Shown piece by piece: positions 1 through 64,000 of a stretch of 64,000 nucleotides of DNA. The translations under genes were made by a program, and so were the position numbers. The notes under the pieces were generated by a model. It worked only from the letters and a program-made list of their open reading frames with translations, searched no databases and was not told the origin of the DNA. Each line of letters opens with the position of its first letter. The stretch's first letter is position 1. Source of the DNA: Pseudanabaena mucicola FACHB-723 (lineage in GTDB: Bacteria; Cyanobacteriota; Cyanobacteriia; Pseudanabaenales; Pseudanabaenaceae); NCBI RefSeq assembly GCF_014696385.1, contig NZ_JACJQB010000002.1, positions 62,001 to 126,000 on the forward strand. The letters run 5' to 3'.

Positions 1-671
1 ATGCTGTCACCCAGACTGCACTAAATTATCGCCTACTATCGCAATACACCGCTTTTGTCGCGGTTAGTGATGAAGTGCGCGTCAATCCTGATGGCAGCAA
101 AATTACTGTCCAAGTACCTGTAGAACTGCCCCAAGGGGTTAGCTATGAAGGTGTCTTTGGTGGCATTACCGCCGATCAAGCGGTTAATGCTCCAAGATCA
201 AGGGCAATGATGCCTGCTGCGCCAATGCCATCGCAATCCTTCAGCACCTCCAGTAAGTTGCAAGGCTCTGTGCTTTATGAAAAACCTTCAATCACAGGAG
301 CCGATCAACTGCAAACCAGACTTAAACCCAATAGCTCGAACACCGTGCGAGCAGAGGATAAAACAGTTACTCAAAGTCCAATTCAAGTTGTCCAGCTCAC
401 AGGTTTGACGGGTACGGATGTGGCGACTGCCCAAGCTGCGATCGCAAAACAATTGCAATCAGTCAAAGTTCCTGCTGGACTCAACGGCAATGTGATCTTA
501 GAAATCACAGTTCAAAATGGCAGACTGACCAGAATCATTCTCGACGATGTAAATTCCACCCTCAAGGATCAAAATCTTGTGGAATCAATCAAGCGCTCGC
601 TACAAGGCGTAGTCTTGCCTACTACCGCTAAAAGTGCAATCACCCTAACCCTCAGCGTGAAAGCCAATTAA
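1..671 (+). CDS. C-terminal part of a VIT/von Willebrand factor A-type protein, cut by the left edge
   Basis: The reading frame is open from base 3 to the stop at 671, upstream of the first internal GTG at 75, so this is the 3' end of a longer gene. The visible residues include LNYRLLSQYTAFVAVSDEVR followed by VQVPVELPQGVSYEGVFGG, which I recognise from the region after the VWA domain of cyanobacterial VIT/VWA proteins. After a low-complexity linker rich in Ser, Thr and Pro, the last 90 residues have a TonB-C/AgmX-like pattern (AIAKQLQSVKVPAGLNGNV, then ILEITVQNGRL). Such proteins are normally envelope-located, but no signal peptide or VWA domain lies in the window. A strong hairpin follows the stop at once. 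The family assignment rests on recall of the motif and is moderately secure. Confidence 0.6.
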   Translation, partial: AVTQTALNYRLLSQYTAFVAVSDEVRVNPDGSKITVQVPVELPQGVSYEGVFGGITADQAVNAPRSRAMMPAAPMPSQSFSTSSKLQGSVLYEKPSITGADQLQTRLKPNSSNTVRAEDKTVTQSPIQVVQLTGLTGTDVATAQAAIAKQLQSVKVPAGLNGNVILEITVQNGRLTRIILDDVNSTLKDQNLVESIKRSLQGVVLPTTAKSAITLTLSVKAN

Positions 672-692
672 ATTGTTTTGTAGGTACTACAA

Positions 693-737
693 AAGAAATT
701 TTAAAAGCGCGGCGAAGCCGCGCTTTTAAAATTTCTT
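693..737. terminator. perfect 21-bp hairpin after the VIT/VWA gene
   Basis: Arms 693-713 and 717-737 are perfectly complementary around a GAA loop at 714-716. The stem core is GCGCGGC/GCCGCGC flanked by A/T tracts on both sides, so it could terminate transcription in either direction. It belongs to the GC-core hairpin family seen elsewhere in the window. Confidence 0.8.
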
Positions 738-984
738 CTGTTTTTTAAGTAAGCGCAAAGTGCTATATGGGTATACCTAACACCTGATTTATGAGCAACT
801 TTGATAGAAAAAAATTTCAGATATCAGAGTTTGTAAAAAATATTAATATCTATCCAATTACGAAAGCCTTGTAAAGATTTGTATGGGTTAATTTGCGAAT
901 ATTGATCTTTAAGTATTTTTTAAGCATTAATCAATCGCTTGCAATCAAGGAAGTTCTAGCTACTAACTTAAGTTGGTTTGAGAC

Positions 985-1020
985 GGGGATCGCTTTTCTG
1001 GCAATGATCCCCATTTTTTT
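985..1020 (+). terminator. orphan Rho-independent terminator in non-coding DNA
   Basis: GGGGATC (985-991) pairs with GATCCCC (1006-1012) and is followed by a run of T at 1014-1020. No open reading frame precedes it after the terminator at 693-737, so it may end a small RNA. Confidence 0.6.
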
Positions 1021-1357
1021 GACGATATAATCGCTACATACTCAAAACTAATTTTAAAAGTTTAAATCCTACATTTTTAACTTATACATTAATCGCTCAG
1101 TTACTTAACTCTTTGTAAATATTCTTTTAGAAAGATTTTTAAGTATGTTTGTTAGACATCAATATTAACAAATATAAAAACTGATATTGTGATAGTTCCA
1201 TCACAAGCGTTATTAATCAAGCCATAGTATGCACTAACTTCTAGTTCATTAAATGAAATGTATTGATTAAACAACGAAACAACTTAAATAGATCAGTTCC
1301 TATTTTCTTTATCAACAACAATTTAAATTTACCTATAATTTTAGGGAGATATCTAAC

Positions 1358-1636
1358 ATGATTGAGTCTATACGTTGCCCCAACTGTGGATCACCTGCCG
1401 AACGCCACCACCTTTCCTATCTCGGTCACGTCAAAACCCAATGCGAAGAGTGTGATTATCTATTAGTAACCAGTAGCCGCAGTGGTCATGTCTTAGAGTT
1501 CTATGCCCCCGGATTGCCTTCCCAGCCACGCTCTATCCAGCCGATCGCTGTGCAATTGAGTGCAATCACACAGCCTCATTCCCAAAATCCGCATATTAGA
1601 AATATTACTGGTTTAACTAATTTAAAACGGGCTTAA
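1358..1636 (+). CDS. small zinc-ribbon protein
   Basis: This 92-residue protein has two CxxC pairs, C7-x2-C10 (CPNC) and C29-x2-C32 (CEEC), spaced as in a zinc ribbon. The remaining 55 residues are rich in Pro, Ser and Gln and look disordered. The start is supported by AGGGAG at 1343-1348, eight bases before the ATG. Similar short CPNC/CEEC proteins are common in cyanobacteria and are of unknown role. Replacing the zinc site with a redox role is possible but cannot be judged here. The gene is monocistronic by position: 690 bases of non-coding DNA precede it and a hairpin at 1701-1746 follows it. Confidence 0.8.
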   Translation: MIESIRCPNCGSPAERHHLSYLGHVKTQCEECDYLLVTSSRSGHVLEFYAPGLPSQPRSIQPIAVQLSAITQPHSQNPHIRNITGLTNLKRA

Positions 1637-1700
1637 ATTTTGAAAATGTGCTGAAGTAGGAAAAATCATATTTAGATGCAAACAATTACAATAAACAAAC

Positions 1701-1746
1701 GGCTCTCCTAGATCTGATTGATTCACTAATCACCTCTGGGAGAGCC
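1701..1746. terminator. two-tier hairpin after the zinc-ribbon gene
   Basis: GGCTCTCC (1701-1708) pairs with GGAGAGCC (1739-1746), and a second weaker helix (GATT with AATC) can form inside the loop. There is no T-run on the + strand after it, only AAAAATTT, so its role as a terminator is uncertain. Confidence 0.45.
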
Positions 1747-1796
1747 AAAAATTTGCGTAATCAACTATCTATTATCTCAAATATGAAATCTAAAGT

Positions 1797-2159
1797 ATGA
1801 AACTTAAACGATTAGGACATGTAGCGATCGCAGTCCAAGATATTCCCAAAGCGATCGAATTTTATCAAAATCTTGGTTTAGAACTAGCTTGGCAAGACAC
1901 TGACTGGGCTTATCTCAAGGCGGGGCAAGATGGCTTAGCATTGCTAAGTCCCGAATATAAAAGCGCGGGGCCACACTTTGGTTTTTTGTTTTGCGATCGC
2001 AATGAGCTATCAGCCCATCACCAACGTCTGACCGAGGCGGGCGTATTTGTGGGGGCAATCCATGAGCATCGGGATGGTACAGCCTCTTTCTACAGCAAAG
2101 ATCTGGACAATAATTTGTTTGAATTTTTATACGAACCAATCCCTGAAGAAACTGCCTAA
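1797..2159 (+). CDS. VOC (glyoxalase/bleomycin-resistance) family protein
   Basis: The 120-residue protein has the length and repeat layout of a single VOC module: beta-alpha-beta-beta-beta twice, beginning KRLGHVAIAVQDIPKAIEFY. Metal-site candidates in the usual places are H8, H60 and E109 (NNLFEFLYEP). Families of this fold include glyoxalase I, extradiol dioxygenases and fosfomycin or bleomycin resistance proteins. The sequence starts like glyoxalase I but is shorter than canonical GloA, and several usual GloA active-site motifs are not evident, so a substrate cannot be named. It stands alone with the downstream accC oriented the same way 177 bases later. Confidence 0.8.
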   Translation: MKLKRLGHVAIAVQDIPKAIEFYQNLGLELAWQDTDWAYLKAGQDGLALLSPEYKSAGPHFGFLFCDRNELSAHHQRLTEAGVFVGAIHEHRDGTASFYSKDLDNNLFEFLYEPIPEETA

Positions 2160-2164
2160 TGCTT

Positions 2165-2199
2165 TGATGCTGACTTTAACTTCGGGGCAGTCAGCATCA
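2165..2199. terminator. 11-bp hairpin between the VOC gene and accC
   Basis: Arms 2165-2175 and 2189-2199 (TGATGCTGACT with AGTCAGCATCA) are perfect. The hairpin sits five bases after the VOC stop. No T-run follows, so it is a weak terminator candidate. Confidence 0.45.
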
Positions 2200-2336
2200 C
2201 AAACTTATCAGTAGATAAGACCAAAAAAAGTTAAAATTCAAAGGCTTTAAGTCATAGTTTGCACACCAAAACTTAAAATCAAAACTTAAAACTGATTACC
2301 CCTTAACCAATAGCTGTTCATTAAGATAATTGAAAC

Positions 2337-3701
2337 ATGGCTCCCATCGCCAAATTACTGATCGCCAATCGTGGGGAAATTGCCCTACGCATCATTCGGA
2401 CTTGCGAAGAGCTTGGCATTCCGACTGTTGCCGTATATTCTGACGTGGATCGCAACTCACTGCATGTACAGCTAGCCCATGAGGCTGTATGCATTGGTGA
2501 CTCACCCAGCAGCAAAAGCTATCTAAATATCCCAAATATTATTTCCGCAGCCCTCACCCACAAAGCCACTGCCATTCATCCGGGTTATGGGTTCTTATCA
2601 GAAAATGCCCGATTTGCGGAAATTTGTGCCGATCACAACCTCATGTTTGTCGGCCCTAGCCCCAATTCCATCCGTTCTATGGGTGATAAGTCCACCGCCA
2701 AAAAGACGATGCAAAAGGCGGGTGTCCCCACAATTCCCGGCAGTGAAGGCTTAATCGAATCCGAGGAACAAGCCATCAAAATCGCCAATGAAATTGGCTA
2801 TCCTGTGATGATCAAGGCAACCGCAGGCGGCGGCGGTCGTGGAATGCGCCTTGTCAGTCATGCCGATGATCTCCTGCGTTTATTGCGTGCTGCCCAAGGT
2901 GAAGCAGAGGCTGCCTTTGGCAATGGTGGTGTCTATATGGAGAAAGTCATCGAAGAGCCACGCCACATCGAGGTGCAAATCTTGGCAGATATGCATGGCC
3001 ATGTGGTGCATCTAGGCGAAAGAGACTGCTCGATTCAGCGTCGTCACCAAAAACTATTAGAAGAAGCACCTAGCAGTGCGGTCAATCCCAAGTTGCGCGA
3101 AAAAATGGGTGAAGCTGCCGTCAAAGCGGCAAAGGCGATTAACTATTTGGGAGTTGGGACAGTAGAATTTTTGTTGGACAAATACGGCAAGTTTTATTTC
3201 ATGGAAATGAATACCCGTATCCAAGTAGAACATCCTGTCACCGAGATGATTACGGGGATTGACCTCATTGCCGAACAGTTAAGGGTTGCCCAAGGCGAAA
3301 AAATTCGCTTCCAACAAAGAGATATTGAGATTCGTGGTCATGCGATCGAATGTCGGATTAATGCCGAAGATCCCGATCACAATTTCCGTCCTAATCCTGG
3401 ACGCATCAGTGGCTATTTACCTCCTGGAGGGCCGGGGGTACGCATGGATTCCCATGTTTATACTGATTACGTGATTCCACCCTACTATGATTCACTAATT
3501 GCCAAACTGATTGTTTGGGGAACCGATCGCAATGCAGCCATTTTACGGATGAAGCGGGCTTTACGTGAATGTGCGATCACAGGCGTACCAACGACAATTC
3601 CTTTCCATCAGAAAGTTTTAGACGATGATGAGTTTAGGTTGGGGCATGTGTACACCAATTATGTGCCATTGCTACAGGCGAGACTTGCCGAGCAGGAATA
3701 A
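2337..3701 (+). CDS. accC: biotin carboxylase subunit of acetyl-CoA carboxylase
   Basis: AccC carboxylates the biotin of BCCP with bicarbonate and ATP, the first half-reaction of acetyl-CoA carboxylase in fatty-acid synthesis. The 454-residue length is typical. Visible landmarks are the N-terminal [32 protein letters not shown], the glycine-rich ATP-grasp loop [12 protein letters not shown], the [13 protein letters not shown] strand, and the catalytic/metal segment [15 protein letters not shown]. As usual in cyanobacteria, accC is not next to accB here. Its stop codon lies inside the stem of the terminator shared with mazG. Confidence 0.97.
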
Positions 3702-3732
3702 AAAAAGCACCCCTTCGGGGTGCTTTTTTTAT
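3698..3732. terminator. bidirectional terminator shared by accC and mazG
   Basis: Arms 3698-3713 and 3717-3732 are perfect: an A7 tract, GCACCCC, loop TTC, GGGGTGC, and a T7 tract. The stop codons of both converging genes (TAA at 3699-3701, and the mazG stop at 3729-3731) are part of the stem. Confidence 0.92.
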
Positions 3733-4538
3733 TTGAGCTTTGCCTTGGCTTGTTTCCAGAGTTTGTCTAGCTCCTCGGCAGTAAAACTATCGATGGGGCG
3801 ATCGCTCAGTGTCTCAATCACTTGCAATCGCTGAATAAATTTACGGTTAGTCGATTGCAAAGCTGCGGATGGGTCGAGTCCATACCAACGCGCCACGTTG
3901 ATTAAGGTAAATAGTAAATCCCCCAGTTCTGCCTGTTGATTTTCCACGGACTCATGTTCGAGGGCATGGCGCAGTTCATCTAACTCTTCGTGAAACTTTG
4001 CCCATACACCATCCGCATTGTCCCACTCAAAGCCATTTGCGGCGGCTTTTTGCGAAATTTTCATGCCCGCCATCAATGGCGGTAGCGATCGCGCATAGCG
4101 ATTGAGTTTATAACTTAGCTTTTGGGTTTCGGCTAAATCCTGTCCCTTTTCCTCCGCTTTAATTTTTTCCCAGTTTTGATGAATCTGCTCCATGCTGCCG
4201 GCTTCGAGATCGCCAAATACATGGGGATGACGACGAATTAACTTTTGAGCGATACCTTCAGCTACTTCTGCGATCGCAAACTGATTGGTTTCACTGGCAA
4301 TCTGGGACTGCAAGACTACCTGCAACAACAAATCCCCCAACTCCTCTGCGATCGCTTTACTATCACCGCTTTGAATGGCATCAACCACCTCATAGGCTTC
4401 TTCAATCACATAGGGAATCAAACTTTCGGGGGTTTGCTCCAAATCCCAAGGACATCCACCATCAGGCGATCGCAATTTTGCCACCACATCGATGAGGTGT
4501 TGTAAGGCGATCAGGTTAGCCGAAGACTGAAAACTCAT
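3729..4538 (-). CDS. mazG: nucleoside triphosphate pyrophosphohydrolase MazG
   Basis: MazG hydrolyses NTPs or dNTPs to NMP plus pyrophosphate and is thought to clear non-canonical nucleotides. The 269 residues hold two MazG helical modules. The first has LRSPDGGCPWDLEQTPESL followed by the metal site EEAYEVVDAI and EELGDLLLQV. The second has EELDELRHAL and AELGDLLFTLIN. Length matches full-length two-domain MazG. The gene converges with accC and shares its terminator. The start at 4538 (MSFQSSANLIALQHLIDVV) fits family N-termini. Confidence 0.95.
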   Translation of the reverse strand: MSFQSSANLIALQHLIDVVAKLRSPDGGCPWDLEQTPESLIPYVIEEAYEVVDAIQSGDSKAIAEELGDLLLQVVLQSQIASETNQFAIAEVAEGIAQKLIRRHPHVFGDLEAGSMEQIHQNWEKIKAEEKGQDLAETQKLSYKLNRYARSLPPLMAGMKISQKAAANGFEWDNADGVWAKFHEELDELRHALEHESVENQQAELGDLLFTLINVARWYGLDPSAALQSTNRKFIQRLQVIETLSDRPIDSFTAEELDKLWKQAKAKLK

Positions 4539-4651
4539 AAGATTTGTTTAATGTTAAGAAAAGTAACAAAATGCTATAATGCTTTGTATAAGAAATTCTG
4601 ACTTTAATAAAACCATACCCAGCGATAACCTTGCTGCTTGAGACCTGCACC

Positions 4652-4969
4652 ATGAGTGATACCGCCAATCCCGATGCTGAGATGCTCAGACAAATTCTAG
4701 AGCCATTGCTAGAAGATTTTAACTACTGGTTCGATCGCGCTCAGAAATTACTCTCTAGGGAAAAACTGAGCTTTTTGACTGAGACTGAACAGCGTAATTT
4801 ACTAGCAAGAGTCGAACAGGCAATCAAGGAAGTGAGTGTGGCGGTTGCCCTATTTAGTGCCACAGGTCATCAAGTTGGTGTTGATATGGCAACAATGAAA
4901 CCTTGGCATGAGCTTCTCATGGAGTGTCAAGCCGTGGGGATGCGTTACTATCGTAATCAATCCTCTTAA
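4652..4969 (+). CDS. DUF2605 family protein
   Basis: I recognise the cyanobacterial DUF2605 pattern: LRQILEPLLEDFNYWFDRA near the start, LSFLTETEQRNLLARV in the middle and GVDMATMKPWHELLMECQAV near the end. The protein is all-helical, without membrane segments, and has no known function. An open frame extends upstream to a TTG at 4631, but the ATG at 4652 (MSDTANPDAE) gives the usual family start, so I use it (105 residues). It is followed by a DUF2973 gene, a pairing I know from other cyanobacteria, which suggests a shared role. Confidence 0.82.
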   Translation: MSDTANPDAEMLRQILEPLLEDFNYWFDRAQKLLSREKLSFLTETEQRNLLARVEQAIKEVSVAVALFSATGHQVGVDMATMKPWHELLMECQAVGMRYYRNQSS

Positions 4970-5106
4970 GTATCGAGTCAACATCGAATAAATATCTAAA
5001 ACTTGAAACAGATTCTCCCATAGCGTACTCTGCTCCCAGTTTGAATTTGATTTTAAATTTCCCTTACTAATTCACTTAATTTACATATCTTTTTAGGAAA
5101 GTAGAC

Positions 5107-5382
5107 ATGGTACAGATTCTTTACATCCTCGCTTTTACGATCCTCTCCATCTTCGCGATTAGTAATCTTATTCGCAGCATGATTTCGCTCTCTCAAAACG
5201 AATCGCGCAACTATCAAAATCGTAATCGTCGAGTAGCGACACAATATGCTCACCCTGAACTATGGGATAAAGACGGTAAATATATTGACGAGCCATTAAT
5301 GGTAATCAAATCCATTAATGTTGATGATGCCCGCTCAAGGCTTGACGCACTATATAATTCTTCTCCTAATCACGATAAATGA
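5107..5382 (+). CDS. DUF2973 family small membrane protein
   Basis: The 91-residue protein has one N-terminal membrane helix (ILYILAFTILSIFAISNLI) followed by a basic stretch and a soluble tail with HPELWDKDGKYIDEPLMVI and VDDARSRLDALYNSSP. These match my memory of DUF2973, a cyanobacterial family of unknown function. The start is supported by AGGAAAG ten bases upstream. Its last four bases overlap the next start codon (ATGA), so it should be translated together with the DUF1636 gene. It probably sits in the thylakoid or plasma membrane with its tail in the cytoplasm, judging by the positive residues after the helix. Confidence 0.85.
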   Translation: MVQILYILAFTILSIFAISNLIRSMISLSQNESRNYQNRNRRVATQYAHPELWDKDGKYIDEPLMVIKSINVDDARSRLDALYNSSPNHDK

Positions 5383-5762
5383 CTCATCGGCTCTTAGTTT
5401 GTACGACCTGCGCCAGCACTTGGCAAAATGGCAAAAAAGTTGGTGTCAGTAGAGGCGAAATATTACTTCAAGAATTATCGCAATTACATCAGGACTGGGA
5501 TTTGCGATCGCAGTTTGAGATTCGCGCCGTGTCCTGCATGAGTGCCTGTAGCCATGCTTGCGTAGTCACCTTTGCCTCAGAGGGTAAATACTCATACCTA
5601 TTTGGTGATTTACCTAGCGACGCTGATCATCTCCCTAACACTGCCGCCGCAATTCTTGAATGTGCTGCCACCTATTGCGATCGCCACGATGGCATGTTGG
5701 CATGGAAAGAGCGTCCTGAGCCTTTAAAAAGTGGCGTGATTGCCCGTATTCCACCACTGTAA
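5379..5762 (+). CDS. DUF1636 family metal-binding protein
   Basis: The 127-residue protein belongs by sequence to DUF1636, which has a thioredoxin-like ferredoxin fold. Its cysteines are C8 and C11 (CTTC) and C53, C57 and C61 (CMSACSHAC), enough for a 2Fe-2S cluster or other metal site as in small ferredoxin-like proteins. The tail ERPEPLKSGVIARIPPL is typical of the family. The start overlaps the DUF2973 stop by four bases, indicating coupled translation. In other bacteria DUF1636 genes often sit in cobalt or tetrapyrrole contexts. Nothing here confirms that, so substrate and function stay open. Confidence 0.85.
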   Translation: MTHRLLVCTTCASTWQNGKKVGVSRGEILLQELSQLHQDWDLRSQFEIRAVSCMSACSHACVVTFASEGKYSYLFGDLPSDADHLPNTAAAILECAATYCDRHDGMLAWKERPEPLKSGVIARIPPL

Positions 5763-5765
5763 ACA

Positions 5766-5826
5766 TTCACAACCAAAATAAATGAGGATGGTGCGAAGCA
5801 CCATCCTCATTTATTTTGGTTGTGAA
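5766..5826. terminator. 29-bp perfect hairpin after the DUF1636 gene
   Basis: Arms 5766-5794 and 5798-5826 are perfectly complementary around a GAA loop, starting four bases after the DUF1636 stop. The length goes far beyond what termination needs. The core GGATGGTGC/GCACCATCC resembles other hairpins in the window. Confidence 0.85.
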
Positions 5827-5904
5827 CTAACTAGTAATCCTAAAATTATTTGTGTATTATTAAGAAAGGTTTACAAAACTTATCTAATCTTCAAGGTTTG
5901 CTCC

Positions 5905-6486
5905 ATGAAAACACACAAAACGAATCGCTTCTTGATTAAAACCGTTAGTGTTGCGATCGCAACAGCCAGCCTTCTCGTTGGACTACCATCCTTAGCCAAC
6001 AATCATTCTAAGACTCCTACCACCACAAAACCTGCCAAGACTAAGCCTGTTGCTGCAACTACTACCAACAAAAACATTGTTCAAGTTGCCGTTGCTAATG
6101 GCTCTTTTAACACCCTAGTCGCTGCAGTCAAAGCTGCTGGATTGGTAGATACTCTTTCAGGTAAAGGCCCGTTTACTGTATTTGCACCATCTGATGCAGC
6201 TTTTGCCAAGTTACCCGCAGGCACTGTCGAAGAACTCCTCAAGCCAGAGAACAAAGATGTTCTTGTTAAAATCTTGACCTACCATGTTGTCTCAGGCAAG
6301 GTGCTATCCACAGATATCGCTGCTGGTTCAGCATTAGTACCAAGCGTTGAAGGTGGCTCTCTCAAAGTAACCAAAAGTGATAAGGGCGTGGTAATTGACA
6401 GCTCTAAAGTTGTTGCCGCTGATGTAAAAGCCCGTAATGGTGTCATTCATGTCATTGATACAGTGCTAATGCCCCCTGACTTGTAA
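5905..6486 (+). CDS. secreted fasciclin-domain protein
   Basis: A signal peptide ([15 protein letters not shown], a hydrophobic core, cleavage after SLANN or nearby) is followed by a Thr/Lys/Pro-rich linker and one FAS1 domain over about residues 60-190. FAS1 landmarks are visible: [17 protein letters not shown], the first motif [28 protein letters not shown], and the final motif [14 protein letters not shown]. Such proteins act in cell-surface adhesion or matrix. An open frame continues upstream to 5782, but those codons run through the hairpin at 5766-5826 and lack a signal peptide, so I use the ATG at 5905 (193 residues). Confidence 0.9.
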
Positions 6487-6521
6487 GGTCAAGCCAAAAG
6501 CTTATCAACCCATAAAAAATA

Positions 6522-6560
6522 GGCAAGGATGGACGGCGTGAAGCGCCGCCCATTCTTGCC
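6522..6560 (+). terminator. imperfect GC-core hairpin after the fasciclin gene
   Basis: GGCAAGGATGGACGGCG pairs with CGCCGCCCATTCTTGCC with one mismatch and one G-U pair. It shares the AAGGATGG-CGGCG core with the hairpin inside the MITE-like element at 24390-24472. Confidence 0.6.
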
Positions 6561-6595
6561 AAAATAAAAGCCCTGTTTAACAGGGCTTTTATTTT
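6561..6595. terminator. 15-bp hairpin with A/T flanks, tandem to the previous one
   Basis: AAAATAAAAGCCCTG (6561-6575) pairs perfectly with CAGGGCTTTTATTTT (6581-6595), with a T-rich right arm. It is the likelier true terminator of the fasciclin gene. Confidence 0.8.
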
Positions 6596-6698
6596 TATGT
6601 TTTCGACTAAAAAGCTTTAAGATGATGGGGAATTAATGACATCCCATCATAGGTGTTCTATATTACCATCTTTACAAAACTCCAATCCCTAACATCTC

Positions 6699-7769
6699 AT
6701 GCAAGGCACGCTCAGAGAAATTGACATAACTACCATTATTAACCTCATTGAGCTAGGACAACGTACTGGTGAGTTATTAATAGAGTCCAATGCGGGAGAA
6801 TTTTGGTTTTTATTTTTTGATCATGGGGAATTAATCTATGCCACTAATGCCGATCGCAATTTGACGAGGCTACAGGACTATCTATATGGATTAGGACTAG
6901 AATCGGCACTCAACCAATTGGGCAACTCCAAACTAGGGGCTAGCGTGTTGGAGTATGAGCAAATTTGGGCATTACTAGAAACTCAAATCCTAACCACTCA
7001 GCAAGCAAAGTTAATTCTGGCAAATACGATCAAAGAGGTGTTATTTGACATCCTCAATCTGCATCAAGGGACATTTATTTTTGAAATAAGTGCGTCGCTC
7101 ATGCCTAAGTTGGTGAGATTTAAATTTTCACAAGTCAGCGCTGAATACGCACAGCAAATCAAACAATGGAAGCAGTTTTATCCAGCGATTCAATCGATTA
7201 ATCAATGTCCTGTATTGATATCGCCAGAGGCTGTCCCCAATTTAAGCAGATGGATCGATGGCAAAACCACAATTCGGCAGTTAGCGAGATATTCGGAACT
7301 CAATATTTGTCAAGTGGGGCAAGCAATTTTTAATGCGATCGCAAATGGACAGATCTCCCTCACCCCGATCATCACCGATACCCATGTAACGCCAAAAGCA
7401 CAAGTTCAAAGAGTCCTCTGCATTGATGACAGCGTTACCATTTGCCGCACCGTTGAATATATTCTGCACAAACATGGTTTTCAGGTACTCGCAATCTCTA
7501 GCCCCACTAAAGCCCTAGGTCTTGTGTTCCAAAACAAACCCGATCTGATTTTGTGTGACATCACGATGCCAGAGCTAAGTGGCTACGAACTATGCGGAAT
7601 GCTGCGGAAATCTAATGCTTTTGCCAAGATTCCGATCATTATGTTAACAGGGCAAGATGGATTTATCGATCGTGTTAAAGCCAGAATGGTAGGGGCTACC
7701 GAATATTTGACAAAACCATTTGGCGAGAAAGAATTACTAACCACTGTCGAGAAATATAGCAAGCGCTAG
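6699..7769 (+). CDS. PatA-like response regulator (DUF4388 plus CheY receiver)
   Basis: The N-terminal half (residues 1-130) begins MQGTLREIDITTIINLIELG and continues with GELLIES and LFFDHGELIYA, as in the DUF4388/PATAN domain of PatA, PixG and PixE proteins. The C-terminal receiver (about 236-356) has acidic D243 and D244, phosphoacceptor D287 (LILCDITMPELSG), T317 and K339, so it should be phosphorylated. There is no DNA-binding domain. PatA-type regulators act through protein contacts, for example in phototaxis, twitching or heterocyst patterning. No histidine kinase lies next to it. A PixD-like BLUF gene is 17 kb away, and PixE, the PixD partner of Synechocystis, is of this architecture. 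Confidence 0.9.
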   Translation: MQGTLREIDITTIINLIELGQRTGELLIESNAGEFWFLFFDHGELIYATNADRNLTRLQDYLYGLGLESALNQLGNSKLGASVLEYEQIWALLETQILTTQQAKLILANTIKEVLFDILNLHQGTFIFEISASLMPKLVRFKFSQVSAEYAQQIKQWKQFYPAIQSINQCPVLISPEAVPNLSRWIDGKTTIRQLARYSELNICQVGQAIFNAIANGQISLTPIITDTHVTPKAQVQRVLCIDDSVTICRTVEYILHKHGFQVLAISSPTKALGLVFQNKPDLILCDITMPELSGYELCGMLRKSNAFAKIPIIMLTGQDGFIDRVKARMVGATEYLTKPFGEKELLTTVEKYSKR

Positions 7770-7796
7770 CGCCGCGTTGCTTAACCATTTGCAGCG

Positions 7797-10757
7797 TTAG
7801 TTCCCATCGCCAATGAGAATAAATGCTGACCAAAAATAAGGATGCTGAAATTTATCGAACTGAGTAGCTTGCAGGAGTGTCAACTGGGATTGTCGTAGGG
7901 AATTAATAATGTTGCGACCATCCTGTAATTGTCGATAAAAATTACTCATGAGCGCTTGAGTACCTTGGTCACTAACTGTCCATAGAGAGGCGATCGCAGC
8001 CCTTGCACCAGTCCGTTGAACTTGGTAGCCAAAACCCAGAATTTCTTCTCCACTGCCAACGATGCCACCGATCGCTGTTTGACAAGCACTCAAAACGATT
8101 AATTGTGTATTGGGTAATTTCCATTCGCGCAACTCTCGTAGATTGAGGCGCTCGCCATTGCCCATTAAAACGAAAGAGTCTTCTGGTGTGCCACGCACAA
8201 ATGCGGCATGGGTGGCTAAATGGATCAGGTTGAAATTGCTAAATTGATCAGCAATGACATTGCGGCTAAACGATGTATCGACCAATTTAGTCGTGTTGGG
8301 AACTGTTGTAGAAATATCCTCAATTTCTTTACCTGCAAAGGGTAAACCTGTAAAGGTGAAATTTTCATTGCCGATCGCAAATTTAACTACACCTTGGGTA
8401 AAGGCAGCCGCAATTACTTTTAGGGGAGCTTTTGGCGCTGTTGCCAATTCTAAAAAGCCCGAAGCAGTCAAATAATTAACACTATAACGCTCGACTAACC
8501 ATTGCTTACCGTCATAGAGTGATGCCAGAGGGATATAGCGCATCTGGCCATCAGGTGCATAGAGCAACAGTTCAATATTGGCGGCGGTGAGATCTGCTTC
8601 AATTGGTTTAATTAGATACTGGTATAGCCGTTTTGCAGAATCTTGGACATCGAGAGAGCTAGGATCTTGTAAATCTACACGAAAATCTTGAAGCAATTGA
8701 CTAAATTCACTGCTGCTAACTGACAGGGATCGTAAGATTGGTGCAGATTTGGCTGGCAAAAGCACAAGAAATAGTTGATCTTCAAATAGTAATGGTGAAA
8801 ATAAGGCAGCCCGATCTCCAAATTTCTGTACATTTGCTAATAGCGATCGCGATGAAGATAAATTTACGCCCTGTATTGCTGAGGTTTGTTGAATTTGCTT
8901 AGTTAATGATGAGCCATTTACCAAAGATTTGAGGTCAGCCTTAATTAGGGTTTGTTCATTCGTAAATAGCGTGATCCCCATAGCCGTGCTTTGAGTGCCT
9001 TTAACATCGCGTAAATAGTCCTGTAGCTCTTGCACTTTTAACAGATCAAGGATTTGTAACGCCTCATAGATTCGACCTTGTTGTAATAGCAGTTTGGCAA
9101 GATGGCGATAGGTATAGGCAACACTTTGTTTATAGGCAGCCCGATCTTCACGGGGCAACATGCGGAGCGATTGCCGAATTGATTCGCGCACATTTACTGA
9201 CTGCTTAAGAAATGCGATCGCAATTTCTAGTTGTTTTTGTTGCTCAAACAAGTCGCCAATATTTGCTAGTAATACGGCTTCAGTACTGACATCACGCACT
9301 TCCTGCACAATATTCAAAGCTTTTTGATAAGTGGTGATCGCCTCGGAATACTTACCCAAATTGGCATAGGCTCGACCTAAATTACTTAGTGCTACACCCG
9401 TTCCTGTGCGATCGCCAACTTTCTCATACTGAGACAGAGATTGCTGATACAAGGCAATCGCCTGTTCCCTTTGCCCCAGTCGTGCATAGGTGCTACCGAT
9501 ATGATCAAGGGTGATACCGATGCCGAGTTCGTTGCCAATTTCTTGATAAATTACTTTGGCTTTTTGAAAAAGTGTAATTGCCTCAGCATATTTACCACTG
9601 TTGCTATAGAGCTGTGCGAGATTATTGAGATTATTTGCTTGTCCTGCCTTAACAGTAACATTTTGATTCGCAGTATCTCCTACGGTTGCGCGTACCGACA
9701 AGCCGCGACTATTCAGGGTGGGGTTGCTGTTATCTTCACCTAAAACATCATGCAGCAACTCAATTTCAGTCTTTTCTAAACCTGCAAAGTCCTTACTAGT
9801 CAACTGCAAATAGACTTTATTAGCTTGATCTGCCAACTCTAAGGCGCGGCGATTTTGCCCAAGACTAAAATATAAGGCACTCAAATTATTGAGGATTGCT
9901 GCCTCGTCACCACGATAACAACATAGCGATCGCACTAAGCTCAAAGCTTGCTCATAGGAACCTAAAGCTTGTGAATATGCTGTTTGATTGGCATAAATTA
10001 CTCCCATATTATTCAAGATTTGGACTTTGCCAATGCGATCATCTCGTTCTGTGGCAATTGGGAGCATCTGGTGATAACTAGCAAGAGCAAGGTCATATTT
10101 AGAAGACTTGAAGTAAATCGAAGCCATCCGCGAAAGAGTCAAGCCTTCACTGGTTAGTAAAGCATTGCGATCGCCTTTTTTAGATTTGAGGCGATCGCGG
10201 AAAATATCGAGAGCCTGTTGATAGATCGGCAATGCTTGCTCATATTGCCTCTGTTTGTCATGGACATCAGCAATGTATTGCAAGGTATAAGCAACATCCG
10301 TAGGATCGCCTTCAGGTGATTTGGCAATTTGCATAGCTATTGGTAGAGCTTGCTGAAAGTGCAGCATCGCTTGCTCATACTGCCCCGTATTGAGATACAC
10401 CTCTCCCAAGAAATTCAGGGTGTCGCGTTCGCCACCCTTGGCTTTCCATTTCTGAAATAGCTCTAAAGCCTTTCGCAAATCTGCGATCGCACCTTGTGGA
10501 TCTGCCTTCTGCAAACGGTCATATCCCGACTGTTTGAGATAAATTGCCTCAGTAATTTGCTGTATTCGCAGGTCATCCACTGATTGTGCGATCGCACTTA
10601 GTTCTAACTGGATTAGACTCGGCATTGGCACGCCGATGATAGTTAGCCACACTGCCATACTCGCCACACTAGCGAGTCTTGGGCTTATCCTGTTGTTTAC
10701 AACGAAACCTTTGCGCCGCAGAGGTTTTTGCATGTTTAGTTGTTCTGCCACTGACAC
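7797..10757 (-). CDS. TPR-CHAT protein (caspase-like fold)
   Basis: A long array of tetratricopeptide repeats fills about residues 60-560 (for example GEVYLNTGQYEQAMLHFQQA and LGRAYANLGKYSEAITTYQK). A CHAT domain occupies the last 250 residues. The caspase-like dyad is present: H850 in HLATHAAF and C892 in VLSACQTAIGG, and the end PYFWSAFILIGD is typical. An N-terminal hydrophobic segment after RKGFVVNNRISPR looks like a signal or anchor, so the protein is probably exported or membrane-bound. The frame overlaps the DUF2805 gene by 89 bases. Starts at 10733 or, without overlap, at 10658 are alternatives. Catalytic function is expected from the dyad, substrates unknown. Confidence 0.9.
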   Translation of the reverse strand: MSVAEQLNMQKPLRRKGFVVNNRISPRLASVASMAVWLTIIGVPMPSLIQLELSAIAQSVDDLRIQQITEAIYLKQSGYDRLQKADPQGAIADLRKALELFQKWKAKGGERDTLNFLGEVYLNTGQYEQAMLHFQQALPIAMQIAKSPEGDPTDVAYTLQYIADVHDKQRQYEQALPIYQQALDIFRDRLKSKKGDRNALLTSEGLTLSRMASIYFKSSKYDLALASYHQMLPIATERDDRIGKVQILNNMGVIYANQTAYSQALGSYEQALSLVRSLCCYRGDEAAILNNLSALYFSLGQNRRALELADQANKVYLQLTSKDFAGLEKTEIELLHDVLGEDNSNPTLNSRGLSVRATVGDTANQNVTVKAGQANNLNNLAQLYSNSGKYAEAITLFQKAKVIYQEIGNELGIGITLDHIGSTYARLGQREQAIALYQQSLSQYEKVGDRTGTGVALSNLGRAYANLGKYSEAITTYQKALNIVQEVRDVSTEAVLLANIGDLFEQQKQLEIAIAFLKQSVNVRESIRQSLRMLPREDRAAYKQSVAYTYRHLAKLLLQQGRIYEALQILDLLKVQELQDYLRDVKGTQSTAMGITLFTNEQTLIKADLKSLVNGSSLTKQIQQTSAIQGVNLSSSRSLLANVQKFGDRAALFSPLLFEDQLFLVLLPAKSAPILRSLSVSSSEFSQLLQDFRVDLQDPSSLDVQDSAKRLYQYLIKPIEADLTAANIELLLYAPDGQMRYIPLASLYDGKQWLVERYSVNYLTASGFLELATAPKAPLKVIAAAFTQGVVKFAIGNENFTFTGLPFAGKEIEDISTTVPNTTKLVDTSFSRNVIADQFSNFNLIHLATHAAFVRGTPEDSFVLMGNGERLNLRELREWKLPNTQLIVLSACQTAIGGIVGSGEEILGFGYQVQRTGARAAIASLWTVSDQGTQALMSNFYRQLQDGRNIINSLRQSQLTLLQATQFDKFQHPYFWSAFILIGDGN

Positions 10758-10938
10758 GCTCCCGCCACATCAGAAAAGATGATCGCTTCATCGACTTACG
10801 CATGATTTTAATCACCTCCGCCTCAGAAACCCCAAATTGGTCGTAAATCGTATCAAAGGTGGTGCGATCTTCCCAAGCCATTTCAATAATGCGATCAATA
10901 TCAGCCGCAGTGAGTGATTTTAAAGGATCGGTATTCAT
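10669..10938 (-). CDS. DUF2805/TIGR03643 family protein
   Basis: The 89-residue basic protein has the conserved string IDRIIEMAWEDRTTFDTIYD, then GVSEAEVIKIMR and the tail SSFLMWRERVSGRTTKHAKT, which I recognise as DUF2805 (TIGR03643). The pattern resembles a helix-turn-helix followed by an RNA- or DNA-contacting basic tail, but no function is established. Its 3' end overlaps the 5' end of the TPR-CHAT frame in another reading frame. Both genes point left and the DUF2325 protein gene lies 55 bases upstream, so the three may be co-transcribed. Confidence 0.85.
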   Translation of the reverse strand: MNTDPLKSLTAADIDRIIEMAWEDRTTFDTIYDQFGVSEAEVIKIMRKSMKRSSFLMWRERVSGRTTKHAKTSAAQRFRCKQQDKPKTR

Positions 10939-10993
10939 GTTTATATCCAGTCTTGTTGAGCAATGCCTTTTCAGGTATTTTTAAGTATTCTAT

Positions 10994-12031
10994 TTATCCT
11001 TGCTTCCAATGACGCGCTAGTTGCTTTGCCTTTAATCCCGATTCAATTACTTCCAACAATCTGGTCATACCTGTAGTATTCACGATTTCGTAAGTTTTAT
11101 TGGCTCGCCGACAAGCCTCAATCGCTCTTTCCGTCAGCGAGTGACTTGCATAACCCGTCACAATAATAATCAGATCACCACCCGAAATTTGGCTCTCACC
11201 CTGCGCCGCCAATTGCAAACCATCCTGCTCGGTATACCACATTAAATTAATTGCCGAATCGCGCAAGCGATTTTTGACAGCCGTCTGTAAACGATCATGA
11301 CCACCAAATACCAATACCTTGCCACTGAGATCCGTATACAAAGCAGGTCTTTTTTCAGACTTGCGATGTCTTGCCGACGGTTGCACATCAGGAGCGCGAT
11401 CAACACGAGAGCGGTTTTCAAGAGCCTTGTTATAAATAAAAGTTAGCGTTTGCTCATGGCTACCACGTAAACGGGCAACAGGGCCCTCTTCACTGTGGGA
11501 ATTTATTTGATTGATCAATGCCTCGACCACTTCCTCAAGCGCCCCAATTGCTTTTAAGTCATTGGCATATCCACGCACGGCAATTGAAGCATCTGTGGCA
11601 CTAAAGAAATCCTGCTGTTCTTCGATCATCTCCAATAAATCAGCTTTTAACTCCTGTCGCCATTGAGCAGTTTGTTCGGTTATTCTTTCATCTAGTAGTC
11701 TTTCTTCACTCAAAATCAACTGGCGATCAGCTAGCTGTGCCGCGAGAATAGGTGCTTCCGATATTTCTTGACGAATGTCCGAGGCCTTCTTGTCTAGCCT
11801 TTGTCTAGTTTCACTGTTTGGATTACCCCCCTCGCGATCATATTCCTGCAACATCTGCTCAACTTTTGCCAGCAATGGTTTCAATCTTGCTTCAATTTGG
11901 GCTACTGCCTCTTGGATTTGACGATCTCGTTGTTGTTGTAGTCGATTTTGTTCTAACTCCACCTTTGCCATCGTCAGCAAATCGCTAACCGACGCTTCTA
12001 GTTCATCTAATTCAGAAATATGCATATTCAC
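10994..12031 (-). CDS. coiled-coil protein with C-terminal DUF2325 domain
   Basis: Residues 1-175 are strongly charged heptad-like helices (LEQNRLQQQRDRQIQEAV and so on), predicting a long coiled coil. After a basic linker near 205-230, a small Rossmann-like domain follows: KVLVFGGHDRLQ with the GGH of DUF2325 at 243-245, DLIIIVTGYASHSLTERA, then ANKTYEIVNTTGMTRLLEVI. DUF2325 is thought to be a nucleotide- or metal-binding domain, without an assigned reaction. The order coiled coil plus DUF2325 recurs in cyanobacteria. It is the first gene of the leftward trio ending in the TPR-CHAT gene. Confidence 0.75.
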   Translation of the reverse strand: MNMHISELDELEASVSDLLTMAKVELEQNRLQQQRDRQIQEAVAQIEARLKPLLAKVEQMLQEYDREGGNPNSETRQRLDKKASDIRQEISEAPILAAQLADRQLILSEERLLDERITEQTAQWRQELKADLLEMIEEQQDFFSATDASIAVRGYANDLKAIGALEEVVEALINQINSHSEEGPVARLRGSHEQTLTFIYNKALENRSRVDRAPDVQPSARHRKSEKRPALYTDLSGKVLVFGGHDRLQTAVKNRLRDSAINLMWYTEQDGLQLAAQGESQISGGDLIIIVTGYASHSLTERAIEACRRANKTYEIVNTTGMTRLLEVIESGLKAKQLARHWKQG

Positions 12032-12169
12032 TTAATATTTATTTATATTTGATTAATTTGTATAACAAGAGTAGAAGTCGTGAGAAATGACCTCGAATAA
12101 GTAATTATAAGAAGTTATCGTCACTAATCTCCAATGTAACCTCTTGCTTGCCTAAGTGTGTATAGTTTT

Positions 12170-12823
12170 ATGCCTCAAACTGATATCAATCCTGCCCCAT
12201 ACATCGATTACGCCCTATTAGATCCTGCTGCTAGTGATGAGCAAGTTGATCGTGTCTGCGAAGAAGCCGATCGCTTTGGTTTCGCTAGCGTCTGTGTTTA
12301 CCCTTGCAACGTTAAGCGTGCTACCGAAAGATTACTAAAAACCAGAGTCGAAATTTGTACAGTGATCGGCTTTCCCAGTGGTGCAACTACATCAAATGTG
12401 AAGCTTTATGAAGCTATGGAAGCAATAGAAAATGGTGCTACGGAGTTAGATGTTGTTATTAATTTGGGATGGCTAAAAACTGGACAAACAAATTTGTTGC
12501 ACCAAGATATTGCCCAAATTTGTGAAGAGTCAGGTAAGCCTGTCAAGGCGATTTTAGAGATGAGCTTACTTACTCCCGATGAGCAGGAACTCGCTGCTGA
12601 GATTTGCCTAGACGCAGGAGTTGCATTTCTGAAAACAGGTACAGGCTGGGCAGGTGGTGCCACCGTAGAAATGGTGAAATTTCTCAAAGAACTTTCACGG
12701 GGCAAGGTTGGCATCAAAGCTTCAGGTGGAATTCGTACTAGAGAACAAGCAATCGCCCTGATTAATGCAGGTGCAACACGCATCGGTACTTCTCATGGTG
12801 TCGCTATTTCTCGTACCTCATAG
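12170..12823 (+). CDS. deoC: deoxyribose-phosphate aldolase
   Basis: DeoC cleaves 2-deoxyribose 5-phosphate into acetaldehyde and glyceraldehyde 3-phosphate in deoxynucleoside salvage. Counting from the ATG at 12170, the TIM-barrel landmarks are [12 protein letters not shown] (normally DHT.L), D94 in [14 protein letters not shown], the Schiff-base lysine K155 in AFLKTGTGW, and K183 in [15 protein letters not shown] four codons earlier (12158) is an alternative start. At 217 residues the length is typical of bacterial DeoC. No other deo genes are nearby. Confidence 0.95.
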
Positions 12824-12942
12824 CAAATCCAAGTAGCTACTTTCCCAGTGAAGAATTAGCAATTCTAAAAAATTGGAGTGTAGTTTTAAATTTATAAGTT
12901 GGTAAGCATACAATAAAAAATATAAACATCAAAATTTAAGCT

Positions 12943-13452
12943 GTGATACCAACTATTGATGTCAAACATGCTTACTCGATGTGTTTAGGAATGATCATCA
13001 CACTGACGGGAGTTTCTCTGTGGCAACGCTTATCTCCTCCCCAAAATAGAGACATTTCTGAAAATATTGAAGCATCTAAGTTAATTGTCCCACCTTTACC
13101 GTCTACTTTTACGCGCCCTTCCCTCAATGATGGGGAAAATATTGGCAGCTTGCGCGTTGGTAACCGCACTGATCGCTCAGTCCGAATTGTTCTGCTTTCA
13201 AGAATCACCTCTCAGAATGAATGGCAAACGATTGAACCTCTAAACTGGGACTTTGAACCTAATGAGGGTGGCAAAGAAGGTCTATTACTATCACTGCCCA
13301 ATTACAAAATTGCGATCGGTAAGGGTGATGTAATTTTTGCCTTTGCTACTGACGGTTCCCGCACCTACTGGGGGCCTAATATTGTTGGTGAAACCGATGC
13401 CCCATTCTGGGATAGTCAAAACAAAGAATGGAGTATGGTATTACAACCCTAA
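12943..13452 (+). CDS. unknown protein with N-terminal membrane anchor
   Basis: I do not recognise this 169-residue protein. It starts with GTG (or ATG at 12979), has one hydrophobic helix (MCLGMIITLTGVSLW) and then a Pro-rich linker. The C-terminal 110 residues look like a beta-sandwich, with alternating polar and hydrophobic residues (GSLRVGNRTDRSVRIVLL, then KIAIGKGDVIFAFA). It is probably anchored in the cytoplasmic membrane with its domain outside. It has its own terminator, facing the next gene, so it is monocistronic. Confidence 0.75.
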   Translation: MIPTIDVKHAYSMCLGMIITLTGVSLWQRLSPPQNRDISENIEASKLIVPPLPSTFTRPSLNDGENIGSLRVGNRTDRSVRIVLLSRITSQNEWQTIEPLNWDFEPNEGGKEGLLLSLPNYKIAIGKGDVIFAFATDGSRTYWGPNIVGETDAPFWDSQNKEWSMVLQP

Positions 13453-13457
13453 CATTT

Positions 13458-13500
13458 CACCAAAAAGAAGCCTTCCATATGGAAGGCTTCTTTTTGGGTG
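13458..13500. terminator. hairpin after the anchored unknown protein
   Basis: An almost perfect palindrome centred on CCATATGG has about 20-bp arms, with a one-base slip near the base. The T5 tract in the right arm marks it as terminator for the + strand gene. Confidence 0.85.
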
Positions 13501-13542
13501 CTTTACTCATATAGCAAAAAAGAGTTAGCTAGTAGAAAGCCA

Positions 13543-13593
13543 AATCCAAGAAGCGAGTAGCGGCGCAAAGCGCCGCCACTCGCTTCTTGGATT
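13543..13593. terminator. GC-core 24-bp hairpin
   Basis: Arms 13543-13566 and 13570-13593 pair with one mismatch around an AAA loop, core GCGGCGC/GCGCCGC. It stands between the two converging unknown genes and probably ends the leftward one. Confidence 0.8.
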
Positions 13594-13619
13594 TTATGTC
13601 CTAAGCAAAACTTAATCAG

Positions 13620-14729
13620 CTATACGTTGGGATCTTTACGCTTAATGATTGGTTTGGGCACAGGGGGACGCTCTTCCGTAGATCGTGGTCTAGGCGGATA
13701 AATATTAGCGGGACTGCCACCATCAAATTCACCTGTATAAGACGGCTTAAATGGACGATCGCTAAATTTCCTTGGTGCAAATTTATTCGTCCCAAAGCGC
13801 CCCTTAGGTTGCTGGTGTCGCTTGCCTTTATAGGGAACAATGCCGATAAATTCGCCATCGATGATCGTTAGAACATCCCCTTGACGTTGGACATTGACAC
13901 TCCAAAATTGTCCAATCGCATCAGTTGGCAATAGTCCTGTCAGTCGGACTTTAAATTTGCTATATTCCCTAGTGACTTTATCTTTTTGCTTGTCAAACTT
14001 TTGTTCAGTACGTCTTACCTTCACAATTACCGAGTTATCTTCGGCTGATTGACTAGATATTTCACCACGAACTGAAAAATATCCATCTTGGACATTGGGA
14101 TCGATAGGCAAATCTGATTTGCCAAGCTCTACAGGAGCCCAAACCCCAGCAATCTGCACATGCAATCTTCCCGCCTTATCATTAGTGCGTGGATAGACAA
14201 CCCATAGATATTCCTGATCGCTTTGCAATCTTTTCTTGACAATCGAGATGATTTTGCCCAGTAATACTGCATCAACTTGCGAACCATCAGAGGTTAAGAT
14301 ATGCCCCTTTGCAAAGTTATCTTCATTGGGAATATATTGACCGTGCACTACGCCGATAGCTCTGTATTGAAATGGTTCTGTCGCTTCGGGAATTGGCTGT
14401 AGGCAAATCTTCGGCTCATTACTCTCTTCAACCTGCTTCTGTATAGAGGCAATGTCTACCGAGCGTTTGGGCGCAGACTGTTTTACCTTGGCAGCAGCAG
14501 CAACAGATTTTGCAGAGACGGATGAAACAGAAGCAGATGCATCTGTATTTTCTAGATGAGGCAATGCTGATTTTGCGTCTTCAGATTCAGTGGGTTCAGA
14601 AGACTTAGGAGCAATAACTTTGAGAACTTCTAATTTTGGCAAGTCTTTATTCGGAGGTTTCGGTGTGACAGATTTGGATACTTTACTGTTGGAGTCATTG
14701 GATTGACTGGACTGATTGGTTTTACTCAT
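13620..14729 (-). CDS. unknown protein with disordered ends and a beta-rich core
   Basis: I do not recognise this 369-residue protein. A Ser/Lys/Pro-rich tail covers residues 1-110. The core, about 115-300, is beta-rich (FQYRAIGVVHGQYIPNEDNF, AVLLGKIISIVKK, HVQIAGVWAPVELG, SKFKVRLTGLLP, VLTIIDGEFIGIVPYK). The last 70 residues are basic and proline-rich (RHQQPKGRFGTNKFAPRKF). Basic tails of this kind often bind RNA or other nucleic acid, which is only a guess here. The start is well supported by GGAGG six bases upstream of the ATG. A cyanobacterial conserved protein is likely. Confidence 0.75.
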   Translation of the reverse strand: MSKTNQSSQSNDSNSKVSKSVTPKPPNKDLPKLEVLKVIAPKSSEPTESEDAKSALPHLENTDASASVSSVSAKSVAAAAKVKQSAPKRSVDIASIQKQVEESNEPKICLQPIPEATEPFQYRAIGVVHGQYIPNEDNFAKGHILTSDGSQVDAVLLGKIISIVKKRLQSDQEYLWVVYPRTNDKAGRLHVQIAGVWAPVELGKSDLPIDPNVQDGYFSVRGEISSQSAEDNSVIVKVRRTEQKFDKQKDKVTREYSKFKVRLTGLLPTDAIGQFWSVNVQRQGDVLTIIDGEFIGIVPYKGKRHQQPKGRFGTNKFAPRKFSDRPFKPSYTGEFDGGSPANIYPPRPRSTEERPPVPKPIIKRKDPNV

Positions 14730-15315
14730 CTGAACCTCCAGAAAACTAAAGTGTCTAGTGCGGGCTAGAACTTACTGAACAATTGCTAAAAAATATGTAA
14801 ATCAACGCTAAACAAACTCTATTTAGAATAAATAAAGCATGAATTGCAGTCGATCGATATCTCCTTAAAAATATGAGATATTTACATACTTAAAAACCAC
14901 CCAAATCAAATTCCGCAACAGATAAAATATTTAGGCAGTTTAGTTTATCCCATCACCGAACTTAAAACTTCAACCAAGTAAGTAAAATTATTAAGGCTCA
15001 GGACGATCTAGATTGTGAGTTTTTAGGTCTCTAGTTCAGCATACACCGTATTAACAACAAATTAAAATCGACCCCTGCAATGTAGTAATTGATACTACCC
15101 TTAGGTTTGAGTTTTTTTTGGTTGTCTAAGAAAGTAAAATAAGGCTTTTTGTTCCCAGCTTTTTAATTCGATGGTATTAAGGATTTACAAAGGATTTGCG
15201 ATCCCCGCTAAATCAGTGATTAACATACTTTTGTCCGCAAGTTCAGGAAAAACAACCTGTACCTAATGATATCTGCATGATATCTGCCGATGTTTCAACG
15301 GATAAAGAGGATTTT
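14730..15315. other. 586-bp gene-free stretch between divergent genes
   Basis: Two genes point away from this stretch, so it should hold both promoters. I see small stems at 14857-14881 (ATATCTC with GAGATAT) and 15082-15098 (GTAGTA with TACTAC). The second is followed 14 bases later by an 8-base T-run at 15112-15119, a possible weak terminator or leader structure upstream of gnd. No frame of note, tRNA or repeated unit was found. Confidence 0.45.
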
Positions 15316-16740
15316 ATGACATCTGACAAGCAAAATTTTGGATTAATCGGTTTGGCGGTAATGGGTGAAAACCTTGCTCTAAACATTGAGCGTAATGGTT
15401 TTTCGATGAGTGTGTACAACCGTAGCCGTGACAAAACCGATAAGTTTTTGGCGACCCGTGCTGCTGGCAAGAATTTTAAAGGCACATTTACGATCGCAGA
15501 TTTTGTTGCCTCATTAGAGCGTCCTCGCAAAATTATGATCATGGTCAAGGCAGGAGCGCCTGTGGATGCCGTCATTGAGGAACTGAAACCATTCCTAGAT
15601 GAAGGCGACATCATCATTGATGGTGGTAACTCGCTCTATAACGATACTGATCGCCGCACCGTGGAGCTAGAGAGAATCAATCTCAAGTTTATTGGTATGG
15701 GGGTAAGTGGCGGCGAAGAAGGCGCACTCAATGGACCAAGTATGATGCCTGGTGGTCAGAAGTCTGCCTATGCTGAAATCGAGCCAATTGTGACCAAGAT
15801 CGCGGCTCAAGTCGATGACGGTGCTTGTGTGACTTACATCGGCAAGGGCAGTGCAGGGCATTACGTGAAGATGGTGCATAACGGTATTGAGTATGGCGAT
15901 ATGCAGTTGATTGCTGAGGCTTACGATTTACTCAGCACTGGGTTGGGCTTGACGGCAAGTGAGTTGCATGAAACTTTTACAGCATGGCGTACTTCTGAGC
16001 TTGATTCTTATCTAATCGATATTACGGCAGATATTTTCACTAAAGCCGATGAACTGACTGGGGATGCACTGGTTAACAAGATTCTTGATGCCGCAGGTCA
16101 AAAGGGTACGGGTAAATGGACTGTCCAAAGTGCTTTTGATCTCGGTGTAGCGATCCCCACAATGATTGCGGCGGTGACCGCAAGGGTGATGTCTTCTTAC
16201 AAAGAAGAGCGCGTAGCAGCTTCTAAGGTGCTAAAAAGTTCGACCTCTGGTAAATACGAAGGCGATCGCCAAGAATTTATTGATGCAGTGCGTGACGCAC
16301 TGTACTGTTCCAAGATTTGTTCCTACGCTCAGGGCATGGCACTACTTAGTGCAGCTTCCCGTGATTTTGGCTATGACTTAAATTTGGGTGAAATTGCCCG
16401 TATTTGGAAAGGTGGTTGCATTATTCGTGCGGCTTTCCTTGACAAGATCAAACTGGCTTTTCAGCGCAATCCTCAATTGCCTAACTTGTTAGTCGATCCT
16501 GATTTCAAACAAACGATTCTGACCAAAGAAGCGGCATGGCGAAAGGTGGTTGTAGCAGCGGCGCAGTTGGGTATCCCGATTCCTGCCTTTAGTGCATCCC
16601 TCGATTATTTCGATAGTTACAGACGCGATCGCCTACCTCAAAACTTGACACAGGCTCAGCGCGATTACTTCGGTGCTCACACCTACGAGCGCACCGACAA
16701 GCCCAGAGGTGAATTTTTCCACACTGAGTGGATGAAGTAA
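15316..16740 (+). CDS. gnd: 6-phosphogluconate dehydrogenase, decarboxylating
   Basis: Gnd oxidises 6-phosphogluconate to ribulose 5-phosphate with NADP+, in the oxidative pentose phosphate pathway, the main night-time NADPH route in cyanobacteria. The N-terminal Rossmann motif is [15 protein letters not shown], followed by [12 protein letters not shown]. The catalytic region has [21 protein letters not shown] and the lysine/asparagine segment [15 protein letters not shown]. The end [16 protein letters not shown] is typical. An upstream ATG at 15277 is possible, but AAAGAGGA precedes the ATG at 15316 and gives a 474-residue product of usual length. Confidence 0.97.
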
Positions 16741-16777
16741 TTTCATTATTCAAAATGGTGTTAACGTTTTGAGTATC

Positions 16778-16817
16778 CCAAGAAGAAATGCGGTATTTGT
16801 ACTGCCTTTCTTCTTGG
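16778..16817. terminator. 18-bp hairpin after gnd
   Basis: CCAAGAAGAAATGCGGTA pairs with TACTGCCTTTCTTCTTGG with one mismatch and one G-U. It lacks a T-run, so it may stabilise the gnd mRNA end or terminate weakly. Confidence 0.5.
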
Positions 16818-16893
16818 AGGCAGACTAACCGTAATCGAGATGATATGGGTAATAATGGTAATACCTTAGATATGTCAAGAGAGTTACAAATTA

Positions 16894-17349
16894 ATGACTC
16901 AGACAATTGCAAAACAGTCATTGTACGAATCTGACTACTTACTTTGGATACAAGAAACCATAGCGAATTTAAAATCTAAAAATTTTGAGTGTTTAGATAT
17001 TGATAACTTAATTGAGGAGATTGAGGACTTGGGGCGATCGCAAAGGAAGGAGTTAGAAAGCCGTCTCAAGACTTTGCTAGAACATCTCCTTAAGCGGATT
17101 TACGTCAATATGCCCGATTGTTTCAATGGCTGGGAAAATACAATTCGTGAGCAGCGATCGCAAATTGAGGTGTTACTCAACAACTATCCCAGTCTGAAAA
17201 GCTATTGGGATGAACATTTGAGTTCTGCATGGCGCATCGCTTTAAAATATGCTCGTAAGGAATACCAATCGCACGGCTTTAATTTTCCTGATACATGGCA
17301 GTTTGAAAACGACATCGACTCGATTTTAAATATTGATTTTTGGCTTTAG
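16894..17349 (+). CDS. DUF29 family protein
   Basis: The 151-residue protein shows the DUF29 pattern: LYESDYLLWIQETIANLKSK, then LDIDNLIEEIEDLGRSQRKE, LLEHLLKR, WENTIREQRSQIEVLL, and a C-terminal ALKYARKEY. The family is helical, common in cyanobacteria in many copies, and has no known function. anmK starts nine bases after its stop, so both are probably on one transcript. A functional link to cell-wall recycling is not implied by that alone. Confidence 0.9.
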   Translation: MTQTIAKQSLYESDYLLWIQETIANLKSKNFECLDIDNLIEEIEDLGRSQRKELESRLKTLLEHLLKRIYVNMPDCFNGWENTIREQRSQIEVLLNNYPSLKSYWDEHLSSAWRIALKYARKEYQSHGFNFPDTWQFENDIDSILNIDFWL

Positions 17350-17358
17350 CGACAATTC

Positions 17359-18519
17359 ATGATTAATGTGCCAACGGACAAAATATTAGCAATCGGCTTA
17401 ATTAGTGGAACATCAGTGGACGGCATCGATGCGGCTCTAGTGGAAATTTACGATCGCAATGGCATTCTTAGCACTAACCTAATTGCAGGACATACCTATG
17501 CCTATGAGGATGACCTGCGTACTGAAATTTTGGCAGTCTGTGCAGGTGCGCCGCGATCGCTCCAGCAAATATGTGAATTAGATGATCGCATTGCCGAAAG
17601 TTTTGCTAAAGCTGCGATCGCAATTAAAGAAAAAAGTGATCAAATACCAGACTTAATTGGCTCCCACGGTCAAACAGTATTTCATCGTCCGCCAGTAATG
17701 CCTAAGGATGGCAAAACAGGGCTTGGATATTCAGTGCAGTTGGGCAGAGGTGCAGTCATTGCTGAACTAACAGGAATTAAGACTGTCAGTGATTTTCGGG
17801 TTGCCGATATCGAAGCAGGGGGACATGCTGCCCCCCTCGTACCAATGTTAGATCTCTTGTTGCTATCTCACCCCACTAAGCACCGTGTTTGTCAAAATAT
17901 TGGTGGCATTAGCAATTTGACCTATCTCCCTCCCAACGCCATCGAAAATCAAGATCAAGTATTTGGTTTTGATAATGGCACGGGCAATGTGTTGATGGAT
18001 ATGGCAGTTCAAAAACTATTTGGTGTATCGTTTGACAATGATGGCGCAATTGCTCGGCAAGGCAAACCAGATATTGCTCTCATCGAAACATGGCTCAAAC
18101 AAGATTTTTTTGATACACCTCCTCCCAAATCGACGGGGCGTGAGTTATTTAGCCCTGCATACTTAGAAAAATGCTTGAGCGAATGTCAACATTTAAGTAA
18201 TTACGATATTCTTGCCACGCTCACTGAATTTACTGCCCTTGCGATCGCAAAAAGCTATCGTGATTTCCTGCCCGTTTTCCCTGAAGAAGTCCTAATCGGT
18301 GGAGGCGGTGGGCGCAATGGCTATTTAATGGAGCGATTACAGGATGTACTAGCACCAGCAATCGTCATGCATACAGATGCGATGGGCTTGAGTGGCGATA
18401 GTAAAGAAGCGATCGCCTTTGCGGTGCTGGGATATTTAAGAGTTAAAGAACGTTTTGGCAATTTGCCGAGCGTTACAGGCGCAAAGTACCCTGTATTATT
18501 AGGCAAAATTTTCCCATAA
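17359..18519 (+). CDS. anmK: anhydro-N-acetylmuramic acid kinase
   Basis: AnmK opens and phosphorylates 1,6-anhydro-MurNAc to MurNAc-6-phosphate, feeding peptidoglycan sugars back to metabolism. The 386 residues cover the whole family: GLISGTSVDGIDAALVEI, IGSHGQTVFHRP, DFRVADIEAGGHAAPLVP (with the catalytic Asp in VADIEAGG), QNIGGISNLTYL, GFDNGTGNVLMD, and IGGGGGRNGYLMERL. The stop codon lies in the stem of the terminator it shares with rpsB. No murQ is adjacent. Confidence 0.95.
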   Translation: MINVPTDKILAIGLISGTSVDGIDAALVEIYDRNGILSTNLIAGHTYAYEDDLRTEILAVCAGAPRSLQQICELDDRIAESFAKAAIAIKEKSDQIPDLIGSHGQTVFHRPPVMPKDGKTGLGYSVQLGRGAVIAELTGIKTVSDFRVADIEAGGHAAPLVPMLDLLLLSHPTKHRVCQNIGGISNLTYLPPNAIENQDQVFGFDNGTGNVLMDMAVQKLFGVSFDNDGAIARQGKPDIALIETWLKQDFFDTPPPKSTGRELFSPAYLEKCLSECQHLSNYDILATLTEFTALAIAKSYRDFLPVFPEEVLIGGGGGRNGYLMERLQDVLAPAIVMHTDAMGLSGDSKEAIAFAVLGYLRVKERFGNLPSVTGAKYPVLLGKIFP

Positions 18520-18551
18520 AAAAGCGGCGCTAAGCGCCGCTTTTTTATGGG
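18513..18551. terminator. bidirectional terminator shared by anmK and rpsB
   Basis: Perfect 18-bp arms 18513-18530 and 18534-18551 around loop TAA, with A6/T6 tracts on either side of GCGGCGC/GCGCCGC. It serves both converging genes. Confidence 0.92.
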
Positions 18552-18560
18552 TGAGAAGCC

Positions 18561-19340
18561 TTAAGCTTCTGCACCTTCTTCATCACCAGTGATGATTTCA
18601 TCATCAGCCAAAGCTTCTACTTCTTCAGCCGAGATTTCATACTCGATATCTTCAATATCGCCATGACGACCTTCGTAGATCGCGTCAGCCAACTTACCAA
18701 CGATCAACTTGATCGAGCGAATTGCGTCATCGTTAGCAGGAATACCAATATCAACGCTATCAGGGTCGCAGTTGGTATCAAGTAACGACACAATGGGAAT
18801 ACGTAGCTTTTGGCACTCTTGAACCGCATTGTATTCGCGCTTATGATCAACGATTACAACGATATCGGGTGGCTTACGCATCAACTTGATACCACCAAGA
18901 TATTTGCGGAGCTTTTCCATTTCGCGGCGCAAGGTCGATGCTTCCTTCTTAGGTAAGCGATCTAATGCACCACTTTCATCGCGACGTTCGAGATCCTTGA
19001 GGCGATCGACACGGGTTTTGATCGTTGTCCAGTTGGTGAGCATTCCACCCAACCAGCGTTGGTTGATATAGTAGCTACCGCAACGGGCTGCTTCTTGAGC
19101 AATCAAACCAGCAGCTTGACGCTTTGTACCCACAAACAATACTTTCTTGCCTTGCTCGGAAGCTTGACGCAAATAAGCATAGGCTTCTTCGAGGTATTGT
19201 GCTGTCTGCACAAGGTCAATAATATGGACGCCATTACGCTCGGTGAAGATGTAAGGCTCCATCTTGGGGTTCCAACGACGGGTTTGATGCCCGAAGTGAA
19301 CTCCCGACTCTAGCAATTGGGCTAGGGTTACGACTCCCAT
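18561..19340 (-). CDS. rpsB: 30S ribosomal protein S2
   Basis: The 259-residue protein begins [20 protein letters not shown] and has [47 protein letters not shown] and [20 protein letters not shown], all S2 signatures. The acidic tail after [10 protein letters not shown] is usual in cyanobacteria. AGGAGA sits nine bases upstream of the ATG. In many bacteria and cyanobacteria tsf (elongation factor Ts) follows rpsB, but here the next gene converges from the other side, so rpsB is alone on its transcript. Confidence 0.97.
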
Positions 19341-19549
19341 TTAAGTTTTCTCCTGTGTTCGGGTTTGTCCTTGCGCCTGAGATGGAATCTAGTAGTTACG
19401 AGTAACTCTAAACACCCGAAACCTCAAGCGTGTGTTGATGTGTGTATTTTTCACAGCCTATCTAGGATAGCGTATGATGTACTTATTTGACTATGCATTG
19501 TTCATGGAATTAGCCACTTTTCTTTTCTAATTCAATGCTCTGTCAATGA

Positions 19550-20821
19550 TTAGGCGTTCAGTGGCTCACCTGTCGAGACAACTTTCTCTATAATGTCAGC
19601 AGCTCGACTTACTCCTCCTGATGCTGCGATCGCAGTTTGCATCCTCACCGCGTTTTCCTTGTAGGAACTTTCGGTCAATACCTTTTGAATTGCTGTTCTT
19701 AAGCGAGAAACATTTAATTTTTTAAGCGGGATTGTCTCACCACAACCCGACCAAGCAATTCTTGCTGCCACACCAGGCTGATCATTAGTAACGGGTATCG
19801 CAACCATTGGCACACCGTTCATCAAACATTCCATGGATGTATTCATACCCGCATGAGTAATCATTAACGAGGCTCTTTTGAGAATCTCCAATTGCGGAGC
19901 ATACTCTACAACTAGAGGATGTCCCTTTAAGTTTGGCAGGGATTCTGGTTTCGTTGCTCCACCCAAAGAAATTACCAACTGAACGTCAAATTCTTCGCAA
20001 GCCGCAGAAATATCCTCAAATACACCAAGTAAGCGATTTTGCAACGTTCCCATTGAGGCATAAATTAACGGTTTTCCTGTTAACTTTTCGTAAGGAAAAT
20101 TCACTGATTGACGACTACTGGAGGAGTGATAGGGACCTGTAAAATGAAAATGTGGAGGTAATTCTTGACGAGGAAACTCAAAGGCAGCAGGGGCTTGGCT
20201 AATTTGGGCAAGTTTTGAGTAGCGTTGATTGGGATTGTTGTACAGAGGTAGATTATGCTTCTGACGAAATTCATTCAGAGCATCAGTAATTGGTTGTGCA
20301 GCTCGACTGAGAATTTTGTAGCCTAATCTGTTACGTAAAATTCCAATCCAGCTAGGATCGTAAGCCCAGCTTGTATTAAAAGGAGGAACAGATGCCTCCC
20401 GATTCAACACTACAGCACTGCATATTGTGACAAAGGGGATTCCTAAGAAGTCAGCAACCGTTCCTCCCTGTGATGCACCTTGGTTAACCAATAAAGCATC
20501 TACACCTAATGATTTCATTTGGGAGGGTGCTTCTTTCAGTAAAGTGACTGCTTCTAAAGTCAAGAAGTTAATCGTGTATTTTAAGGCTGCTAGTCCTTTT
20601 AGCTTTCCTAATTCAGCAAAGATTTTTTTAGTAATTCCCAAAGGAAATTCTGTTTCGCCGATCGCCTGAAATTCAATTCCTGCTGTCACTGCCTTGGTTT
20701 GAGTATCTAGTATCCCAAACAGAGTGACACGATGCCCACGCCTTTGTAACTCTTGCCCCAATGGAAGCATTGTGTTTAGAGGTCCTGTGGAGCCAGGGGA
20801 AATTATGCCAAAATGCGTCAT
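19550..20821 (-). CDS. UGT-like glycosyltransferase (GT1 family)
   Basis: The 423-residue protein has the two-domain GT-B layout of the UGT/zeaxanthin glucosyltransferase group. Its N-terminus HFGIISPGSTGPLNTMLPLG with LQRRGHRVTLFG is the acceptor half. The C-terminal half has KPLIYASMGTLQNR, LVVEYAPQLEILKRASLMI, and the donor-site motif ITHAGMNTSMECLMNGVPMVAIP followed by DQP. No membrane segment is clear. Acceptors in this group include carotenoids, sterols and macrolides. A carotenoid is attractive because cyanobacteria make glycosylated carotenoids, but the gene is 24 kb from crtD and this is inference. Confidence 0.85.
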   Translation of the reverse strand: MTHFGIISPGSTGPLNTMLPLGQELQRRGHRVTLFGILDTQTKAVTAGIEFQAIGETEFPLGITKKIFAELGKLKGLAALKYTINFLTLEAVTLLKEAPSQMKSLGVDALLVNQGASQGGTVADFLGIPFVTICSAVVLNREASVPPFNTSWAYDPSWIGILRNRLGYKILSRAAQPITDALNEFRQKHNLPLYNNPNQRYSKLAQISQAPAAFEFPRQELPPHFHFTGPYHSSSSRQSVNFPYEKLTGKPLIYASMGTLQNRLLGVFEDISAACEEFDVQLVISLGGATKPESLPNLKGHPLVVEYAPQLEILKRASLMITHAGMNTSMECLMNGVPMVAIPVTNDQPGVAARIAWSGCGETIPLKKLNVSRLRTAIQKVLTESSYKENAVRMQTAIAASGGVSRAADIIEKVVSTGEPLNA

Positions 20822-20863
20822 GTTTGATGGTTACGATCGCAATATTAAATGATTTATTTAAGA

Positions 20864-20898
20864 GCATACCCTGCGGGCATACCCTGCGGGCATACCCT
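20864..20898. repeat. 13-bp tandem repeat, two full and one partial copy
   Basis: The unit GCATACCCTGCGG occurs at 20864-20876 and 20877-20889, with a third partial copy (GCATACCCT) at 20890-20898. It fills most of the spacer between mrp and the glycosyltransferase gene, just upstream of the latter. It resembles the short tandem repeats (STRR) of cyanobacteria. Confidence 0.85.
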
Positions 20899-20906
20899 TA
20901 AAACTG

Positions 20907-21983
20907 TTAAGCCTGAACTTTAGCTGCGATCGCCTTAGCAATCTCTCGTAAAGCTTGAGCTGAAGCAGACTCAGGATGACCTAAAACAATTGGCACACCA
21001 CGATCACCACCTTCACGCAGACTAATTTCTAAAGGTACACAACCAAGCAACTCTACACCCAGTTCTTCAGATGCTTTTTTACCACCACCAGAGCCAAAAA
21101 TATCGTACTGCTTGTCAGGCATATCGGGAGGGATGAAATAGCTCATATTTTCGACAATACCCAGCACAGGAATACCCATATTTTGGAACATCTTCAAGCC
21201 TTTACGGGAATCTAACAGCGACACAGTTTGCGGTGTGGTGACGATGACGGCTCCTGCTAATGGCACAGACTGCGTGAGTGTCAACTGTGCATCCCCAGTA
21301 CCCGGAGGCATGTCTACAATTAAATAATCTAGTTCGCCCCAATTAGCTTGGTACAAAAACTGACGGATTACGCCATTGAGCATTGGGCCCCGCCAAACTA
21401 CAGGTTGATCCTTAGCAATTAAGAATGCCATGGAGATCATTTTTACCCCATAGTTAAAGGCTGGCTCAACTACATCTGCGCCATTTTCCGCCTTAACAAC
21501 CTTTACTTGAGCAGCTTCCATGCCTAGCATTACAGGCACATTAGGGCCATAAATATCAGCATCGAGAATACCGACCTTTGCACCCATGTCGGCAAGAGCA
21601 ACAGCAACATTAACCGCTACCGATGTCTTACCTACGCCACCTTTACCACTAGAAATTGCGAGGATATACTTCACACCTTCAATGCCCTGTAAAGCACTAG
21701 TGGGTGTGGTTGGTGTGGCGATCGCAGGGCTATTAGCAATTACCTTCACCCAGACATCCGATACATTTGCGATCGCATTAATCGCATCTTTACATTCTTG
21801 AATTAAAAGATCACGCTTTGGGCTATTCGGATCATTCAGTAATAAAGTGAAACTGACTACCCCATTAGACTTAACGGTGATATCTCTCACCATATTCAGC
21901 TCAATAATACTTTTTTGGCGATCAGGATCAACAATGGGCTTTAATAAGTTTTGGATCGCTTGCACATCGGGTAAATCAGCCAT
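20907..21983 (-). CDS. mrp: Mrp/ApbC-type iron-sulfur cluster carrier ATPase
   Basis: Mrp/NBP35 ATPases carry or insert Fe-S clusters. The 358 residues begin with a MIP18-like domain (IQNLLKPIVDPDRQKSIIEL), then the deviant Walker A SGKGGVGKTSVAVNVAVALA, GILDADIYGPNVPVMLG, DYLIVDMPPGTGDAQLTL, and VIVTTPQTVSLLD. The usual CxxC that binds the bridging cluster is missing: the site after VENMSYF reads IPPDMPDKQYDIFGSGGG. I believe this is common to cyanobacterial members, so cluster binding may differ. It lies 86 bases upstream of the glycosyltransferase gene in the same direction. Confidence 0.93.
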   Translation of the reverse strand: MADLPDVQAIQNLLKPIVDPDRQKSIIELNMVRDITVKSNGVVSFTLLLNDPNSPKRDLLIQECKDAINAIANVSDVWVKVIANSPAIATPTTPTSALQGIEGVKYILAISSGKGGVGKTSVAVNVAVALADMGAKVGILDADIYGPNVPVMLGMEAAQVKVVKAENGADVVEPAFNYGVKMISMAFLIAKDQPVVWRGPMLNGVIRQFLYQANWGELDYLIVDMPPGTGDAQLTLTQSVPLAGAVIVTTPQTVSLLDSRKGLKMFQNMGIPVLGIVENMSYFIPPDMPDKQYDIFGSGGGKKASEELGVELLGCVPLEISLREGGDRGVPIVLGHPESASAQALREIAKAIAAKVQA

Positions 21984-22166
21984 AGATTTTTAAGATTAAA
22001 AAGATCATTAATTAAGTAATAGTGCCAAGATCTCATTAAAGCCCAAATAAGAACCAAAATCATCGATAAAGATTTATGCTTATTGAGAATCAAGCATCAA
22101 GATTTGCTCCCTCAGCAAAACTCCTCCAATTTTCTAACTACCTCTAACCAGTCAAGAAAAAATTTT

Positions 22167-22493
22167 ATGAGTAACCAAGTACAAATTATGCAACCTTCGG
22201 GAAGGTTGGATGTCACAACGGCGGCTGATTTTCGTCGCCAAGTCAATGACATTGCCTCATCAGCGAACCCTCCTAAATATTTGCTAGTTAATCTCCAAGA
22301 TATTAACTTCATGGATAGCTCTGGCTTAGGTGCGCTAGTGTCCGCTCTAAAATCCATTCGTAACAGCAGTGGGGATATGGTGATTTGTGGGGCAAATGAC
22401 CAAGTGCAAATGCTCTTTGAACTGACAAGCATGACCAAGATTTTTAAAATTTATACAACGGTTGATGAATTTCAGGCAACCTTAGCTAGTTAA
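22167..22493 (+). CDS. STAS-domain anti-sigma factor antagonist
   Basis: The 108-residue protein is a single STAS domain: QIMQPSGRLDVTTAADFRRQ, KYLLVNLQDINFMDSSGLGA with the phosphorylatable serine of the DSSGLG motif, and GDMVICGANDQVQMLFEL. Such proteins bind kinase/anti-sigma factors when unphosphorylated. The frame is open back to 22083, but the ATG at 22167 (MSNQVQIMQ) gives the normal domain boundary. It converges on a PP2C phosphatase gene 55 bases away, its likely activating enzyme. Confidence 0.92.
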   Translation: MSNQVQIMQPSGRLDVTTAADFRRQVNDIASSANPPKYLLVNLQDINFMDSSGLGALVSALKSIRNSSGDMVICGANDQVQMLFELTSMTKIFKIYTTVDEFQATLAS

Positions 22494-22544
22494 AAGAAAA
22501 GCTGGTGCTGCTCTCTAAGCTAGCAGCACCAGCTTTTCTTTTAA
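22490..22544. terminator. bidirectional terminator shared by the STAS and PP2C genes
   Basis: Perfect 23-bp arms 22490-22512 and 22522-22544 around a 9-base loop, with A-rich left and T-rich right ends. The left arm begins inside the STAS stop codon. Confidence 0.9.
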
Positions 22545-22547
22545 GGT

Positions 22548-23702
22548 TTAAATTTCAAATGAAACCTCTAGTAAAGACAAATCATCCTCAAAGGGACGAT
22601 TATTGGATGCAGCTTTAACGCAGTCTAGTATATGCTCAATTCGCGATCGCTGATCACAGGGCGTATGGATAAAGGTATCAATCAAAGAATTAAAGCCCCA
22701 AATAGTTTGATCCTCCTGAGTAACCTCATAGACTCCATCACTAAATAGATACAGCCTACTGCTAGTATCAATCTCACAAACCTGCTCTTGGTAGTTCATG
22801 TCAGGCATCATCCCAATTGGTAACCCAGATGTCTTGAGCAACTTTATTTTCGGGATTTCCTGATTAGATATTAAAACGGCTGGGGGATGTCCACCGCTTG
22901 AATAGACCAACTTATGCGTCTGCCGATCATATACCCCATACCAGATTGTGAAATACATTTCATTGTGGGCTGACATCTGAAAGTTACTATTCAAATCACG
23001 CAGAACTTCGCTAGGGCTGTAAAAATTGGTCGTATCTTGAGAGACTCGACTTCGCCTGAGACTGCGTGTCCGCATCAAATTTAAAACAGATACTGATAGT
23101 AATGCCGAGCCAACACCATGTCCTGACACATCGAGCAAATACAGTGCCAGATGATCATTATCTAGCCAGAAATAGTCAAAACTGTCGCCACCAAGCTGAG
23201 TTGACGGCAAAAAACTCGACTGAATTGAGATATCTCCAGACATTGGTGCAGGCAAAAGCGATCTTACATATTGCGAGGCTTGGGATAGCTCTTGCTCAAT
23301 CAAATGCTTTTGCTTTTGGATTTGTTCTGTCGCTTGACATAAGCGGATTCCAGCTCGAACCCTTGACTTTAACTCATTAATGCGTGGTGGCTTGTTTAAA
23401 AAGTCATCTGCACCCATATCAAAGCCCTTCACCAGATCCCCTTCTTGGTCCTTAGCAGTCAACAAAATAAAGTAAATATTGGCTAGTTCAGGATTTGTTT
23501 TAATCTGCCGACATACTTCTAATCCATCAACGACAGGCATCATCCAGTCGCAAATAATTAACGTGGGGTGGAGTTCTTTAACCTTTGCTAAACCTTCCTG
23601 CCCGTCCTTAGCGACAATCACGTCATATCCCTGACTCTTGAGAAATCTCTGAAGGGTCATTCTGATGGTGGGATCATCATCAATGATCAGGATATGCGGC
23701 AT
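22548..23702 (-). CDS. response regulator with PP2C (SpoIIE/RsbU-type) phosphatase
   Basis: The 384 residues hold an N-terminal receiver (acidic D8-D10, phosphoacceptor D52 in IICDWMMPVVDGLE, T82, K104) and, after a short coiled coil, a SpoIIE-type PP2C domain (about 165-384). Its metal motifs are GGDSFDYFWL, YLLDVSGHGVGSALLS, SGGHPPAVLI, LYLFSDGVYE, and FEDDLSLLEV. A phosphorylated receiver would control dephosphorylation of a STAS antagonist. The STAS gene converges on this one and is the obvious candidate. A matching HATPase kinase/anti-sigma factor is not next to them. Confidence 0.95.
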   Translation of the reverse strand: MPHILIIDDDPTIRMTLQRFLKSQGYDVIVAKDGQEGLAKVKELHPTLIICDWMMPVVDGLEVCRQIKTNPELANIYFILLTAKDQEGDLVKGFDMGADDFLNKPPRINELKSRVRAGIRLCQATEQIQKQKHLIEQELSQASQYVRSLLPAPMSGDISIQSSFLPSTQLGGDSFDYFWLDNDHLALYLLDVSGHGVGSALLSVSVLNLMRTRSLRRSRVSQDTTNFYSPSEVLRDLNSNFQMSAHNEMYFTIWYGVYDRQTHKLVYSSGGHPPAVLISNQEIPKIKLLKTSGLPIGMMPDMNYQEQVCEIDTSSRLYLFSDGVYEVTQEDQTIWGFNSLIDTFIHTPCDQRSRIEHILDCVKAASNNRPFEDDLSLLEVSFEI

Positions 23703-23737
23703 ATTGTCAAGTTATGAGCTTACAGCACTAATATTTT

Positions 23738-24292
23738 TTATTCGTCAATGGTGAAAGACTTAGCAACTCTAGAGAATAGATCTTTCACTTTTTCCCAGCG
23801 TTTTTCAGAGCTAGAAATACTTAAGGTGTAAAGATTGCCACGATTAGTAGACACAGTTACAAGGTCATGACGAGGTTCACCCTGCGCTCTCTGCACAGCA
23901 TATTCAAAAATGTAATAATTGCGATCGCCTGATTCTTTTTGAGTAGCACTCAGTAACTGGGCTTGGCGACCAGAGCCTTCAGGAGCAACTACACGCTGCT
24001 GTACACGCAAACCAATGGCATCGGCATCACCAATTTCTTCTAGGGTTTTGACAGTTAGCAGTTTTGTAATTGCCACCGACACATTTTCCGAAGGTTCAAT
24101 AATGTCATGAAACAGAATATCGATCGCAGAATTACCCTTTGTTTCTGTCCAACCATTCGGATACAAAAAACGATATCCATCTTTACTATCCGCAAATGGC
24201 ACTAAACCGCTTGTAGGCGTGCTGGCACAGCTAGTTAGGAGTAAGGAAAATACCACAAGCAATGTAGAGATGACACGTTTGAACATAATCAA
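23738..24292 (-). CDS. psbP: PsbP-like lipoprotein of photosystem II (CyanoP)
   Basis: The 184-residue protein has a lipobox (LLLTSCAS), so it is lipidated at the cysteine and probably lies on the thylakoid lumen side. The PsbP domain follows: FADSKDGYRFLYPNGWTE, VSVAITKLLTVKTLEEIGD, NYYIFEYAVQRA, RHDLVTVSTNRGNLYTLSI, and the end FSRVAKSFTIDE. CyanoP assists early photosystem II assembly and is a minor subunit in cyanobacteria. ATGs at 24292 and 24286 are both possible starts. The gene reads leftward 35 bases upstream of the phosphatase gene and may be co-transcribed with it. Confidence 0.9.
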   Translation of the reverse strand: MIMFKRVISTLLVVFSLLLTSCASTPTSGLVPFADSKDGYRFLYPNGWTETKGNSAIDILFHDIIEPSENVSVAITKLLTVKTLEEIGDADAIGLRVQQRVVAPEGSGRQAQLLSATQKESGDRNYYIFEYAVQRAQGEPRHDLVTVSTNRGNLYTLSISSSEKRWEKVKDLFSRVAKSFTIDE

Positions 24293-24669
24293 GAATATTA
24301 AATAGAGTGAACGATTAAATTATTAATAAAAAGGATTAGTAAGAGTATTAAATTATTCTGCAAAGCAGTTCAACAAAACTAGCAGAAACGGTAGTGCTAA
24401 AAAGGAAAGGATTGATTTTTGTAAGGATGGGCGGCGCTTCGCTCCGCCTATCCTTACCTATTTAGCGCTACCGCAGAAACTACCTTGTCATTTACTCTTA
24501 GCCGAAGAATTACTTTAAAAATCTTGGACAGTAAGATATGAGATTAATTTACAATACTTACCAATACTAGGATACAGCACCGCAGCAATCTCAGTTCGGT
24601 AAGACCATACCAAAATCTTAGACCTAAACCAGACTTAAGAGATTGCTGAGTAGCTTTGAAATCTGTAAA
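24293..24669. other. 377-bp spacer with a MITE-like element
   Basis: The stretch holds the element at 24390-24472 described separately. The remainder is AT-rich on the psbP side (promoter of psbP on the minus strand expected) and has no frame of note. Confidence 0.5.
24390..24472. mobile_element. MITE-like element, 83 bp, with inverted ends and an 8-bp direct repeat
   Basis: The ends are inverted repeats of 25 bp with 21 matches (left starts GGTAGTGCTAAA at 24390, right ends TTTAGCGCTACC at 24472). The 8-bp sequence GCAGAAAC occurs on both sides, at 24382-24389 and 24473-24480, like a target-site duplication. Inside is a GC hairpin, arms 24421-24434 and 24444-24457 (GTAAGGATGGGCGG with one G-U pair). 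It codes for no protein. The parent transposase is unknown. Confidence 0.75.
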
Positions 24670-25107
24670 TTAATTAAAATTGCCACCCCGTTGATAAAGT
24701 GCCGTCAACTCACGCAGAAAGCTTAAGCTCTGCTTGCCAGTCATCGAAATTGGTGAAAATGTCTCAGAACTAGAATATTTTAGAATAATATCACAAATTT
24801 CTGCTTGAGTGCCAAGCTGAACGACCTTCATTGACCATAGCCCAAAGTCACGATGTTCAATTTCGGAAAAATCAATCAGTTCTGCGTTGTTATGGCGTTT
24901 ATCCATCAAAATTCGATTATAGGTTTGGCTAATTAATCGCCGACTGCCCTCTAGCACCTGTAAAAACATAGAGTCTCCAAATGTAAGCATTCCTGTGATG
25001 CCTACATTTTTGTTGTTATGCTCAGACTTCTCCGCAATATCAACCAAATCAGGATACTCTAGCCCTGCGATCGCCTGACTGACATAGATTAAACGATAGA
25101 GAGTCAT
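24670..25107 (-). CDS. pixD: BLUF-domain blue-light receptor, PixD-like
   Basis: The 145-residue protein is a BLUF domain plus a C-terminal helical tail, as in PixD (Slr1694). Flavin-site residues are in the right register: Y8 (RLIYVSQ), N31/N32, Q50 (FLQVLEGS), W91 and M93 (GLWSMKVV). Overall it follows the PixD plan through LREL-type helices at the end. PixD binds FAD, forms a decamer with PixE in the dark and controls phototaxis in Synechocystis. The PixE-type gene is not next to it. Hairpins of one family lie on both sides of the gene. Confidence 0.93.
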   Translation of the reverse strand: MTLYRLIYVSQAIAGLEYPDLVDIAEKSEHNNKNVGITGMLTFGDSMFLQVLEGSRRLISQTYNRILMDKRHNNAELIDFSEIEHRDFGLWSMKVVQLGTQAEICDIILKYSSSETFSPISMTGKQSLSFLRELTALYQRGGNFN

Positions 25108-25178
25108 AAATTAATTCTGACAAGTTTTGACAAGTATTTATATCAAGATTAGCAAAAATTGGTAGGTCTAAATAATAT

Positions 25179-25219
25179 GGTAAGGAGTAGTTGGGGATTT
25201 TTGCCAACTACTCCTTACC
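25179..25219. repeat. 16-bp perfect hairpin related to the MITE-like element
   Basis: GGTAAGGAGTAGTTGG (25179-25194) pairs with CCAACTACTCCTTACC (25204-25219). Just before it, GGTAGGTCTAAATA at 25161-25174 resembles the end of the element at 24390-24472 (GGTAGCGCTAAATA). It may be a decayed relative, or a terminator for transcription from the left. Confidence 0.55.
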
Positions 25220-25249
25220 TATTGAATAATCTATATAAATCTGAATTTT

Positions 25250-25783
25250 ATGACCAGCAAACAATGGCGATCGCTTGCCAATATTTTTTTAATTTGCCTA
25301 ATTTGTCTTGGTATAACCTTCACAAACTCCTTTGTCACCAAAGCCTTAGCAGCAACCGAACCTTCATCAAATCAGATCATTGATCGTTTTGAAAACATCA
25401 AAAATAAAATGGCAAAACTAAGATTTTGCTATAACGAAAGCTGTTTCTATCGCAACGTTACCAGCAAAGTGATCCCGCCTAATGATAAGAATCCTCATTA
25501 CACCGCCGAAATCTCTGCGGCAGTTGAGCGCCCATCCTCAAGCCCAGATCTTGCAGATTATCATTTTATTTATGCTGATGATCACTGGCAATTAGTCAAA
25601 GGTGAAGAGTTTACCGATGTGGCAGATTATGTATTTATTGGCGATCGCTACGAAATCTACAGCGTTCACAATAGCCATACTTTGCGCGGTAATCTCGATA
25701 AGGCAAAAGAAGATGGCGGTATCAAGTCAGGATATTTGCCGCTTTACTATGAAGTTCTAGATCGTGGAATTGAAAAGCTATAA
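25250..25783 (+). CDS. secreted protein of unknown function
   Basis: I do not recognise this 177-residue protein. It has a signal peptide or membrane anchor (LANIFLICLICLGITFTNSF, then KALA), followed by a soluble domain with a pair of cysteines close together (FCYNESCFY) that could form a disulfide. Aromatic-rich strands such as DYHFIYADDHWQLVKGEE and FIGDRYEIYSVH follow. It reads like a small periplasmic or secreted domain with beta structure. It faces the ribosomal operon and has its own terminator, so it is monocistronic. Confidence 0.8.
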   Translation: MTSKQWRSLANIFLICLICLGITFTNSFVTKALAATEPSSNQIIDRFENIKNKMAKLRFCYNESCFYRNVTSKVIPPNDKNPHYTAEISAAVERPSSSPDLADYHFIYADDHWQLVKGEEFTDVADYVFIGDRYEIYSVHNSHTLRGNLDKAKEDGGIKSGYLPLYYEVLDRGIEKL

Positions 25784-25824
25784 AAAGATGAGATGCGGCG
25801 CAAAGCGCCGCATCTCATCTTTTT
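25782..25824. terminator. GC-core 20-bp hairpin after the secreted protein gene
   Basis: Perfect arms 25782-25801 and 25805-25824, AAAAAGATGAGATGCGGCGC and its complement around an AAA loop, T5 at the end of the right arm. Confidence 0.9.
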
Positions 25825-25829
25825 CATTA

Positions 25830-25858
25830 AAAAAAGCCTCGCAAAGCGAGGCTTTTTT
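25830..25858 (-). terminator. terminator of the rpsM-rpsI operon
   Basis: A6-GCCTCGC pairs with GCGAGGC-T6 around loop AAA, 11 bases beyond the rpsI stop. It is five bases from the hairpin serving the opposing gene. Confidence 0.88.
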
Positions 25859-25869
25859 CGGGTAAGTAA

Positions 25870-26283
25870 TTAACGTTTCGAGTATTGAGGAGCCTTACGC
25901 GCTTTCTTAAGACCATACTTCTTACGTTCCTTACAACGAGGATCGCGGGTCATATAGCCTTCAACCTTTAGAGGCTTACGATTTTCAGGAGCAAGTTCAC
26001 ACAATGCACGAGCAACACCCAAGCGAATTGCATCAGCTTGACCAGTTACACCGCCACCATGGGCATTAACCATAACATCATACTCATTTTCCAAGCCCAA
26101 GGTTTCCAAAGGAGCCTTAACACCTGAGATATAAGTAGGGTTGAACTGCAAATACAGATCGCCGGGTTTACCGTTGATCACAATTTTTCCTTCCCCTGGG
26201 ACTAGACGCACACGGGCGATCGCAGTCTTACGGCGACCAGTACCCCAGTAAACAGCACGATTAGAACGTTCGGTATCTGACAT
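25870..26283 (-). CDS. rpsI: 30S ribosomal protein S9
   Basis: The 137-residue protein shows S9 hallmarks: [20 protein letters not shown], the [19 protein letters not shown] loop, and the basic end [20 protein letters not shown] with final KR. Its tail reaches the decoding centre. AGGAG lies upstream of the ATG. It is the last gene of the leftward operon and follows rplM by 12 bases, the universal rplM-rpsI pairing. Confidence 0.97.
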
Positions 26284-26295
26284 CGTTTATTTCTC

Positions 26296-26763
26296 CTACT
26301 TCTGCGATGGAATGGTGTTGATTACCAAGGTTTCAGGCTGTTGTGCATCATGGGGATGACTACCACCCTTATAAACCTTGAGCTTTGTAAAAAGCTGACG
26401 ACCAAGAGTATTCTTAGGCAACATACCCTTAACTGCATGTTCAAGAATGCGCTCAGGAACACGAGCGATTACCTTATCAAAGGTTTCAGTTTTCATACCA
26501 CCTGGGCGACCAGAATGTCTTCTGTATAGCTTTTGGGTGGATTTTTTGCCAGTTACAGCAATCTTTTCAGCATTGATAACCACGACAAAATCGCCAGTAT
26601 CTAAATGTGGGGTATAGGTTGGCTTATTTTTGCCGCGCAAGATAACTGCGATCGCGCTAGCAAGCCGTCCGAGGCGCTGACCTTCGGCATCAATAATGTA
26701 CCACTTACGTTCTGGGTCTTTTGGTAAGTAGCTTTTATTAGGAGTGAGTGTAGTTGTAGTCAT
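26296..26763 (-). CDS. rplM: 50S ribosomal protein L13
   Basis: The 155-residue L13 has [68 protein letters not shown], and [18 protein letters not shown]. The extra N-terminal residues and C-terminal extension are normal for cyanobacteria. It lies 62 bases after truA, with GAGA upstream of the start, in the conserved order truA-rplM-rpsI. Confidence 0.97.
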
Positions 26764-26825
26764 TAGTTTCTCTACAAAGGGAATTTATCTATGAAACTTT
26801 TTGATTTAGAAGAGCTTTTGTAATC

Positions 26826-27665
26826 TCAAACCAATGTAATGATTTGCTTATTTTTTAAACTCAACGTTTGCTTGCGCGATCCGAACTCTTCAAATGGATC
26901 ATCAGCATAACCGATCGCCAAAAGGCATAGTCCTTGAGGAGGAGCGGCATACTTAACTTCTATACGACGTTTTTGCTGCCATCTGTCAGTAAAAGCGGCG
27001 ACACTGAGACTAGAACGCCCCACATCAACTAATTGCCCTACCAACAAACGGATCATGCCATACAAAAATCCACTTGCTTGGACTTCCACATGTACAAAAT
27101 CTCCATCTCGCCAGCATAGAGCCTCTTGGAGTTCAAGACGACTATGGGGACGGGTTGATCCTGCTCTCTGAAATGCTGCCATGTCTTGTTCCCCCAACAT
27201 GGGTTGCAAGGCTTGGTGCATCAGCTTCTCATCAAGATAATCGTGGTAGTAGTGCCAGCTAAACTGCTTGACAAACAAATTCGGAATTGCTGCGGTGTAA
27301 ATCGTGTAACGATAACGTCGCCATGTTGCCGAAAATCTTGCGTGCCAGTCATTAGGAACTTCTGTTGATCCACAGATTAAGATCCCTTCAGGCAAATAAC
27401 TATTCAGTACCTTTGCCCAACGATGGGGAGGAATCAAACTTGACGTATCAAAATGCGCTACTTGAGCCGCAGCATGAACGCCTGTATCTGTCCTACCAGC
27501 ACTATGCAAAACGGTTACTTTTCCACAAATCTTTGCGATCGCTTCTTCAATCGTTTGCTGCACACTGGGATGATTTGGCTGCCTTTGCCACCCATAAAAA
27601 TGTGTACCTAGATATTGAATAACTAAAGCAACACGATGGGATGACTCAGAATCAGCAGAGAACAT
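26826..27665 (-). CDS. truA: tRNA pseudouridine synthase A
   Basis: TruA makes pseudouridine at positions 38-40 of tRNA anticodon arms. The 279-residue protein has RVALVIQYLGTHFYGWQRQP, the catalytic-aspartate motif HSAGRTDTGVHAAAQVAHFD (D in GRTDTGVHA), VLNSYLPEGI, FSATWRRYRYTIY, and FLYGMIRLLVGQLVDVG. Its start lies eight bases after the rplQ stop. Its place between rplQ and rplM is the standard cyanobacterial order. Confidence 0.96.
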   Translation of the reverse strand: MFSADSESSHRVALVIQYLGTHFYGWQRQPNHPSVQQTIEEAIAKICGKVTVLHSAGRTDTGVHAAAQVAHFDTSSLIPPHRWAKVLNSYLPEGILICGSTEVPNDWHARFSATWRRYRYTIYTAAIPNLFVKQFSWHYYHDYLDEKLMHQALQPMLGEQDMAAFQRAGSTRPHSRLELQEALCWRDGDFVHVEVQASGFLYGMIRLLVGQLVDVGRSSLSVAAFTDRWQQKRRIEVKYAAPPQGLCLLAIGYADDPFEEFGSRKQTLSLKNKQIITLV

Positions 27666-27673
27666 CTTCGGGT

Positions 27674-28108
27674 TTATACAAGTTGCAAAATTGCCATTTC
27701 TGCATTGTCACCACGACGACTGATGGTGCGAACAATGCGAGTATAGCCACCATTGCGATCGGCGTAGCGTTCTTTAGCTTGGCTAAACAACAAGTCAACT
27801 AAGCTAGTAACGCGCTCTTCTTCAGGAAGCTGCTCTTGCTTGGTTTTAGTCATTGGGCGATCGCTAACGGGTTCGCCATCCTTGACAGCAATGTCATATA
27901 GATAAGAGATTGCTTGGCGGCGAGCATGTAATGAGCCATCCTTGGCAAGGGTGATCATGTGATCAACGTTGGTGCGGACAGCATCGGCTTTCGCTCTGGT
28001 GGTCTTAATTTCGCCTCTGAGGATTAACTCAGTGGTCAAAGCACGGAGCAGTGCTTTGCGCTGGTCAGCAGCTCGATTAAGCTGAGGGGTTTTACAACGG
28101 TGACGCAT
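27674..28108 (-). CDS. rplQ: 50S ribosomal protein L17 with an internal insertion
   Basis: The N-terminal half ([40 protein letters not shown]) and the end ([20 protein letters not shown]) are plain L17. Between YLYD at about residue 72 and [10 protein letters not shown], the protein carries about 28 additional residues ([18 protein letters not shown] and on), which brings it to 144 rather than the roughly 116 I expect for cyanobacteria. The insertion is charged, lacks frame disruption and probably forms a surface loop. The gene follows rpoA in the usual order. Confidence 0.95.
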
Positions 28109-28157
28109 AGGTGTGTACTAGATGGATGTGAAACGAAACTCTGTAATCAAGAGATTT

Positions 28158-29111
28158 TTAGAGAACTTTAGAAGCTTTGGACTCAGTTAAGGTCAAGCCA
28201 AGATGCTGTTTGAGGGCATCCATAACTTCCTCTGCTGACTTTTGACCAAAGTTTTTAATTTCCAGTAGATCGTCTTGGGTGTATTCCAACAAATCAGCAA
28301 CAGTATTGATCTGTGCTCGTTTGAGGCAGTTGTAAGCCCTGACGGATAGTTGCAATTCTTCAATGTGAATTTGCTTAGTCTCGTCTTGCTCATCACGTTC
28401 TTGAGGCAACGAAGGCGCAAGGGTGATTTCTTGAAGGGGCGAGAACAAATTCACTAAAACGCTAGCAGCTTGGCTGAGCGCTTCTTGAGGCGTAATGCTG
28501 CCGTTTGTCCAAATATCGATGAGTAAGCTCTCTTTGTTGATCGCATCACCAATCCGAGCGTCCTTAATCTCATACTTGACCTTACGCACAGGCATAAACA
28601 CAGCATCAATCTTGAGTGTATCAATGGGAGAACTGTGATCTTCTTTAGATCGGTCTACCGAGCGATAACCTTTACCACGCTCAATTGTTAGCTCCATTTC
28701 CAAAGTTGCGCCTTCACTAAGAGTGGCGATGTACTGGTTAGGATTAACAATCTCGATGTCTGATGGCAAAGAATGAAAACTGGTAGCCGTGACAAGCTTT
28801 GGACCGCGCTCTACCAAACGAATGATCTGTGGTGCTGAGCTGTAAGACTTCAACACTAGTTCCTTCAGGTTGAGCATCAAATCTAAAACATCTTCCCGCA
28901 CACCTGGAATTGTCGCAAATTCATGGTTAACACCAGCAATGCGAACGGCAGTGACGGCCGCACCCTCAAGATTGGAGAGCAATACTCTTCTGAGCGCATT
29001 TCCAATGGTAATGCCTTGCCCCCGATCTAATGGCTCCAGTACAAATTGACTGTACTGGCTATTGTCTTTTTCTGTGTGGGATGCAACGCACTCAACCTGA
29101 AACTGTGCCAT
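28158..29111 (-). CDS. rpoA: RNA polymerase alpha subunit
   Basis: RpoA dimerises to nucleate RNA polymerase assembly. The N-terminal domain is clear (FVLEPLDRGQGITIGNALRR, LLSNLEGAAVTAVRI, the SPIDTLKIDAVFMPVRKVKY strand). The C-terminal domain (about 245-310) has the helix-hairpin-helix pattern LSVRAYNCLKRAQINTVADL and LLEIKNFGQKSAEEVMDAL that contacts UP elements and activators. At 317 residues the length is typical. It lies between rpsK and rplQ. Confidence 0.97.
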   Translation of the reverse strand: MAQFQVECVASHTEKDNSQYSQFVLEPLDRGQGITIGNALRRVLLSNLEGAAVTAVRIAGVNHEFATIPGVREDVLDLMLNLKELVLKSYSSAPQIIRLVERGPKLVTATSFHSLPSDIEIVNPNQYIATLSEGATLEMELTIERGKGYRSVDRSKEDHSSPIDTLKIDAVFMPVRKVKYEIKDARIGDAINKESLLIDIWTNGSITPQEALSQAASVLVNLFSPLQEITLAPSLPQERDEQDETKQIHIEELQLSVRAYNCLKRAQINTVADLLEYTQDDLLEIKNFGQKSAEEVMDALKQHLGLTLTESKASKVL

Positions 29112-29238
29112 ATTTGTACCGACTTAGTCTGCAAGAGTAAACGAAAATCAAAGGAAGTTAGAAAGTAAGCTAAATAATTCAGTAAACAAGTAAAAATCAC
29201 AGCGCGATCGCTAGTGATATTTGCCAAGGTCTGAATTT

Positions 29239-29634
29239 TTACACACGTCTGCGCTTTGGAGGGCGGCAGCCATTATGAGGGATAGGAGTAATATCACGGA
29301 TGAGGGTGATCTCTAAACCAGCAGCTTGTAAAGCTCTAACTGCGGTTTCACGTCCTGAGCCGGGACCTGTAACCATTACTTCCACTTGACGCATCCCTTG
29401 TTCCATCGCTCTTCTTGCTGCCGATTCAGCAGCAGTTTGCGCAGCAAAGGGAGTGCCTTTCTTTGCTCCCTTAAAGCCACTAGCCCCAGCGGAAGACCAA
29501 GAAATTACATCGCCAACGGTGTCTGCAATCGTGACGATAGTGTTGTTAAAAGTAGACTGGATGTAAGCGACTCCATTAGGGACGTTGCGCTTGTTTTTGC
29601 GTGCGCCAGTTCTACGAGTTGTTTGACGAGCCAT
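29239..29634 (-). CDS. rpsK: 30S ribosomal protein S11
   Basis: The 131-residue S11 has [73 protein letters not shown], and the end [17 protein letters not shown]. It follows rpsM by 20 bases. Confidence 0.97.
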
Positions 29635-29654
29635 TGTTTCGTATTAATCCTTAC

Positions 29655-30038
29655 TTACTTCTTACCTGGAGCCTTCTTCTTACCTGCGACTGTGCGACGA
29701 CCGCCACGACGGGTACGAGCGTTGGTGCGAGTACGTTGACCACGCACAGGAAGACCCATACGATGGCGACGACCTCGGTAGCAACCAATGTCTACTAGAC
29801 GTTTGATGCTTAAACCTTCGAGACGACGCAGATCGCCTTCTACTTGAAAGTTGGATTCTACCTCTTGGCGTAAAGTTGTTACTTCAGGATCAGTAAGTTC
29901 TTTAACCCGCGTATCAGGGTTTATTTTGGTAGCTGCTAAGATTTTTTTGGCGCTAGTTAGACCGATTCCGTATATATACGTTAGTCCTATTTCGATGCGC
30001 TTGTCACGAGGAAGGTCAACTCCTGCAATGCGAGCCAC
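29655..30038 (-). CDS. rpsM: 30S ribosomal protein S13
   Basis: The 127-residue S13 begins [20 protein letters not shown] with the helix-two-turn-helix [18 protein letters not shown], then [40 protein letters not shown], and a Lys-rich end. It starts with GTG at 30038, preceded by GGGAGA. It is the first gene of the operon here. rpmJ (L36), which usually sits just upstream in cyanobacteria, is not found on either strand in the 275 bases before it. Confidence 0.96.
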
Positions 30039-30226
30039 TATAAGTCTCCCAATTTGTTGTCAGTTTTCAGTGTTATGTTTGTCCCGACACACCGCAAGTT
30101 AAAGGGGGGTGCAGAACGGATGGCTGTACAACACTATCTTCGCGAGAGCGTGCGTTCTATGCAGTGGGTTAGCTACAATCGGCAGAAGCAAATTACGAAG
30201 ACGTAATATTTTACAGCGAACTCTAT

Positions 30227-30255
30227 AATATATTGACAATGGCAACTTCTGTCAA
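30227..30255 (-). promoter_or_regulatory. sigma70-type promoter of the rpsM operon inside an inverted repeat
   Basis: On the minus strand TTGACA (30250-30255) is followed after exactly 17 bases by TATATT (30227-30232), a near-consensus promoter about 190 bases upstream of the rpsM start. ATATTGACA (30250-30258) and TGTCAATAT (30230-30238) form 9-bp inverted arms over the -35 box and spacer, so a regulator could bind here. The 190-base leader is long enough for mRNA-level control. Confidence 0.65.
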
Positions 30256-30313
30256 TATTTTTTAGGATTAGGTGCAATTTACTAGGGTAAAGTTGCAATG
30301 TCTTGGGTAAAAA

Positions 30314-31006
30314 CTAGCTATCGCGATCGCTATCTATGGATGTGAGTCCAGAGATGGGGCGATAGGTATAGCTAGCAATTGATGGTGCTGCATTGGGGGA
30401 TTGGGGACGAGATATTTTCATAATGTCGTCCTTGATTGCTTCGAGGTCAATATAGCGATCAGCAACGTTAATCAAGTGATCACTGGTCATTGATCTCAAA
30501 CTCACTACTTCGACGCGAACACCTCGATAGCTAGCAGCATCTACGGCGTAGGCGAGATCCCCATCGCCACTGACAAGTACGGCTGTGTCATAGGAACCAA
30601 TGAGCGCCATCATGTCTACGGCAATCTCGACATCAAGGTTAGCTTTTTTGGAGCCATCAGGAAGCTGAACTAGTTCTTTAGATATGACTCGATAGCCGTT
30701 ACGACGCATCCATAACAAGAATCCCTGTTGTTTCTCATTGGTGCGATCAACACCTGTATAAAAAAATGCGCGTAATAGACGCGAGCCATCAGTCAGACAG
30801 AGAAGCAACTTGGTGTAGTCAATTTCGATTCCCAGTTGCAGGGCCGCGTAAAAAAGATTTGAGCCATCAATGAAGATGGCAACCCGCCCTCGATTTTCTA
30901 AAATTTGGTCTGGCTTAAAGCCAGAATCTTGCTCAAAAGGTAACATATTTTTGCCTATAGAACGCTTGTTATCTAGTGCTGCGGGATGAAGCTTTGGTAT
31001 TAGCAT
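30314..31006 (-). CDS. labA: LabA/DUF88 NYN-domain protein
   Basis: The 230-residue protein carries one NYN domain (about 38-195): RVAIFIDGSNLFYAALQLG with D47, LLRAFFYTGVD, KANLDVEIAVDMMALIG with D125 and D131, and TAVLVSGDGDLAYAVDAA with D148 and D150. These four acidic positions form the metal site of the PIN-like RNase fold. LabA of Synechococcus elongatus has this plan and acts in negative feedback on circadian output through RpaA. A later ATG at 30946 (MLPFEQDSGF) is an equally good start. The tail after residue 205 is Ser/Pro-rich. Confidence 0.88.
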   Translation of the reverse strand: MLIPKLHPAALDNKRSIGKNMLPFEQDSGFKPDQILENRGRVAIFIDGSNLFYAALQLGIEIDYTKLLLCLTDGSRLLRAFFYTGVDRTNEKQQGFLLWMRRNGYRVISKELVQLPDGSKKANLDVEIAVDMMALIGSYDTAVLVSGDGDLAYAVDAASYRGVRVEVVSLRSMTSDHLINVADRYIDLEAIKDDIMKISRPQSPNAAPSIASYTYRPISGLTSIDSDRDS

Positions 31007-31415
31007 TGATACTTAAAACCGTCCTAAGTTGTGTTTACCTAATTCAGAAGAACCTCTTAAAATTTTTTAATAAACCCAGTCACTAAATTTTTTAGATTTA
31101 GTATTCGGACGTTAAAAGTAACCTTTTTAATAAATAAATTTGCTTTACCCCAAGACTATTTGAGAGTTATTTAAGAAGAGATATAGTAAATCAGTTCCGA
31201 GTAAATCACAGATAAATCTCAAGTAAACAGAGAACTGTAAAACGAGTTTTTTATAATAAGAACACAAAGGGAATAATTATATTTTTATAACCTATCCTCA
31301 ACTATACACTATAAGTAAATATACTTAGAGGTATAGATTTTCAGGACTTTAATAGTTAATAAATTACAAAACTTAAAACTAAAATTAGGACTAAAAACAA
31401 AAACTAGCTGAGTAT
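31007..31415. other. 409-bp AT-rich spacer
   Basis: It has no frame of note. A small two-part stem at 31302-31336 (CTATAC with GTATAG, then TAAGTA with TACTTA) could structure the metG mRNA end. The part next to 31006 should hold the labA promoter on the minus strand, but I see no convincing -35/-10 pair. Confidence 0.4.
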
Positions 31416-32999
31416 TTAGTTGATCTCAATTCGCTGAAAGATTGGGATAGGAGGGGTAAGGGATGTACCTGATCTTAGTATTCCCCAATTTGTATGACTC
31501 CAATCAGGAGGATCTGTTTCGTCGAAGCTTAGCCCCAGTTGCTGGTATGCGGAAATGCTAAGTTGCGGTGTAATTGGCGATAGTAAGTACACCGCTATTC
31601 TCACTGCTTCTAATAAAGTGTACAAAACTTCATTCACTTCTTGTTGCTTGCCAGCTTTAAACTGCTTCCAAGGTGTCGTCTCATCAATTAGTTTGTTGCA
31701 ATTCCAAATTAATTCTAGAATTTTTTCACAGGCAGCCCGAAAGTTAAGATTTTGGTAGTCAAGATTTACGCGGCTGCCTAAACTTTGCGCTTGTGCGATT
31801 ACTGCGTTAATTAGGTCTGAAAATTCATGAATATGGCTGGGATCATGTGCAGGAATGGTTTGTTGGCAATATTTGTTTGCCATACCAAGGCTACGATTTA
31901 GTAAGTTACCAAGGCTATTGGCAAGGTCGGCATTGACGATCGCAATAAATCGATCTTCGGCAAAGTCTCCGTCTTTGCCAAATTCAATTTCTTTGAGGAA
32001 GTAGTAGCGAATTGGATCGGAGCCAAAGCGATCAACTAGGTCGTAGGGATCGATGGTATTACCCAAAGTTTTGCCCATTTTTAAACCATCTTTTGTCAGT
32101 AAACCATGACCAAAAACACGCTTTGGTAGCTCTAGCCCTGCGGACATGAGCATCGCTGGCCAGTAAATTGCATGGAATCTGAGAATATCTTTGCCAATGA
32201 TGTGCAGGTTGAAGGGATACCACTTTTTAAGGGCGTTGGTGAGGGTTGGCTCATCGTCGGGATCGAGTAGAGCGGTGACGTAGCCAAGGAGGGCATCGAA
32301 CCAAACATAGATCGTGTGACTAGGATCGGTGGGAATGGGGAATCCCCAATCAAGGTTAACGCGGGAGATGGAAAAGTCCTGCAAGCCTTGTTTCATGAAA
32401 CCTAGAACTTCATTGCGGCGGCTTTCGGGCTGGATAAAGTGGGGATTGGCTTCGTGGAATTGATCAAGGGCATCTTGGTATTTGGAGAGACGGAAGAAAT
32501 AGTTGGGTTCGTCGCGCCATTCACAGACGACGTTGGTGTGAGTGGGGCAGTGGTGACTGGCGGGTAATTCACGTTCTTCTTTAAATTCTTCACAGGCGAC
32601 GCAGTACCATCCCTTTTGTTGATTTAGGTAAATATCGCCTGCGTCATAGACCCGTTGAAAAAATTCATTGACGATTGCTTGATGTTTGGGAGCGGTGGTA
32701 CGAGTAAAGCGATCGAAGCGAATATTAAACTTTTCCCAGAGTGTATAGAATTCAGCAACAGTGCGATCGCAATGTTCTTGGGGAGACAGATTATTTTTTT
32801 CGGCAGTACGCTGAATTTTTTGTCCATGTTCATCGGTGCCAGTTACAAACATGACAGGATGCCCCTTAAGCCGATGGAAACGCGCAAAAGCATCAGCAGC
32901 AATTGTCGGGTAAGCACTACCAATATGCGGACGATCGTTGACGTAAAAGAGTGGTGTGGTTAGTGCAATTGGTTCTAGGGCGTTTTGTTCGGGGGACAT
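31416..32999 (-). CDS. metG: methionyl-tRNA synthetase
   Basis: MetG charges tRNA-Met. The class I signature PLFYVNDRPHIGSAYPTIAA contains HIGH as HIGS, and the second signature is DGLKMGKTLGNT (KMSKS as KMGKT). TGTDEHGQKIQRTAEKN, a zinc-knuckle region (WYCVACEEFKEERELP with CPTH), and YVWFDALLGYVTALLDP are all as expected. At 527 residues it ends after the anticodon-binding helices and lacks the C-terminal EMAP-type tRNA-binding domain, as in many cyanobacteria. Confidence 0.97.
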   Translation of the reverse strand: MSPEQNALEPIALTTPLFYVNDRPHIGSAYPTIAADAFARFHRLKGHPVMFVTGTDEHGQKIQRTAEKNNLSPQEHCDRTVAEFYTLWEKFNIRFDRFTRTTAPKHQAIVNEFFQRVYDAGDIYLNQQKGWYCVACEEFKEERELPASHHCPTHTNVVCEWRDEPNYFFRLSKYQDALDQFHEANPHFIQPESRRNEVLGFMKQGLQDFSISRVNLDWGFPIPTDPSHTIYVWFDALLGYVTALLDPDDEPTLTNALKKWYPFNLHIIGKDILRFHAIYWPAMLMSAGLELPKRVFGHGLLTKDGLKMGKTLGNTIDPYDLVDRFGSDPIRYYFLKEIEFGKDGDFAEDRFIAIVNADLANSLGNLLNRSLGMANKYCQQTIPAHDPSHIHEFSDLINAVIAQAQSLGSRVNLDYQNLNFRAACEKILELIWNCNKLIDETTPWKQFKAGKQQEVNEVLYTLLEAVRIAVYLLSPITPQLSISAYQQLGLSFDETDPPDWSHTNWGILRSGTSLTPPIPIFQRIEIN

Positions 33000-33090
33000 G
33001 GGGGACTCAGTTCAGGACTGTTACCATTTTGCAAAAAAATGGCAGTAAATTTAATATTTTTTCTAAAAATTGCGATTAAATATAAACCTC

Positions 33091-33131
33091 TTAAAGAGAT
33101 GGCGCACGCGCAGCGTGCGCCATCTCTTTAA
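33091..33131. terminator. 19-bp GC-core terminator after ilvD
   Basis: Perfect arms 33091-33109 and 33113-33131 around loop GCA, core GGCGCACGC. It ends one base before the ilvD stop codon and stands upstream of metG, so it separates two leftward genes. Confidence 0.85.
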
Positions 33132-34817
33132 TTAGAACAAGTCTAAGTCAGTTACAGCACCTTTACTGCTGGTGGAAACAAGGGTGGCATATTTTGCCAA
33201 TACACCCTTGGTATAACGAGGAGCGGGGGGCTTCCAGTTAGCGCGGCGGCTAGCGAGTTCATCATCACTAACATTGAGCTGAATCAATCGCTGATGAGCA
33301 TCAATGGTGATTGAGTCGCCTTCGTTGACCAAGGCAATTGTCCCGCCAACATAGGCTTCTGGGGCAACGTGACCGACGACCATGCCATAGGTTCCGCCAG
33401 AAAATCGTCCATCGGTAATCAAGCCAACAGAATCGCCTAGTCCAGCACCAATAATTGCACTGGTGGGGGCAAGCATTTCCCGCATACCAGGGCCACCCTT
33501 GGGACCTTCGTAGCGAATCACGAGGATATCTCCAGCATTGATCTTGTTTGCCAAAATCGCATCTAGACAAGCTTCTTCTGATTCAAACACGCGGGCTGGA
33601 CCAGTGATAATCGGATTTTTGACACCAGAGATCTTGGCAACTGCACCTTCTTCAGCGAGGTTGCCTTTGAGAACGGCAAGGTGTCCTTGCTTGTACATCG
33701 GGCGCTCCCAAGGACGAATCACATCTTGATCGGCACGAGGTTCGGCAGGAATATCCTTGAGGACTTCTTCTACGGTTTGACCTGTGATCGTGATGCAGTC
33801 GCCATGCAATAAGCCATGAGCCAACAACATTTTCATGACTTGGGGAATACCACCTGCTTTGTGGAGGTCGGTGGCTACATATCTACCCGATGGTTTGAGG
33901 TCACAAATAACAGGAACACGCTCACGGATACGCTCGAAGTCATCAAGATTCCACTCAACACCTGCGGAATGTGCAATCGCTAAAAAGTGTAGTACCGCGT
34001 TTGTCGATCCTCCCACTGCCATGACTACGGAAACAGCATTTTCGATGGATTTACGAGTAATGATGTCGCGAGGACAGAGGTTATTGCGAATTGCATTCAC
34101 CAGAATTGTACCTGCCAATTCTGTGTTAGCTGCTTTTTCAGGGGAAACGGCGGACATGGTAGAGGAATATATGGGACTCATGCCCATTGCTTCAAAGGCT
34201 GACGACATTGTATTTGCCGTATACATTCCCCCGCAGGAGCCAGCCCCCGGGCAAGCATTGCGCTCAACGGAGTTGAGTCTTACTTCATCAATACGACCTG
34301 CGCTATATTGACCGACAGCTTCAAAGGCACTAACTACAGTTAGATCTTCGCCATCAAGATGTCCTGGTTCAATCGTACCGCCATAGATAAATACGGCGGG
34401 AATATTCATTCTTGCCATGGCGATCATTGCCCCTGGCATATTTTTGTCGCAACCACCGATCGCTAAAACGCCATCCATACTTTGACCAGTACAAGCCGTT
34501 TCGATTGAGTCAGCAATGACATCACGGGAGACTAGGGAATATTTCATGCCCTCAGTTCCCATGGAGATGCCGTCGCTAATGGTGATTGTCCCGAAAACTT
34601 GCGGCATCCCATTGGCAGCACGAATACCGGCCTCGGCGCGGATGGCAAGGGGAGCAATGCCCATATTGCAAGGGGTAATTGTACTGTGGGCACTGGCGAC
34701 ACCGACAATTGGCTTTGTAAAATCTGAATCTTGGAAGCCAACTGCTCTGAGCATGGCTCGGTTAGGCGATCGCTGCACACCTTCGGTAATTGCACGACTG
34801 CGGCGATTATCAGACAT
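33132..34817 (-). CDS. ilvD: dihydroxy-acid dehydratase
   Basis: IlvD dehydrates dihydroxy acids in valine and isoleucine synthesis, also feeding leucine and pantothenate. The 561 residues begin [20 protein letters not shown]. The 2Fe-2S ligands are C50 (STITPCNMG), C123 ([11 protein letters not shown]) and C195 ([17 protein letters not shown]). [20 protein letters not shown] gives the substrate side. No other ilv genes are adjacent. Confidence 0.97.
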
Positions 34818-34905
34818 AGTTCAAATCTCTTGAGTTAGCTTTACTAAAACATTTTAGAATTTTTAGACCCCCGAACTATCAATTTGGACTATCGACAATT
34901 ACCAA

Positions 34906-35322
34906 ATGCAATTAATCAATCGTTTTAGTCGCTACGTTGTTCTTTGCTTCACTGCTAGCTTTTTACTGTATGGCTGTGGGGAGAGTAAGATTTCTCAATG
35001 TAACAAGATTGTGTCTGTAGCCAACAAAGCTAAAGAGCTAGCTGTGCCTAAGGAAATGGCGGGGTTGGTGACATCCGCCGAAGAGATTGAGAAAATTCGG
35101 GTTGAAGTCCAAGCGATCGCAGTCCAAGATCCTAAGCTTAAGGAATTACAGGCTGACATGATCGGCATGTATGGTGATGTATCTGTTGCTATGCAGGCTC
35201 AAGTTAAAGCCACAGAGGCAAAGGATGCTAACGCGCAGAAGAAGGCGAAGGAAGATTTAGATGCGGCGGTGAGTAGGGAAAGTAGCGTGGTGGACACAGT
35301 TAATGCGCTATGCAGTAAGTAG
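34906..35322 (+). CDS. small lipoprotein, helical
   Basis: The 138-residue protein has a lipobox (FLLYGCGES), so it is a lipoprotein. The mature part is about 115 residues of charged, mostly helical sequence with two further cysteines near the ends (SQCNKI and NALCSK). I know of no function. It converges with tadA, and only two bases separate the stop codons. No hairpin stands between them, unlike most converging pairs in this window, so their transcripts probably overlap. Confidence 0.8.
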   Translation: MQLINRFSRYVVLCFTASFLLYGCGESKISQCNKIVSVANKAKELAVPKEMAGLVTSAEEIEKIRVEVQAIAVQDPKLKELQADMIGMYGDVSVAMQAQVKATEAKDANAQKKAKEDLDAAVSRESSVVDTVNALCSK

Positions 35323-35324
35323 AC

Positions 35325-35801
35325 CTAAGACTTATTCCTGATATTTCTAAACCAGTCTTGGAGCATTACTTGACATTGCTGTTCGCGAATACCTGCGATC
35401 ACTTGCAGTTTATGAAATGAGACAGGACTGTCGGGTAAATTGGCGACTGTGCGAATTGCTCCTGCCTTGGGGTCATCAGCGCCATAGACAAGAGTGCTAA
35501 TTCTTGATTGCAAAATTGCGCCCGCACACATAGGACAGGGTTCTAGGGTGACATAGAGAGTACAGCCATTCAGATGCCAATCTTTTAATATCTTTGATGC
35601 GGCTCTAATTGCGACTATTTCGGCATGGGCAGTGGGGTCTTGCTCTTGCTCTTTACGATTGACTCCCGTTGCGATCGCAGTTCCATGGCGATCGACGATA
35701 ACTGCACCTACGGGGATTTCTCCTAATGCATGTGCATCTTTGACTAATGCGATCGCAAAATCCATCCAGCGATAGTAGGTTTGTAATTTGTCACTATCCA
35801 A
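35325..35801 (-). CDS. tadA: tRNA-specific adenosine deaminase
   Basis: TadA makes inosine at position 34 of tRNA-Arg(ACG). The 158-residue deaminase has MDFAIALVKDAHALGEIPVG, the zinc and catalytic motif TAHAEIVAIRAAS, and LEPCPMCAGAILQSRI. The end HKLQVIAGIREQQCQVML plus FR is typical of TadA rather than other deaminases. Its close, convergent spacing to the lipoprotein gene is unusual. Confidence 0.95.
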   Translation of the reverse strand: MDSDKLQTYYRWMDFAIALVKDAHALGEIPVGAVIVDRHGTAIATGVNRKEQEQDPTAHAEIVAIRAASKILKDWHLNGCTLYVTLEPCPMCAGAILQSRISTLVYGADDPKAGAIRTVANLPDSPVSFHKLQVIAGIREQQCQVMLQDWFRNIRNKS

Positions 35802-35821
35802 TGTGCTTGTGCTGCCCTAGT

Positions 35822-36241
35822 TTACTGATTGAAAATCTTGATGGTTTGGCGACTAAACTCTCGTAAGTTCTCAATTCCATCTTCCATCGGCACTTTATCC
35901 CCAAAAAATTGCCAATTATCCACTGTCGAAAATCGCCAACATTCACCTTTATAGTCATGACCACTAGCCTCGATGCCAATTGCCCGTAAATTACCATCGA
36001 CAGGATCTTCGTATAGTCGAATCTGAAATAGAATGCTGCGAACCTTGAGCCGCCAACTTACCCCCGGAAAATGAAAACCCACATCAATTGAGTCTGGATC
36101 AAGTAATTTGCGCGTATCCGAATTATTAAGCCAAGGCTTCAGGTCAGAGCGAGCCGCAGGGTAAATTGCTTTAAACAAATTAACAATCGTGGCAATTTTT
36201 GTCGCTATTTCCACATTTCTGGCTTGTTCGGCAGCATTCAC
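35822..36241 (-). CDS. unknown protein
   Basis: I do not recognise this protein of about 139 residues. The frame runs up to a TTG at 36274, but GTG codons at 36256 or 36241 are likelier starts, and I use 36241 (MNAAEQARNVEIATKIATIV). The sequence mixes helices at the start with beta-strands (DVGFHFPGVSWRLKVRSILF, QIRLYEDPVDGNLRAIGI). GHDYKGECWRFSTVDNWQFF may be part of a folded core. It lies 20 bases upstream of tadA in the same direction, so they may share a transcript. Confidence 0.6.
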   Translation of the reverse strand: MNAAEQARNVEIATKIATIVNLFKAIYPAARSDLKPWLNNSDTRKLLDPDSIDVGFHFPGVSWRLKVRSILFQIRLYEDPVDGNLRAIGIEASGHDYKGECWRFSTVDNWQFFGDKVPMEDGIENLREFSRQTIKIFNQ

Positions 36242-36352
36242 AGGGGATAACCTCACATAAAACCTAAAAAACAAGTTTTATCAGTCTTTGGTAGCTGATT
36301 TTAGCATCTGCTCACAATACAGCGAGTCAAATTGCGATCACTGTAGCCAGTG

Positions 36353-37231
36353 CTATATTTTCACAACTCGCAAATCAGAAATATTAGCAAATTGGGGCAA
36401 TACGGAAGGATCTAAACTGAGGCGATCCAGTAACTTGGCTAATTCTTTACAGCAAGCCTCAGGGTTTTGATCAATTTGGTCTTGAGCAAACTTGATCATA
36501 ATCCAGCCTGAATTTAATAAGAAATGCTCTGCCAGATCATTTTGCCTGACCGTTGCCGCCTGATCCGAAGCAGAGACAACCTCGATCGCAATATGAGCAT
36601 TTAGCTCAGGGTCAACATAGGTTAGGGCAGGACTCCAATCATAATCAATGCTAGGAATATGAATCGTTAAGCCTTGATAAACCATTCCTGCTAAATATTG
36701 CTGAAGGGTAAGCCCAAACTTGGAGATTGCTAATTGTGCTTGATCGACAGGATCACCGATTGAGGGCAATGTATCGGACTGATTGCGTGGTGACATCTTG
36801 GCAAACAACTTCTGAAATTGCTGATGGCGAAACGCAAGGATACGGTCTGGGGAATTTGCGATCGCAAATGCTTGCTGATATTTAACTTCTTCGCGGGAAT
36901 AATCTTCCAGCTTGGCAAAATAATTTTGAAGAAGATGCTGATGGTTTTGATATCGTTTTTTATAAGTCAAAAACTCAAACCGAATCCGCAGCACAATTCC
37001 GACTGTTCCCAAAATCAACAGAATAATCCCTAATTCTTTAACAGCAGCCGTAACAATGGCAACCACCACAATTAAACCAATACTTAGAAATATCGCTTCT
37101 TTGATCTGAATCGGTGCAGGGGGCGGCGGCGGAACACGGGGGAGTGAAGTATTAAATTTGAGCGCAACAGGTTTTGACTGAGCAATGCGCTGCACTTCTG
37201 GGGGAATGAGGATCGCGGGAAATTGACGCAT
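36353..37231 (-). CDS. membrane protein with a nuclease-like C-terminal domain
   Basis: Starting at the ATG at 37231 the product has 292 residues. Two adjacent membrane helices (IFLSIGLIVVVAIVTAA and LGIILLILGTVGIVLRI) follow a short proline-rich N-terminus (VPPPPPAPIQIK). A helical stretch leads to a C-terminal domain with TYVDPELNAHIAIEVVSASD and HFLLNSGWIMIKFAQDQI, the E-x-V arrangement and following strands resembling DUF559/PD-(D/E)XK folds. The upstream frame to 37270 runs into a hairpin, so I do not use it. Substrate unknown. Nuclease activity is only a possibility because the full catalytic set is not certain. Confidence 0.7.
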   Translation of the reverse strand: MRQFPAILIPPEVQRIAQSKPVALKFNTSLPRVPPPPPAPIQIKEAIFLSIGLIVVVAIVTAAVKELGIILLILGTVGIVLRIRFEFLTYKKRYQNHQHLLQNYFAKLEDYSREEVKYQQAFAIANSPDRILAFRHQQFQKLFAKMSPRNQSDTLPSIGDPVDQAQLAISKFGLTLQQYLAGMVYQGLTIHIPSIDYDWSPALTYVDPELNAHIAIEVVSASDQAATVRQNDLAEHFLLNSGWIMIKFAQDQIDQNPEACCKELAKLLDRLSLDPSVLPQFANISDLRVVKI

Positions 37232-37252
37232 TGTTGTAATTTTTACAAAAAC

Positions 37253-37277
37253 TAAGGAGGTGCAAAACACCTCCTTA
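37253..37277 (-). terminator. terminator upstream of glgA's left neighbour
   Basis: TAAGGAGGTG (37253-37262) pairs with CACCTCCTTA (37268-37277). On the minus strand it is followed by a T-rich tail, placed 14 bases after the glgA stop. Confidence 0.85.
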
Positions 37278-37290
37278 ATTTTATGGAAAT

Positions 37291-38667
37291 TTAGACGTTA
37301 TCCAACCCCGGAATTGAGCGATATAGCTGGACATATTTCTCAGCAGAGGCTTGCCAACTAAAGTTATTACTCATGCCACGCTGTTGCAACAATCGCCAAG
37401 CATCGGTGTAGCGATAGCTTTCCCATGCGCGTACCATGCAGGTGTACATATCCAAAGGCTCATAGCGATCAAAACTAAAGCCCGTGCCAGTCTGGGCAAT
37501 GGGGTCATGGAATGACACAGTATCAACCAGTCCACCTGTACGCCGCACGATTGGAACACAACCATAGCGCAGGGCGATGAGTTGACTCAGACCACAGGGT
37601 TCAAAGCGGCTTGGCATCAAAAAGGCATCAGAGCCAGCATAAACCCGATGGGATAGGGCGGAGTTAAATAAAATTTGCGCGGACATGCGGCCAGGATAGC
37701 GGGCTGCAATCTGCCAAAGTTGCGATTCATAATAGCGATCGCCTGTCCCTAGCACCACAAACTGAGCATCGGTATAGGCTAAATAACGTTCGAGGGTTTG
37801 CAGGAGTAAATCAATCCCTTTCTGCTCTACGAGGCGACCGACCATGCCAATCAAGAAAGTCGCAGGGCTAACTGCCAAGCCCAATTCTTTTTGCAAAGCA
37901 ATTTTATTTACCATGCGATCATCAAGGGTATCGACAGAGTAATTTTGGGCTAGGGCAGGATCGGTGGCAGGATTTTCAAGCTCGGTATCGATACCGTTTA
38001 AAATTCCCCAAGGCTTGAGGAAGGAGAGAATACCTTCTAAACCTTCACCATAACCAGGGGTACAAATCTGTTGAGCATAGGTTGGCGATACGGTGTTGAC
38101 GCGATCGGCATATTTAATGCCTGCCGCCATAGTGTTATGGGCATCCATGTACCAAGGAGTCCAAGTAGTTTTATCCAAAAACCAGCGCCAAGGGCCTTGA
38201 TAGGCAAGGTTGTGAATTGTGAATACAGTGCCAATGTCGGAGACTTGGTGCATCCAGACAGGAATCATACCCGTATGCCAGTCATGGCAATGAATGAGAT
38301 TGGGCTTCCAATAGTTCCAAGCAAATTCGGCAACAGCATTGGCAAACATAGTGAAGCGCCAATCTTCGTCTTCGCCACCATAGACGCGAGCGGGGATAAA
38401 CGAACCATGCCCCATCAAATACAAAGGTACGTCTGTCCCTGGCAAGACTGTTTCAAAAATATCAAACTCCTGAAACATGGCATAGCCTTTCCATTTCCAT
38501 TCAGGGTTTTCTTTAAGCTTGTCTGGGATTACGCCGTAGTAAGGCATGATGATCCGCACATCATGTCCCATTTTCTTGAGAATCGGGGGGAGTGCGCCCA
38601 CCACATCTGCCATACCGCCAACTTTGGCGAGGGGAGCAACTTCAGCCGCTGCAAATAAAATTTTCAT
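37291..38667 (-). CDS. glgA: glycogen synthase
   Basis: GlgA extends glycogen with ADP-glucose. The 458-residue GT5 enzyme opens with KILFAAAEVAPLAKVGGMAD (the KxGG substrate-binding motif), then HCHDWHTGMIPVWM, FTIHNLAYQGPWRW, INTVSPTYAQQICTPGYGEG without the leading I, LIGMVGRLVEQKGIDLLLQT, and AFLMPSRFEPCGLSQLIALR with the donor-site glutamate. The 458 length matches the GlgA1 class. Adjacent glg genes are absent. Confidence 0.96.
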   Translation of the reverse strand: MKILFAAAEVAPLAKVGGMADVVGALPPILKKMGHDVRIIMPYYGVIPDKLKENPEWKWKGYAMFQEFDIFETVLPGTDVPLYLMGHGSFIPARVYGGEDEDWRFTMFANAVAEFAWNYWKPNLIHCHDWHTGMIPVWMHQVSDIGTVFTIHNLAYQGPWRWFLDKTTWTPWYMDAHNTMAAGIKYADRVNTVSPTYAQQICTPGYGEGLEGILSFLKPWGILNGIDTELENPATDPALAQNYSVDTLDDRMVNKIALQKELGLAVSPATFLIGMVGRLVEQKGIDLLLQTLERYLAYTDAQFVVLGTGDRYYESQLWQIAARYPGRMSAQILFNSALSHRVYAGSDAFLMPSRFEPCGLSQLIALRYGCVPIVRRTGGLVDTVSFHDPIAQTGTGFSFDRYEPLDMYTCMVRAWESYRYTDAWRLLQQRGMSNNFSWQASAEKYVQLYRSIPGLDNV

Positions 38668-38762
38668 TCGTTGACCATTACTCTTATTTCAGGCTCTAAC
38701 TATTTTCAGGCATAGTGCGATCGCAATTGCCGCAATTTTTACAAGAGGTACTTGCGAATTTA

Positions 38763-38793
38763 CAAAGAAACCCCACGGTGTGGGGTTTCTTTG
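38763..38793 (-). terminator. terminator of the beta-barrel/beta-helix gene
   Basis: CAAAGAAACCCCAC (38763-38776) pairs perfectly with GTGGGGTTTCTTTG (38780-38793) around a GGT loop, 20 bases past the stop of the leftward gene. Confidence 0.85.
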
Positions 38794-38812
38794 GGGCTTG
38801 ATTTATCAGCTT

Positions 38813-41140
38813 TTAAGGAAAAGTACAGTCTGCGGTGGGAACTTGTACAGAATTATTTTGAACTCTATACTTACCAACTGCTCCGCCTATGTTGCCTCTA
38901 GCTGCAAGCTCATCTAACAGCACTGTATTAGACGTACCCACAGCAATCTCCATGCTTAGCCCTTCTAGTTGCAATCCTGATGGTGCTGAACTCTGTCTAC
39001 GGAATAGATAATCAAGACTAGATGTGGGATTGTCTAAGGTATTGCCCTCAAATCTGACACAGAGAGTAGCAGTATTTTGCGATCGCAAAATGATTGCTGC
39101 ATCGTCAGCACTGCCTGTTTCTGTATTTGTGAGAGTATTATTCTGCACTGCTGCTCGAACAGACGATTGCCCTCCATTTGCCGTTTCTCCGACGCGTACC
39201 TGAATTGCTGCCCCGCCGACATTACTGATCTGATTATTAGCGATCGTCGTTGTCCCAACAGAACCATCAACTGCACCAAAGCTAATACCCTTATTCACGA
39301 TATTGTCGAGTGTATTATTAGTGATATTGATTGTGGCATTGGCAAAGTTACCCAGATTGATATCAATACCATCTGCGCCATCATTAGCCCCTGTAATATT
39401 TTGAATAGTATTACCCGTAATATTTACAATGGCATTAGCAGCCGCAGTGCAAGCAGGCAAATCAGCATAGACACGACAGAGACTAAACTCAATTCCGTCA
39501 ATTTCGACAACACCTGCGGTGGCAGTGTTATCTCTAACAATATTGTTGGCAATCGTTAGATCAGCATTGCCTGTGTTGTTGCGTACCAAAATACCAGCTT
39601 CCACATTAGTTTGAGTGTCAGGCTGGATCGTATTAACAACCGTATTTCCAGAAATTACAGCAGTACCACTGACATTATCAAGACGAATCCCTTCTGCGAT
39701 CGCATTGCTAACTTGGTTATTCAGGATATTCGTATTGCCACTTGCACCAACCAACACAATTCCTCGTCCTGAAGTGCCGACACCCGTACTAGAAGGAGCT
39801 GTAATGGTGACAATGTTATTGGCGATCGTCGCATTGACATTGTTGTTGCCAATGATGCCCGCATTCGCACCAGTTGCCACATCTTTATTGATGGCAAACC
39901 CAATCAAAGCTTGGTTTGTGCCGCCTGTTGCTAAAGTGACTGTATCGGTAATAATTGGGAAAACGCCAGTATCCGAAGGCAAGGGTAAACTTGTCAAAAA
40001 ATTGCCACCCACAAGACTAGGTAGATTAATCATCGATGCAGCGCTAGAAATTACCTGCACTTGGTCAGGAATGGTAAAACCGCCAGCAGTTGGGGCAGGA
40101 AATCCTGCTGGCGCATAGGCAAACACAATTCCATCTGAGCCTAATGCCTCTGCATTGGCTACAGCATCAGTAAAATTTGCATAACTCACTACATTAGGAT
40201 TACCCAGTAAACCTGTCGTGTTGTCGGCAACGATAAAGAAACTATAAGGCTGACCAGTTAAGGGATTAATTACAATAAGTTGATCACGCACTGTTTGATT
40301 TTCAATCATCACTGAGCCATTTCGCACCACCGACTCATTCATCCGTTCCAACAAAGTTGGTGGTTTTGAGGATGGACGATTGCCAATATTCACGCCGATA
40401 TTAAAGAGAATACTAGTGCCGAAAACACGGTCATTCTGAACCGAAATACCTGCATTAATCAGACTGCCATAGTATCCCAGACCACCTCGAATTCCTAATG
40501 CGCCCGTGCTATTTGCCGCCGTATAAAAATATGTGCCTGCATAGGGACGCAGGTAGCCATCAAGTCCTGTGATATTCAAGGTTGTGCCAGCTTCAACATC
40601 GACCCCACCCAATGCTGCATCGATACGGCGATCGCGATCGATACCAAACTGATTACCAATAAATTTGCCCGTACCGAGCAAGGTCTCGCCTAATTGGACG
40701 GTACTCTGACCAACGGGCATATAGGCATTGAGACGTAAGTCAAACGTCTCTGCAAAAAATTCTAACCCTGCGGAAATTTGTTGAAAAAAAAGTGCCCCCG
40801 TATCACGGTTATCGTAAGCCACATATCCCCCCAGAATATGCTTAGCAGCTTCATCAAGGGATCGATATCCAACGATCAAATTAGAGCCAATTTTGCCATT
40901 GTTAAAAACTCTGATTTGCGGTGTGACATACAAAAAATTGTCAGGAGTCTGATTGAGCGGAATTCGTAAACCAACGCTAGTATTACCATCAATGCCTGCT
41001 CCACCACCGTTATAGCGAAGTTGGGCATCTAATGGAAATGGATTAGTTTGACTAAGAGCTGCTGGAGCAATTCCTAAATTTATACATACTAAGGATAAGC
41101 AACAGGGTTTAAAGATTTCGGATACTGATAGTTTACGCAT
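38813..41140 (-). CDS. inverse-autotransporter-like beta-barrel with a beta-helix passenger
   Basis: The 775-residue protein starts with a signal peptide ending near ALSQ. Residues 35-260 read as an outer-membrane barrel with the inverse autotransporter pattern: LRIPLNQTPDNFLYVTPQIR, GYRSLDEAAKHILGGYVAYD, AGLEFFAETFDLRLNAYMPV, and LRPYAGTYFYTAA with GLGYYGSLINAGISVQ. From about 300 to 740 the sequence repeats Asn-rich units such as NITNNTLDNI and NTNILNNQVSNAI, expected for a right-handed parallel beta-helix of the pectate-lyase type. The passenger would be exposed outside. Substrate is unknown, adhesion or glycan binding is a guess. The frame is intact. Confidence 0.85.
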   Translation of the reverse strand: MRKLSVSEIFKPCCLSLVCINLGIAPAALSQTNPFPLDAQLRYNGGGAGIDGNTSVGLRIPLNQTPDNFLYVTPQIRVFNNGKIGSNLIVGYRSLDEAAKHILGGYVAYDNRDTGALFFQQISAGLEFFAETFDLRLNAYMPVGQSTVQLGETLLGTGKFIGNQFGIDRDRRIDAALGGVDVEAGTTLNITGLDGYLRPYAGTYFYTAANSTGALGIRGGLGYYGSLINAGISVQNDRVFGTSILFNIGVNIGNRPSSKPPTLLERMNESVVRNGSVMIENQTVRDQLIVINPLTGQPYSFFIVADNTTGLLGNPNVVSYANFTDAVANAEALGSDGIVFAYAPAGFPAPTAGGFTIPDQVQVISSAASMINLPSLVGGNFLTSLPLPSDTGVFPIITDTVTLATGGTNQALIGFAINKDVATGANAGIIGNNNVNATIANNIVTITAPSSTGVGTSGRGIVLVGASGNTNILNNQVSNAIAEGIRLDNVSGTAVISGNTVVNTIQPDTQTNVEAGILVRNNTGNADLTIANNIVRDNTATAGVVEIDGIEFSLCRVYADLPACTAAANAIVNITGNTIQNITGANDGADGIDINLGNFANATINITNNTLDNIVNKGISFGAVDGSVGTTTIANNQISNVGGAAIQVRVGETANGGQSSVRAAVQNNTLTNTETGSADDAAIILRSQNTATLCVRFEGNTLDNPTSSLDYLFRRQSSAPSGLQLEGLSMEIAVGTSNTVLLDELAARGNIGGAVGKYRVQNNSVQVPTADCTFP

Positions 41141-41241
41141 AGCCCTGACGATCTATTTCTCCTAGGAAAATCCACACGTTCCTATTTTGAGAGACAGAGG
41201 CTTAAAACCCATGTGTTGCCTAACACTTGGGTGTATAGAAT

Positions 41242-41282
41242 TAACAAAAAAAGAACTTGCTATGCAAGTTCTTTTTTTGTTA
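41242..41282. terminator. 19-bp terminator of rpaA
   Basis: Perfect arms 41242-41260 and 41264-41282 around loop TAT, with T7 in the right arm. The right arm contains the rpaA stop codon. Confidence 0.9.
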
Positions 41283-42023
41283 TTCAGCGACCGCGGATTC
41301 GTTTTGCTGATTATCGTTATCGTGGGGCAGCTCTAGGCAATAACCAGCACCATATACCGTCTTGATATATTTGGGATGGCGAGGATCTGGCTCTAGTTTG
41401 GTACGTAAATGGCGAATATGCACCCGAATCGTTTCGATATCGTCATCGGGTTCATAGCCCCATACCTCCTTGAGGATTTCACTAGGCGAAACAGTTTGTC
41501 CGTGGCGCTGAAGCAGACAATGCAACAACTCAAATTCTAGGTGCGTGAGTTTGACGGTCTTATTAAACCAAATTGCTTCAAAGCGTTCTGGTACAAGCGT
41601 CAGCGAACCAAAGATAAGTATTTCTCCATGTTTTGCGGTGTCAATGATGCGGTTAGTGCGTCGCAGTAAGGCACGGACTCGCGCCAACATTTCCTCAAGC
41701 TCAAAGGGCTTCGTCAAGTAATCATCAGCCCCCGCATTAAAACCCTCCACCTTGTCTTGAGTTTGCCCCATTGCGGTGAGCATCATTACAGGAATTTCTC
41801 TAGTGCGTTCATCACGGCGCAGCCTTTGGCAAACTGTGAACCCGTCAACCCTTGGCAGCATCAAGTCAAGAATGATCATGTCGGGCATCAACTGAATGGC
41901 AAGCGCTTGTCCTTTAATACCATCACTCGCTTGACTGACTTGATATCCAGCATGTTCGAGGTTTAGCGTGACCATTTCAGAGATTATCGGATCATCATCG
42001 ATCAGGAGCAGCCTAGGCATCAT
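41280..42023 (-). CDS. rpaA: response regulator RpaA (OmpR family)
   Basis: The 247-residue protein matches RpaA throughout: receiver D53 phosphoacceptor ([20 protein letters not shown]), acidic D9-D11, [20 protein letters not shown], and a winged-helix output domain with [40 protein letters not shown] and [18 protein letters not shown]. RpaA directs circadian gene expression, dark-to-light switching and phycobilisome energy distribution, phosphorylated by SasA and dephosphorylated by CikA in S. elongatus. Two ATGs in a row mark the start. sds reads away on the other side of a 300-base spacer. Confidence 0.93.
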
Positions 42024-42324
42024 TAGTCAAATTTCCATCTATACGATTGGATTACGATTTGTTAAATAATATATATCATGCCGATACATTGATATCAGGG
42101 TCAGTAATTTGCGATACCGATAAATATGGGTTTGGTTTCGTTTAGCTTGTTGCGATCGCAAAAAATTTCTGGCTAAAGGAATAGTAGGTACTTGCTGTCA
42201 GCTATTTACGTCTGTCTGAGCGATGTTGACCACAAAAACAGGTGAAGTCTATCTTCAACTCTTACAACATTCTCATACAATATATGAAGATATGTAAAAA
42301 TTGATATAAAACTGGTTTATTCGC
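42024..42324. other. 301-bp divergent promoter region of rpaA and sds
   Basis: No frame, tRNA or repeat is seen, apart from one HIP1 site near 42152. Both promoters must lie here. I cannot place them with confidence. Confidence 0.4.
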
Positions 42325-43308
42325 ATGAGCCTTCCAACTACTTCTGTCACCGAACTTTTTGCACCAGTCAAAGATGACTTGCGTACTCTCACGGATAACC
42401 TGAAGCAGTTGGTCGGGGCAAGACATCCAATTTTGTATGCGGCGGCGGAACACCTGTTTGAAGCCAAGGGCAAGAGTATGCGCCCTGCCCTAGTTTTACT
42501 AGTCTCCCGCGCCACCATGACCGATCGCGATATTACCCAACGCCATCGCCGCCTCGCCGAAATCACCGAAATGATCCATACCGCCAGTTTGGTTCATGAC
42601 GATGTGATTGACTCCGCTGACCTCCGACGCGGATTACCTACCGTCAACAATAGTTTTGGCAATCGCATTGCGGTACTAGCAGGGGATTTCTTGTTTGCTC
42701 AAGCATCTTGGTACTTAGCCAATTTAGATCACCTCGAAGTCGTTAAGCTTTTGTCCAAGGTAATCACAGATTTTGCGGAGGGGGAAATTCGTCAAAGTTT
42801 GACCGCCTTTGATAGCAGCTTGACTTTGGAAGACTATTTAGAAAAAAGTTTTTACAAGACTGCTTCGCTAATGGCAGGCAGTGCCAAAGCTGCGGGAGTA
42901 TTAAGCGGTGTTGGTCAAGTACAGGCTGAACAATTATTTAATTTTGGCAAACATTTCGGCATTGCTTTCCAAGTTGTCGATGACATTCTCGATTTCACCA
43001 GCTCGACAGAGACCTTGGGTAAACCTGCTGGATCTGACCTCAAGCAAGGCAATTTGACTGCACCAGTTTTATTTGCTCTAGAGGAATATCCCCAGTTATT
43101 AGGCTTGATTGAGCGAGAATTTAGTGAGGTCGGTGATATCGAAAAGGCTTTGGAAATGGTCTACAACAGCCAAGGTATTAACAGAGCGAGAGAATTAGCG
43201 AAGAGTCATGTGATGTCGGCAATGACTGCCCTTGAGTGGCTACCTTCCTCTGAACCTAAGCAATCTCTGATTGGTTTAACTAACTACGTGTTAGATCGCT
43301 TGTATTAA
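42325..43308 (+). CDS. sds: all-trans polyprenyl diphosphate synthase (solanesyl-type)
   Basis: The 327-residue enzyme builds a long prenyl chain for plastoquinone. It has the first aspartate-rich motif SLVHDDVIDSADLRRGLPTV, the second motif QVVDDILDFTSSTETLGKPA, and AAEHLFEAKGKSMRPALVLL near the start. The GDFLFAQASWYLANL region matches the medium/long-chain group rather than GGPP synthase. The protein has an N-terminal extension usual in cyanobacterial solanesyl synthase. Side-chain length is inferred from the family. The MPBQ methyltransferase gene at 57065 acts on the plastoquinone/tocopherol ring. Confidence 0.93.
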   Translation: MSLPTTSVTELFAPVKDDLRTLTDNLKQLVGARHPILYAAAEHLFEAKGKSMRPALVLLVSRATMTDRDITQRHRRLAEITEMIHTASLVHDDVIDSADLRRGLPTVNNSFGNRIAVLAGDFLFAQASWYLANLDHLEVVKLLSKVITDFAEGEIRQSLTAFDSSLTLEDYLEKSFYKTASLMAGSAKAAGVLSGVGQVQAEQLFNFGKHFGIAFQVVDDILDFTSSTETLGKPAGSDLKQGNLTAPVLFALEEYPQLLGLIEREFSEVGDIEKALEMVYNSQGINRARELAKSHVMSAMTALEWLPSSEPKQSLIGLTNYVLDRLY

Positions 43309-43378
43309 TTTGTATTAATATTCTGGGGAGTAACGGCTTGCGCCGATCTTCTTAGTGTTTAACCAATGAGGTGTAAGC

Positions 43379-44068
43379 ATGGTTGCAGTATTAAGTATCG
43401 ACAAAGCTGCTGAAAACATAATTGAGCAGAACCTAAATACTTGGGTCAAATCCTCTTGGGAAGAATTCGTTGAAGTTGCGGACGCTCCAAAATATCAAAA
43501 ATATAAATTTTACTACTTCAATGGAGAAGCAAGAGTCGAACCTATGTCCACTGGCTCAGACCATTCCGACGATCATGCACTAATCGTAATGGCAATGGGT
43601 TTATTTATTGCTGTTAATGGACTAGTCATAAGAGGTAAGGATAATTGCTCTTATCGAAAAGTTAGTAATAAAGAAGTACAGCCTGATATTTCCTATTATG
43701 TTGGCGATCGCGCTCAGTTAATTCCTTGGGGGGCGGGTGTTGTCGATTTGGATATTTATCCTGCACCTGATTTAGCGATTGAGATTGCCAATAGCTATTG
43801 GGCGGATGATATTGGCAAAAAGCGCTTAATGTATGAAGATTTGGGCGTTAAGGAATATTGGGTAATTGATGTTAGGAATGTAGAAATTTTAGCTTTTACA
43901 ATTACAGATTTTGATGGTGCTAAAGGGAGTTATAGAATTTCGCGATCGCAAATAATTACAGGTTTAGAAATTGCACTTTTAGAAGAAGCATTACGCTTGT
44001 CAAGAGAAAGTGATCATGGTCAGGCTACGTCATGGTTGTTAACGCAATTGCAAGAAAGTAAAAACTAG
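43379..44068 (+). CDS. Uma2 (DUF820) family protein
   Basis: The 229-residue protein has the Uma2/DUF820 endonuclease fold: KFYYFNGEARVEPMSTGSDH, VQPDISYYVGDRAQLIPWG, APDLAIEIANSYWADDIGKK with D and E of the PD-(D/E)XK site, and YEDLGVKEYWVIDVRNVEIL. The family is greatly expanded in cyanobacteria and its role is unknown. Another copy is at 59989. It starts with ATG after AGGTG. The following hicB gene is 108 bases downstream. Confidence 0.92.
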   Translation: MVAVLSIDKAAENIIEQNLNTWVKSSWEEFVEVADAPKYQKYKFYYFNGEARVEPMSTGSDHSDDHALIVMAMGLFIAVNGLVIRGKDNCSYRKVSNKEVQPDISYYVGDRAQLIPWGAGVVDLDIYPAPDLAIEIANSYWADDIGKKRLMYEDLGVKEYWVIDVRNVEILAFTITDFDGAKGSYRISRSQIITGLEIALLEEALRLSRESDHGQATSWLLTQLQESKN

Positions 44069-44176
44069 AGTTGCAAATCATAAAAACACAGCAAAAACAG
44101 GAAACATAATAAAAATCTATATTTTACCTAGAAATATACTGATTGAAAAAGTGGTTACAAGCCATGTCAGAAAATA

Positions 44177-44401
44177 ATGCCACACGACAGCATGGTAATT
44201 ATCTGGTCAGAAGAAGATGACTGCTATCTTGTCCATCTTCCCGACTTCCCATTTCAGAAATTTCATACCCATAGCAATACTTACGAAGAAGCTGCCAAAC
44301 ATGGACAGGAAGTAATTGATAGTTATCTTGAGATTTATCGGGAAGATGGAAAATCTCTGCCGCAGCCAAAAAATTCTTCGCAACTTTTGCGAGCAGCATA
44401 G
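44177..44401 (+). CDS. hicB: HicB-like antitoxin, first copy
   Basis: The 74-residue protein is a short HicB domain: MVIIWSEEDDCYLVHLPDFP, THSNTYEEAAKHGQEVIDSY, and a tail DGKSLPQPKN. It lacks a C-terminal helix-turn-helix or ribbon-helix-helix, as do many cyanobacterial HicB proteins. ATG at 44177 is used, with ATG at 44192 as the alternative. The hicA gene starts 61 bases downstream, and a second hicB gene comes after it. Confidence 0.85.
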   Translation: MPHDSMVIIWSEEDDCYLVHLPDFPFQKFHTHSNTYEEAAKHGQEVIDSYLEIYREDGKSLPQPKNSSQLLRAA

Positions 44402-44462
44402 AGCAAAATAGCTCATATTAGGGCGATCGCCTAAAATATCCTTAGACTGAAAACAAGCATCT

Positions 44463-44675
44463 ATGCCCAAAAAGATTCGAGAATTAAAAAGTATGTTGCT
44501 GAAAGTAGGATTTACCAGTGAATCGGCAAAAGGAAGTCATTCCAAATGGTCGCATCCTAGATTATTACGAAAAATAGTTATTTCAGGCAAAGATGGAAGC
44601 GATGCCAAAAAATACTTAGAAAAGCAGATTAATGAAGCCCTAGAAGAACTCAGAAAACTCAATGCAGAGGAATAA
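44463..44675 (+). CDS. hicA: HicA-like toxin (mRNA interferase)
   Basis: The 70-residue protein has the HicA dsRBD-like fold with the catalytic histidine in GSHSKWSHP: MPKKIRELKSMLLKVGFTSE, SAKGSHSKWSHPRLLRKIVI, GSDAKKYLEKQINEALEEL. HicA cleaves mRNA until held by HicB. The gene is flanked by two HicB genes and the second begins six bases after its stop, so all three are on one transcript. Confidence 0.9.
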   Translation: MPKKIRELKSMLLKVGFTSESAKGSHSKWSHPRLLRKIVISGKDGSDAKKYLEKQINEALEELRKLNAEE

Positions 44676-44680
44676 AAATT

Positions 44681-44911
44681 ATGCAATACACAATTCTCAT
44701 TCAATGGTCTGATGAAGATAACTGCTTTGTTGTCTTTTTACCAGAATTTACAAATGTTATGCAGCCTTGCACTCATGGTGATAATTACTTAGAGGCAGTC
44801 CAAAATGCTCAAGAAGTGATTGAGTTGCTAGTAGAAACTGCCATAGAAAAGGGCGAACCATTGCCCAAGCGACAAAAATTTCAGGCAATTCCAGCTTTAC
44901 AAGCTGCATAG
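44681..44911 (+). CDS. hicB: HicB-like antitoxin, second copy
   Basis: The 76-residue protein is a second HicB domain: MQYTILIQWSDEDNCFVVFL, PEFTNVMQPCTHGDNYLEAV, and QNAQEVIELLVETAIEKGEP. It is clearly related to the first copy (IxWSxEDxCxxVxLPxF in both) but not identical. It sits in the usual antitoxin place, immediately after hicA. Confidence 0.9.
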   Translation: MQYTILIQWSDEDNCFVVFLPEFTNVMQPCTHGDNYLEAVQNAQEVIELLVETAIEKGEPLPKRQKFQAIPALQAA

Positions 44912-44979
44912 ATCGCAATCTGGTTCATGTCAGAGCGATCGCTTAGACTGGATTAAGAATTGTTAATCAGTTATAGCCA

Positions 44980-46491
44980 GTGTTGCGTAAATCTAAGCAA
45001 AAAACTCAACAGAAGATAATTGTCGTCGGGGCGGGAATTGGTGGCTTAACGGCGGCGGCTTTGTTGGCGAAACGTGGCTATGAAGTAATCGTTTATGACT
45101 TAGCAATCGTAGCTGGAGGCTGTGCATCCACATTTAAGCGTCGTGGATTTACCTTCGATGTCGGCGCAACCCAAGTTGCAGGGTTAGAGTCTGGCGGTAT
45201 TCACGATCGCATTTTTAAGGAACTAGAAATAGAGCTTCCTGAAGCCACTCATTGCGATCCTGCCTGTGCCGTATTTCTGCCCAACGAAACTGAACCAATT
45301 AACGTTTGGCGCGATCGCAAAAAATGGCAAGCTGAGAGGCAACGACAGTTTCCCCATAGTGAAGCGTTCTGGCAATTTTTAGAGGATTTATTTTGGCGCA
45401 GTTGGCGCTTTCAAGGACGTGATCCAATTCTGCCACCACGCAATCTTTGGGATATGGGGCAGTTACTAAAAGCTTTGCGCGTCGATACCCTCGCAACAGT
45501 TCCTTACACCTTTTCGACGGTTGGTGATGCCCTCAGAGGATTTGGGCTAGCAGGCGATCGCCGCTTACGCACTTTCTTAGATTTACAGCTCAAACTATAT
45601 TCACAGGTCAATGCCGAAGAGACGGCTCTGCTCTATGCTGCCACTGCATTGGCAGTATCCCAGACACCTCTAGGGTTATTTCATCTCCAAGGTAGTATGC
45701 AGGTATTAAGCGATCGTCTGATTGAGAGTATTGAGCGTGATGAGGGAAAGGTTTTGATGCAACATCAGGTCACAGCGATCATTGATCAAGGTAAACGTAA
45801 AAAGGTAGAAGTAAAAAATCTTAAAACAGGGGAATTATCGTGGGATGAGGCAGGTCATGTGGTGGCAAATGTGACCGTCAATAATTTTGTGCAGCTCTTG
45901 GGGGATGCTGCGCCCAAGGGTTATGCCCAAAGGGTCAAAAATCTGAAACCTGCATCCGTAGCATTTGTGGTTTATCTAGGTGTAACTAGAGATGCAATTC
46001 CCCAAGGTTGTCCACCCCACTTGCAGTTTCTCGAAGCTTATCAAGAAAACTCTACAGCTCATAAGCCGCACTCGCTCTTTGTGTCCGTCAGCAAAGAGGG
46101 TGATGGTCGCGCTCCCGCAGGTAAAGCCACGATTATTGCTTCGGAGTTTACCGATGCCGATGTTTGGTATGGCGATGATGATTATCAAGCACTCAAGGAA
46201 AAATTTACAAAACGAGCGATTGCTCAGTTAAGTCAATATTTCAATCTCAATGATCAAACATTGATCTATGTCGAGGCAGCAACACCGCAGACTTTTGCCA
46301 GATATACAGGACGCGATCGCGGCATCGTTGGCGGCGTAGGAATGCGGGTTTCCACCTTTGGCCCCTTTGGGTTTGCGACTCGCACTCCCCTCAAAAATAT
46401 TTGGCTAGTCGGTGACTCAACCCACCCTGGAGAAGGGACGGCGGGAGTTAGTTATTCGGCAATGACTGTAGTTAGGCAAATAACTGAGTAA
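44980..46491 (+). CDS. crtD: carotenoid C-3',4' desaturase, CrtD-like
   Basis: The 503-residue FAD-dependent oxidoreductase belongs to the CrtI/CrtH/CrtD group: IIVVGAGIGGLTAAALLAKR, GGCASTFKRRGFTFDVGATQ, FLDLQLKLYSQVNAEETALL, and the end NIWLVGDSTHPGEGTAGVSY. As I recall, the closest match is cyanobacterial CrtD (Slr1293), which works in myxol-type carotenoid synthesis, rather than the isomerase CrtH. Start is GTG at 44980, with TTG at 44983 next to it. It is not clustered with other crt genes here. Confidence 0.8.
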   Translation: MLRKSKQKTQQKIIVVGAGIGGLTAAALLAKRGYEVIVYDLAIVAGGCASTFKRRGFTFDVGATQVAGLESGGIHDRIFKELEIELPEATHCDPACAVFLPNETEPINVWRDRKKWQAERQRQFPHSEAFWQFLEDLFWRSWRFQGRDPILPPRNLWDMGQLLKALRVDTLATVPYTFSTVGDALRGFGLAGDRRLRTFLDLQLKLYSQVNAEETALLYAATALAVSQTPLGLFHLQGSMQVLSDRLIESIERDEGKVLMQHQVTAIIDQGKRKKVEVKNLKTGELSWDEAGHVVANVTVNNFVQLLGDAAPKGYAQRVKNLKPASVAFVVYLGVTRDAIPQGCPPHLQFLEAYQENSTAHKPHSLFVSVSKEGDGRAPAGKATIIASEFTDADVWYGDDDYQALKEKFTKRAIAQLSQYFNLNDQTLIYVEAATPQTFARYTGRDRGIVGGVGMRVSTFGPFGFATRTPLKNIWLVGDSTHPGEGTAGVSYSAMTVVRQITE

Positions 46492-46502
46492 GTGAGGCTC
46501 AC

Positions 46503-47573
46503 TTACTTAAGCGCAAAAGGCTGCCAAGGTAGATCGCTAGCACCAGTCAAGAGCAAGTCTCGCGTAATTTTTGCCGTGGCAGGAGCCATCATGATGCCAT
46601 TGCGGTAATGCCCTGTGGCGATCAGCAAATGCTCATGGTCTGGCACAAACCCTAAAATTGGCGCTCGGTTTGACCTTGGTCTAGGACGATCGCCTGCCCA
46701 TGTTTCTAAAACTTCGGCATCAGCAAAGGCGGGACACCATGCGATCGCATTTTCTAGCAACAGCCTCACATTTGCCTCACGCGGTAACTGCTCATACTCA
46801 AACTCGACGGTTGCGCCGAGCCAATATTGATCATCGCCTAGTGGCACAATGTTAAAATCTGAGCCATCTTCATTTTCCGCATGAACCACGTTCTGCAAAT
46901 TGAGTTGAGGCACTTTAACTTTTAGCGCTTGACCGCCCACGGGTTGCAATAGTTCTTGAGCTTGATTTGGTAAAAACTGGGCAAGCAGAGCATTAGAACC
47001 GATACCCGATGTAATCACAATGCGATCGCAAGATAACTTGTTTAAATTCTGAACTGGGGACTGCCAAATAAATTTCACCCCATTTTGGGTTGCCGCAGTG
47101 ATCAGCGCCTTGACTAGCTGGGTTGGATGCACAGCCCGATCGCAAGGACTAAATAAAGCTCCACTAGTTTGAAATTGTGGTAAAGCGTGAGATATTTCTT
47201 GCTGACCCAGACATTGCAACGTGAATCCTTGCTCTTGGCGAATGGCAATCAGCGATCGCAATTTAGTGATATCGGCTGCCCGATACAAATTGAAAATTCC
47301 TTGACGGTTGTAAAGAATATCAAGGTTAGTTTGCTTAATTAACTCATCAATTAAAGGGTCATAAGCCTGCAAACTGGCTAGGCGCAACTTCACCAAATCC
47401 CCCTTTGCCTTTGCGCTAGAAGCTGCCATCAACACCCCCAGCGCCGCGCCTGTTGAACCCAAGGCAGGTTTAGCGTTTGCCTCTAGGACTGTCACATCTA
47501 AATCTGATTTACTTAGTTCATAGGCAATCATTGCGCCGATAACGCCACAGCCGATAATCGTAACGGTTTTCAT
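46503..47573 (-). CDS. thiO: glycine/D-amino acid oxidase family protein, ThiO-like
   Basis: The 356-residue flavoenzyme of the DAO family starts TVTIIGCGVIGAMIAYELSK with the FAD motif GxGxxG, then ALGSTGAALGVLMAASSAKA, GGQALKVKVPQLNLQN, TWAGDRPRPRSNRAPILGFV, and HYRNGIMMAPATAKITRDLL, which match glycine oxidase ThiO. ThiO supplies dehydroglycine for the thiazole of thiamine. Other thi genes are not adjacent, so a wider amine oxidase role is possible. The gene is back to back with the FHA gene, starts 11 bases apart. Confidence 0.8.
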   Translation of the reverse strand: MKTVTIIGCGVIGAMIAYELSKSDLDVTVLEANAKPALGSTGAALGVLMAASSAKAKGDLVKLRLASLQAYDPLIDELIKQTNLDILYNRQGIFNLYRAADITKLRSLIAIRQEQGFTLQCLGQQEISHALPQFQTSGALFSPCDRAVHPTQLVKALITAATQNGVKFIWQSPVQNLNKLSCDRIVITSGIGSNALLAQFLPNQAQELLQPVGGQALKVKVPQLNLQNVVHAENEDGSDFNIVPLGDDQYWLGATVEFEYEQLPREANVRLLLENAIAWCPAFADAEVLETWAGDRPRPRSNRAPILGFVPDHEHLLIATGHYRNGIMMAPATAKITRDLLLTGASDLPWQPFALK

Positions 47574-47584
47574 AAATTAATTTC

Positions 47585-47890
47585 GTGATTACACTAAATC
47601 TATTGCATTCTGCCCAAGCCAATCCCATCCAGACTTGGAAATTTACCACCAAGTCAATTATTCGGATTGGTCGAGCTGCTGATAACGACGTGGTTATCTC
47701 TAGTCCTACTGTTTCCCGCTACCACGTTGAGATCCATCATCAGCCCAAACAATGGCAACTTGTCAATATTAGTGACAATGGTACATACATCGATCAGCAA
47801 CCAATTAACACTGAGGTTCTCGTAAATGGTGCAGTGATTCAGTTAGCAGTCAATGGGGCTAAGCTACAAATTCTTTTAGATCAAGCTTAG
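47585..47890 (+). CDS. small FHA-domain protein
   Basis: The 101-residue protein is an isolated FHA domain for binding phosphothreonine peptides: SIIRIGRAADNDVVISSPTV, SRYHVEIHHQPKQWQLVNIS, DNGTYIDQQPIN. The Gly-Arg and Ser-xx-His of the phosphate site are present. It starts with GTG. Partners are not visible. The start lies only 11 bases from the divergent thiO start. Confidence 0.9.
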   Translation: MITLNLLHSAQANPIQTWKFTTKSIIRIGRAADNDVVISSPTVSRYHVEIHHQPKQWQLVNISDNGTYIDQQPINTEVLVNGAVIQLAVNGAKLQILLDQA

Positions 47891-47900
47891 GCGATCGCCC

Positions 47901-47951
47901 AAATAGGTTATTTGTAAGCCTGTCTACGGCAGGCTTACAAATAACCTATTT
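47901..47951. terminator. 22-bp hairpin after the FHA gene
   Basis: Perfect arms 47901-47922 and 47930-47951 (AAATAGGTTATTTGTAAGCC and on), with T-rich end of the right arm. Confidence 0.88.
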
Positions 47952-48045
47952 TTATAATGAGAATTGCTGCGTCAATATCGTAATATTATAGACTTGGCAT
48001 AAATTAACACTCGCTGATAGTGTTGCCAAAAAATGTTTTGTGAAT

Positions 48046-48094
48046 TCTAGATATATTCAATCTAGGCATACTTAAAATCTAGGCATATTTAATA
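48046..48094 (+). repeat. three tandem 15-17-bp repeats abutting the tig start codon
   Basis: Copies at 48046-48060, 48061-48077 and 48078-48094 share TCTAG(G/A)(C/T)ATA(C/T)TTAA. The last one ends directly at the ATG at 48095, so they fill the ribosome-binding region and there is no Shine-Dalgarno sequence. They could be an operator or RNA element. Confidence 0.75.
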
Positions 48095-49483
48095 ATGAAG
48101 GTCACTCTAGAGAAGCTTCCCGCCAGTCAAATTGGTTTTGACATTCAAGTAGAAGGAGCAAAGTCTCAAGCAATATACGATCGCGTTGTCAAAGAATTAA
48201 CGCGCACGATGCAAGTCCCTGGTTTTCGCAAAGGCAAAGCTCCCACTCAACTTGTATTAAAGCAAGTTGGCAGTCAGAGAATCAAAGCCAATGTCCTCGA
48301 AGAGCTGCTAGAAAAAACCCTAAACGAAGCCCTTGCTGAAAATAAAGAAGTTAAAGATAAAGCTCTGGGTGGCTTTCAATTAATTACTGATATTGAAACT
48401 CTCGTCCAAACCTTCACTCCTGGACAAGATTTATCCTTTAAGGCGGCGATCGACGTTGAGCCAGAAGTTACCCTCAACAAATATCAAGGGTTTAGCGTCA
48501 AAGCCGAAGAGATTAAGCCAGACCTCAGCGAAGTTGATCGCACTTTAAGAGACTTTCAAGTCCGCAAATCAACCGTCGTACCTGTCGAAGATCGCCCTGT
48601 TGAGTTAAATGATGTCGTCACCGTTGATCTCAAGGTTCTTGATCGTGCTACTGGCGAAGAGTTAGACCAAGCAGGCGAAGAAGATTTACAATTGGATGTC
48701 GATGAAAAAGCCTTTGTGCCTGAAGTCATTCAAGCAATCATCGGCGCTGCGATCGATGATGTTGTTGAAGTTGACTCGATTTTCCCTGAAGAATATTACC
48801 CTGAAGAATATGTCGGCAAGGAAATCAAGTATGTAGTCACAATCAAATCGATCAAAGGCCGTGAGTTACCTGCCCTCGATGACGAATTTGCCGCATCGAT
48901 CAGCGACAAACAAACGATCGCCGAATTGCGTGAAATGTTGGAAAAGCGCGTAATTGAAGAGGCTGAGTCCAAAACCCAAGCCAACAAAGAGCGTGCCGTC
49001 CTTGATGCCCTCACGGCTGAGCTAGAAGTTGAGCTACCCGCCACCCTCTTGCAACAAGAGCTAGATTTCTTGGTCAGGCAACAGGCTAGCTACCTACAAG
49101 ATCGGATTGACCCTGCGATGGCAAAACAACTGTTCACCAAGGAATTGGTCGAAGAGATGCGTCGTCTCAATCAGCCAGAGGCAGTAACTCGTCTCCGCCG
49201 CAAGGTTGCCCTTGATGAAATCACCAAGCAAGAAAAACTAACTGTCGATGAAGCCGTACTCAAAGAAAGAGTTGCTAACACACTAGAAGCGCTCAAGGGT
49301 CAAAATATTGATCCTGCTCGCCTAGCCAGTGTCATCCGCGAAGAAATTTTGACGGAGCAAGCAGTTGCTTGGTTGATCGAAAATTCGGAAATTGAGCTAG
49401 TTGAACAAGGCTCGCTCAAGCCAGACACCCCAGAGGTGGACGCGGCTAATGCAACCATTGATGCAGCATCAGAAGAAGTCTAA
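48095..49483 (+). CDS. tig: trigger factor
   Basis: Trigger factor is the ribosome-bound chaperone with peptidyl-prolyl isomerase activity. The ribosome-binding domain is KELTRTMQVPGFRKGKAPTQ, where GFRKGKAP is the family signature. The FKBP-type domain follows at about 160-240 (ELNDVVTVDLKVLDRATGEE, FPEEYYPEEYVGKE), then the helical substrate-binding C-domain (QQELDFLVRQQASYLQDRID and on). The 462-residue length is normal. It leads the tig-clpP-clpX region. Between tig and clpP stands a hairpin at 49491-49533. Confidence 0.96.
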   Translation: MKVTLEKLPASQIGFDIQVEGAKSQAIYDRVVKELTRTMQVPGFRKGKAPTQLVLKQVGSQRIKANVLEELLEKTLNEALAENKEVKDKALGGFQLITDIETLVQTFTPGQDLSFKAAIDVEPEVTLNKYQGFSVKAEEIKPDLSEVDRTLRDFQVRKSTVVPVEDRPVELNDVVTVDLKVLDRATGEELDQAGEEDLQLDVDEKAFVPEVIQAIIGAAIDDVVEVDSIFPEEYYPEEYVGKEIKYVVTIKSIKGRELPALDDEFAASISDKQTIAELREMLEKRVIEEAESKTQANKERAVLDALTAELEVELPATLLQQELDFLVRQQASYLQDRIDPAMAKQLFTKELVEEMRRLNQPEAVTRLRRKVALDEITKQEKLTVDEAVLKERVANTLEALKGQNIDPARLASVIREEILTEQAVAWLIENSEIELVEQGSLKPDTPEVDAANATIDAASEEV

Positions 49484-49490
49484 GTTCTAA

Positions 49491-49533
49491 AAATCCAGAT
49501 GGGAAATTGCTGAGCAATTTCCCATCTGGATTT
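49491..49533. terminator. 20-bp hairpin between tig and clpP
   Basis: Perfect arms 49491-49510 and 49514-49533 around loop TGA. It probably makes tig monocistronic, with clpP on its own promoter. Confidence 0.88.
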
Positions 49534-49636
49534 GTTTAGCGGTGCAAAGCTGACTACCAATCACAATTTTTGAGGCATAATAGCTCTTAAGTCGGTATGG
49601 TATAACTCAAGCTTTGCTTGGGACAGCGTTAACATT

Positions 49637-50326
49637 ATGGTGAATTCAAAACGAATGTTCCCTTTATCCAGTCAATTAGCATCCAGTCAATTTGCGATCG
49701 CATCGACCCAAAATCAGGTTGTGCCGATGGTAGTCGAGCAATCAGGTAAAGGCGAAAGAGCATTTGATATTTTTTCGCGTTTGCTGCGCGAGCGAATTGT
49801 CTTCTTGGGTTCGCAAGTAGATGACACCAGCGCCAACCTGATCATGTCGCAGCTCCTATTTTTAGAGGCTGAAGATCCTGAAAAAGATATTTACCTCTAC
49901 ATCAATTCCCCTGGTGGATCGGTATATTCTGGCATGGCAATCCTCGACACCATGAACCATGTTCGCCCCGATGTTTGTACAATCTGCATGGGGTTAGCCG
50001 CGAGTATGGGCGCGTTCCTATTAGCCGCAGGTGCAAAGGGTAAGCGCATGTCTTTACCCAATGCCAGAATCATGATTCACCAACCCCTCGGTGGCGCTCA
50101 GGGACAGGCGGTGGATATCGAGATTCAAGCAAGGGAAATCCTCTACATTAAGCGATCGCTTAATGAGATGTTAGCCGCCAACACAGGTAAACCCCTCGAA
50201 CAAATCGAGCAAGATACCGAGCGCGATTTCTTTATGTCCCCCGCAGAAGCTCAACAATATGGTTTAATCGATCGCGTTTTAACCAATTCCCGCAGCCTTC
50301 AATCCCCTGACCTCTCTCTAGTCTAG
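49637..50326 (+). CDS. clpP: ClpP protease subunit
   Basis: ClpP forms the barrel-shaped serine protease used by ClpX or ClpC. Residues S123 ([12 protein letters not shown]), H148 (MIHQPLGG) and D197 (TERDFFMS) are the catalytic triad, counted from 49637. [20 protein letters not shown] and [20 protein letters not shown] are typical. The first 30 residues are extra, and the normal ClpP N-terminus ([20 protein letters not shown]) begins at an internal ATG near 49727, which may be the true start. It is followed by clpX 17 bases later. Confidence 0.96.
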
Positions 50327-50343
50327 CCACAGCGAGATAGCTT

Positions 50344-51681
50344 ATGCCCAGTAAATATGACTCTCATCTTAAATGTTCTTTCTGTGGTAAGTCGCAGGAG
50401 CAGGTACGCAAACTAATTGCGGGACCAGGGGTATACATTTGTGATGAGTGTGTGGATTTATGTAATGAAATCCTCGATGAGGAGCTGTTTAACAGCGCTC
50501 CCCCTCAGTCCACCCAGCGGAAAGAACCTGCCACGGAAAAGCGGAAAACCAAAACTGCGGCAAATCTTAACCTCAATCAAATTCCGAAACCCCGCGATAT
50601 CAAGCGCTATCTTGACGAGAATGTAGTTGGTCAAGACGAAGCCAAGAAGGTGCTGTCCGTAGCAGTTTATAACCACTATAAGCGGCTTAGTTTTCTGGAC
50701 TCGACAGCGAAGGGGCAGAATGAGGATGGGATCGAACTTCAGAAATCGAACATTTTGCTGATTGGCCCCACAGGTTGTGGTAAGACCCTCTTGGCGCAAA
50801 CCCTAGCTGAAATGCTGGATGTGCCTTTTGCAGTTGCCGATGCCACTACCCTGACCGAAGCGGGCTATGTCGGTGAAGATGTAGAGAACATTTTACTGCG
50901 GCTATTACAGGTCGCGGATCTTGATGTCGAAGAGGCTCAGCGTGGCATTATTTACATTGATGAAATTGACAAAATTGCACGTAAGAGTGAAAACACATCG
51001 ATTACCCGTGATGTATCTGGAGAAGGGGTGCAGCAAGCATTATTAAAGATGCTCGAAGGCACGATCGCCAATGTGCCGCCCCAAGGTGGTCGGAAGCATC
51101 CTTACCAAGACTGCATCCAGATTGACACTAAGAATATTTTGTTTATTTGTGGTGGTGCTTTTGGGGGCATGGAAAAGCTGATCGAACAACGGATTGGCAA
51201 AAAGTCGATGGGCTTTGTGCAACAGGGTGAATCAGTTCCCCGTGAAAAGCGGACTGCGGAAATCTTGAAAAACTTGCAGCCCGATGATCTGGTCAAGTTT
51301 GGGATGATTCCTGAGTTTATTGGTCGCGTACCTGTGACCGCAGTCCTTGATCCGCTTGATGAAAAAGCACTGATGGCAATTTTAACTGAGCCTCGCAGTG
51401 CGTTGATCAAGCAATATCAGAAGCTCTTAAAAATGGACAATGTGCAGCTTGAGTTTCAGACTGATGCTGTCCATGCGATCGCAAAAGAAGCTTATCGTCG
51501 CAAAACAGGGGCAAGAGCTTTGCGAGGAATTGTCGAGCAGTTAATGCTCGACATGATGTATGAGTTGCCATCTCGCAAGGATGTCACCAAATGTCTAATT
51601 ACCCGCGACATGGTAGAAAAACTATCCACTGCGGAAATTTTGCAACATCCCGCCTCAATGCCTAAACCTGAATCAGCATAA
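50344..51681 (+). CDS. clpX: ATPase subunit ClpX
   Basis: ClpX unfolds proteins for ClpP. The zinc-binding domain is [20 protein letters not shown] with CDECVDLC (four Cys). The AAA+ core has Walker [19 protein letters not shown], Walker [17 protein letters not shown], the pore loop [16 protein letters not shown], and ISGRVP-type arginine finger region in [23 protein letters not shown] is present as [14 protein letters not shown]. At 445 residues the length is usual. It is the last gene before the terminator. Confidence 0.97.
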
Positions 51682-51720
51682 ACAAAAAAGGACTCGCGAG
51701 GCGAGTCTTTTTTGTTTATA
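51678..51720. terminator. bidirectional terminator of clpX and the hybrid kinase
   Basis: An 18-bp stem with one bulged G pairs ATAAACAAAAAAG-GACTCGC with its complement around loop GAG, T6 in the right arm. The clpX stop overlaps the left arm. It ends seven bases before the kinase stop. Confidence 0.85.
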
Positions 51721-51726
51721 TTGCGC

Positions 51727-54198
51727 CTACCTACTTAATAACTGTCGCATAGTGTTAATTAATTGACTCAGACTCACAGGCTTAACGAGATAACTATTTG
51801 CCCCTGCTTGAATACAACGCTCATGATCTTCTGGCATAGCAAGTGCAGTCAGCGCAATAATCGGAATATTGATCAAATGGGGGATTTGACGGATCTGTTT
51901 AGTCGCTTCTAATCCATCCATGATTGGCATCTGCACATCCATCACAATTAAATGCGGTTGCATTGCCTGAGCCATTGCAATCGCCTCCTGTCCATTTTTG
52001 GCAATTAAAATCTGGTAGCCCCTTTCCGTAAGGTAACTAGAAACAGTCAAGACATTAGCTTCGTTATCTTCGACTAGCAAAATTACAGGAGCATTGAGAC
52101 GATCGATATCGGTAAATTGGGGTGGTGATTCTACAGGGGTGATGGAATGATGGCTTGACGTGGGCTGTTCAACGCCAGAGATGTAGGGGAGTGTAATTGT
52201 AAAGCAACTGCCTTTGCCTAGCTCACTGGTGAGGCTGACATTACCACCATGAATTTCTATCATCTGCTTGACGAGGGTGAGTCCTAACCCTGTGCCTGCA
52301 TATTGACGATTGAGAGCGCTATCGATCTGGACAAAGGGTTTGAATAGTTTGGGGATGTTTTCGGCGGCAATGCCAATTCCTGTATCAATTACGGATATTT
52401 GCAAATTTGCGATCGCATTATTACCTTGACTCTGCCCTGACCTATCAGCAGGGCAATAGGTAACATCTAAAGTTACACTCCCTCCTGCTGGTGTGAACTT
52501 AACGGCATTATTTAAGAGATTAATTAAAACTTGCCGAATTCGCCGCTCATCGATCCAAATATCTGGCAAATCGAGAGGCATTTTTGTATAGATCTGAATT
52601 TGCTTTCGCAAGGCTTGTTGTTTGACAAAGCCAAGGCTCGATTGGCAAAGCTGGGGAATGGCAGTGGGAATGCGGTTGATTTCAATTTGTCCAGCCACAA
52701 TTTTAGAAACATCCAGAATATCGTTAATCAGTTCCAATAGATGTGTACCACTGGAACGAATCGTCTGAATCGCTTTGATTTGCCGTTCATTCACTGTACC
52801 GAATACTTGATCTTGCAAACCTTCCGCCATTCCCAAAATTGCATTGAGAGGAGTGCGGAGTTCGTGGCTCATGTTGGCGAGAAATTCATCCTTGAGTCGG
52901 GTAGCACGGGCTAACTCTTGGTTTGTTTGTTGCAGTTGTGCCTCAGCCAGTTTGCGATCGCTAATATCACGCACAAAAAAGACCACTTCATCATTGCCGC
53001 AGGGAGACACCCGCACTTCTTCATAACGGAACTTCCCTCCAAGCCGAATATACTGCTCATAGATCTGTACATTCTTTGTACTGAGAGCTTTTTCGATAGC
53101 GGCATGTTTGAGAGCGGCATGTTCTTCGGAAATATCTATGGGATAGGGATCATAAATATTTTTACCAATCACCAACTGCGGATCAACACAATACTCCTCT
53201 TGAATAGGCTGCTTAAAATCTAAATAATTGCCGTGGCGGCTCACCCGAAACACGAGATCAGGTATTGCCACAAGCATCGCATGGGAACGCTCTTCGCTAC
53301 TTTGCAACTGGGTTTCACTCTGTTGCAATGCCTTAGTACGTCGTTCTACCCGATCTTCTAGTTCCCGATTGAGCTGCTCTAGAGCTTGGTTTGCCTGTTT
53401 GCGTTCGTTGATGTCCAAATGCGTACCAATCATCCGTAACGGTCTAGCATCCTGATCCCAAGCAACAATTCTTCCCTTACACAGTACCCAAACCCAATCG
53501 CCCGATTTGTGTCGCATTCGCAATTCACACTCATAGGCAGATATTTCCCCTTGCAGATGTTTTTTGAGCATGACAGTAGCTTTCTGAAAATCATCGGGAT
53601 GAAGATGCTCAGACCAAGTTTCAAAACAAATTGGTTCTAATTCACTAAGGCGATAGCCAATCATCTCAGCCCATTGATCATTGATTGTGATTTCTCCCGT
53701 CTGAATTGACCAGTCCCATAGCCCTATTCCCGAACCTTCGATGGCAAGTTGTAACCGTTCCTTCGTAAAGTCTAGTTCCAATTGAGAACGCTGACGCTCT
53801 GCCCGCAGTTGCACATCTCGCAGTTCGCGTTTCACAACTTCAGGTAGTCGGGCGAGATTATCTTTCATGAGATAGTCATGAGCGCCAGCTTTCATGAGTT
53901 CCACAGCCGAAGTCTCGCCAACTTTCCTCGCCACAATGATGAATGGCAAATCGTTCGGACTTTTTTGCACGATTTCCAGAATCGTCATCACCTCACACTG
54001 CGGCAGCGAGTCATCAGATATAACCACATCCCAAGTTTGATTCGCCAAAGCTTGCCTCAGTGCCTCAAGACTAGACACCCTCTCTAAATCAACGGTGAAC
54101 CCACCACGCTTGAGCGCTTGCTCAATCAAAAGTGCGTCACCCTCTGAGTTACCTATACTCAAGACCTTGAGATTGTTACTTGCCCCAACTTCGACCAT
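51727..54198 (-). CDS. hybrid sensor histidine kinase/response regulator
   Basis: The 823-residue protein has, in order, a receiver (1-125, D62 in DVVISDDSLPQ), a PAS_3-type domain (145-265), a coiled coil, a second PAS (305-415), HisKA with phosphorylated H445 (FLANMSHELRTPLNAILGMA), HATPase (545-670, N564, DTGIGI and GTGLGLTLVKQMIEIHGG), and a C-terminal receiver (705-823, D754 in LIVMDVQMPIMDGLEATKQI, K806). It has no membrane helix, so it is cytoplasmic. The terminal receiver makes it part of a phosphorelay. No cognate regulator is next to it. Confidence 0.95.
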   Translation of the reverse strand: MVEVGASNNLKVLSIGNSEGDALLIEQALKRGGFTVDLERVSSLEALRQALANQTWDVVISDDSLPQCEVMTILEIVQKSPNDLPFIIVARKVGETSAVELMKAGAHDYLMKDNLARLPEVVKRELRDVQLRAERQRSQLELDFTKERLQLAIEGSGIGLWDWSIQTGEITINDQWAEMIGYRLSELEPICFETWSEHLHPDDFQKATVMLKKHLQGEISAYECELRMRHKSGDWVWVLCKGRIVAWDQDARPLRMIGTHLDINERKQANQALEQLNRELEDRVERRTKALQQSETQLQSSEERSHAMLVAIPDLVFRVSRHGNYLDFKQPIQEEYCVDPQLVIGKNIYDPYPIDISEEHAALKHAAIEKALSTKNVQIYEQYIRLGGKFRYEEVRVSPCGNDEVVFFVRDISDRKLAEAQLQQTNQELARATRLKDEFLANMSHELRTPLNAILGMAEGLQDQVFGTVNERQIKAIQTIRSSGTHLLELINDILDVSKIVAGQIEINRIPTAIPQLCQSSLGFVKQQALRKQIQIYTKMPLDLPDIWIDERRIRQVLINLLNNAVKFTPAGGSVTLDVTYCPADRSGQSQGNNAIANLQISVIDTGIGIAAENIPKLFKPFVQIDSALNRQYAGTGLGLTLVKQMIEIHGGNVSLTSELGKGSCFTITLPYISGVEQPTSSHHSITPVESPPQFTDIDRLNAPVILLVEDNEANVLTVSSYLTERGYQILIAKNGQEAIAMAQAMQPHLIVMDVQMPIMDGLEATKQIRQIPHLINIPIIALTALAMPEDHERCIQAGANSYLVKPVSLSQLINTMRQLLSR

Positions 54199-54384
54199 TT
54201 TGATTAGCTGTTGAATTTAAGCTTTAAAGCATCTTAATACCGTGCGAGTTTTTGCGATCGCAAACCAAAATATAACGTTATTGATTGCTCAAGCTAGAAT
54301 CTTTTATAGCGGCTAAGGTGCAAGGGTTAAAGAAAGTATCGAGTTAGACGATTGCCAATCTCATAATATCTAGGATAAGAACCT

Positions 54385-54732
54385 ATGCAATTAACTGAAA
54401 AGCCTTTTAGTGCTGAGCAAACTGATCAAGTGAATTCTCAAGTAATTGAGCAGTCCCATGATTTAGCTTTTTTGCCGATTACTGCCCAAGTATCATTTGC
54501 TAATTTGCTGGCGCTGATTCAAACTCTGCCTAAAGAGCAAAAATGGCAGGTTTATCAAACGTTGGGGGTAGAGCTTGCGCCCCAGTCGGCGGAGGCGAAG
54601 GCGGTTGCCCGTTTAGCCGATGAGGATGACGAGTCTATGTGGATTACAGTTGTCCATGAAGATGATGAGATCGATGAAGAGGCTTTAAATGAATGGTTGG
54701 TGAAGCGTGGTTACAAAAAAGCAGAAGTATAG
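54385..54732 (+). CDS. putative antitoxin partner of a RelE-like toxin
   Basis: The 115-residue acidic protein has a helical middle (FANLLALIQTLPKEQKWQVY) and an acidic C-terminus (DDEIDEEALNEWLVKRGY). I do not recognise a DNA-binding fold. Its last 26 bases overlap the start of the RelE-like frame, which is the usual antitoxin-toxin arrangement, so the role is inferred from position. Repetitive acidic residues such as ADEDDESMWITVVHEDDEID may neutralise the partner. Confidence 0.7.
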   Translation: MQLTEKPFSAEQTDQVNSQVIEQSHDLAFLPITAQVSFANLLALIQTLPKEQKWQVYQTLGVELAPQSAEAKAVARLADEDDESMWITVVHEDDEIDEEALNEWLVKRGYKKAEV

Positions 54733-55030
54733 AGTTACATTGCATCCGCTAGTGATCGCTGACGACTTACCTCTGTTACCTGAGTTTCTACAGGATGATC
54801 TGGCTAAATATCAGTTTGTTTTAGCGATCAATCCAGTCCAAACGCAGGGAGTGCCTAGCCATAATTTGCGTGGTGATTTGAGGAATTATCGGGCTTTGGA
54901 GATTGACTATAACGGTGTTTGCTATCGGTTGGTTTATCGGGTGTATGATTCACCTACACCAAAACGGGTGCAGGTGACTAGTTTTGCTGAGCATGATTTG
55001 GCTTATGAAAAAGCCAAAGAGAGAGTTTAA
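54707..55030 (+). CDS. RelE/ParE-like toxin
   Basis: The 107-residue protein has the RelE-like strand order: YRVTLHPLVIADDLPLLPEF, LRNYRALEIDYNGVCYRLVY, RVYDSPTPKRVQVTSFAEHD, with aromatic and basic residues in the usual places. Starting with GTG inside the preceding gene by 26 bases supports translational coupling. RelE family members cleave ribosome-bound mRNA. Whether this copy keeps the active site cannot be settled from sequence alone. Confidence 0.8.
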   Translation: MVTKKQKYRVTLHPLVIADDLPLLPEFLQDDLAKYQFVLAINPVQTQGVPSHNLRGDLRNYRALEIDYNGVCYRLVYRVYDSPTPKRVQVTSFAEHDLAYEKAKERV

Positions 55031-55061
55031 TGAGTACGGATGTCTAAGCTAGGTATGAAAT

Positions 55062-56507
55062 CTAAAAGTCAAAGTAGATAAAGGGTAGCTTCTTCTCAGG
55101 GCTGAGGATACTGACTAGAAATAGACTAACGGGGACTAGAAATAATTTGACTTGCCAATTTAACTGCCACTTTTTGCGATCGCAAAGATAGGCAATCAGC
55201 GACACCATTACCAAACCAAACATTAGTAGTGCAATTTGCCCGACCGTAATCCCAAGGGATTCCACATAGATTTTTAAGCCAAACTGAGGATCACTCTCAT
55301 AGCCCCATAGTCTTTGCACAAACCGATTTGTATCCATCAAATTTGGTAAGCGGAAGGGAATCCAACCGAAAAAAACCACTAACTGCGTAATTGCGATCGC
55401 CAAAATTTGCATCGGCAAAGTTTTCCAGAGCTTTTGTAAACCCTCAAAGACAGCACAAATTTCCATCCAGAGACGATGCAGTACCAACGCCGCCCCATGC
55501 CATACCCCCCAAATAATAAATCCCCAATTTGCACCATGCCAAATTCCTACCACCACCATAATGATCATCAAGTTCAGACAAGTGCGCCATAAACCACCGC
55601 GTGAACCGCCAAGGGGAATATAGAGATAGTTCCGCATCCATGCGCCAAGGGTCATATGCCAACGTCGCCAAAAGTCAGAAATGCTGCTTGAGAAATAGGG
55701 GAAATCGAAATTTTGTGGCAATTTGAAACCTAATAGCAAAGCGCTACCCCTTGCCATATCAATGTAGCCACTAAAGTCACAATAAATCTGAATCCCGTAA
55801 GCGAATAGAGCTAACCATAAATCAATGCTGCCAGCTCGTTCCGTATTCCGAAAGGTGAGATCGACCAGTCGCGCCATATTGTCAGCAACGAGTCCTTTTT
55901 TGATTGCACCACAGGCAAACAGCCAAATTCCCTCGACCATATCAGGTAACATCGGTCGCGATCGCGTCAATAGCTGTGGTGCAAATTCTTGATAACGGGT
56001 AATTGGCCCCGATAATAACTTTGCAAAAAATAACTTGTAAGCAGCAAAGTTCAGGAAATCCCTAGCAGGAGTATTACCGCGATAGGTATCGACTAAATAA
56101 GCAATTAACTCAAACACAAAAAAACTAAGGGTGATCGGCGGTACGATATTTGCCTTCGCCCAAATTGCGAGTGAACTACCTACAGGCAAGCCCGTAATAT
56201 TGCCGATCGCCGTCGCCACAAAAGGAATGTACTTAAATCCAAACAGCAGCAGTACATTAAAAAATATCCCCACAAATAAAAGCCACTGTTTGAGAAATCG
56301 ATCTCCTTTACGAATTTCCTTGCCTAACCAGTAATTAATTGTCAACATCACAATTAACAACCAGACATACTGCACTTGAATGAATGAATAGAAGGCTAGA
56401 CTTGCCGTCAAAATGAGCAATAGACGGGCTTGGATATTTGGCAATAGCCAATAAACAAGGGCAATACCGATCAGGAATTGGGCGTATTGGAGGGATAAAA
56501 AATCCAT
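55062..56507 (-). CDS. MBOAT family O-acyltransferase
   Basis: The 481-residue integral membrane protein shows several hydrophobic helices and the MBOAT hallmarks: CDFSGYIDMARGSALLLGF, FWRRWHMTLGAWMRNYLYIP with H284, and VGIWHGANWGFIIWGVWHGA with conserved H324. This resembles AlgI/DltB-type acyltransferases that O-acetylate exopolysaccharides or lipids. No alginate or glycan gene set is adjacent, so the acceptor is open. The DUF1830 gene lies four bases upstream in the same direction, so the two are co-transcribed. Confidence 0.92.
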   Translation of the reverse strand: MDFLSLQYAQFLIGIALVYWLLPNIQARLLLILTASLAFYSFIQVQYVWLLIVMLTINYWLGKEIRKGDRFLKQWLLFVGIFFNVLLLFGFKYIPFVATAIGNITGLPVGSSLAIWAKANIVPPITLSFFVFELIAYLVDTYRGNTPARDFLNFAAYKLFFAKLLSGPITRYQEFAPQLLTRSRPMLPDMVEGIWLFACGAIKKGLVADNMARLVDLTFRNTERAGSIDLWLALFAYGIQIYCDFSGYIDMARGSALLLGFKLPQNFDFPYFSSSISDFWRRWHMTLGAWMRNYLYIPLGGSRGGLWRTCLNLMIIMVVVGIWHGANWGFIIWGVWHGAALVLHRLWMEICAVFEGLQKLWKTLPMQILAIAITQLVVFFGWIPFRLPNLMDTNRFVQRLWGYESDPQFGLKIYVESLGITVGQIALLMFGLVMVSLIAYLCDRKKWQLNWQVKLFLVPVSLFLVSILSPEKKLPFIYFDF

Positions 56508-56510
56508 TAT

Positions 56511-56876
56511 TTAGGAGATTACTTTAGGAGCAGGCATGGAGAGCACCTCCGCTAGATCCTCTAAACCTTCGACATCCTCAATGGGCTTGACGGGAACCCA
56601 ACTAGGCAAGGTGGAGCTAGCTTCTTCTACCTGTAATTGGACACAGGGAATTGTATCCGAAAGTATGGAACTTGCCATCATGCCTGTATGAATCTCTAGA
56701 TGGGCAATATTAATTGCTTCAAATATAAGATTTTGTCCGGGGAACACAACCCGCTCAAAATACCACTGAGGAACATCGGTGATCCGCGCAATTTGAATTT
56801 TGCTAGTGGCATTGACATACGAGCAAACTATTTTTTTGTCGTGTAAATCAGCAGGTAACGGATCAAGTAGAGACAT
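56511..56876 (-). CDS. DUF1830 family protein
   Basis: The 121-residue protein carries DUF1830: IVCSYVNATSKIQIARITDV, PQWYFERVVFPGQNLIFEAI, AHLEIHTGMMASSILSDTIP. DUF1830 is nearly confined to cyanobacteria, with no assigned function. The rest of the chain (VPVKPIEDVEGLEDLAEVLS) is a low-complexity tail. It is cytoplasmic, with no membrane segment. Confidence 0.85.
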   Translation of the reverse strand: MSLLDPLPADLHDKKIVCSYVNATSKIQIARITDVPQWYFERVVFPGQNLIFEAINIAHLEIHTGMMASSILSDTIPCVQLQVEEASSTLPSWVPVKPIEDVEGLEDLAEVLSMPAPKVIS

Positions 56877-57064
56877 AATATTTTTTATATAAATTTACGT
56901 AAGCAGAGATTAACAAGTTTCTTATATGGCAAACTAACTTAAGTTTGTCGTAAATCCAAAAATATTCCTAGTTAACCCAAGTAAACCCTGCCGATATGCT
57001 TGGAATTAACAAGAATATTTATCTTGTCCCTTCGCTCGTACATAAAGCTAACACCCATAGAGGA

Positions 57065-58054
57065 CTAGCGATTGTAAATACTACTACCAACTAGTAATTC
57101 AGGATTCTGAGAAATTGCCCTGACAGCTCGAAACATACCAAAGCGGCAAATGCCCGTACCAAAAGCAATTCGCATCAATATTAGGGTAGGAACTTCACGA
57201 AATGACTTAATAAATCCTGTGATCCCAAACTTAAATAAACCATCTGGGCGAATGATCCCCTGCCAAATTGAGTCTAGCCAAGAAGGTAAAGTCTCTTGAG
57301 TCCAGTCTGCAGTAGTCACTTCACCTTTAACAAGGTTGGTCTCAGCCAATACTTCGGCAAAGCCTTCGATGCTCGCAAAGGCAGGATGTGACCATTGATC
57401 GAGAAGTTGCCGCATAATCAAATTTTCGATAAAATTAAGGGGTATTTGGCGATCATCACGCTGATTCCAATCGGCAACGACAAGAATGCCATCAGGCTTG
57501 AGTACACGCATTAATTCCTTAGCAAAGATCGCTTTGTCGGGCATGTGGGGGCCCGCTTCGATACACCAAACCACGTCAAAACTGGCATCAGGAAAAGATA
57601 GCGCCATGGCATCATCAACCTGAAATTTTGCATTCACGTCAGGATCTGTGAGTTCGGTTGCTCTCTGGACTTGCTGTGGACTGATAGTGACACCAGTAAC
57701 TGCAAAGCCGTAGTCCCTTGCCAAAATGCGGCTACTGCCACCGATGCCACAACCAACATCAAGCAAAGTGCTACCCTTGGCTAGCTTGTCTAGTCCTCCC
57801 CATTGCACCATCTCGCGTACAAAATCCACCTTAGCTTCCCGAAAATCTTTGGAATGTGTAGGTGAGCCGTAATGCCCCAGATGAATATGATCGCCCCAAT
57901 AAAACTCTAGGATGCCATCTTGTGTCCATTCGTCATAGGAGCGTGCTACGGAATCGGAGGACTGGTAGGGACGAGTGGTGAGTACATAAATAATGACACC
58001 TAGTAATGACAGACCTAGGGTGATTTCCAGAGCAATTAGGGGATTCATCGGCAC
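57065..58054 (-). CDS. MPBQ/MSBQ methyltransferase (Sll0418 type)
   Basis: The 329-residue SAM-dependent enzyme methylates 2-methyl-6-phytyl/solanesyl-benzoquinol, a shared step to plastoquinone and tocopherol. It has an N-terminal anchor helix (LIALEITLGLSLLGVIIYVL), then YWGDHIHLGHYGSP, the SAM motif STLLDVGCGIGGSSRILARD, VTGVTISPQQVQRATELTDP, and AGPHMPDKAIFAKELMRVLK. LNFIENLIMRQLLDQWSHPA and SWLDSIWQGIIRPDGLF match Sll0418 well as I recall it. It points away from the DUF1830 gene's start across 188 bases. Confidence 0.94.
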   Translation of the reverse strand: MPMNPLIALEITLGLSLLGVIIYVLTTRPYQSSDSVARSYDEWTQDGILEFYWGDHIHLGHYGSPTHSKDFREAKVDFVREMVQWGGLDKLAKGSTLLDVGCGIGGSSRILARDYGFAVTGVTISPQQVQRATELTDPDVNAKFQVDDAMALSFPDASFDVVWCIEAGPHMPDKAIFAKELMRVLKPDGILVVADWNQRDDRQIPLNFIENLIMRQLLDQWSHPAFASIEGFAEVLAETNLVKGEVTTADWTQETLPSWLDSIWQGIIRPDGLFKFGITGFIKSFREVPTLILMRIAFGTGICRFGMFRAVRAISQNPELLVGSSIYNR

Positions 58055-58292
58055 TTTTAAGTTGGAGTTTTAAATTGGTGATCTTATTTACATAAGTTTA
58101 CATGGAATCGGCAAGGGAGCTTTTAAGGATTGAGGCAATCTTTGCCTCTGTCTGAGTTGAACTAAAGTTAAGATATATGAAGCCCTGATCGATGAGTATT
58201 TATTAACCGTACCTGTAAAACTTTATTTCGCCATTTTTATAATTTATAGCTATTTTTTCTTAACTCGATTCCAAACTAATACCTAAAATCCT

Positions 58293-59894
58293 ATGCAAGC
58301 TCTCCACTCGAACAGTGATCATGCTGTGACTAGTCCTGCTAGCGATCGCATTTTATATATTCGGCTTCCATGCAACCCAATTTTCCCGATTGGGGTGGTG
58401 TATTTATCCGATCACATTCATAAGGTTGCGCCCCATGTGCAGCAAAATATCTTTGACTTGGGGACAGTGCCACCCCTCGATTTTTATGCGGCGTTAGATC
58501 GCGCCATTGATAAGTTTCAGCCCAATTTGCTCGTTTTTTCATGGCGTGACATTCAGATTTATGCACCTGTGGGCGGCCGTGGCGGCAATCCTCTCCAAAA
58601 TGCCTTTGAGTTTTACTACGCCAAAAATCCTGTCAAGAAATTGCGGGGCGCGGTGAATGGGTTACGGCTATTCACCGCCTATTACACGGAGCTATGGCGC
58701 AACTCGCAGTTAATTAGACGCGGTTTAAGTCGAGCGCGGCGCTACCATCCAGAGGCAAAGGCGGTTATTGGTGGCGGCGCGGTCAGCGTCTTTTATGAGC
58801 AGTTGGCAAATATTTTACCCAAAGGCACGATTGTTTCGGTGGGCGAAGGTGAGGCTTTGCTAGAAAGCTTAGTGCAGGGGCGAGAAATCGATGGCGATCG
58901 CTGCTATGTGGTTGGTGAAACTAAGCCTCGCGAGCGATTGATTCATGAACAACCTGCACCGATTGAGAAAAGTGCTTGCGATTACGAATATATCGAATCA
59001 ATTTGGGAAGACTTTAATTACTATTTTTGCGATCGCGATTTTTATATTGGCGTACAAACCAAGCGCGGCTGTCCCCATAACTGTTGCTACTGCATTTATA
59101 CCGTCATCGAAGGGAAGCAGGTTCGCATCAATCCCACCGATGAAGTAATTAAGGAAATGCGCCAACTATACGATCGCGGCGTTCGCAATTTTTGGTTTAC
59201 CGATGCTCAGTTTATTCCTGCCAAAAAATTCATCGATGATGCGGTGGAACTATTGGAGAAAATTAAAGCTTCAGGCATGACTGATATCCATTGGGCAGCC
59301 TATATCCGTGCTGACAACCTGACTCCTTACCTCTGTCAACTGATGGTGGAAACAGGGATGAGCTATTTTGAGATCGGCATTACGAGCGGTTCTCAAGAAT
59401 TGGTTCGCAAAATGCGAATGGGCTATAACCTCAAGTCGGTCTTACAAAATTGTCGAGACCTCAAGGCGGCAGGCTTTAATGACTTGGTGTCGGTGAACTA
59501 TTCCTTTAATGTGATCGATGAGACCTTAGAAACGGTTCGCCAAACCATTGCCTATCATCGCGAATTGGAAGCAATTTTCGGGGCGGACAAAGTGGAACCT
59601 GCGATCTTCTTTATTGGTTTACAACCCCATACCCATTTAGAAGAATATGCGCTCAAAAATAACTTCCTAAAAGAAGGATATAATCCCATGAGCATGATGC
59701 CTTGGACTGCCAAAAAACTACTTTGGAATCCTGAGCCAATGGGGTCTTTCTTTGGGGAAGTATGTTTGGAGGCATGGAACCGTAATGAAGATGACTTTGG
59801 TCGTACTGTGATGGATATTCTCGAAGAACGTCTAGGACGTGCGCCATTGGAAGAAGCCCTTGCTGCTCCGATGAAGGAGTTAGTCAAGGCATAA
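58293..59894 (+). CDS. B12-binding-domain radical SAM protein
   Basis: The 533-residue protein has a cobalamin-binding-like N-terminal domain (about 25-210, with GGGAVSVFYEQLANILPKGT and IVSVGEGEALLESLVQG) and a radical SAM core with C260, C264 and C267 (KRGCPHNCCYCIYT), then GVRNFWFTDAQFIPAKKFID and FEIGITSGSQELVRKMRMGY. The usual DxHxxG B12 loop is not evident, so the cofactor may be absent. Members modify tetrapyrroles, lipids or peptides. No specific substrate can be assigned, and the gene is monocistronic with its own terminator. Confidence 0.87.
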   Translation: MQALHSNSDHAVTSPASDRILYIRLPCNPIFPIGVVYLSDHIHKVAPHVQQNIFDLGTVPPLDFYAALDRAIDKFQPNLLVFSWRDIQIYAPVGGRGGNPLQNAFEFYYAKNPVKKLRGAVNGLRLFTAYYTELWRNSQLIRRGLSRARRYHPEAKAVIGGGAVSVFYEQLANILPKGTIVSVGEGEALLESLVQGREIDGDRCYVVGETKPRERLIHEQPAPIEKSACDYEYIESIWEDFNYYFCDRDFYIGVQTKRGCPHNCCYCIYTVIEGKQVRINPTDEVIKEMRQLYDRGVRNFWFTDAQFIPAKKFIDDAVELLEKIKASGMTDIHWAAYIRADNLTPYLCQLMVETGMSYFEIGITSGSQELVRKMRMGYNLKSVLQNCRDLKAAGFNDLVSVNYSFNVIDETLETVRQTIAYHRELEAIFGADKVEPAIFFIGLQPHTHLEEYALKNNFLKEGYNPMSMMPWTAKKLLWNPEPMGSFFGEVCLEAWNRNEDDFGRTVMDILEERLGRAPLEEALAAPMKELVKA

Positions 59895-59929
59895 ACAAAG
59901 AAGAGTCGCAATGCGACTCTTCTTTGTTT
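59893..59929. terminator. 17-bp terminator after the radical SAM gene
   Basis: Perfect arms 59893-59909 and 59913-59929 (AAACAAAGAAGAGTCGC and complement) around loop AAT, T-rich right arm. Confidence 0.9.
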
Positions 59930-59988
59930 TGATCAGAAAGGTGATTGCTATAAGTTGTAATATGTAATCAGCGAATGGAATAACATCT

Positions 59989-60570
59989 ATGGTTCAAGCC
60001 GCGATTCCCCAAGTCAAGTATCTATCCTACGAAGAATACTATGCCTACGATGACGGCAGTGACATTTGCTATGAGTTAGAGGATGGAGAATTAATTGCAA
60101 TGCCCCCCGAATCAATTTTCAACTCTGATGTATCAAGACGGTTACTTTTTGCTTTGGGTAAATTTATCTCCCCTCACTTGCTAGCCTATAAAGAAGTCTC
60201 GATTGAGGTAAGTGGTCGTCGAGCTAGAGTGAGAATTCCTGATTTGATTGTCTTGGGCGAAGAATGTCGAGCGGCACTAGAAACAACAACAAGAGGAACA
60301 ATTACCCACGATATGCCACCACCATTGTTGGTAATTGAGGTGGTATCGGCTGGACATGAAAATGAAGCAAGGGACTATCGGTTTAAGCGATCGGAGTATG
60401 CGGCGCGAGGAATTGCGGAGTATTGGATTGTTGATCCTGTGCGTAGCCAGATTACCTTGCTATCTTGGGTTGAAGGTTTTTATGACGAGACGATTTATAC
60501 TGGTGATGCCGTAATCAAAAGTATCGTAATTCCAGAAATTGAGATTAATCTGAGCGATATTCTGGGTTAG
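59989..60570 (+). CDS. Uma2 (DUF820) family protein, second copy
   Basis: The 193-residue protein has the PD-(D/E)XK-like motifs: RVRIPDLIVLGEECRAALET, PPPLLVIEVVSAGHENEARD, YRFKRSEYAARGIAEYWIVD, PVRSQITLLSW. DRK/E positions of the nuclease site are kept. It lies seven bases before the GTPase gene and the two probably share one transcript. It differs from the first copy at 43379 in length and sequence. Confidence 0.92.
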   Translation: MVQAAIPQVKYLSYEEYYAYDDGSDICYELEDGELIAMPPESIFNSDVSRRLLFALGKFISPHLLAYKEVSIEVSGRRARVRIPDLIVLGEECRAALETTTRGTITHDMPPPLLVIEVVSAGHENEARDYRFKRSEYAARGIAEYWIVDPVRSQITLLSWVEGFYDETIYTGDAVIKSIVIPEIEINLSDILG

Positions 60571-60577
60571 CTTTTCC

Positions 60578-61747
60578 ATGCAAGACTATCTTCAACGGGT
60601 GCGCTATCTTCTCAAGAATTACGTTAATTCATTTAAGAAAGAATTAACAGAATTAGAACTAGCACAAATATTTGCGAATGAGCAGAAGCTGGCTAAAACT
60701 GCGATCGCAATTGCTGTATTCGGCATGGTGTCACGGGGGAAATCATCACTCATTAATGCTTTGCTTGGTCAAAAACTGAGCGAGACTGGGGCAGTGCATG
60801 GCATTACGAAGGATGTCACTATTTATGAATGGGAAGCTGGTGATAAACTTCAATTAAGCTTGATTGATACACAGGGCATTGATGAGGTGGGTGGCGACAT
60901 TCGAGGACAAAAAGCCATAGAAGCAGCGCAGCAGGCGGATCTGATTTTGTTTGTGATTGCAGGGGATATGCTAAGGATAGAGCAGGAAGCGATCGCAAAT
61001 CTCCAGCAATTCTATAAGCCTATTTTGCTAGTTTTCAATAAAACCGATCTCTATCCCGATTGCGATCGCAATATCATCCATCAAGCTTTACAAAATGCAG
61101 AAGTTCGTAAATTCATCTCACCCCAAGAAATTATCTTAACTTCTGCTCAGCCCAAACCCGTTAAGGTTCGCCTTCAATATAGTGATGGAACTAGTCAAGA
61201 AATTTGGGAACAACCCCAACCCGATATCCAATCTCTGCAACAGCGAATTGTGGATTTACTGAATAGGGAAGGTAAAGAACTAATAGCAATCAATGGATTG
61301 CGATCCCTATTGGAAATTCAAAATGCTGTGGCAGAGAGACATGTCCAGAAGTTACAAACCTCAACGGCACTGGTGGCTCTAGCCTTCCTCACCGAGGCAA
61401 TGGGTCTATTGCTATCACCTTCACAATGGTTAGATGCGTTGATTAGTGGCAGTTGCAGCAGTATTTTCGTGATTTGGGCAATTGGTAAATATCCCAGTCA
61501 GCAAAAGTACCGATGGTTATTCATAATTTTTGTGATCGCAGTTAGCCTTGGCAAACTAGGGTTCAATTACCAAGTAATGCGCTATTTGCAAATCCTCGGT
61601 GCGGGCTTGAGTATATGGTTACTATTTAAAGGCATCATCATCGATCTCAATCAAAGTCGCGCTTCTGGTAGATTGGGCGCAAAAAACTTAATTGCTGAGA
61701 TTGTTAGCTCTGTACCCGCAAACTCGATCTTAAAAAGATTTATCTAA
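60578..61747 (+). CDS. membrane-associated GTPase
   Basis: The 389-residue protein has a complete G domain (about 45-220): G1 GMVSRGKSSLINALLGQKLS, G2 region GAVHGITKDVTIYEW, G3 DTQGIDEVGGD, G4 FNKTDLYPD. It is of the Era/dynamin-like group seen in cyanobacteria. From about residue 260 several hydrophobic helices follow (TALVALAFLTEAMGLLLSPS, LFIIFVIAVSLGKLGF, ILGAGLSIWLLFKGI), so it is anchored in a membrane. Function is unknown. Its pairing with a Uma2 gene is notable. Confidence 0.9.
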   Translation: MQDYLQRVRYLLKNYVNSFKKELTELELAQIFANEQKLAKTAIAIAVFGMVSRGKSSLINALLGQKLSETGAVHGITKDVTIYEWEAGDKLQLSLIDTQGIDEVGGDIRGQKAIEAAQQADLILFVIAGDMLRIEQEAIANLQQFYKPILLVFNKTDLYPDCDRNIIHQALQNAEVRKFISPQEIILTSAQPKPVKVRLQYSDGTSQEIWEQPQPDIQSLQQRIVDLLNREGKELIAINGLRSLLEIQNAVAERHVQKLQTSTALVALAFLTEAMGLLLSPSQWLDALISGSCSSIFVIWAIGKYPSQQKYRWLFIIFVIAVSLGKLGFNYQVMRYLQILGAGLSIWLLFKGIIIDLNQSRASGRLGAKNLIAEIVSSVPANSILKRFI

Positions 61748-61783
61748 CTTTGTACCGCTCGCTAATAAACTAGCGGGGCAAAA

Positions 61784-63109
61784 TTAAAAATTCCAATCTC
61801 GTCGCCAAGTAAACCAATCTTTAAGTTTAATTTGTTGCTGCTGGCTGCGATGGAGTTGTTGCCATTGCTCAACTAATCCCAACTCTGGCAAACCCCTCAG
61901 ATCTTGAATCTTGATCTTTGATTGCATCGCCATGGCGATCGCATCGACAACCACTTTTGCTTGCTCACCGACCATGCTTGCCCCCAAAATTTGACCATGC
62001 TGATTACAAACAATTTTGCACAGTCCCATTTGTTCCACATAGCTTTCTAGAACCACCAACTTTGCTCGATATTGCTTGGCTGCCAAAGCCTCAGTCATGC
62101 CAATTTGAGCAAGTGGTGGCGATGTCGGTACAAATGTGGGAACAGGAATTGGCAATGGCGAAGATCTGAATAGCTCCAATAAATTCGTTTGTAAGACCCG
62201 TTGCCGAATAAAGTCAATGTCGCGATCATTGCCGCAGGGATAAATATGCCGATCGCAATGAATATCAAGATGCGGAGTTGACTCAGGAATTAATAGACGA
62301 TCGCAGTCAAGGGTGCTGCCATTGAGCCAAAGTTTGACGTGATCATGCTCAAGCTCTGTAACTGCGGTGACTTGAGTACGAGTATAAATCTCAATGCCTT
62401 CAACTTCGAGCTGTGCTTGCAAAGTTCGCGCTGTCGTCACATCAATATCAGGCAAAATATGGCTGCGATCGGTAATCAATTTGATCGGAATGCCAACCAA
62501 ATTCAAGAGTTGAGCAATCACACAACTCAGCGAATCATCGCCTAAAATCACCATGGATTGGGGTGGCTTTTCTAGATTAAATAACTGATTGACGGTTAAG
62601 AAATGCTGATCCGTTAGTCCAAAAATCTGGCGGGGGGATGGGACTTGTGACGTTGCGATCGCAAAGGCACGGGAGCTTATTTGTTTTGGGGTATAGTTTC
62701 TAAATTTATCGGCATGATGCTCATCTACGGTAAGAATCTGCGCCCCGCGTCTCTGACTTAAAAATTTTACCTCTCCCCAAATTACATCAACCCCTAAACT
62801 TTGTAAGGTTTCGAGCGATTCATCTGAGCAAATACCCTTTAGAATTAAATTAATTTGCTTTTTTAAAAGTGTGAATTGCGACAAGGGGGGAGAGGCACAA
62901 TGTTTATTTGCTAATTGTTTGAATAAGTATGAAGCACTCACACTCTGACCAATCTTTGTCACATCATATAAATTACCAAAGAGATTATCCAAATTACGAT
63001 TTCCCTCACCGATCCACGCAACTCTAGCTCCACTCTGTGCGGCAAAGCCCACCAATTTGTGAGCATGAGCGCCCATACCAATGACAACGAGGTCATAATC
63101 GACCGACAT
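61784..63109 (-). CDS. pyridine nucleotide-disulfide oxidoreductase fold lacking redox cysteines
   Basis: The 441-residue protein has the FAD/NAD layout of dihydrolipoamide dehydrogenase and mercuric reductase: DYDLVVIGMGAHAHKLVGFA, KPPQSMVILGDDSLSCVIAQLL without its first residue, and a C-terminal dimerisation domain LCKIVCNQHGQILGASMVGE. The site where CxxxxC should stand reads NLDNLFGNLYDVTKIGQ, with no cysteine. The FAD loop is GxGxxA rather than GxGxxG, and the HPxxxE near the end is missing. The frame is intact, so it looks like a working protein with another chemistry. It is divergent from the CBS-PAS gene, starts 36 bases apart. Confidence 0.88.
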   Translation of the reverse strand: MSVDYDLVVIGMGAHAHKLVGFAAQSGARVAWIGEGNRNLDNLFGNLYDVTKIGQSVSASYLFKQLANKHCASPPLSQFTLLKKQINLILKGICSDESLETLQSLGVDVIWGEVKFLSQRRGAQILTVDEHHADKFRNYTPKQISSRAFAIATSQVPSPRQIFGLTDQHFLTVNQLFNLEKPPQSMVILGDDSLSCVIAQLLNLVGIPIKLITDRSHILPDIDVTTARTLQAQLEVEGIEIYTRTQVTAVTELEHDHVKLWLNGSTLDCDRLLIPESTPHLDIHCDRHIYPCGNDRDIDFIRQRVLQTNLLELFRSSPLPIPVPTFVPTSPPLAQIGMTEALAAKQYRAKLVVLESYVEQMGLCKIVCNQHGQILGASMVGEQAKVVVDAIAMAMQSKIKIQDLRGLPELGLVEQWQQLHRSQQQQIKLKDWFTWRRDWNF

Positions 63110-63145
63110 GCTAAATAAGCTCTCAATAACTTAACGACTAAACCA

Positions 63146-64000
63146 ATGCTAGTACAAAACAGCATTTATCTTGATCTGGCGATTGTAGGTGAGCCCCTTA
63201 CCATCAAGTCTGATGTGACCATTATTGCCGCAATTAGACTCATGAATCAGTCCCTACATGCTGCGGAAATAGAACATTGCGATCGCCGATTGTTAGAGTC
63301 TAGAGCTAGCTGCGTACTAGTAATGAATGGGCAGCAACTATTAGGAGTCTTTTCTAAATGGGATGTATTACGTTTAGTTGAAGAACAGGTAGATCTCTAC
63401 CAAACGCCGATGAACGAAGTGATTATGGCAACACCGATCCTCGTTAAGCGATCGCAAATTAAAGACTTTGAAATCATGTTCAATCTCTTGCAGCAGTCAC
63501 TATGTCGCCATCTAGTCATAGTCGATGAGAGTGATCAAGTAATCGGCATTGCCACCCAAGAAAGCATTCTCTTTGCTAAAAACAAGTTAACCGCAGATAC
63601 CTTAACCAATATTGATGCCCAAAAGAAAGCAGTCCTCACCGCAATTCCCGATTTAATCTATCGTGTCAGCGCCGATGGAGTCTATTTAGAATGTTTTGCG
63701 AGTAACTATGTCACAGATCTCCTGCCATCAGACTTTGACATAGTAGGCAAAAAGCTCTCCGATATCCTCACTCCTGAATTGTCATCGCGCAAACTCACCG
63801 CAATTCGCCAAGCAATCGCCACAGATCAAATACAAACCTTTGAGCAACAATGGCAAATCAATGACGTAGTGCAGTATGAGGAGGTGCAAATTGTCAGGGT
63901 CAGCGATCAAGAAGCCTTGACCATTATCTCGAATATTAGCGATCGCAAACGAGCCGAAGAATCACTCCGAGAATCAGAAATGCGGTTTAGAAGTGTATTC
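63146..64000 (+). CDS. sensory protein with tandem CBS domains and PAS domains, cut by the right edge
   Basis: The frame starts at ATG 63146 (MLVQNSIYLDLAIVGEP) and is open for 285 codons to the edge. Two CBS domains are seen at about 10-80 and 90-150 (LTIKSDVTIIAAIRLMNQSL, QQLLGVFSKWDVLRLVEEQV, HLVIVDESDQVIGIATQESI). A PAS domain follows at about 160-270 (AVLTAIPDLIYRVSADGVYL) ending in NISDRKRAEESLRESEM, the link to a second PAS (RFRSVF). This is the plan of large cyanobacterial CBS-PAS/GAF kinases or diguanylate cyclases. The output domain lies outside the window. Confidence 0.85.
   Translation, partial: MLVQNSIYLDLAIVGEPLTIKSDVTIIAAIRLMNQSLHAAEIEHCDRRLLESRASCVLVMNGQQLLGVFSKWDVLRLVEEQVDLYQTPMNEVIMATPILVKRSQIKDFEIMFNLLQQSLCRHLVIVDESDQVIGIATQESILFAKNKLTADTLTNIDAQKKAVLTAIPDLIYRVSADGVYLECFASNYVTDLLPSDFDIVGKKLSDILTPELSSRKLTAIRQAIATDQIQTFEQQWQINDVVQYEEVQIVRVSDQEALTIISNISDRKRAEESLRESEMRFRSVF

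Follow-up and report, generated by a model that had tools for sequence, protein, structure and literature searches.

A very small palindromic repeat of Pseudanabaena, very probably an IS1-type MITE

The window analysed here is a 64,000-nucleotide stretch of the Pseudanabaena mucicola FACHB-723 genome. Between its BLUF-domain gene and a PsbP-family gene, both on the minus strand, direct reading of the sequence finds an 83-bp element without genes (Table 1). Its inverted ends, GGTAGTGCTAAAAAGGAAAGGATTG and (in reverse complement) GGTAGCGCTAAATAGGTAAGGATAG, agree at 21 of 25 positions. The octamer GCAGAAAC stands on both sides, with all eight positions identical. Inside is a hairpin with the arms GTAAGGATGGGCGG (24421-24434) and CCGCCTATCCTTAC (24444-24457), the right arm being overlapped by the right inverted end. 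A sequence-only reading had taken this unit for a MITE on the strength of these ends, this duplication and this hairpin, all of which read as it stated them. The boundaries are exact, in that matches in relatives recur with identical start and stop bases (query 691-773, which is window 24390-24472). On the long-arm side of the 83-bp form the hexamer AAGGAT occurs twice, spaced 16 bp.

Since the core is a GC-rich palindrome, a copy is nearly one hairpin. As single-stranded RNA the element has a folding energy of -43.7 kcal/mol (z -6.8 relative to 200 dinucleotide-shuffled sequences), and a 67-bp copy in the same genome reaches z -10.1. Rfam gave no match up to E 1 in window 24200-25400. The sequence-only reading had described the hairpin as built on the GC core of many terminators of the window. 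That the element is itself a standard intrinsic terminator is unsupported, a simple consensus scan (GC hairpin, then T-run) calling no terminator-like site there.

Table 1. Positions in the window of the parts of the element, its target duplication and the adjacent genes
Feature	Position	Strand	Remark
PsbP-family gene	23738..24292	-	PF01789 E 3.8e-50; start ~98 bp from element; context only
Left copy of target duplication GCAGAAAC	24382..24389		8/8 identical to 24473-24480
Whole 83-bp MITE (very probable reading)	24390..24472		Boundaries constant in relatives
Left (long-arm) end, 23 bp	24390..24412	+	Identical to left end of genus IS1-family elements
First AAGGAT of direct repeat	24407..24412	+	Deletion to second copy would give 67-bp form
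Internal GC-rich hairpin core	24421..24457		14-nt arms, 9-nt loop
Second AAGGAT of direct repeat	24423..24428	+	Sequence
Right (short-arm) inverted end	24450..24472	-	15-20/23 to ends of eight IS elements compared
Right copy of target duplication GCAGAAAC	24473..24480		Sequence
BLUF-domain gene	24670..25107	-	PF04940 E 6.8e-29; stop ~198 bp from element; context only

Copies of the element and related hairpins

The whole assembly (3.96 Mb, 94 contigs) was searched for further copies, as the sequence-only reading had proposed. Ten matches were found, and three places hold complete elements: the window copy, an 83-bp copy (C9) flanked by AATAGTCT (8/8), and a copy of the 67-bp form (C30) flanked by TAGCATTT/TAGCACTT (7/8). 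The remaining matches are the same places read on the opposite strand, or relatives of the hairpin core that lack both ends (C12:68517, which is window 6517, and others on C4, C54 and C28).

The element family is genus-wide in the Pseudanabaena sampled, with many copies in relatives. A 91-bp query containing the 67-bp copy matched 22 of 23 genomes of the genus (own included) and none of 15 genomes of other families. The 83-bp query, run against 291 genomes of the class, matched 40, namely 25 of the genus and 15 others. All 25 Pseudanabaena genomes listed match it (own included), one of them weakly (G016, E 4e-4). Among the 15 others, 11 match over the outer 22–27 bp only and four (G043, G045, G106, G195) over 39–51 bp; none of the matches listed from outside the genus spans the element. 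The 23-bp end pattern falls in Pseudanabaena at 46 of 80 loci among the matches listed, and had no exact match in viral contigs. A short end pattern alone is weak evidence, its reversed control matching as well (2 against 4 for the pattern in the own genome, 10 against 55 in G002).

The copies analysed below come from the stronger matches listed, and are a sample rather than every copy. From 112 loci we obtained 90 candidate pairs of ends and 29 loci without a pair. An end score of at least 19/24 and a length of 60–90 bp were passed by 73 of the 90 pairs, and removal of four second members of orthologous pairs left 69 non-redundant candidates, picked by their ends alone with flanks ignored; at least one of these (L067:1965-2049) is another repeat. 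After the 60–90 bp filter the 69 are 66–90 bp long, 83 bp being the commonest length (35 candidates), followed by 82 bp (10), with 67 bp in four. An end consensus was built from 54 copies of 80–84 bp.

Different lengths can occupy one and the same site. The 67-bp copy L083 of G002 is orthologous in position to the 83-bp copy L095 of G021, as is the 62-bp copy L105 of G021 to the 77-bp copy L091 of G002. A 16-bp deletion between the two AAGGAT repeats probably turned the 83-bp form into the 67-bp one; this is the simplest reading, and with it we infer the direction of change.

A different repeat of ~85 bp was also seen in G002 and G021 (L067:1965-2049, L092:241-326, L101:616-700); it has the sequence AGCARTCCTAAAT... 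and is built around a GCGCACCCCTTCGGGGTGCGC hairpin.

The sequence-only reading had further proposed that, through this element, the many hairpins of the window would be connected with a mobile element. Within one mismatch the core GGCGGCGCTTCG occurs at three window places (0.15 expected): the element itself, a hairpin relative at 6539 without paired ends, and 13566, which shares the GC palindrome only, in an unrelated stem. The hairpin at 25161-25219, said to be related, does exist and has perfect 16-bp arms, but the claimed kinship found no further backing, as a search of both strands of the genome matched only the hairpin itself. It begins GGTAGGTCTAAATA, which is suggestive, with no right end or duplication evident, and is possibly a decayed relative of the element. 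Because the core occurs at three window places only and the 25161-25219 hairpin is single-copy, the general hairpin link is unsupported.

Target duplications and empty sites

An exact 8-bp duplication flanks 26 of the 69 candidates, and 42 have one with at least seven of eight positions identical. When left flanks were paired with the right flanks of other copies (1000 shuffles, self-pairs excluded), the means were 0.015 exact and 0.20 at 7/8 or better, with maxima of 1 and 2; with self-pairs allowed the means were 0.39 and 0.81. Exact flank matches of 5–7 bp were found at none of the 69 candidates, and matches of 9 bp at three. At 24 of the 69 neither an 8- nor a 9-bp duplication is recognisable. 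A 64-copy subset obtained with another filter gave 23 exact duplications and 39 at 7/8 or better; these 39 have a raw A+T content of 74%.

Three one-sided copies have a duplication abutting the truncated right end (L069 8/8, L144 8/8, L082 7/8). Among 50 one-sided candidates six show a 7–8/8 duplication close to the truncated end, with offsets that vary from copy to copy, where shuffles give 0.88. Relaxed use of the right end is suggested, and only suggested, by these copies, because the six include one regular copy (L111) and the 50 include many regular 83-bp copies viewed from the short arm.

Empty sites, which the sequence-only reading had asked to be sought in relatives, were found. The site occupied in G002 (copy L074, at 1933510) reads CTAAAAAGATTG, the 83 bp, then AAAGATTGCAGAATC, with AAAGATTG on both sides; the sister genome G021 reads CTAAAAAGATTGCAGAATC, with a single AAAGATTG and no element. 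On one side the flanks of the two genomes agree at 96% over 499 bp; on the other they agree at 86% over the nearest 51 bp and at 96% past a ~190-bp stretch present in G021 only.

At the window locus all 21 relatives examined, those with the PsbP gene, are without the element, no core and no paired ends being found within 500 bp past the PsbP gene; in G017 and G022 there are scattered single end-like matches without an adjacent core. Several relatives have a single joined site (G022 CCTAGTAAGAACTACTTT, G002 GTTGGCAACTACTCTGT, G004 GGTGCTAACTACTTTGT; the window, when joined, would read ACTAGCAGAAACTACCTTGT). The flanks of this locus have diverged, and ~50 bp to the right of the window site are absent from the 12 relatives aligned. 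G017 is also without a third copy, L045, though the junction there is not clean. The two outcomes that would have told against a MITE, a solitary copy or relatives carrying the 83 bp unduplicated, were not encountered: further copies exist, and relatives are without the 83 bp at the window locus.

IS1-family elements with matching ends

A full-length insertion sequence (IS) with the same ends, which the sequence-only reading had asked to be sought, is present in the genus. IS1 transposase domains (PF03400) match in 19 of 22 genus genomes, and several of these matches lie between inverted ends of the MITE type: in elements of 728 and 820 bp in G020, 818 bp in G014, and 831 and 827 bp in P. biceps PCC 7429. 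The left ends of the 728-bp and 818-bp elements are identical to the window left end at 23 of 23 positions. Both ends of the 831- and 827-bp elements are GGTAGTCCTAAAAAGGAAAGGAT, which agrees with the MITE long-arm consensus (54 copies) at 23/23. In the comparison by locus, L213 and L225 share the window left end at 23/23 in their own left ends, and L221 and L229 at 22/23 in both ends; values for the short arm are given in Table 1. A search with the exact end pattern in G020 and G021 returned the 728-bp pair of G020 enclosing the PF03400 match; with the same pattern no IS-sized inverted pair was seen in G002.

The 728-bp element encodes a protein of 240 aa, and the P. biceps 831-bp element one of 168 aa, scoring 128 and 122 bits as IS1 family transposases, where the NCBIfam cut-off is 100. 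In the G014 818-bp element the reading frame is broken and only short frames are left; a fragment still matches the family, at 63 bits, below that cut-off. A 799-bp element of G014 has an open frame of 244 aa. By BLAST the two MITE copies tested match the IS elements at the ends only, and the palindromic core is unmatched.

Target duplications of the IS1 family range from about 8 to 10 bp. IS1-type elements with related ends and 8-bp duplications were found (L218/L195, L227 and L303 at 8/8, L316 at 7/8), of which L218/L195, L227 and the Stenomitos element L303 have at least one end differing from the MITE ends at several of 23 positions. Over all IS-sized pairs found, 4 of 16 have a duplication at 7/8 or better. 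Such a duplication is lacking from all seven IS-sized copies of the genus whose ends match closely (L197, L209, L210, L213, L215, L225, L229), and the direct link between IS and MITE is weakened for this reason; these may be old or recombined copies.

The own genome yielded three PF03400 matches and no IS bearing the exact long-arm end. The sole IS1 element found there with both ends, C59 (L223:411-1190, 780 bp), matches the MITE end consensus at 18–20 of 23 positions and has no duplication. Its two frames, 98 and 137 aa long, share a 4-nt overlap just past a run of eight A, an arrangement reminiscent of the IS1 frameshift. With its ends matching at 18–20/23, the window copy may have been moved by the enzyme of C59 itself or by one since lost. 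A further IS1-family element, ISAba3-like, has 24-bp ends beginning GGTGGTGTTTC and 8-bp duplications, according to PMC6382973.

Interpretation and wider occurrence

Its defined ends, 8-bp duplications, further copies, empty site and IS1-family partner make it very probable that the element is a MITE, a transposable element that is not autonomous, of the IS1 type; as far as the MITE goes, the sequence-only reading has held. An IS1-type DDE transposase acting in trans would bind the two inverted ends, cut before GGT and insert the element with an 8-bp stagger. As a guess, the core could be a host-type hairpin, once captured, thanks to which so short an element stays compact and does no harm between genes. 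It is possible, but rather unlikely, that the element serves as a vehicle for such a hairpin, IS1-type ends and palindromic core together seeding RNA stem-loops between genes throughout the genus, with a relaxed right end and some insertions by way of an internal cut site.

The families IS1595, ISL3, IS66 and IS256 also make 8-bp duplications, and one of these rather than IS1 might be the driver. Transposases of the IS1595 type were found in 15 of 22 genomes of the genus, and some IS1595-type ends, TGGCTCAATAGGTGA, share CT[AC]AATAGGT with the MITE short arm. Against this, the delimited IS1595-type elements (L153 and L168 left aside) begin (T)GGCTCAATAGG or CGCTCAT, not GGTAGT, and the MITE long arm agrees with IS1-family ends at 23/23, which makes such a driver very improbable. 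IS1595 itself, the one of the four families searched for, was rejected, the element ends being unlike the IS1595-type ends of the genus. A host hairpin, whether terminator or RNA-stability element, that happens to stand between chance repeats would account for the very stable fold and for the intergenic position between two genes read in the same direction. It would leave unexplained the duplications in 42 of 69 candidates, where 0.2 are expected, as well as the exact empty site, and it must do without a terminator-like call at the element; there is hardly any likelihood left to it. As a full account it is refuted, while a side role in transcription is possible. Palindromes of the REP type moved by a RAYT transposase are not expected to make target duplications. 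The element begins GGTAG and is palindromic, as might suit such an origin, but it has 8-bp target duplications, inverted ends on both sides and an IS1 partner, and we hold the REP/RAYT origin to be extremely unlikely. Its published counterpart is the set of GTAG-tagged palindromic REPs of other cyanobacteria (PMC3733652); the likeness lies in the GTAG at the end and the palindrome, the difference in the two inverted ends and target duplications of the Pseudanabaena element.

Among known systems, the IS1 family (PF03400, NF033558) is like the MITE in its 23-bp GGTAGT ends and its 8-bp, and few 9-bp, duplications; the MITE differs in having no transposase and in matching the IS copies compared over the outer ~23 bp only. 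Nezha (Zhou 2008), also reported to be a MITE of cyanobacteria, is like it in that respect. In mechanism the element is ordinary; what sets it apart is mainly its tiny size and its palindromic hairpin body. Like it, MITEAba12 is a non-coding element of ~100 bp with target duplications that has only terminal repeats in common with an IS, according to PMC6382973; MITEAba12 is given there as 113 bp, AT-rich, with 9-bp duplications and ISAba12 as partner, whereas the Pseudanabaena MITE has 83- and 67-bp forms, a GC-rich palindromic core, 8-bp duplications and an IS1-type partner. Among the matches listed from the open-access literature, there was no description of the element or of an IS1-type Pseudanabaena MITE.

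In other cyanobacteria, IS-sized elements that encode IS1-type proteins are bordered by the end pattern in Stenomitos (L303), Brasilonema (L318), FACHB-63 (L316) and Trichodesmium (L305), the frames of the last two being partial or split. Pseudanabaena sp. 'Roaring Creek' carries a 252-bp MITE (L283:2304-2555, L275:3177-3428), unrelated to the 83-bp MITE, whose 23-bp IS1-type ends are both perfect; past the ends its core shows no similarity to IS, and the duplications are 8/8 (CTCATGGT, L283) and 7/7 (L275). Given the end pattern on other IS-sized elements and this 252-bp MITE, a single type of transposase may be behind several small elements of independent origin. A 95-bp candidate MITE was also noted in Trichodesmium MAG_R02 (L258:2964-3058), with an 8/8 duplication, GAAATTTT, one good IS1-type end and one diverged.

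For the Pseudanabaena element, a very small MITE and its likely driver have been brought together inside one cyanobacterial genus, and the element accounts for repeated hairpins that would otherwise be open to annotation as terminators or RNAs.
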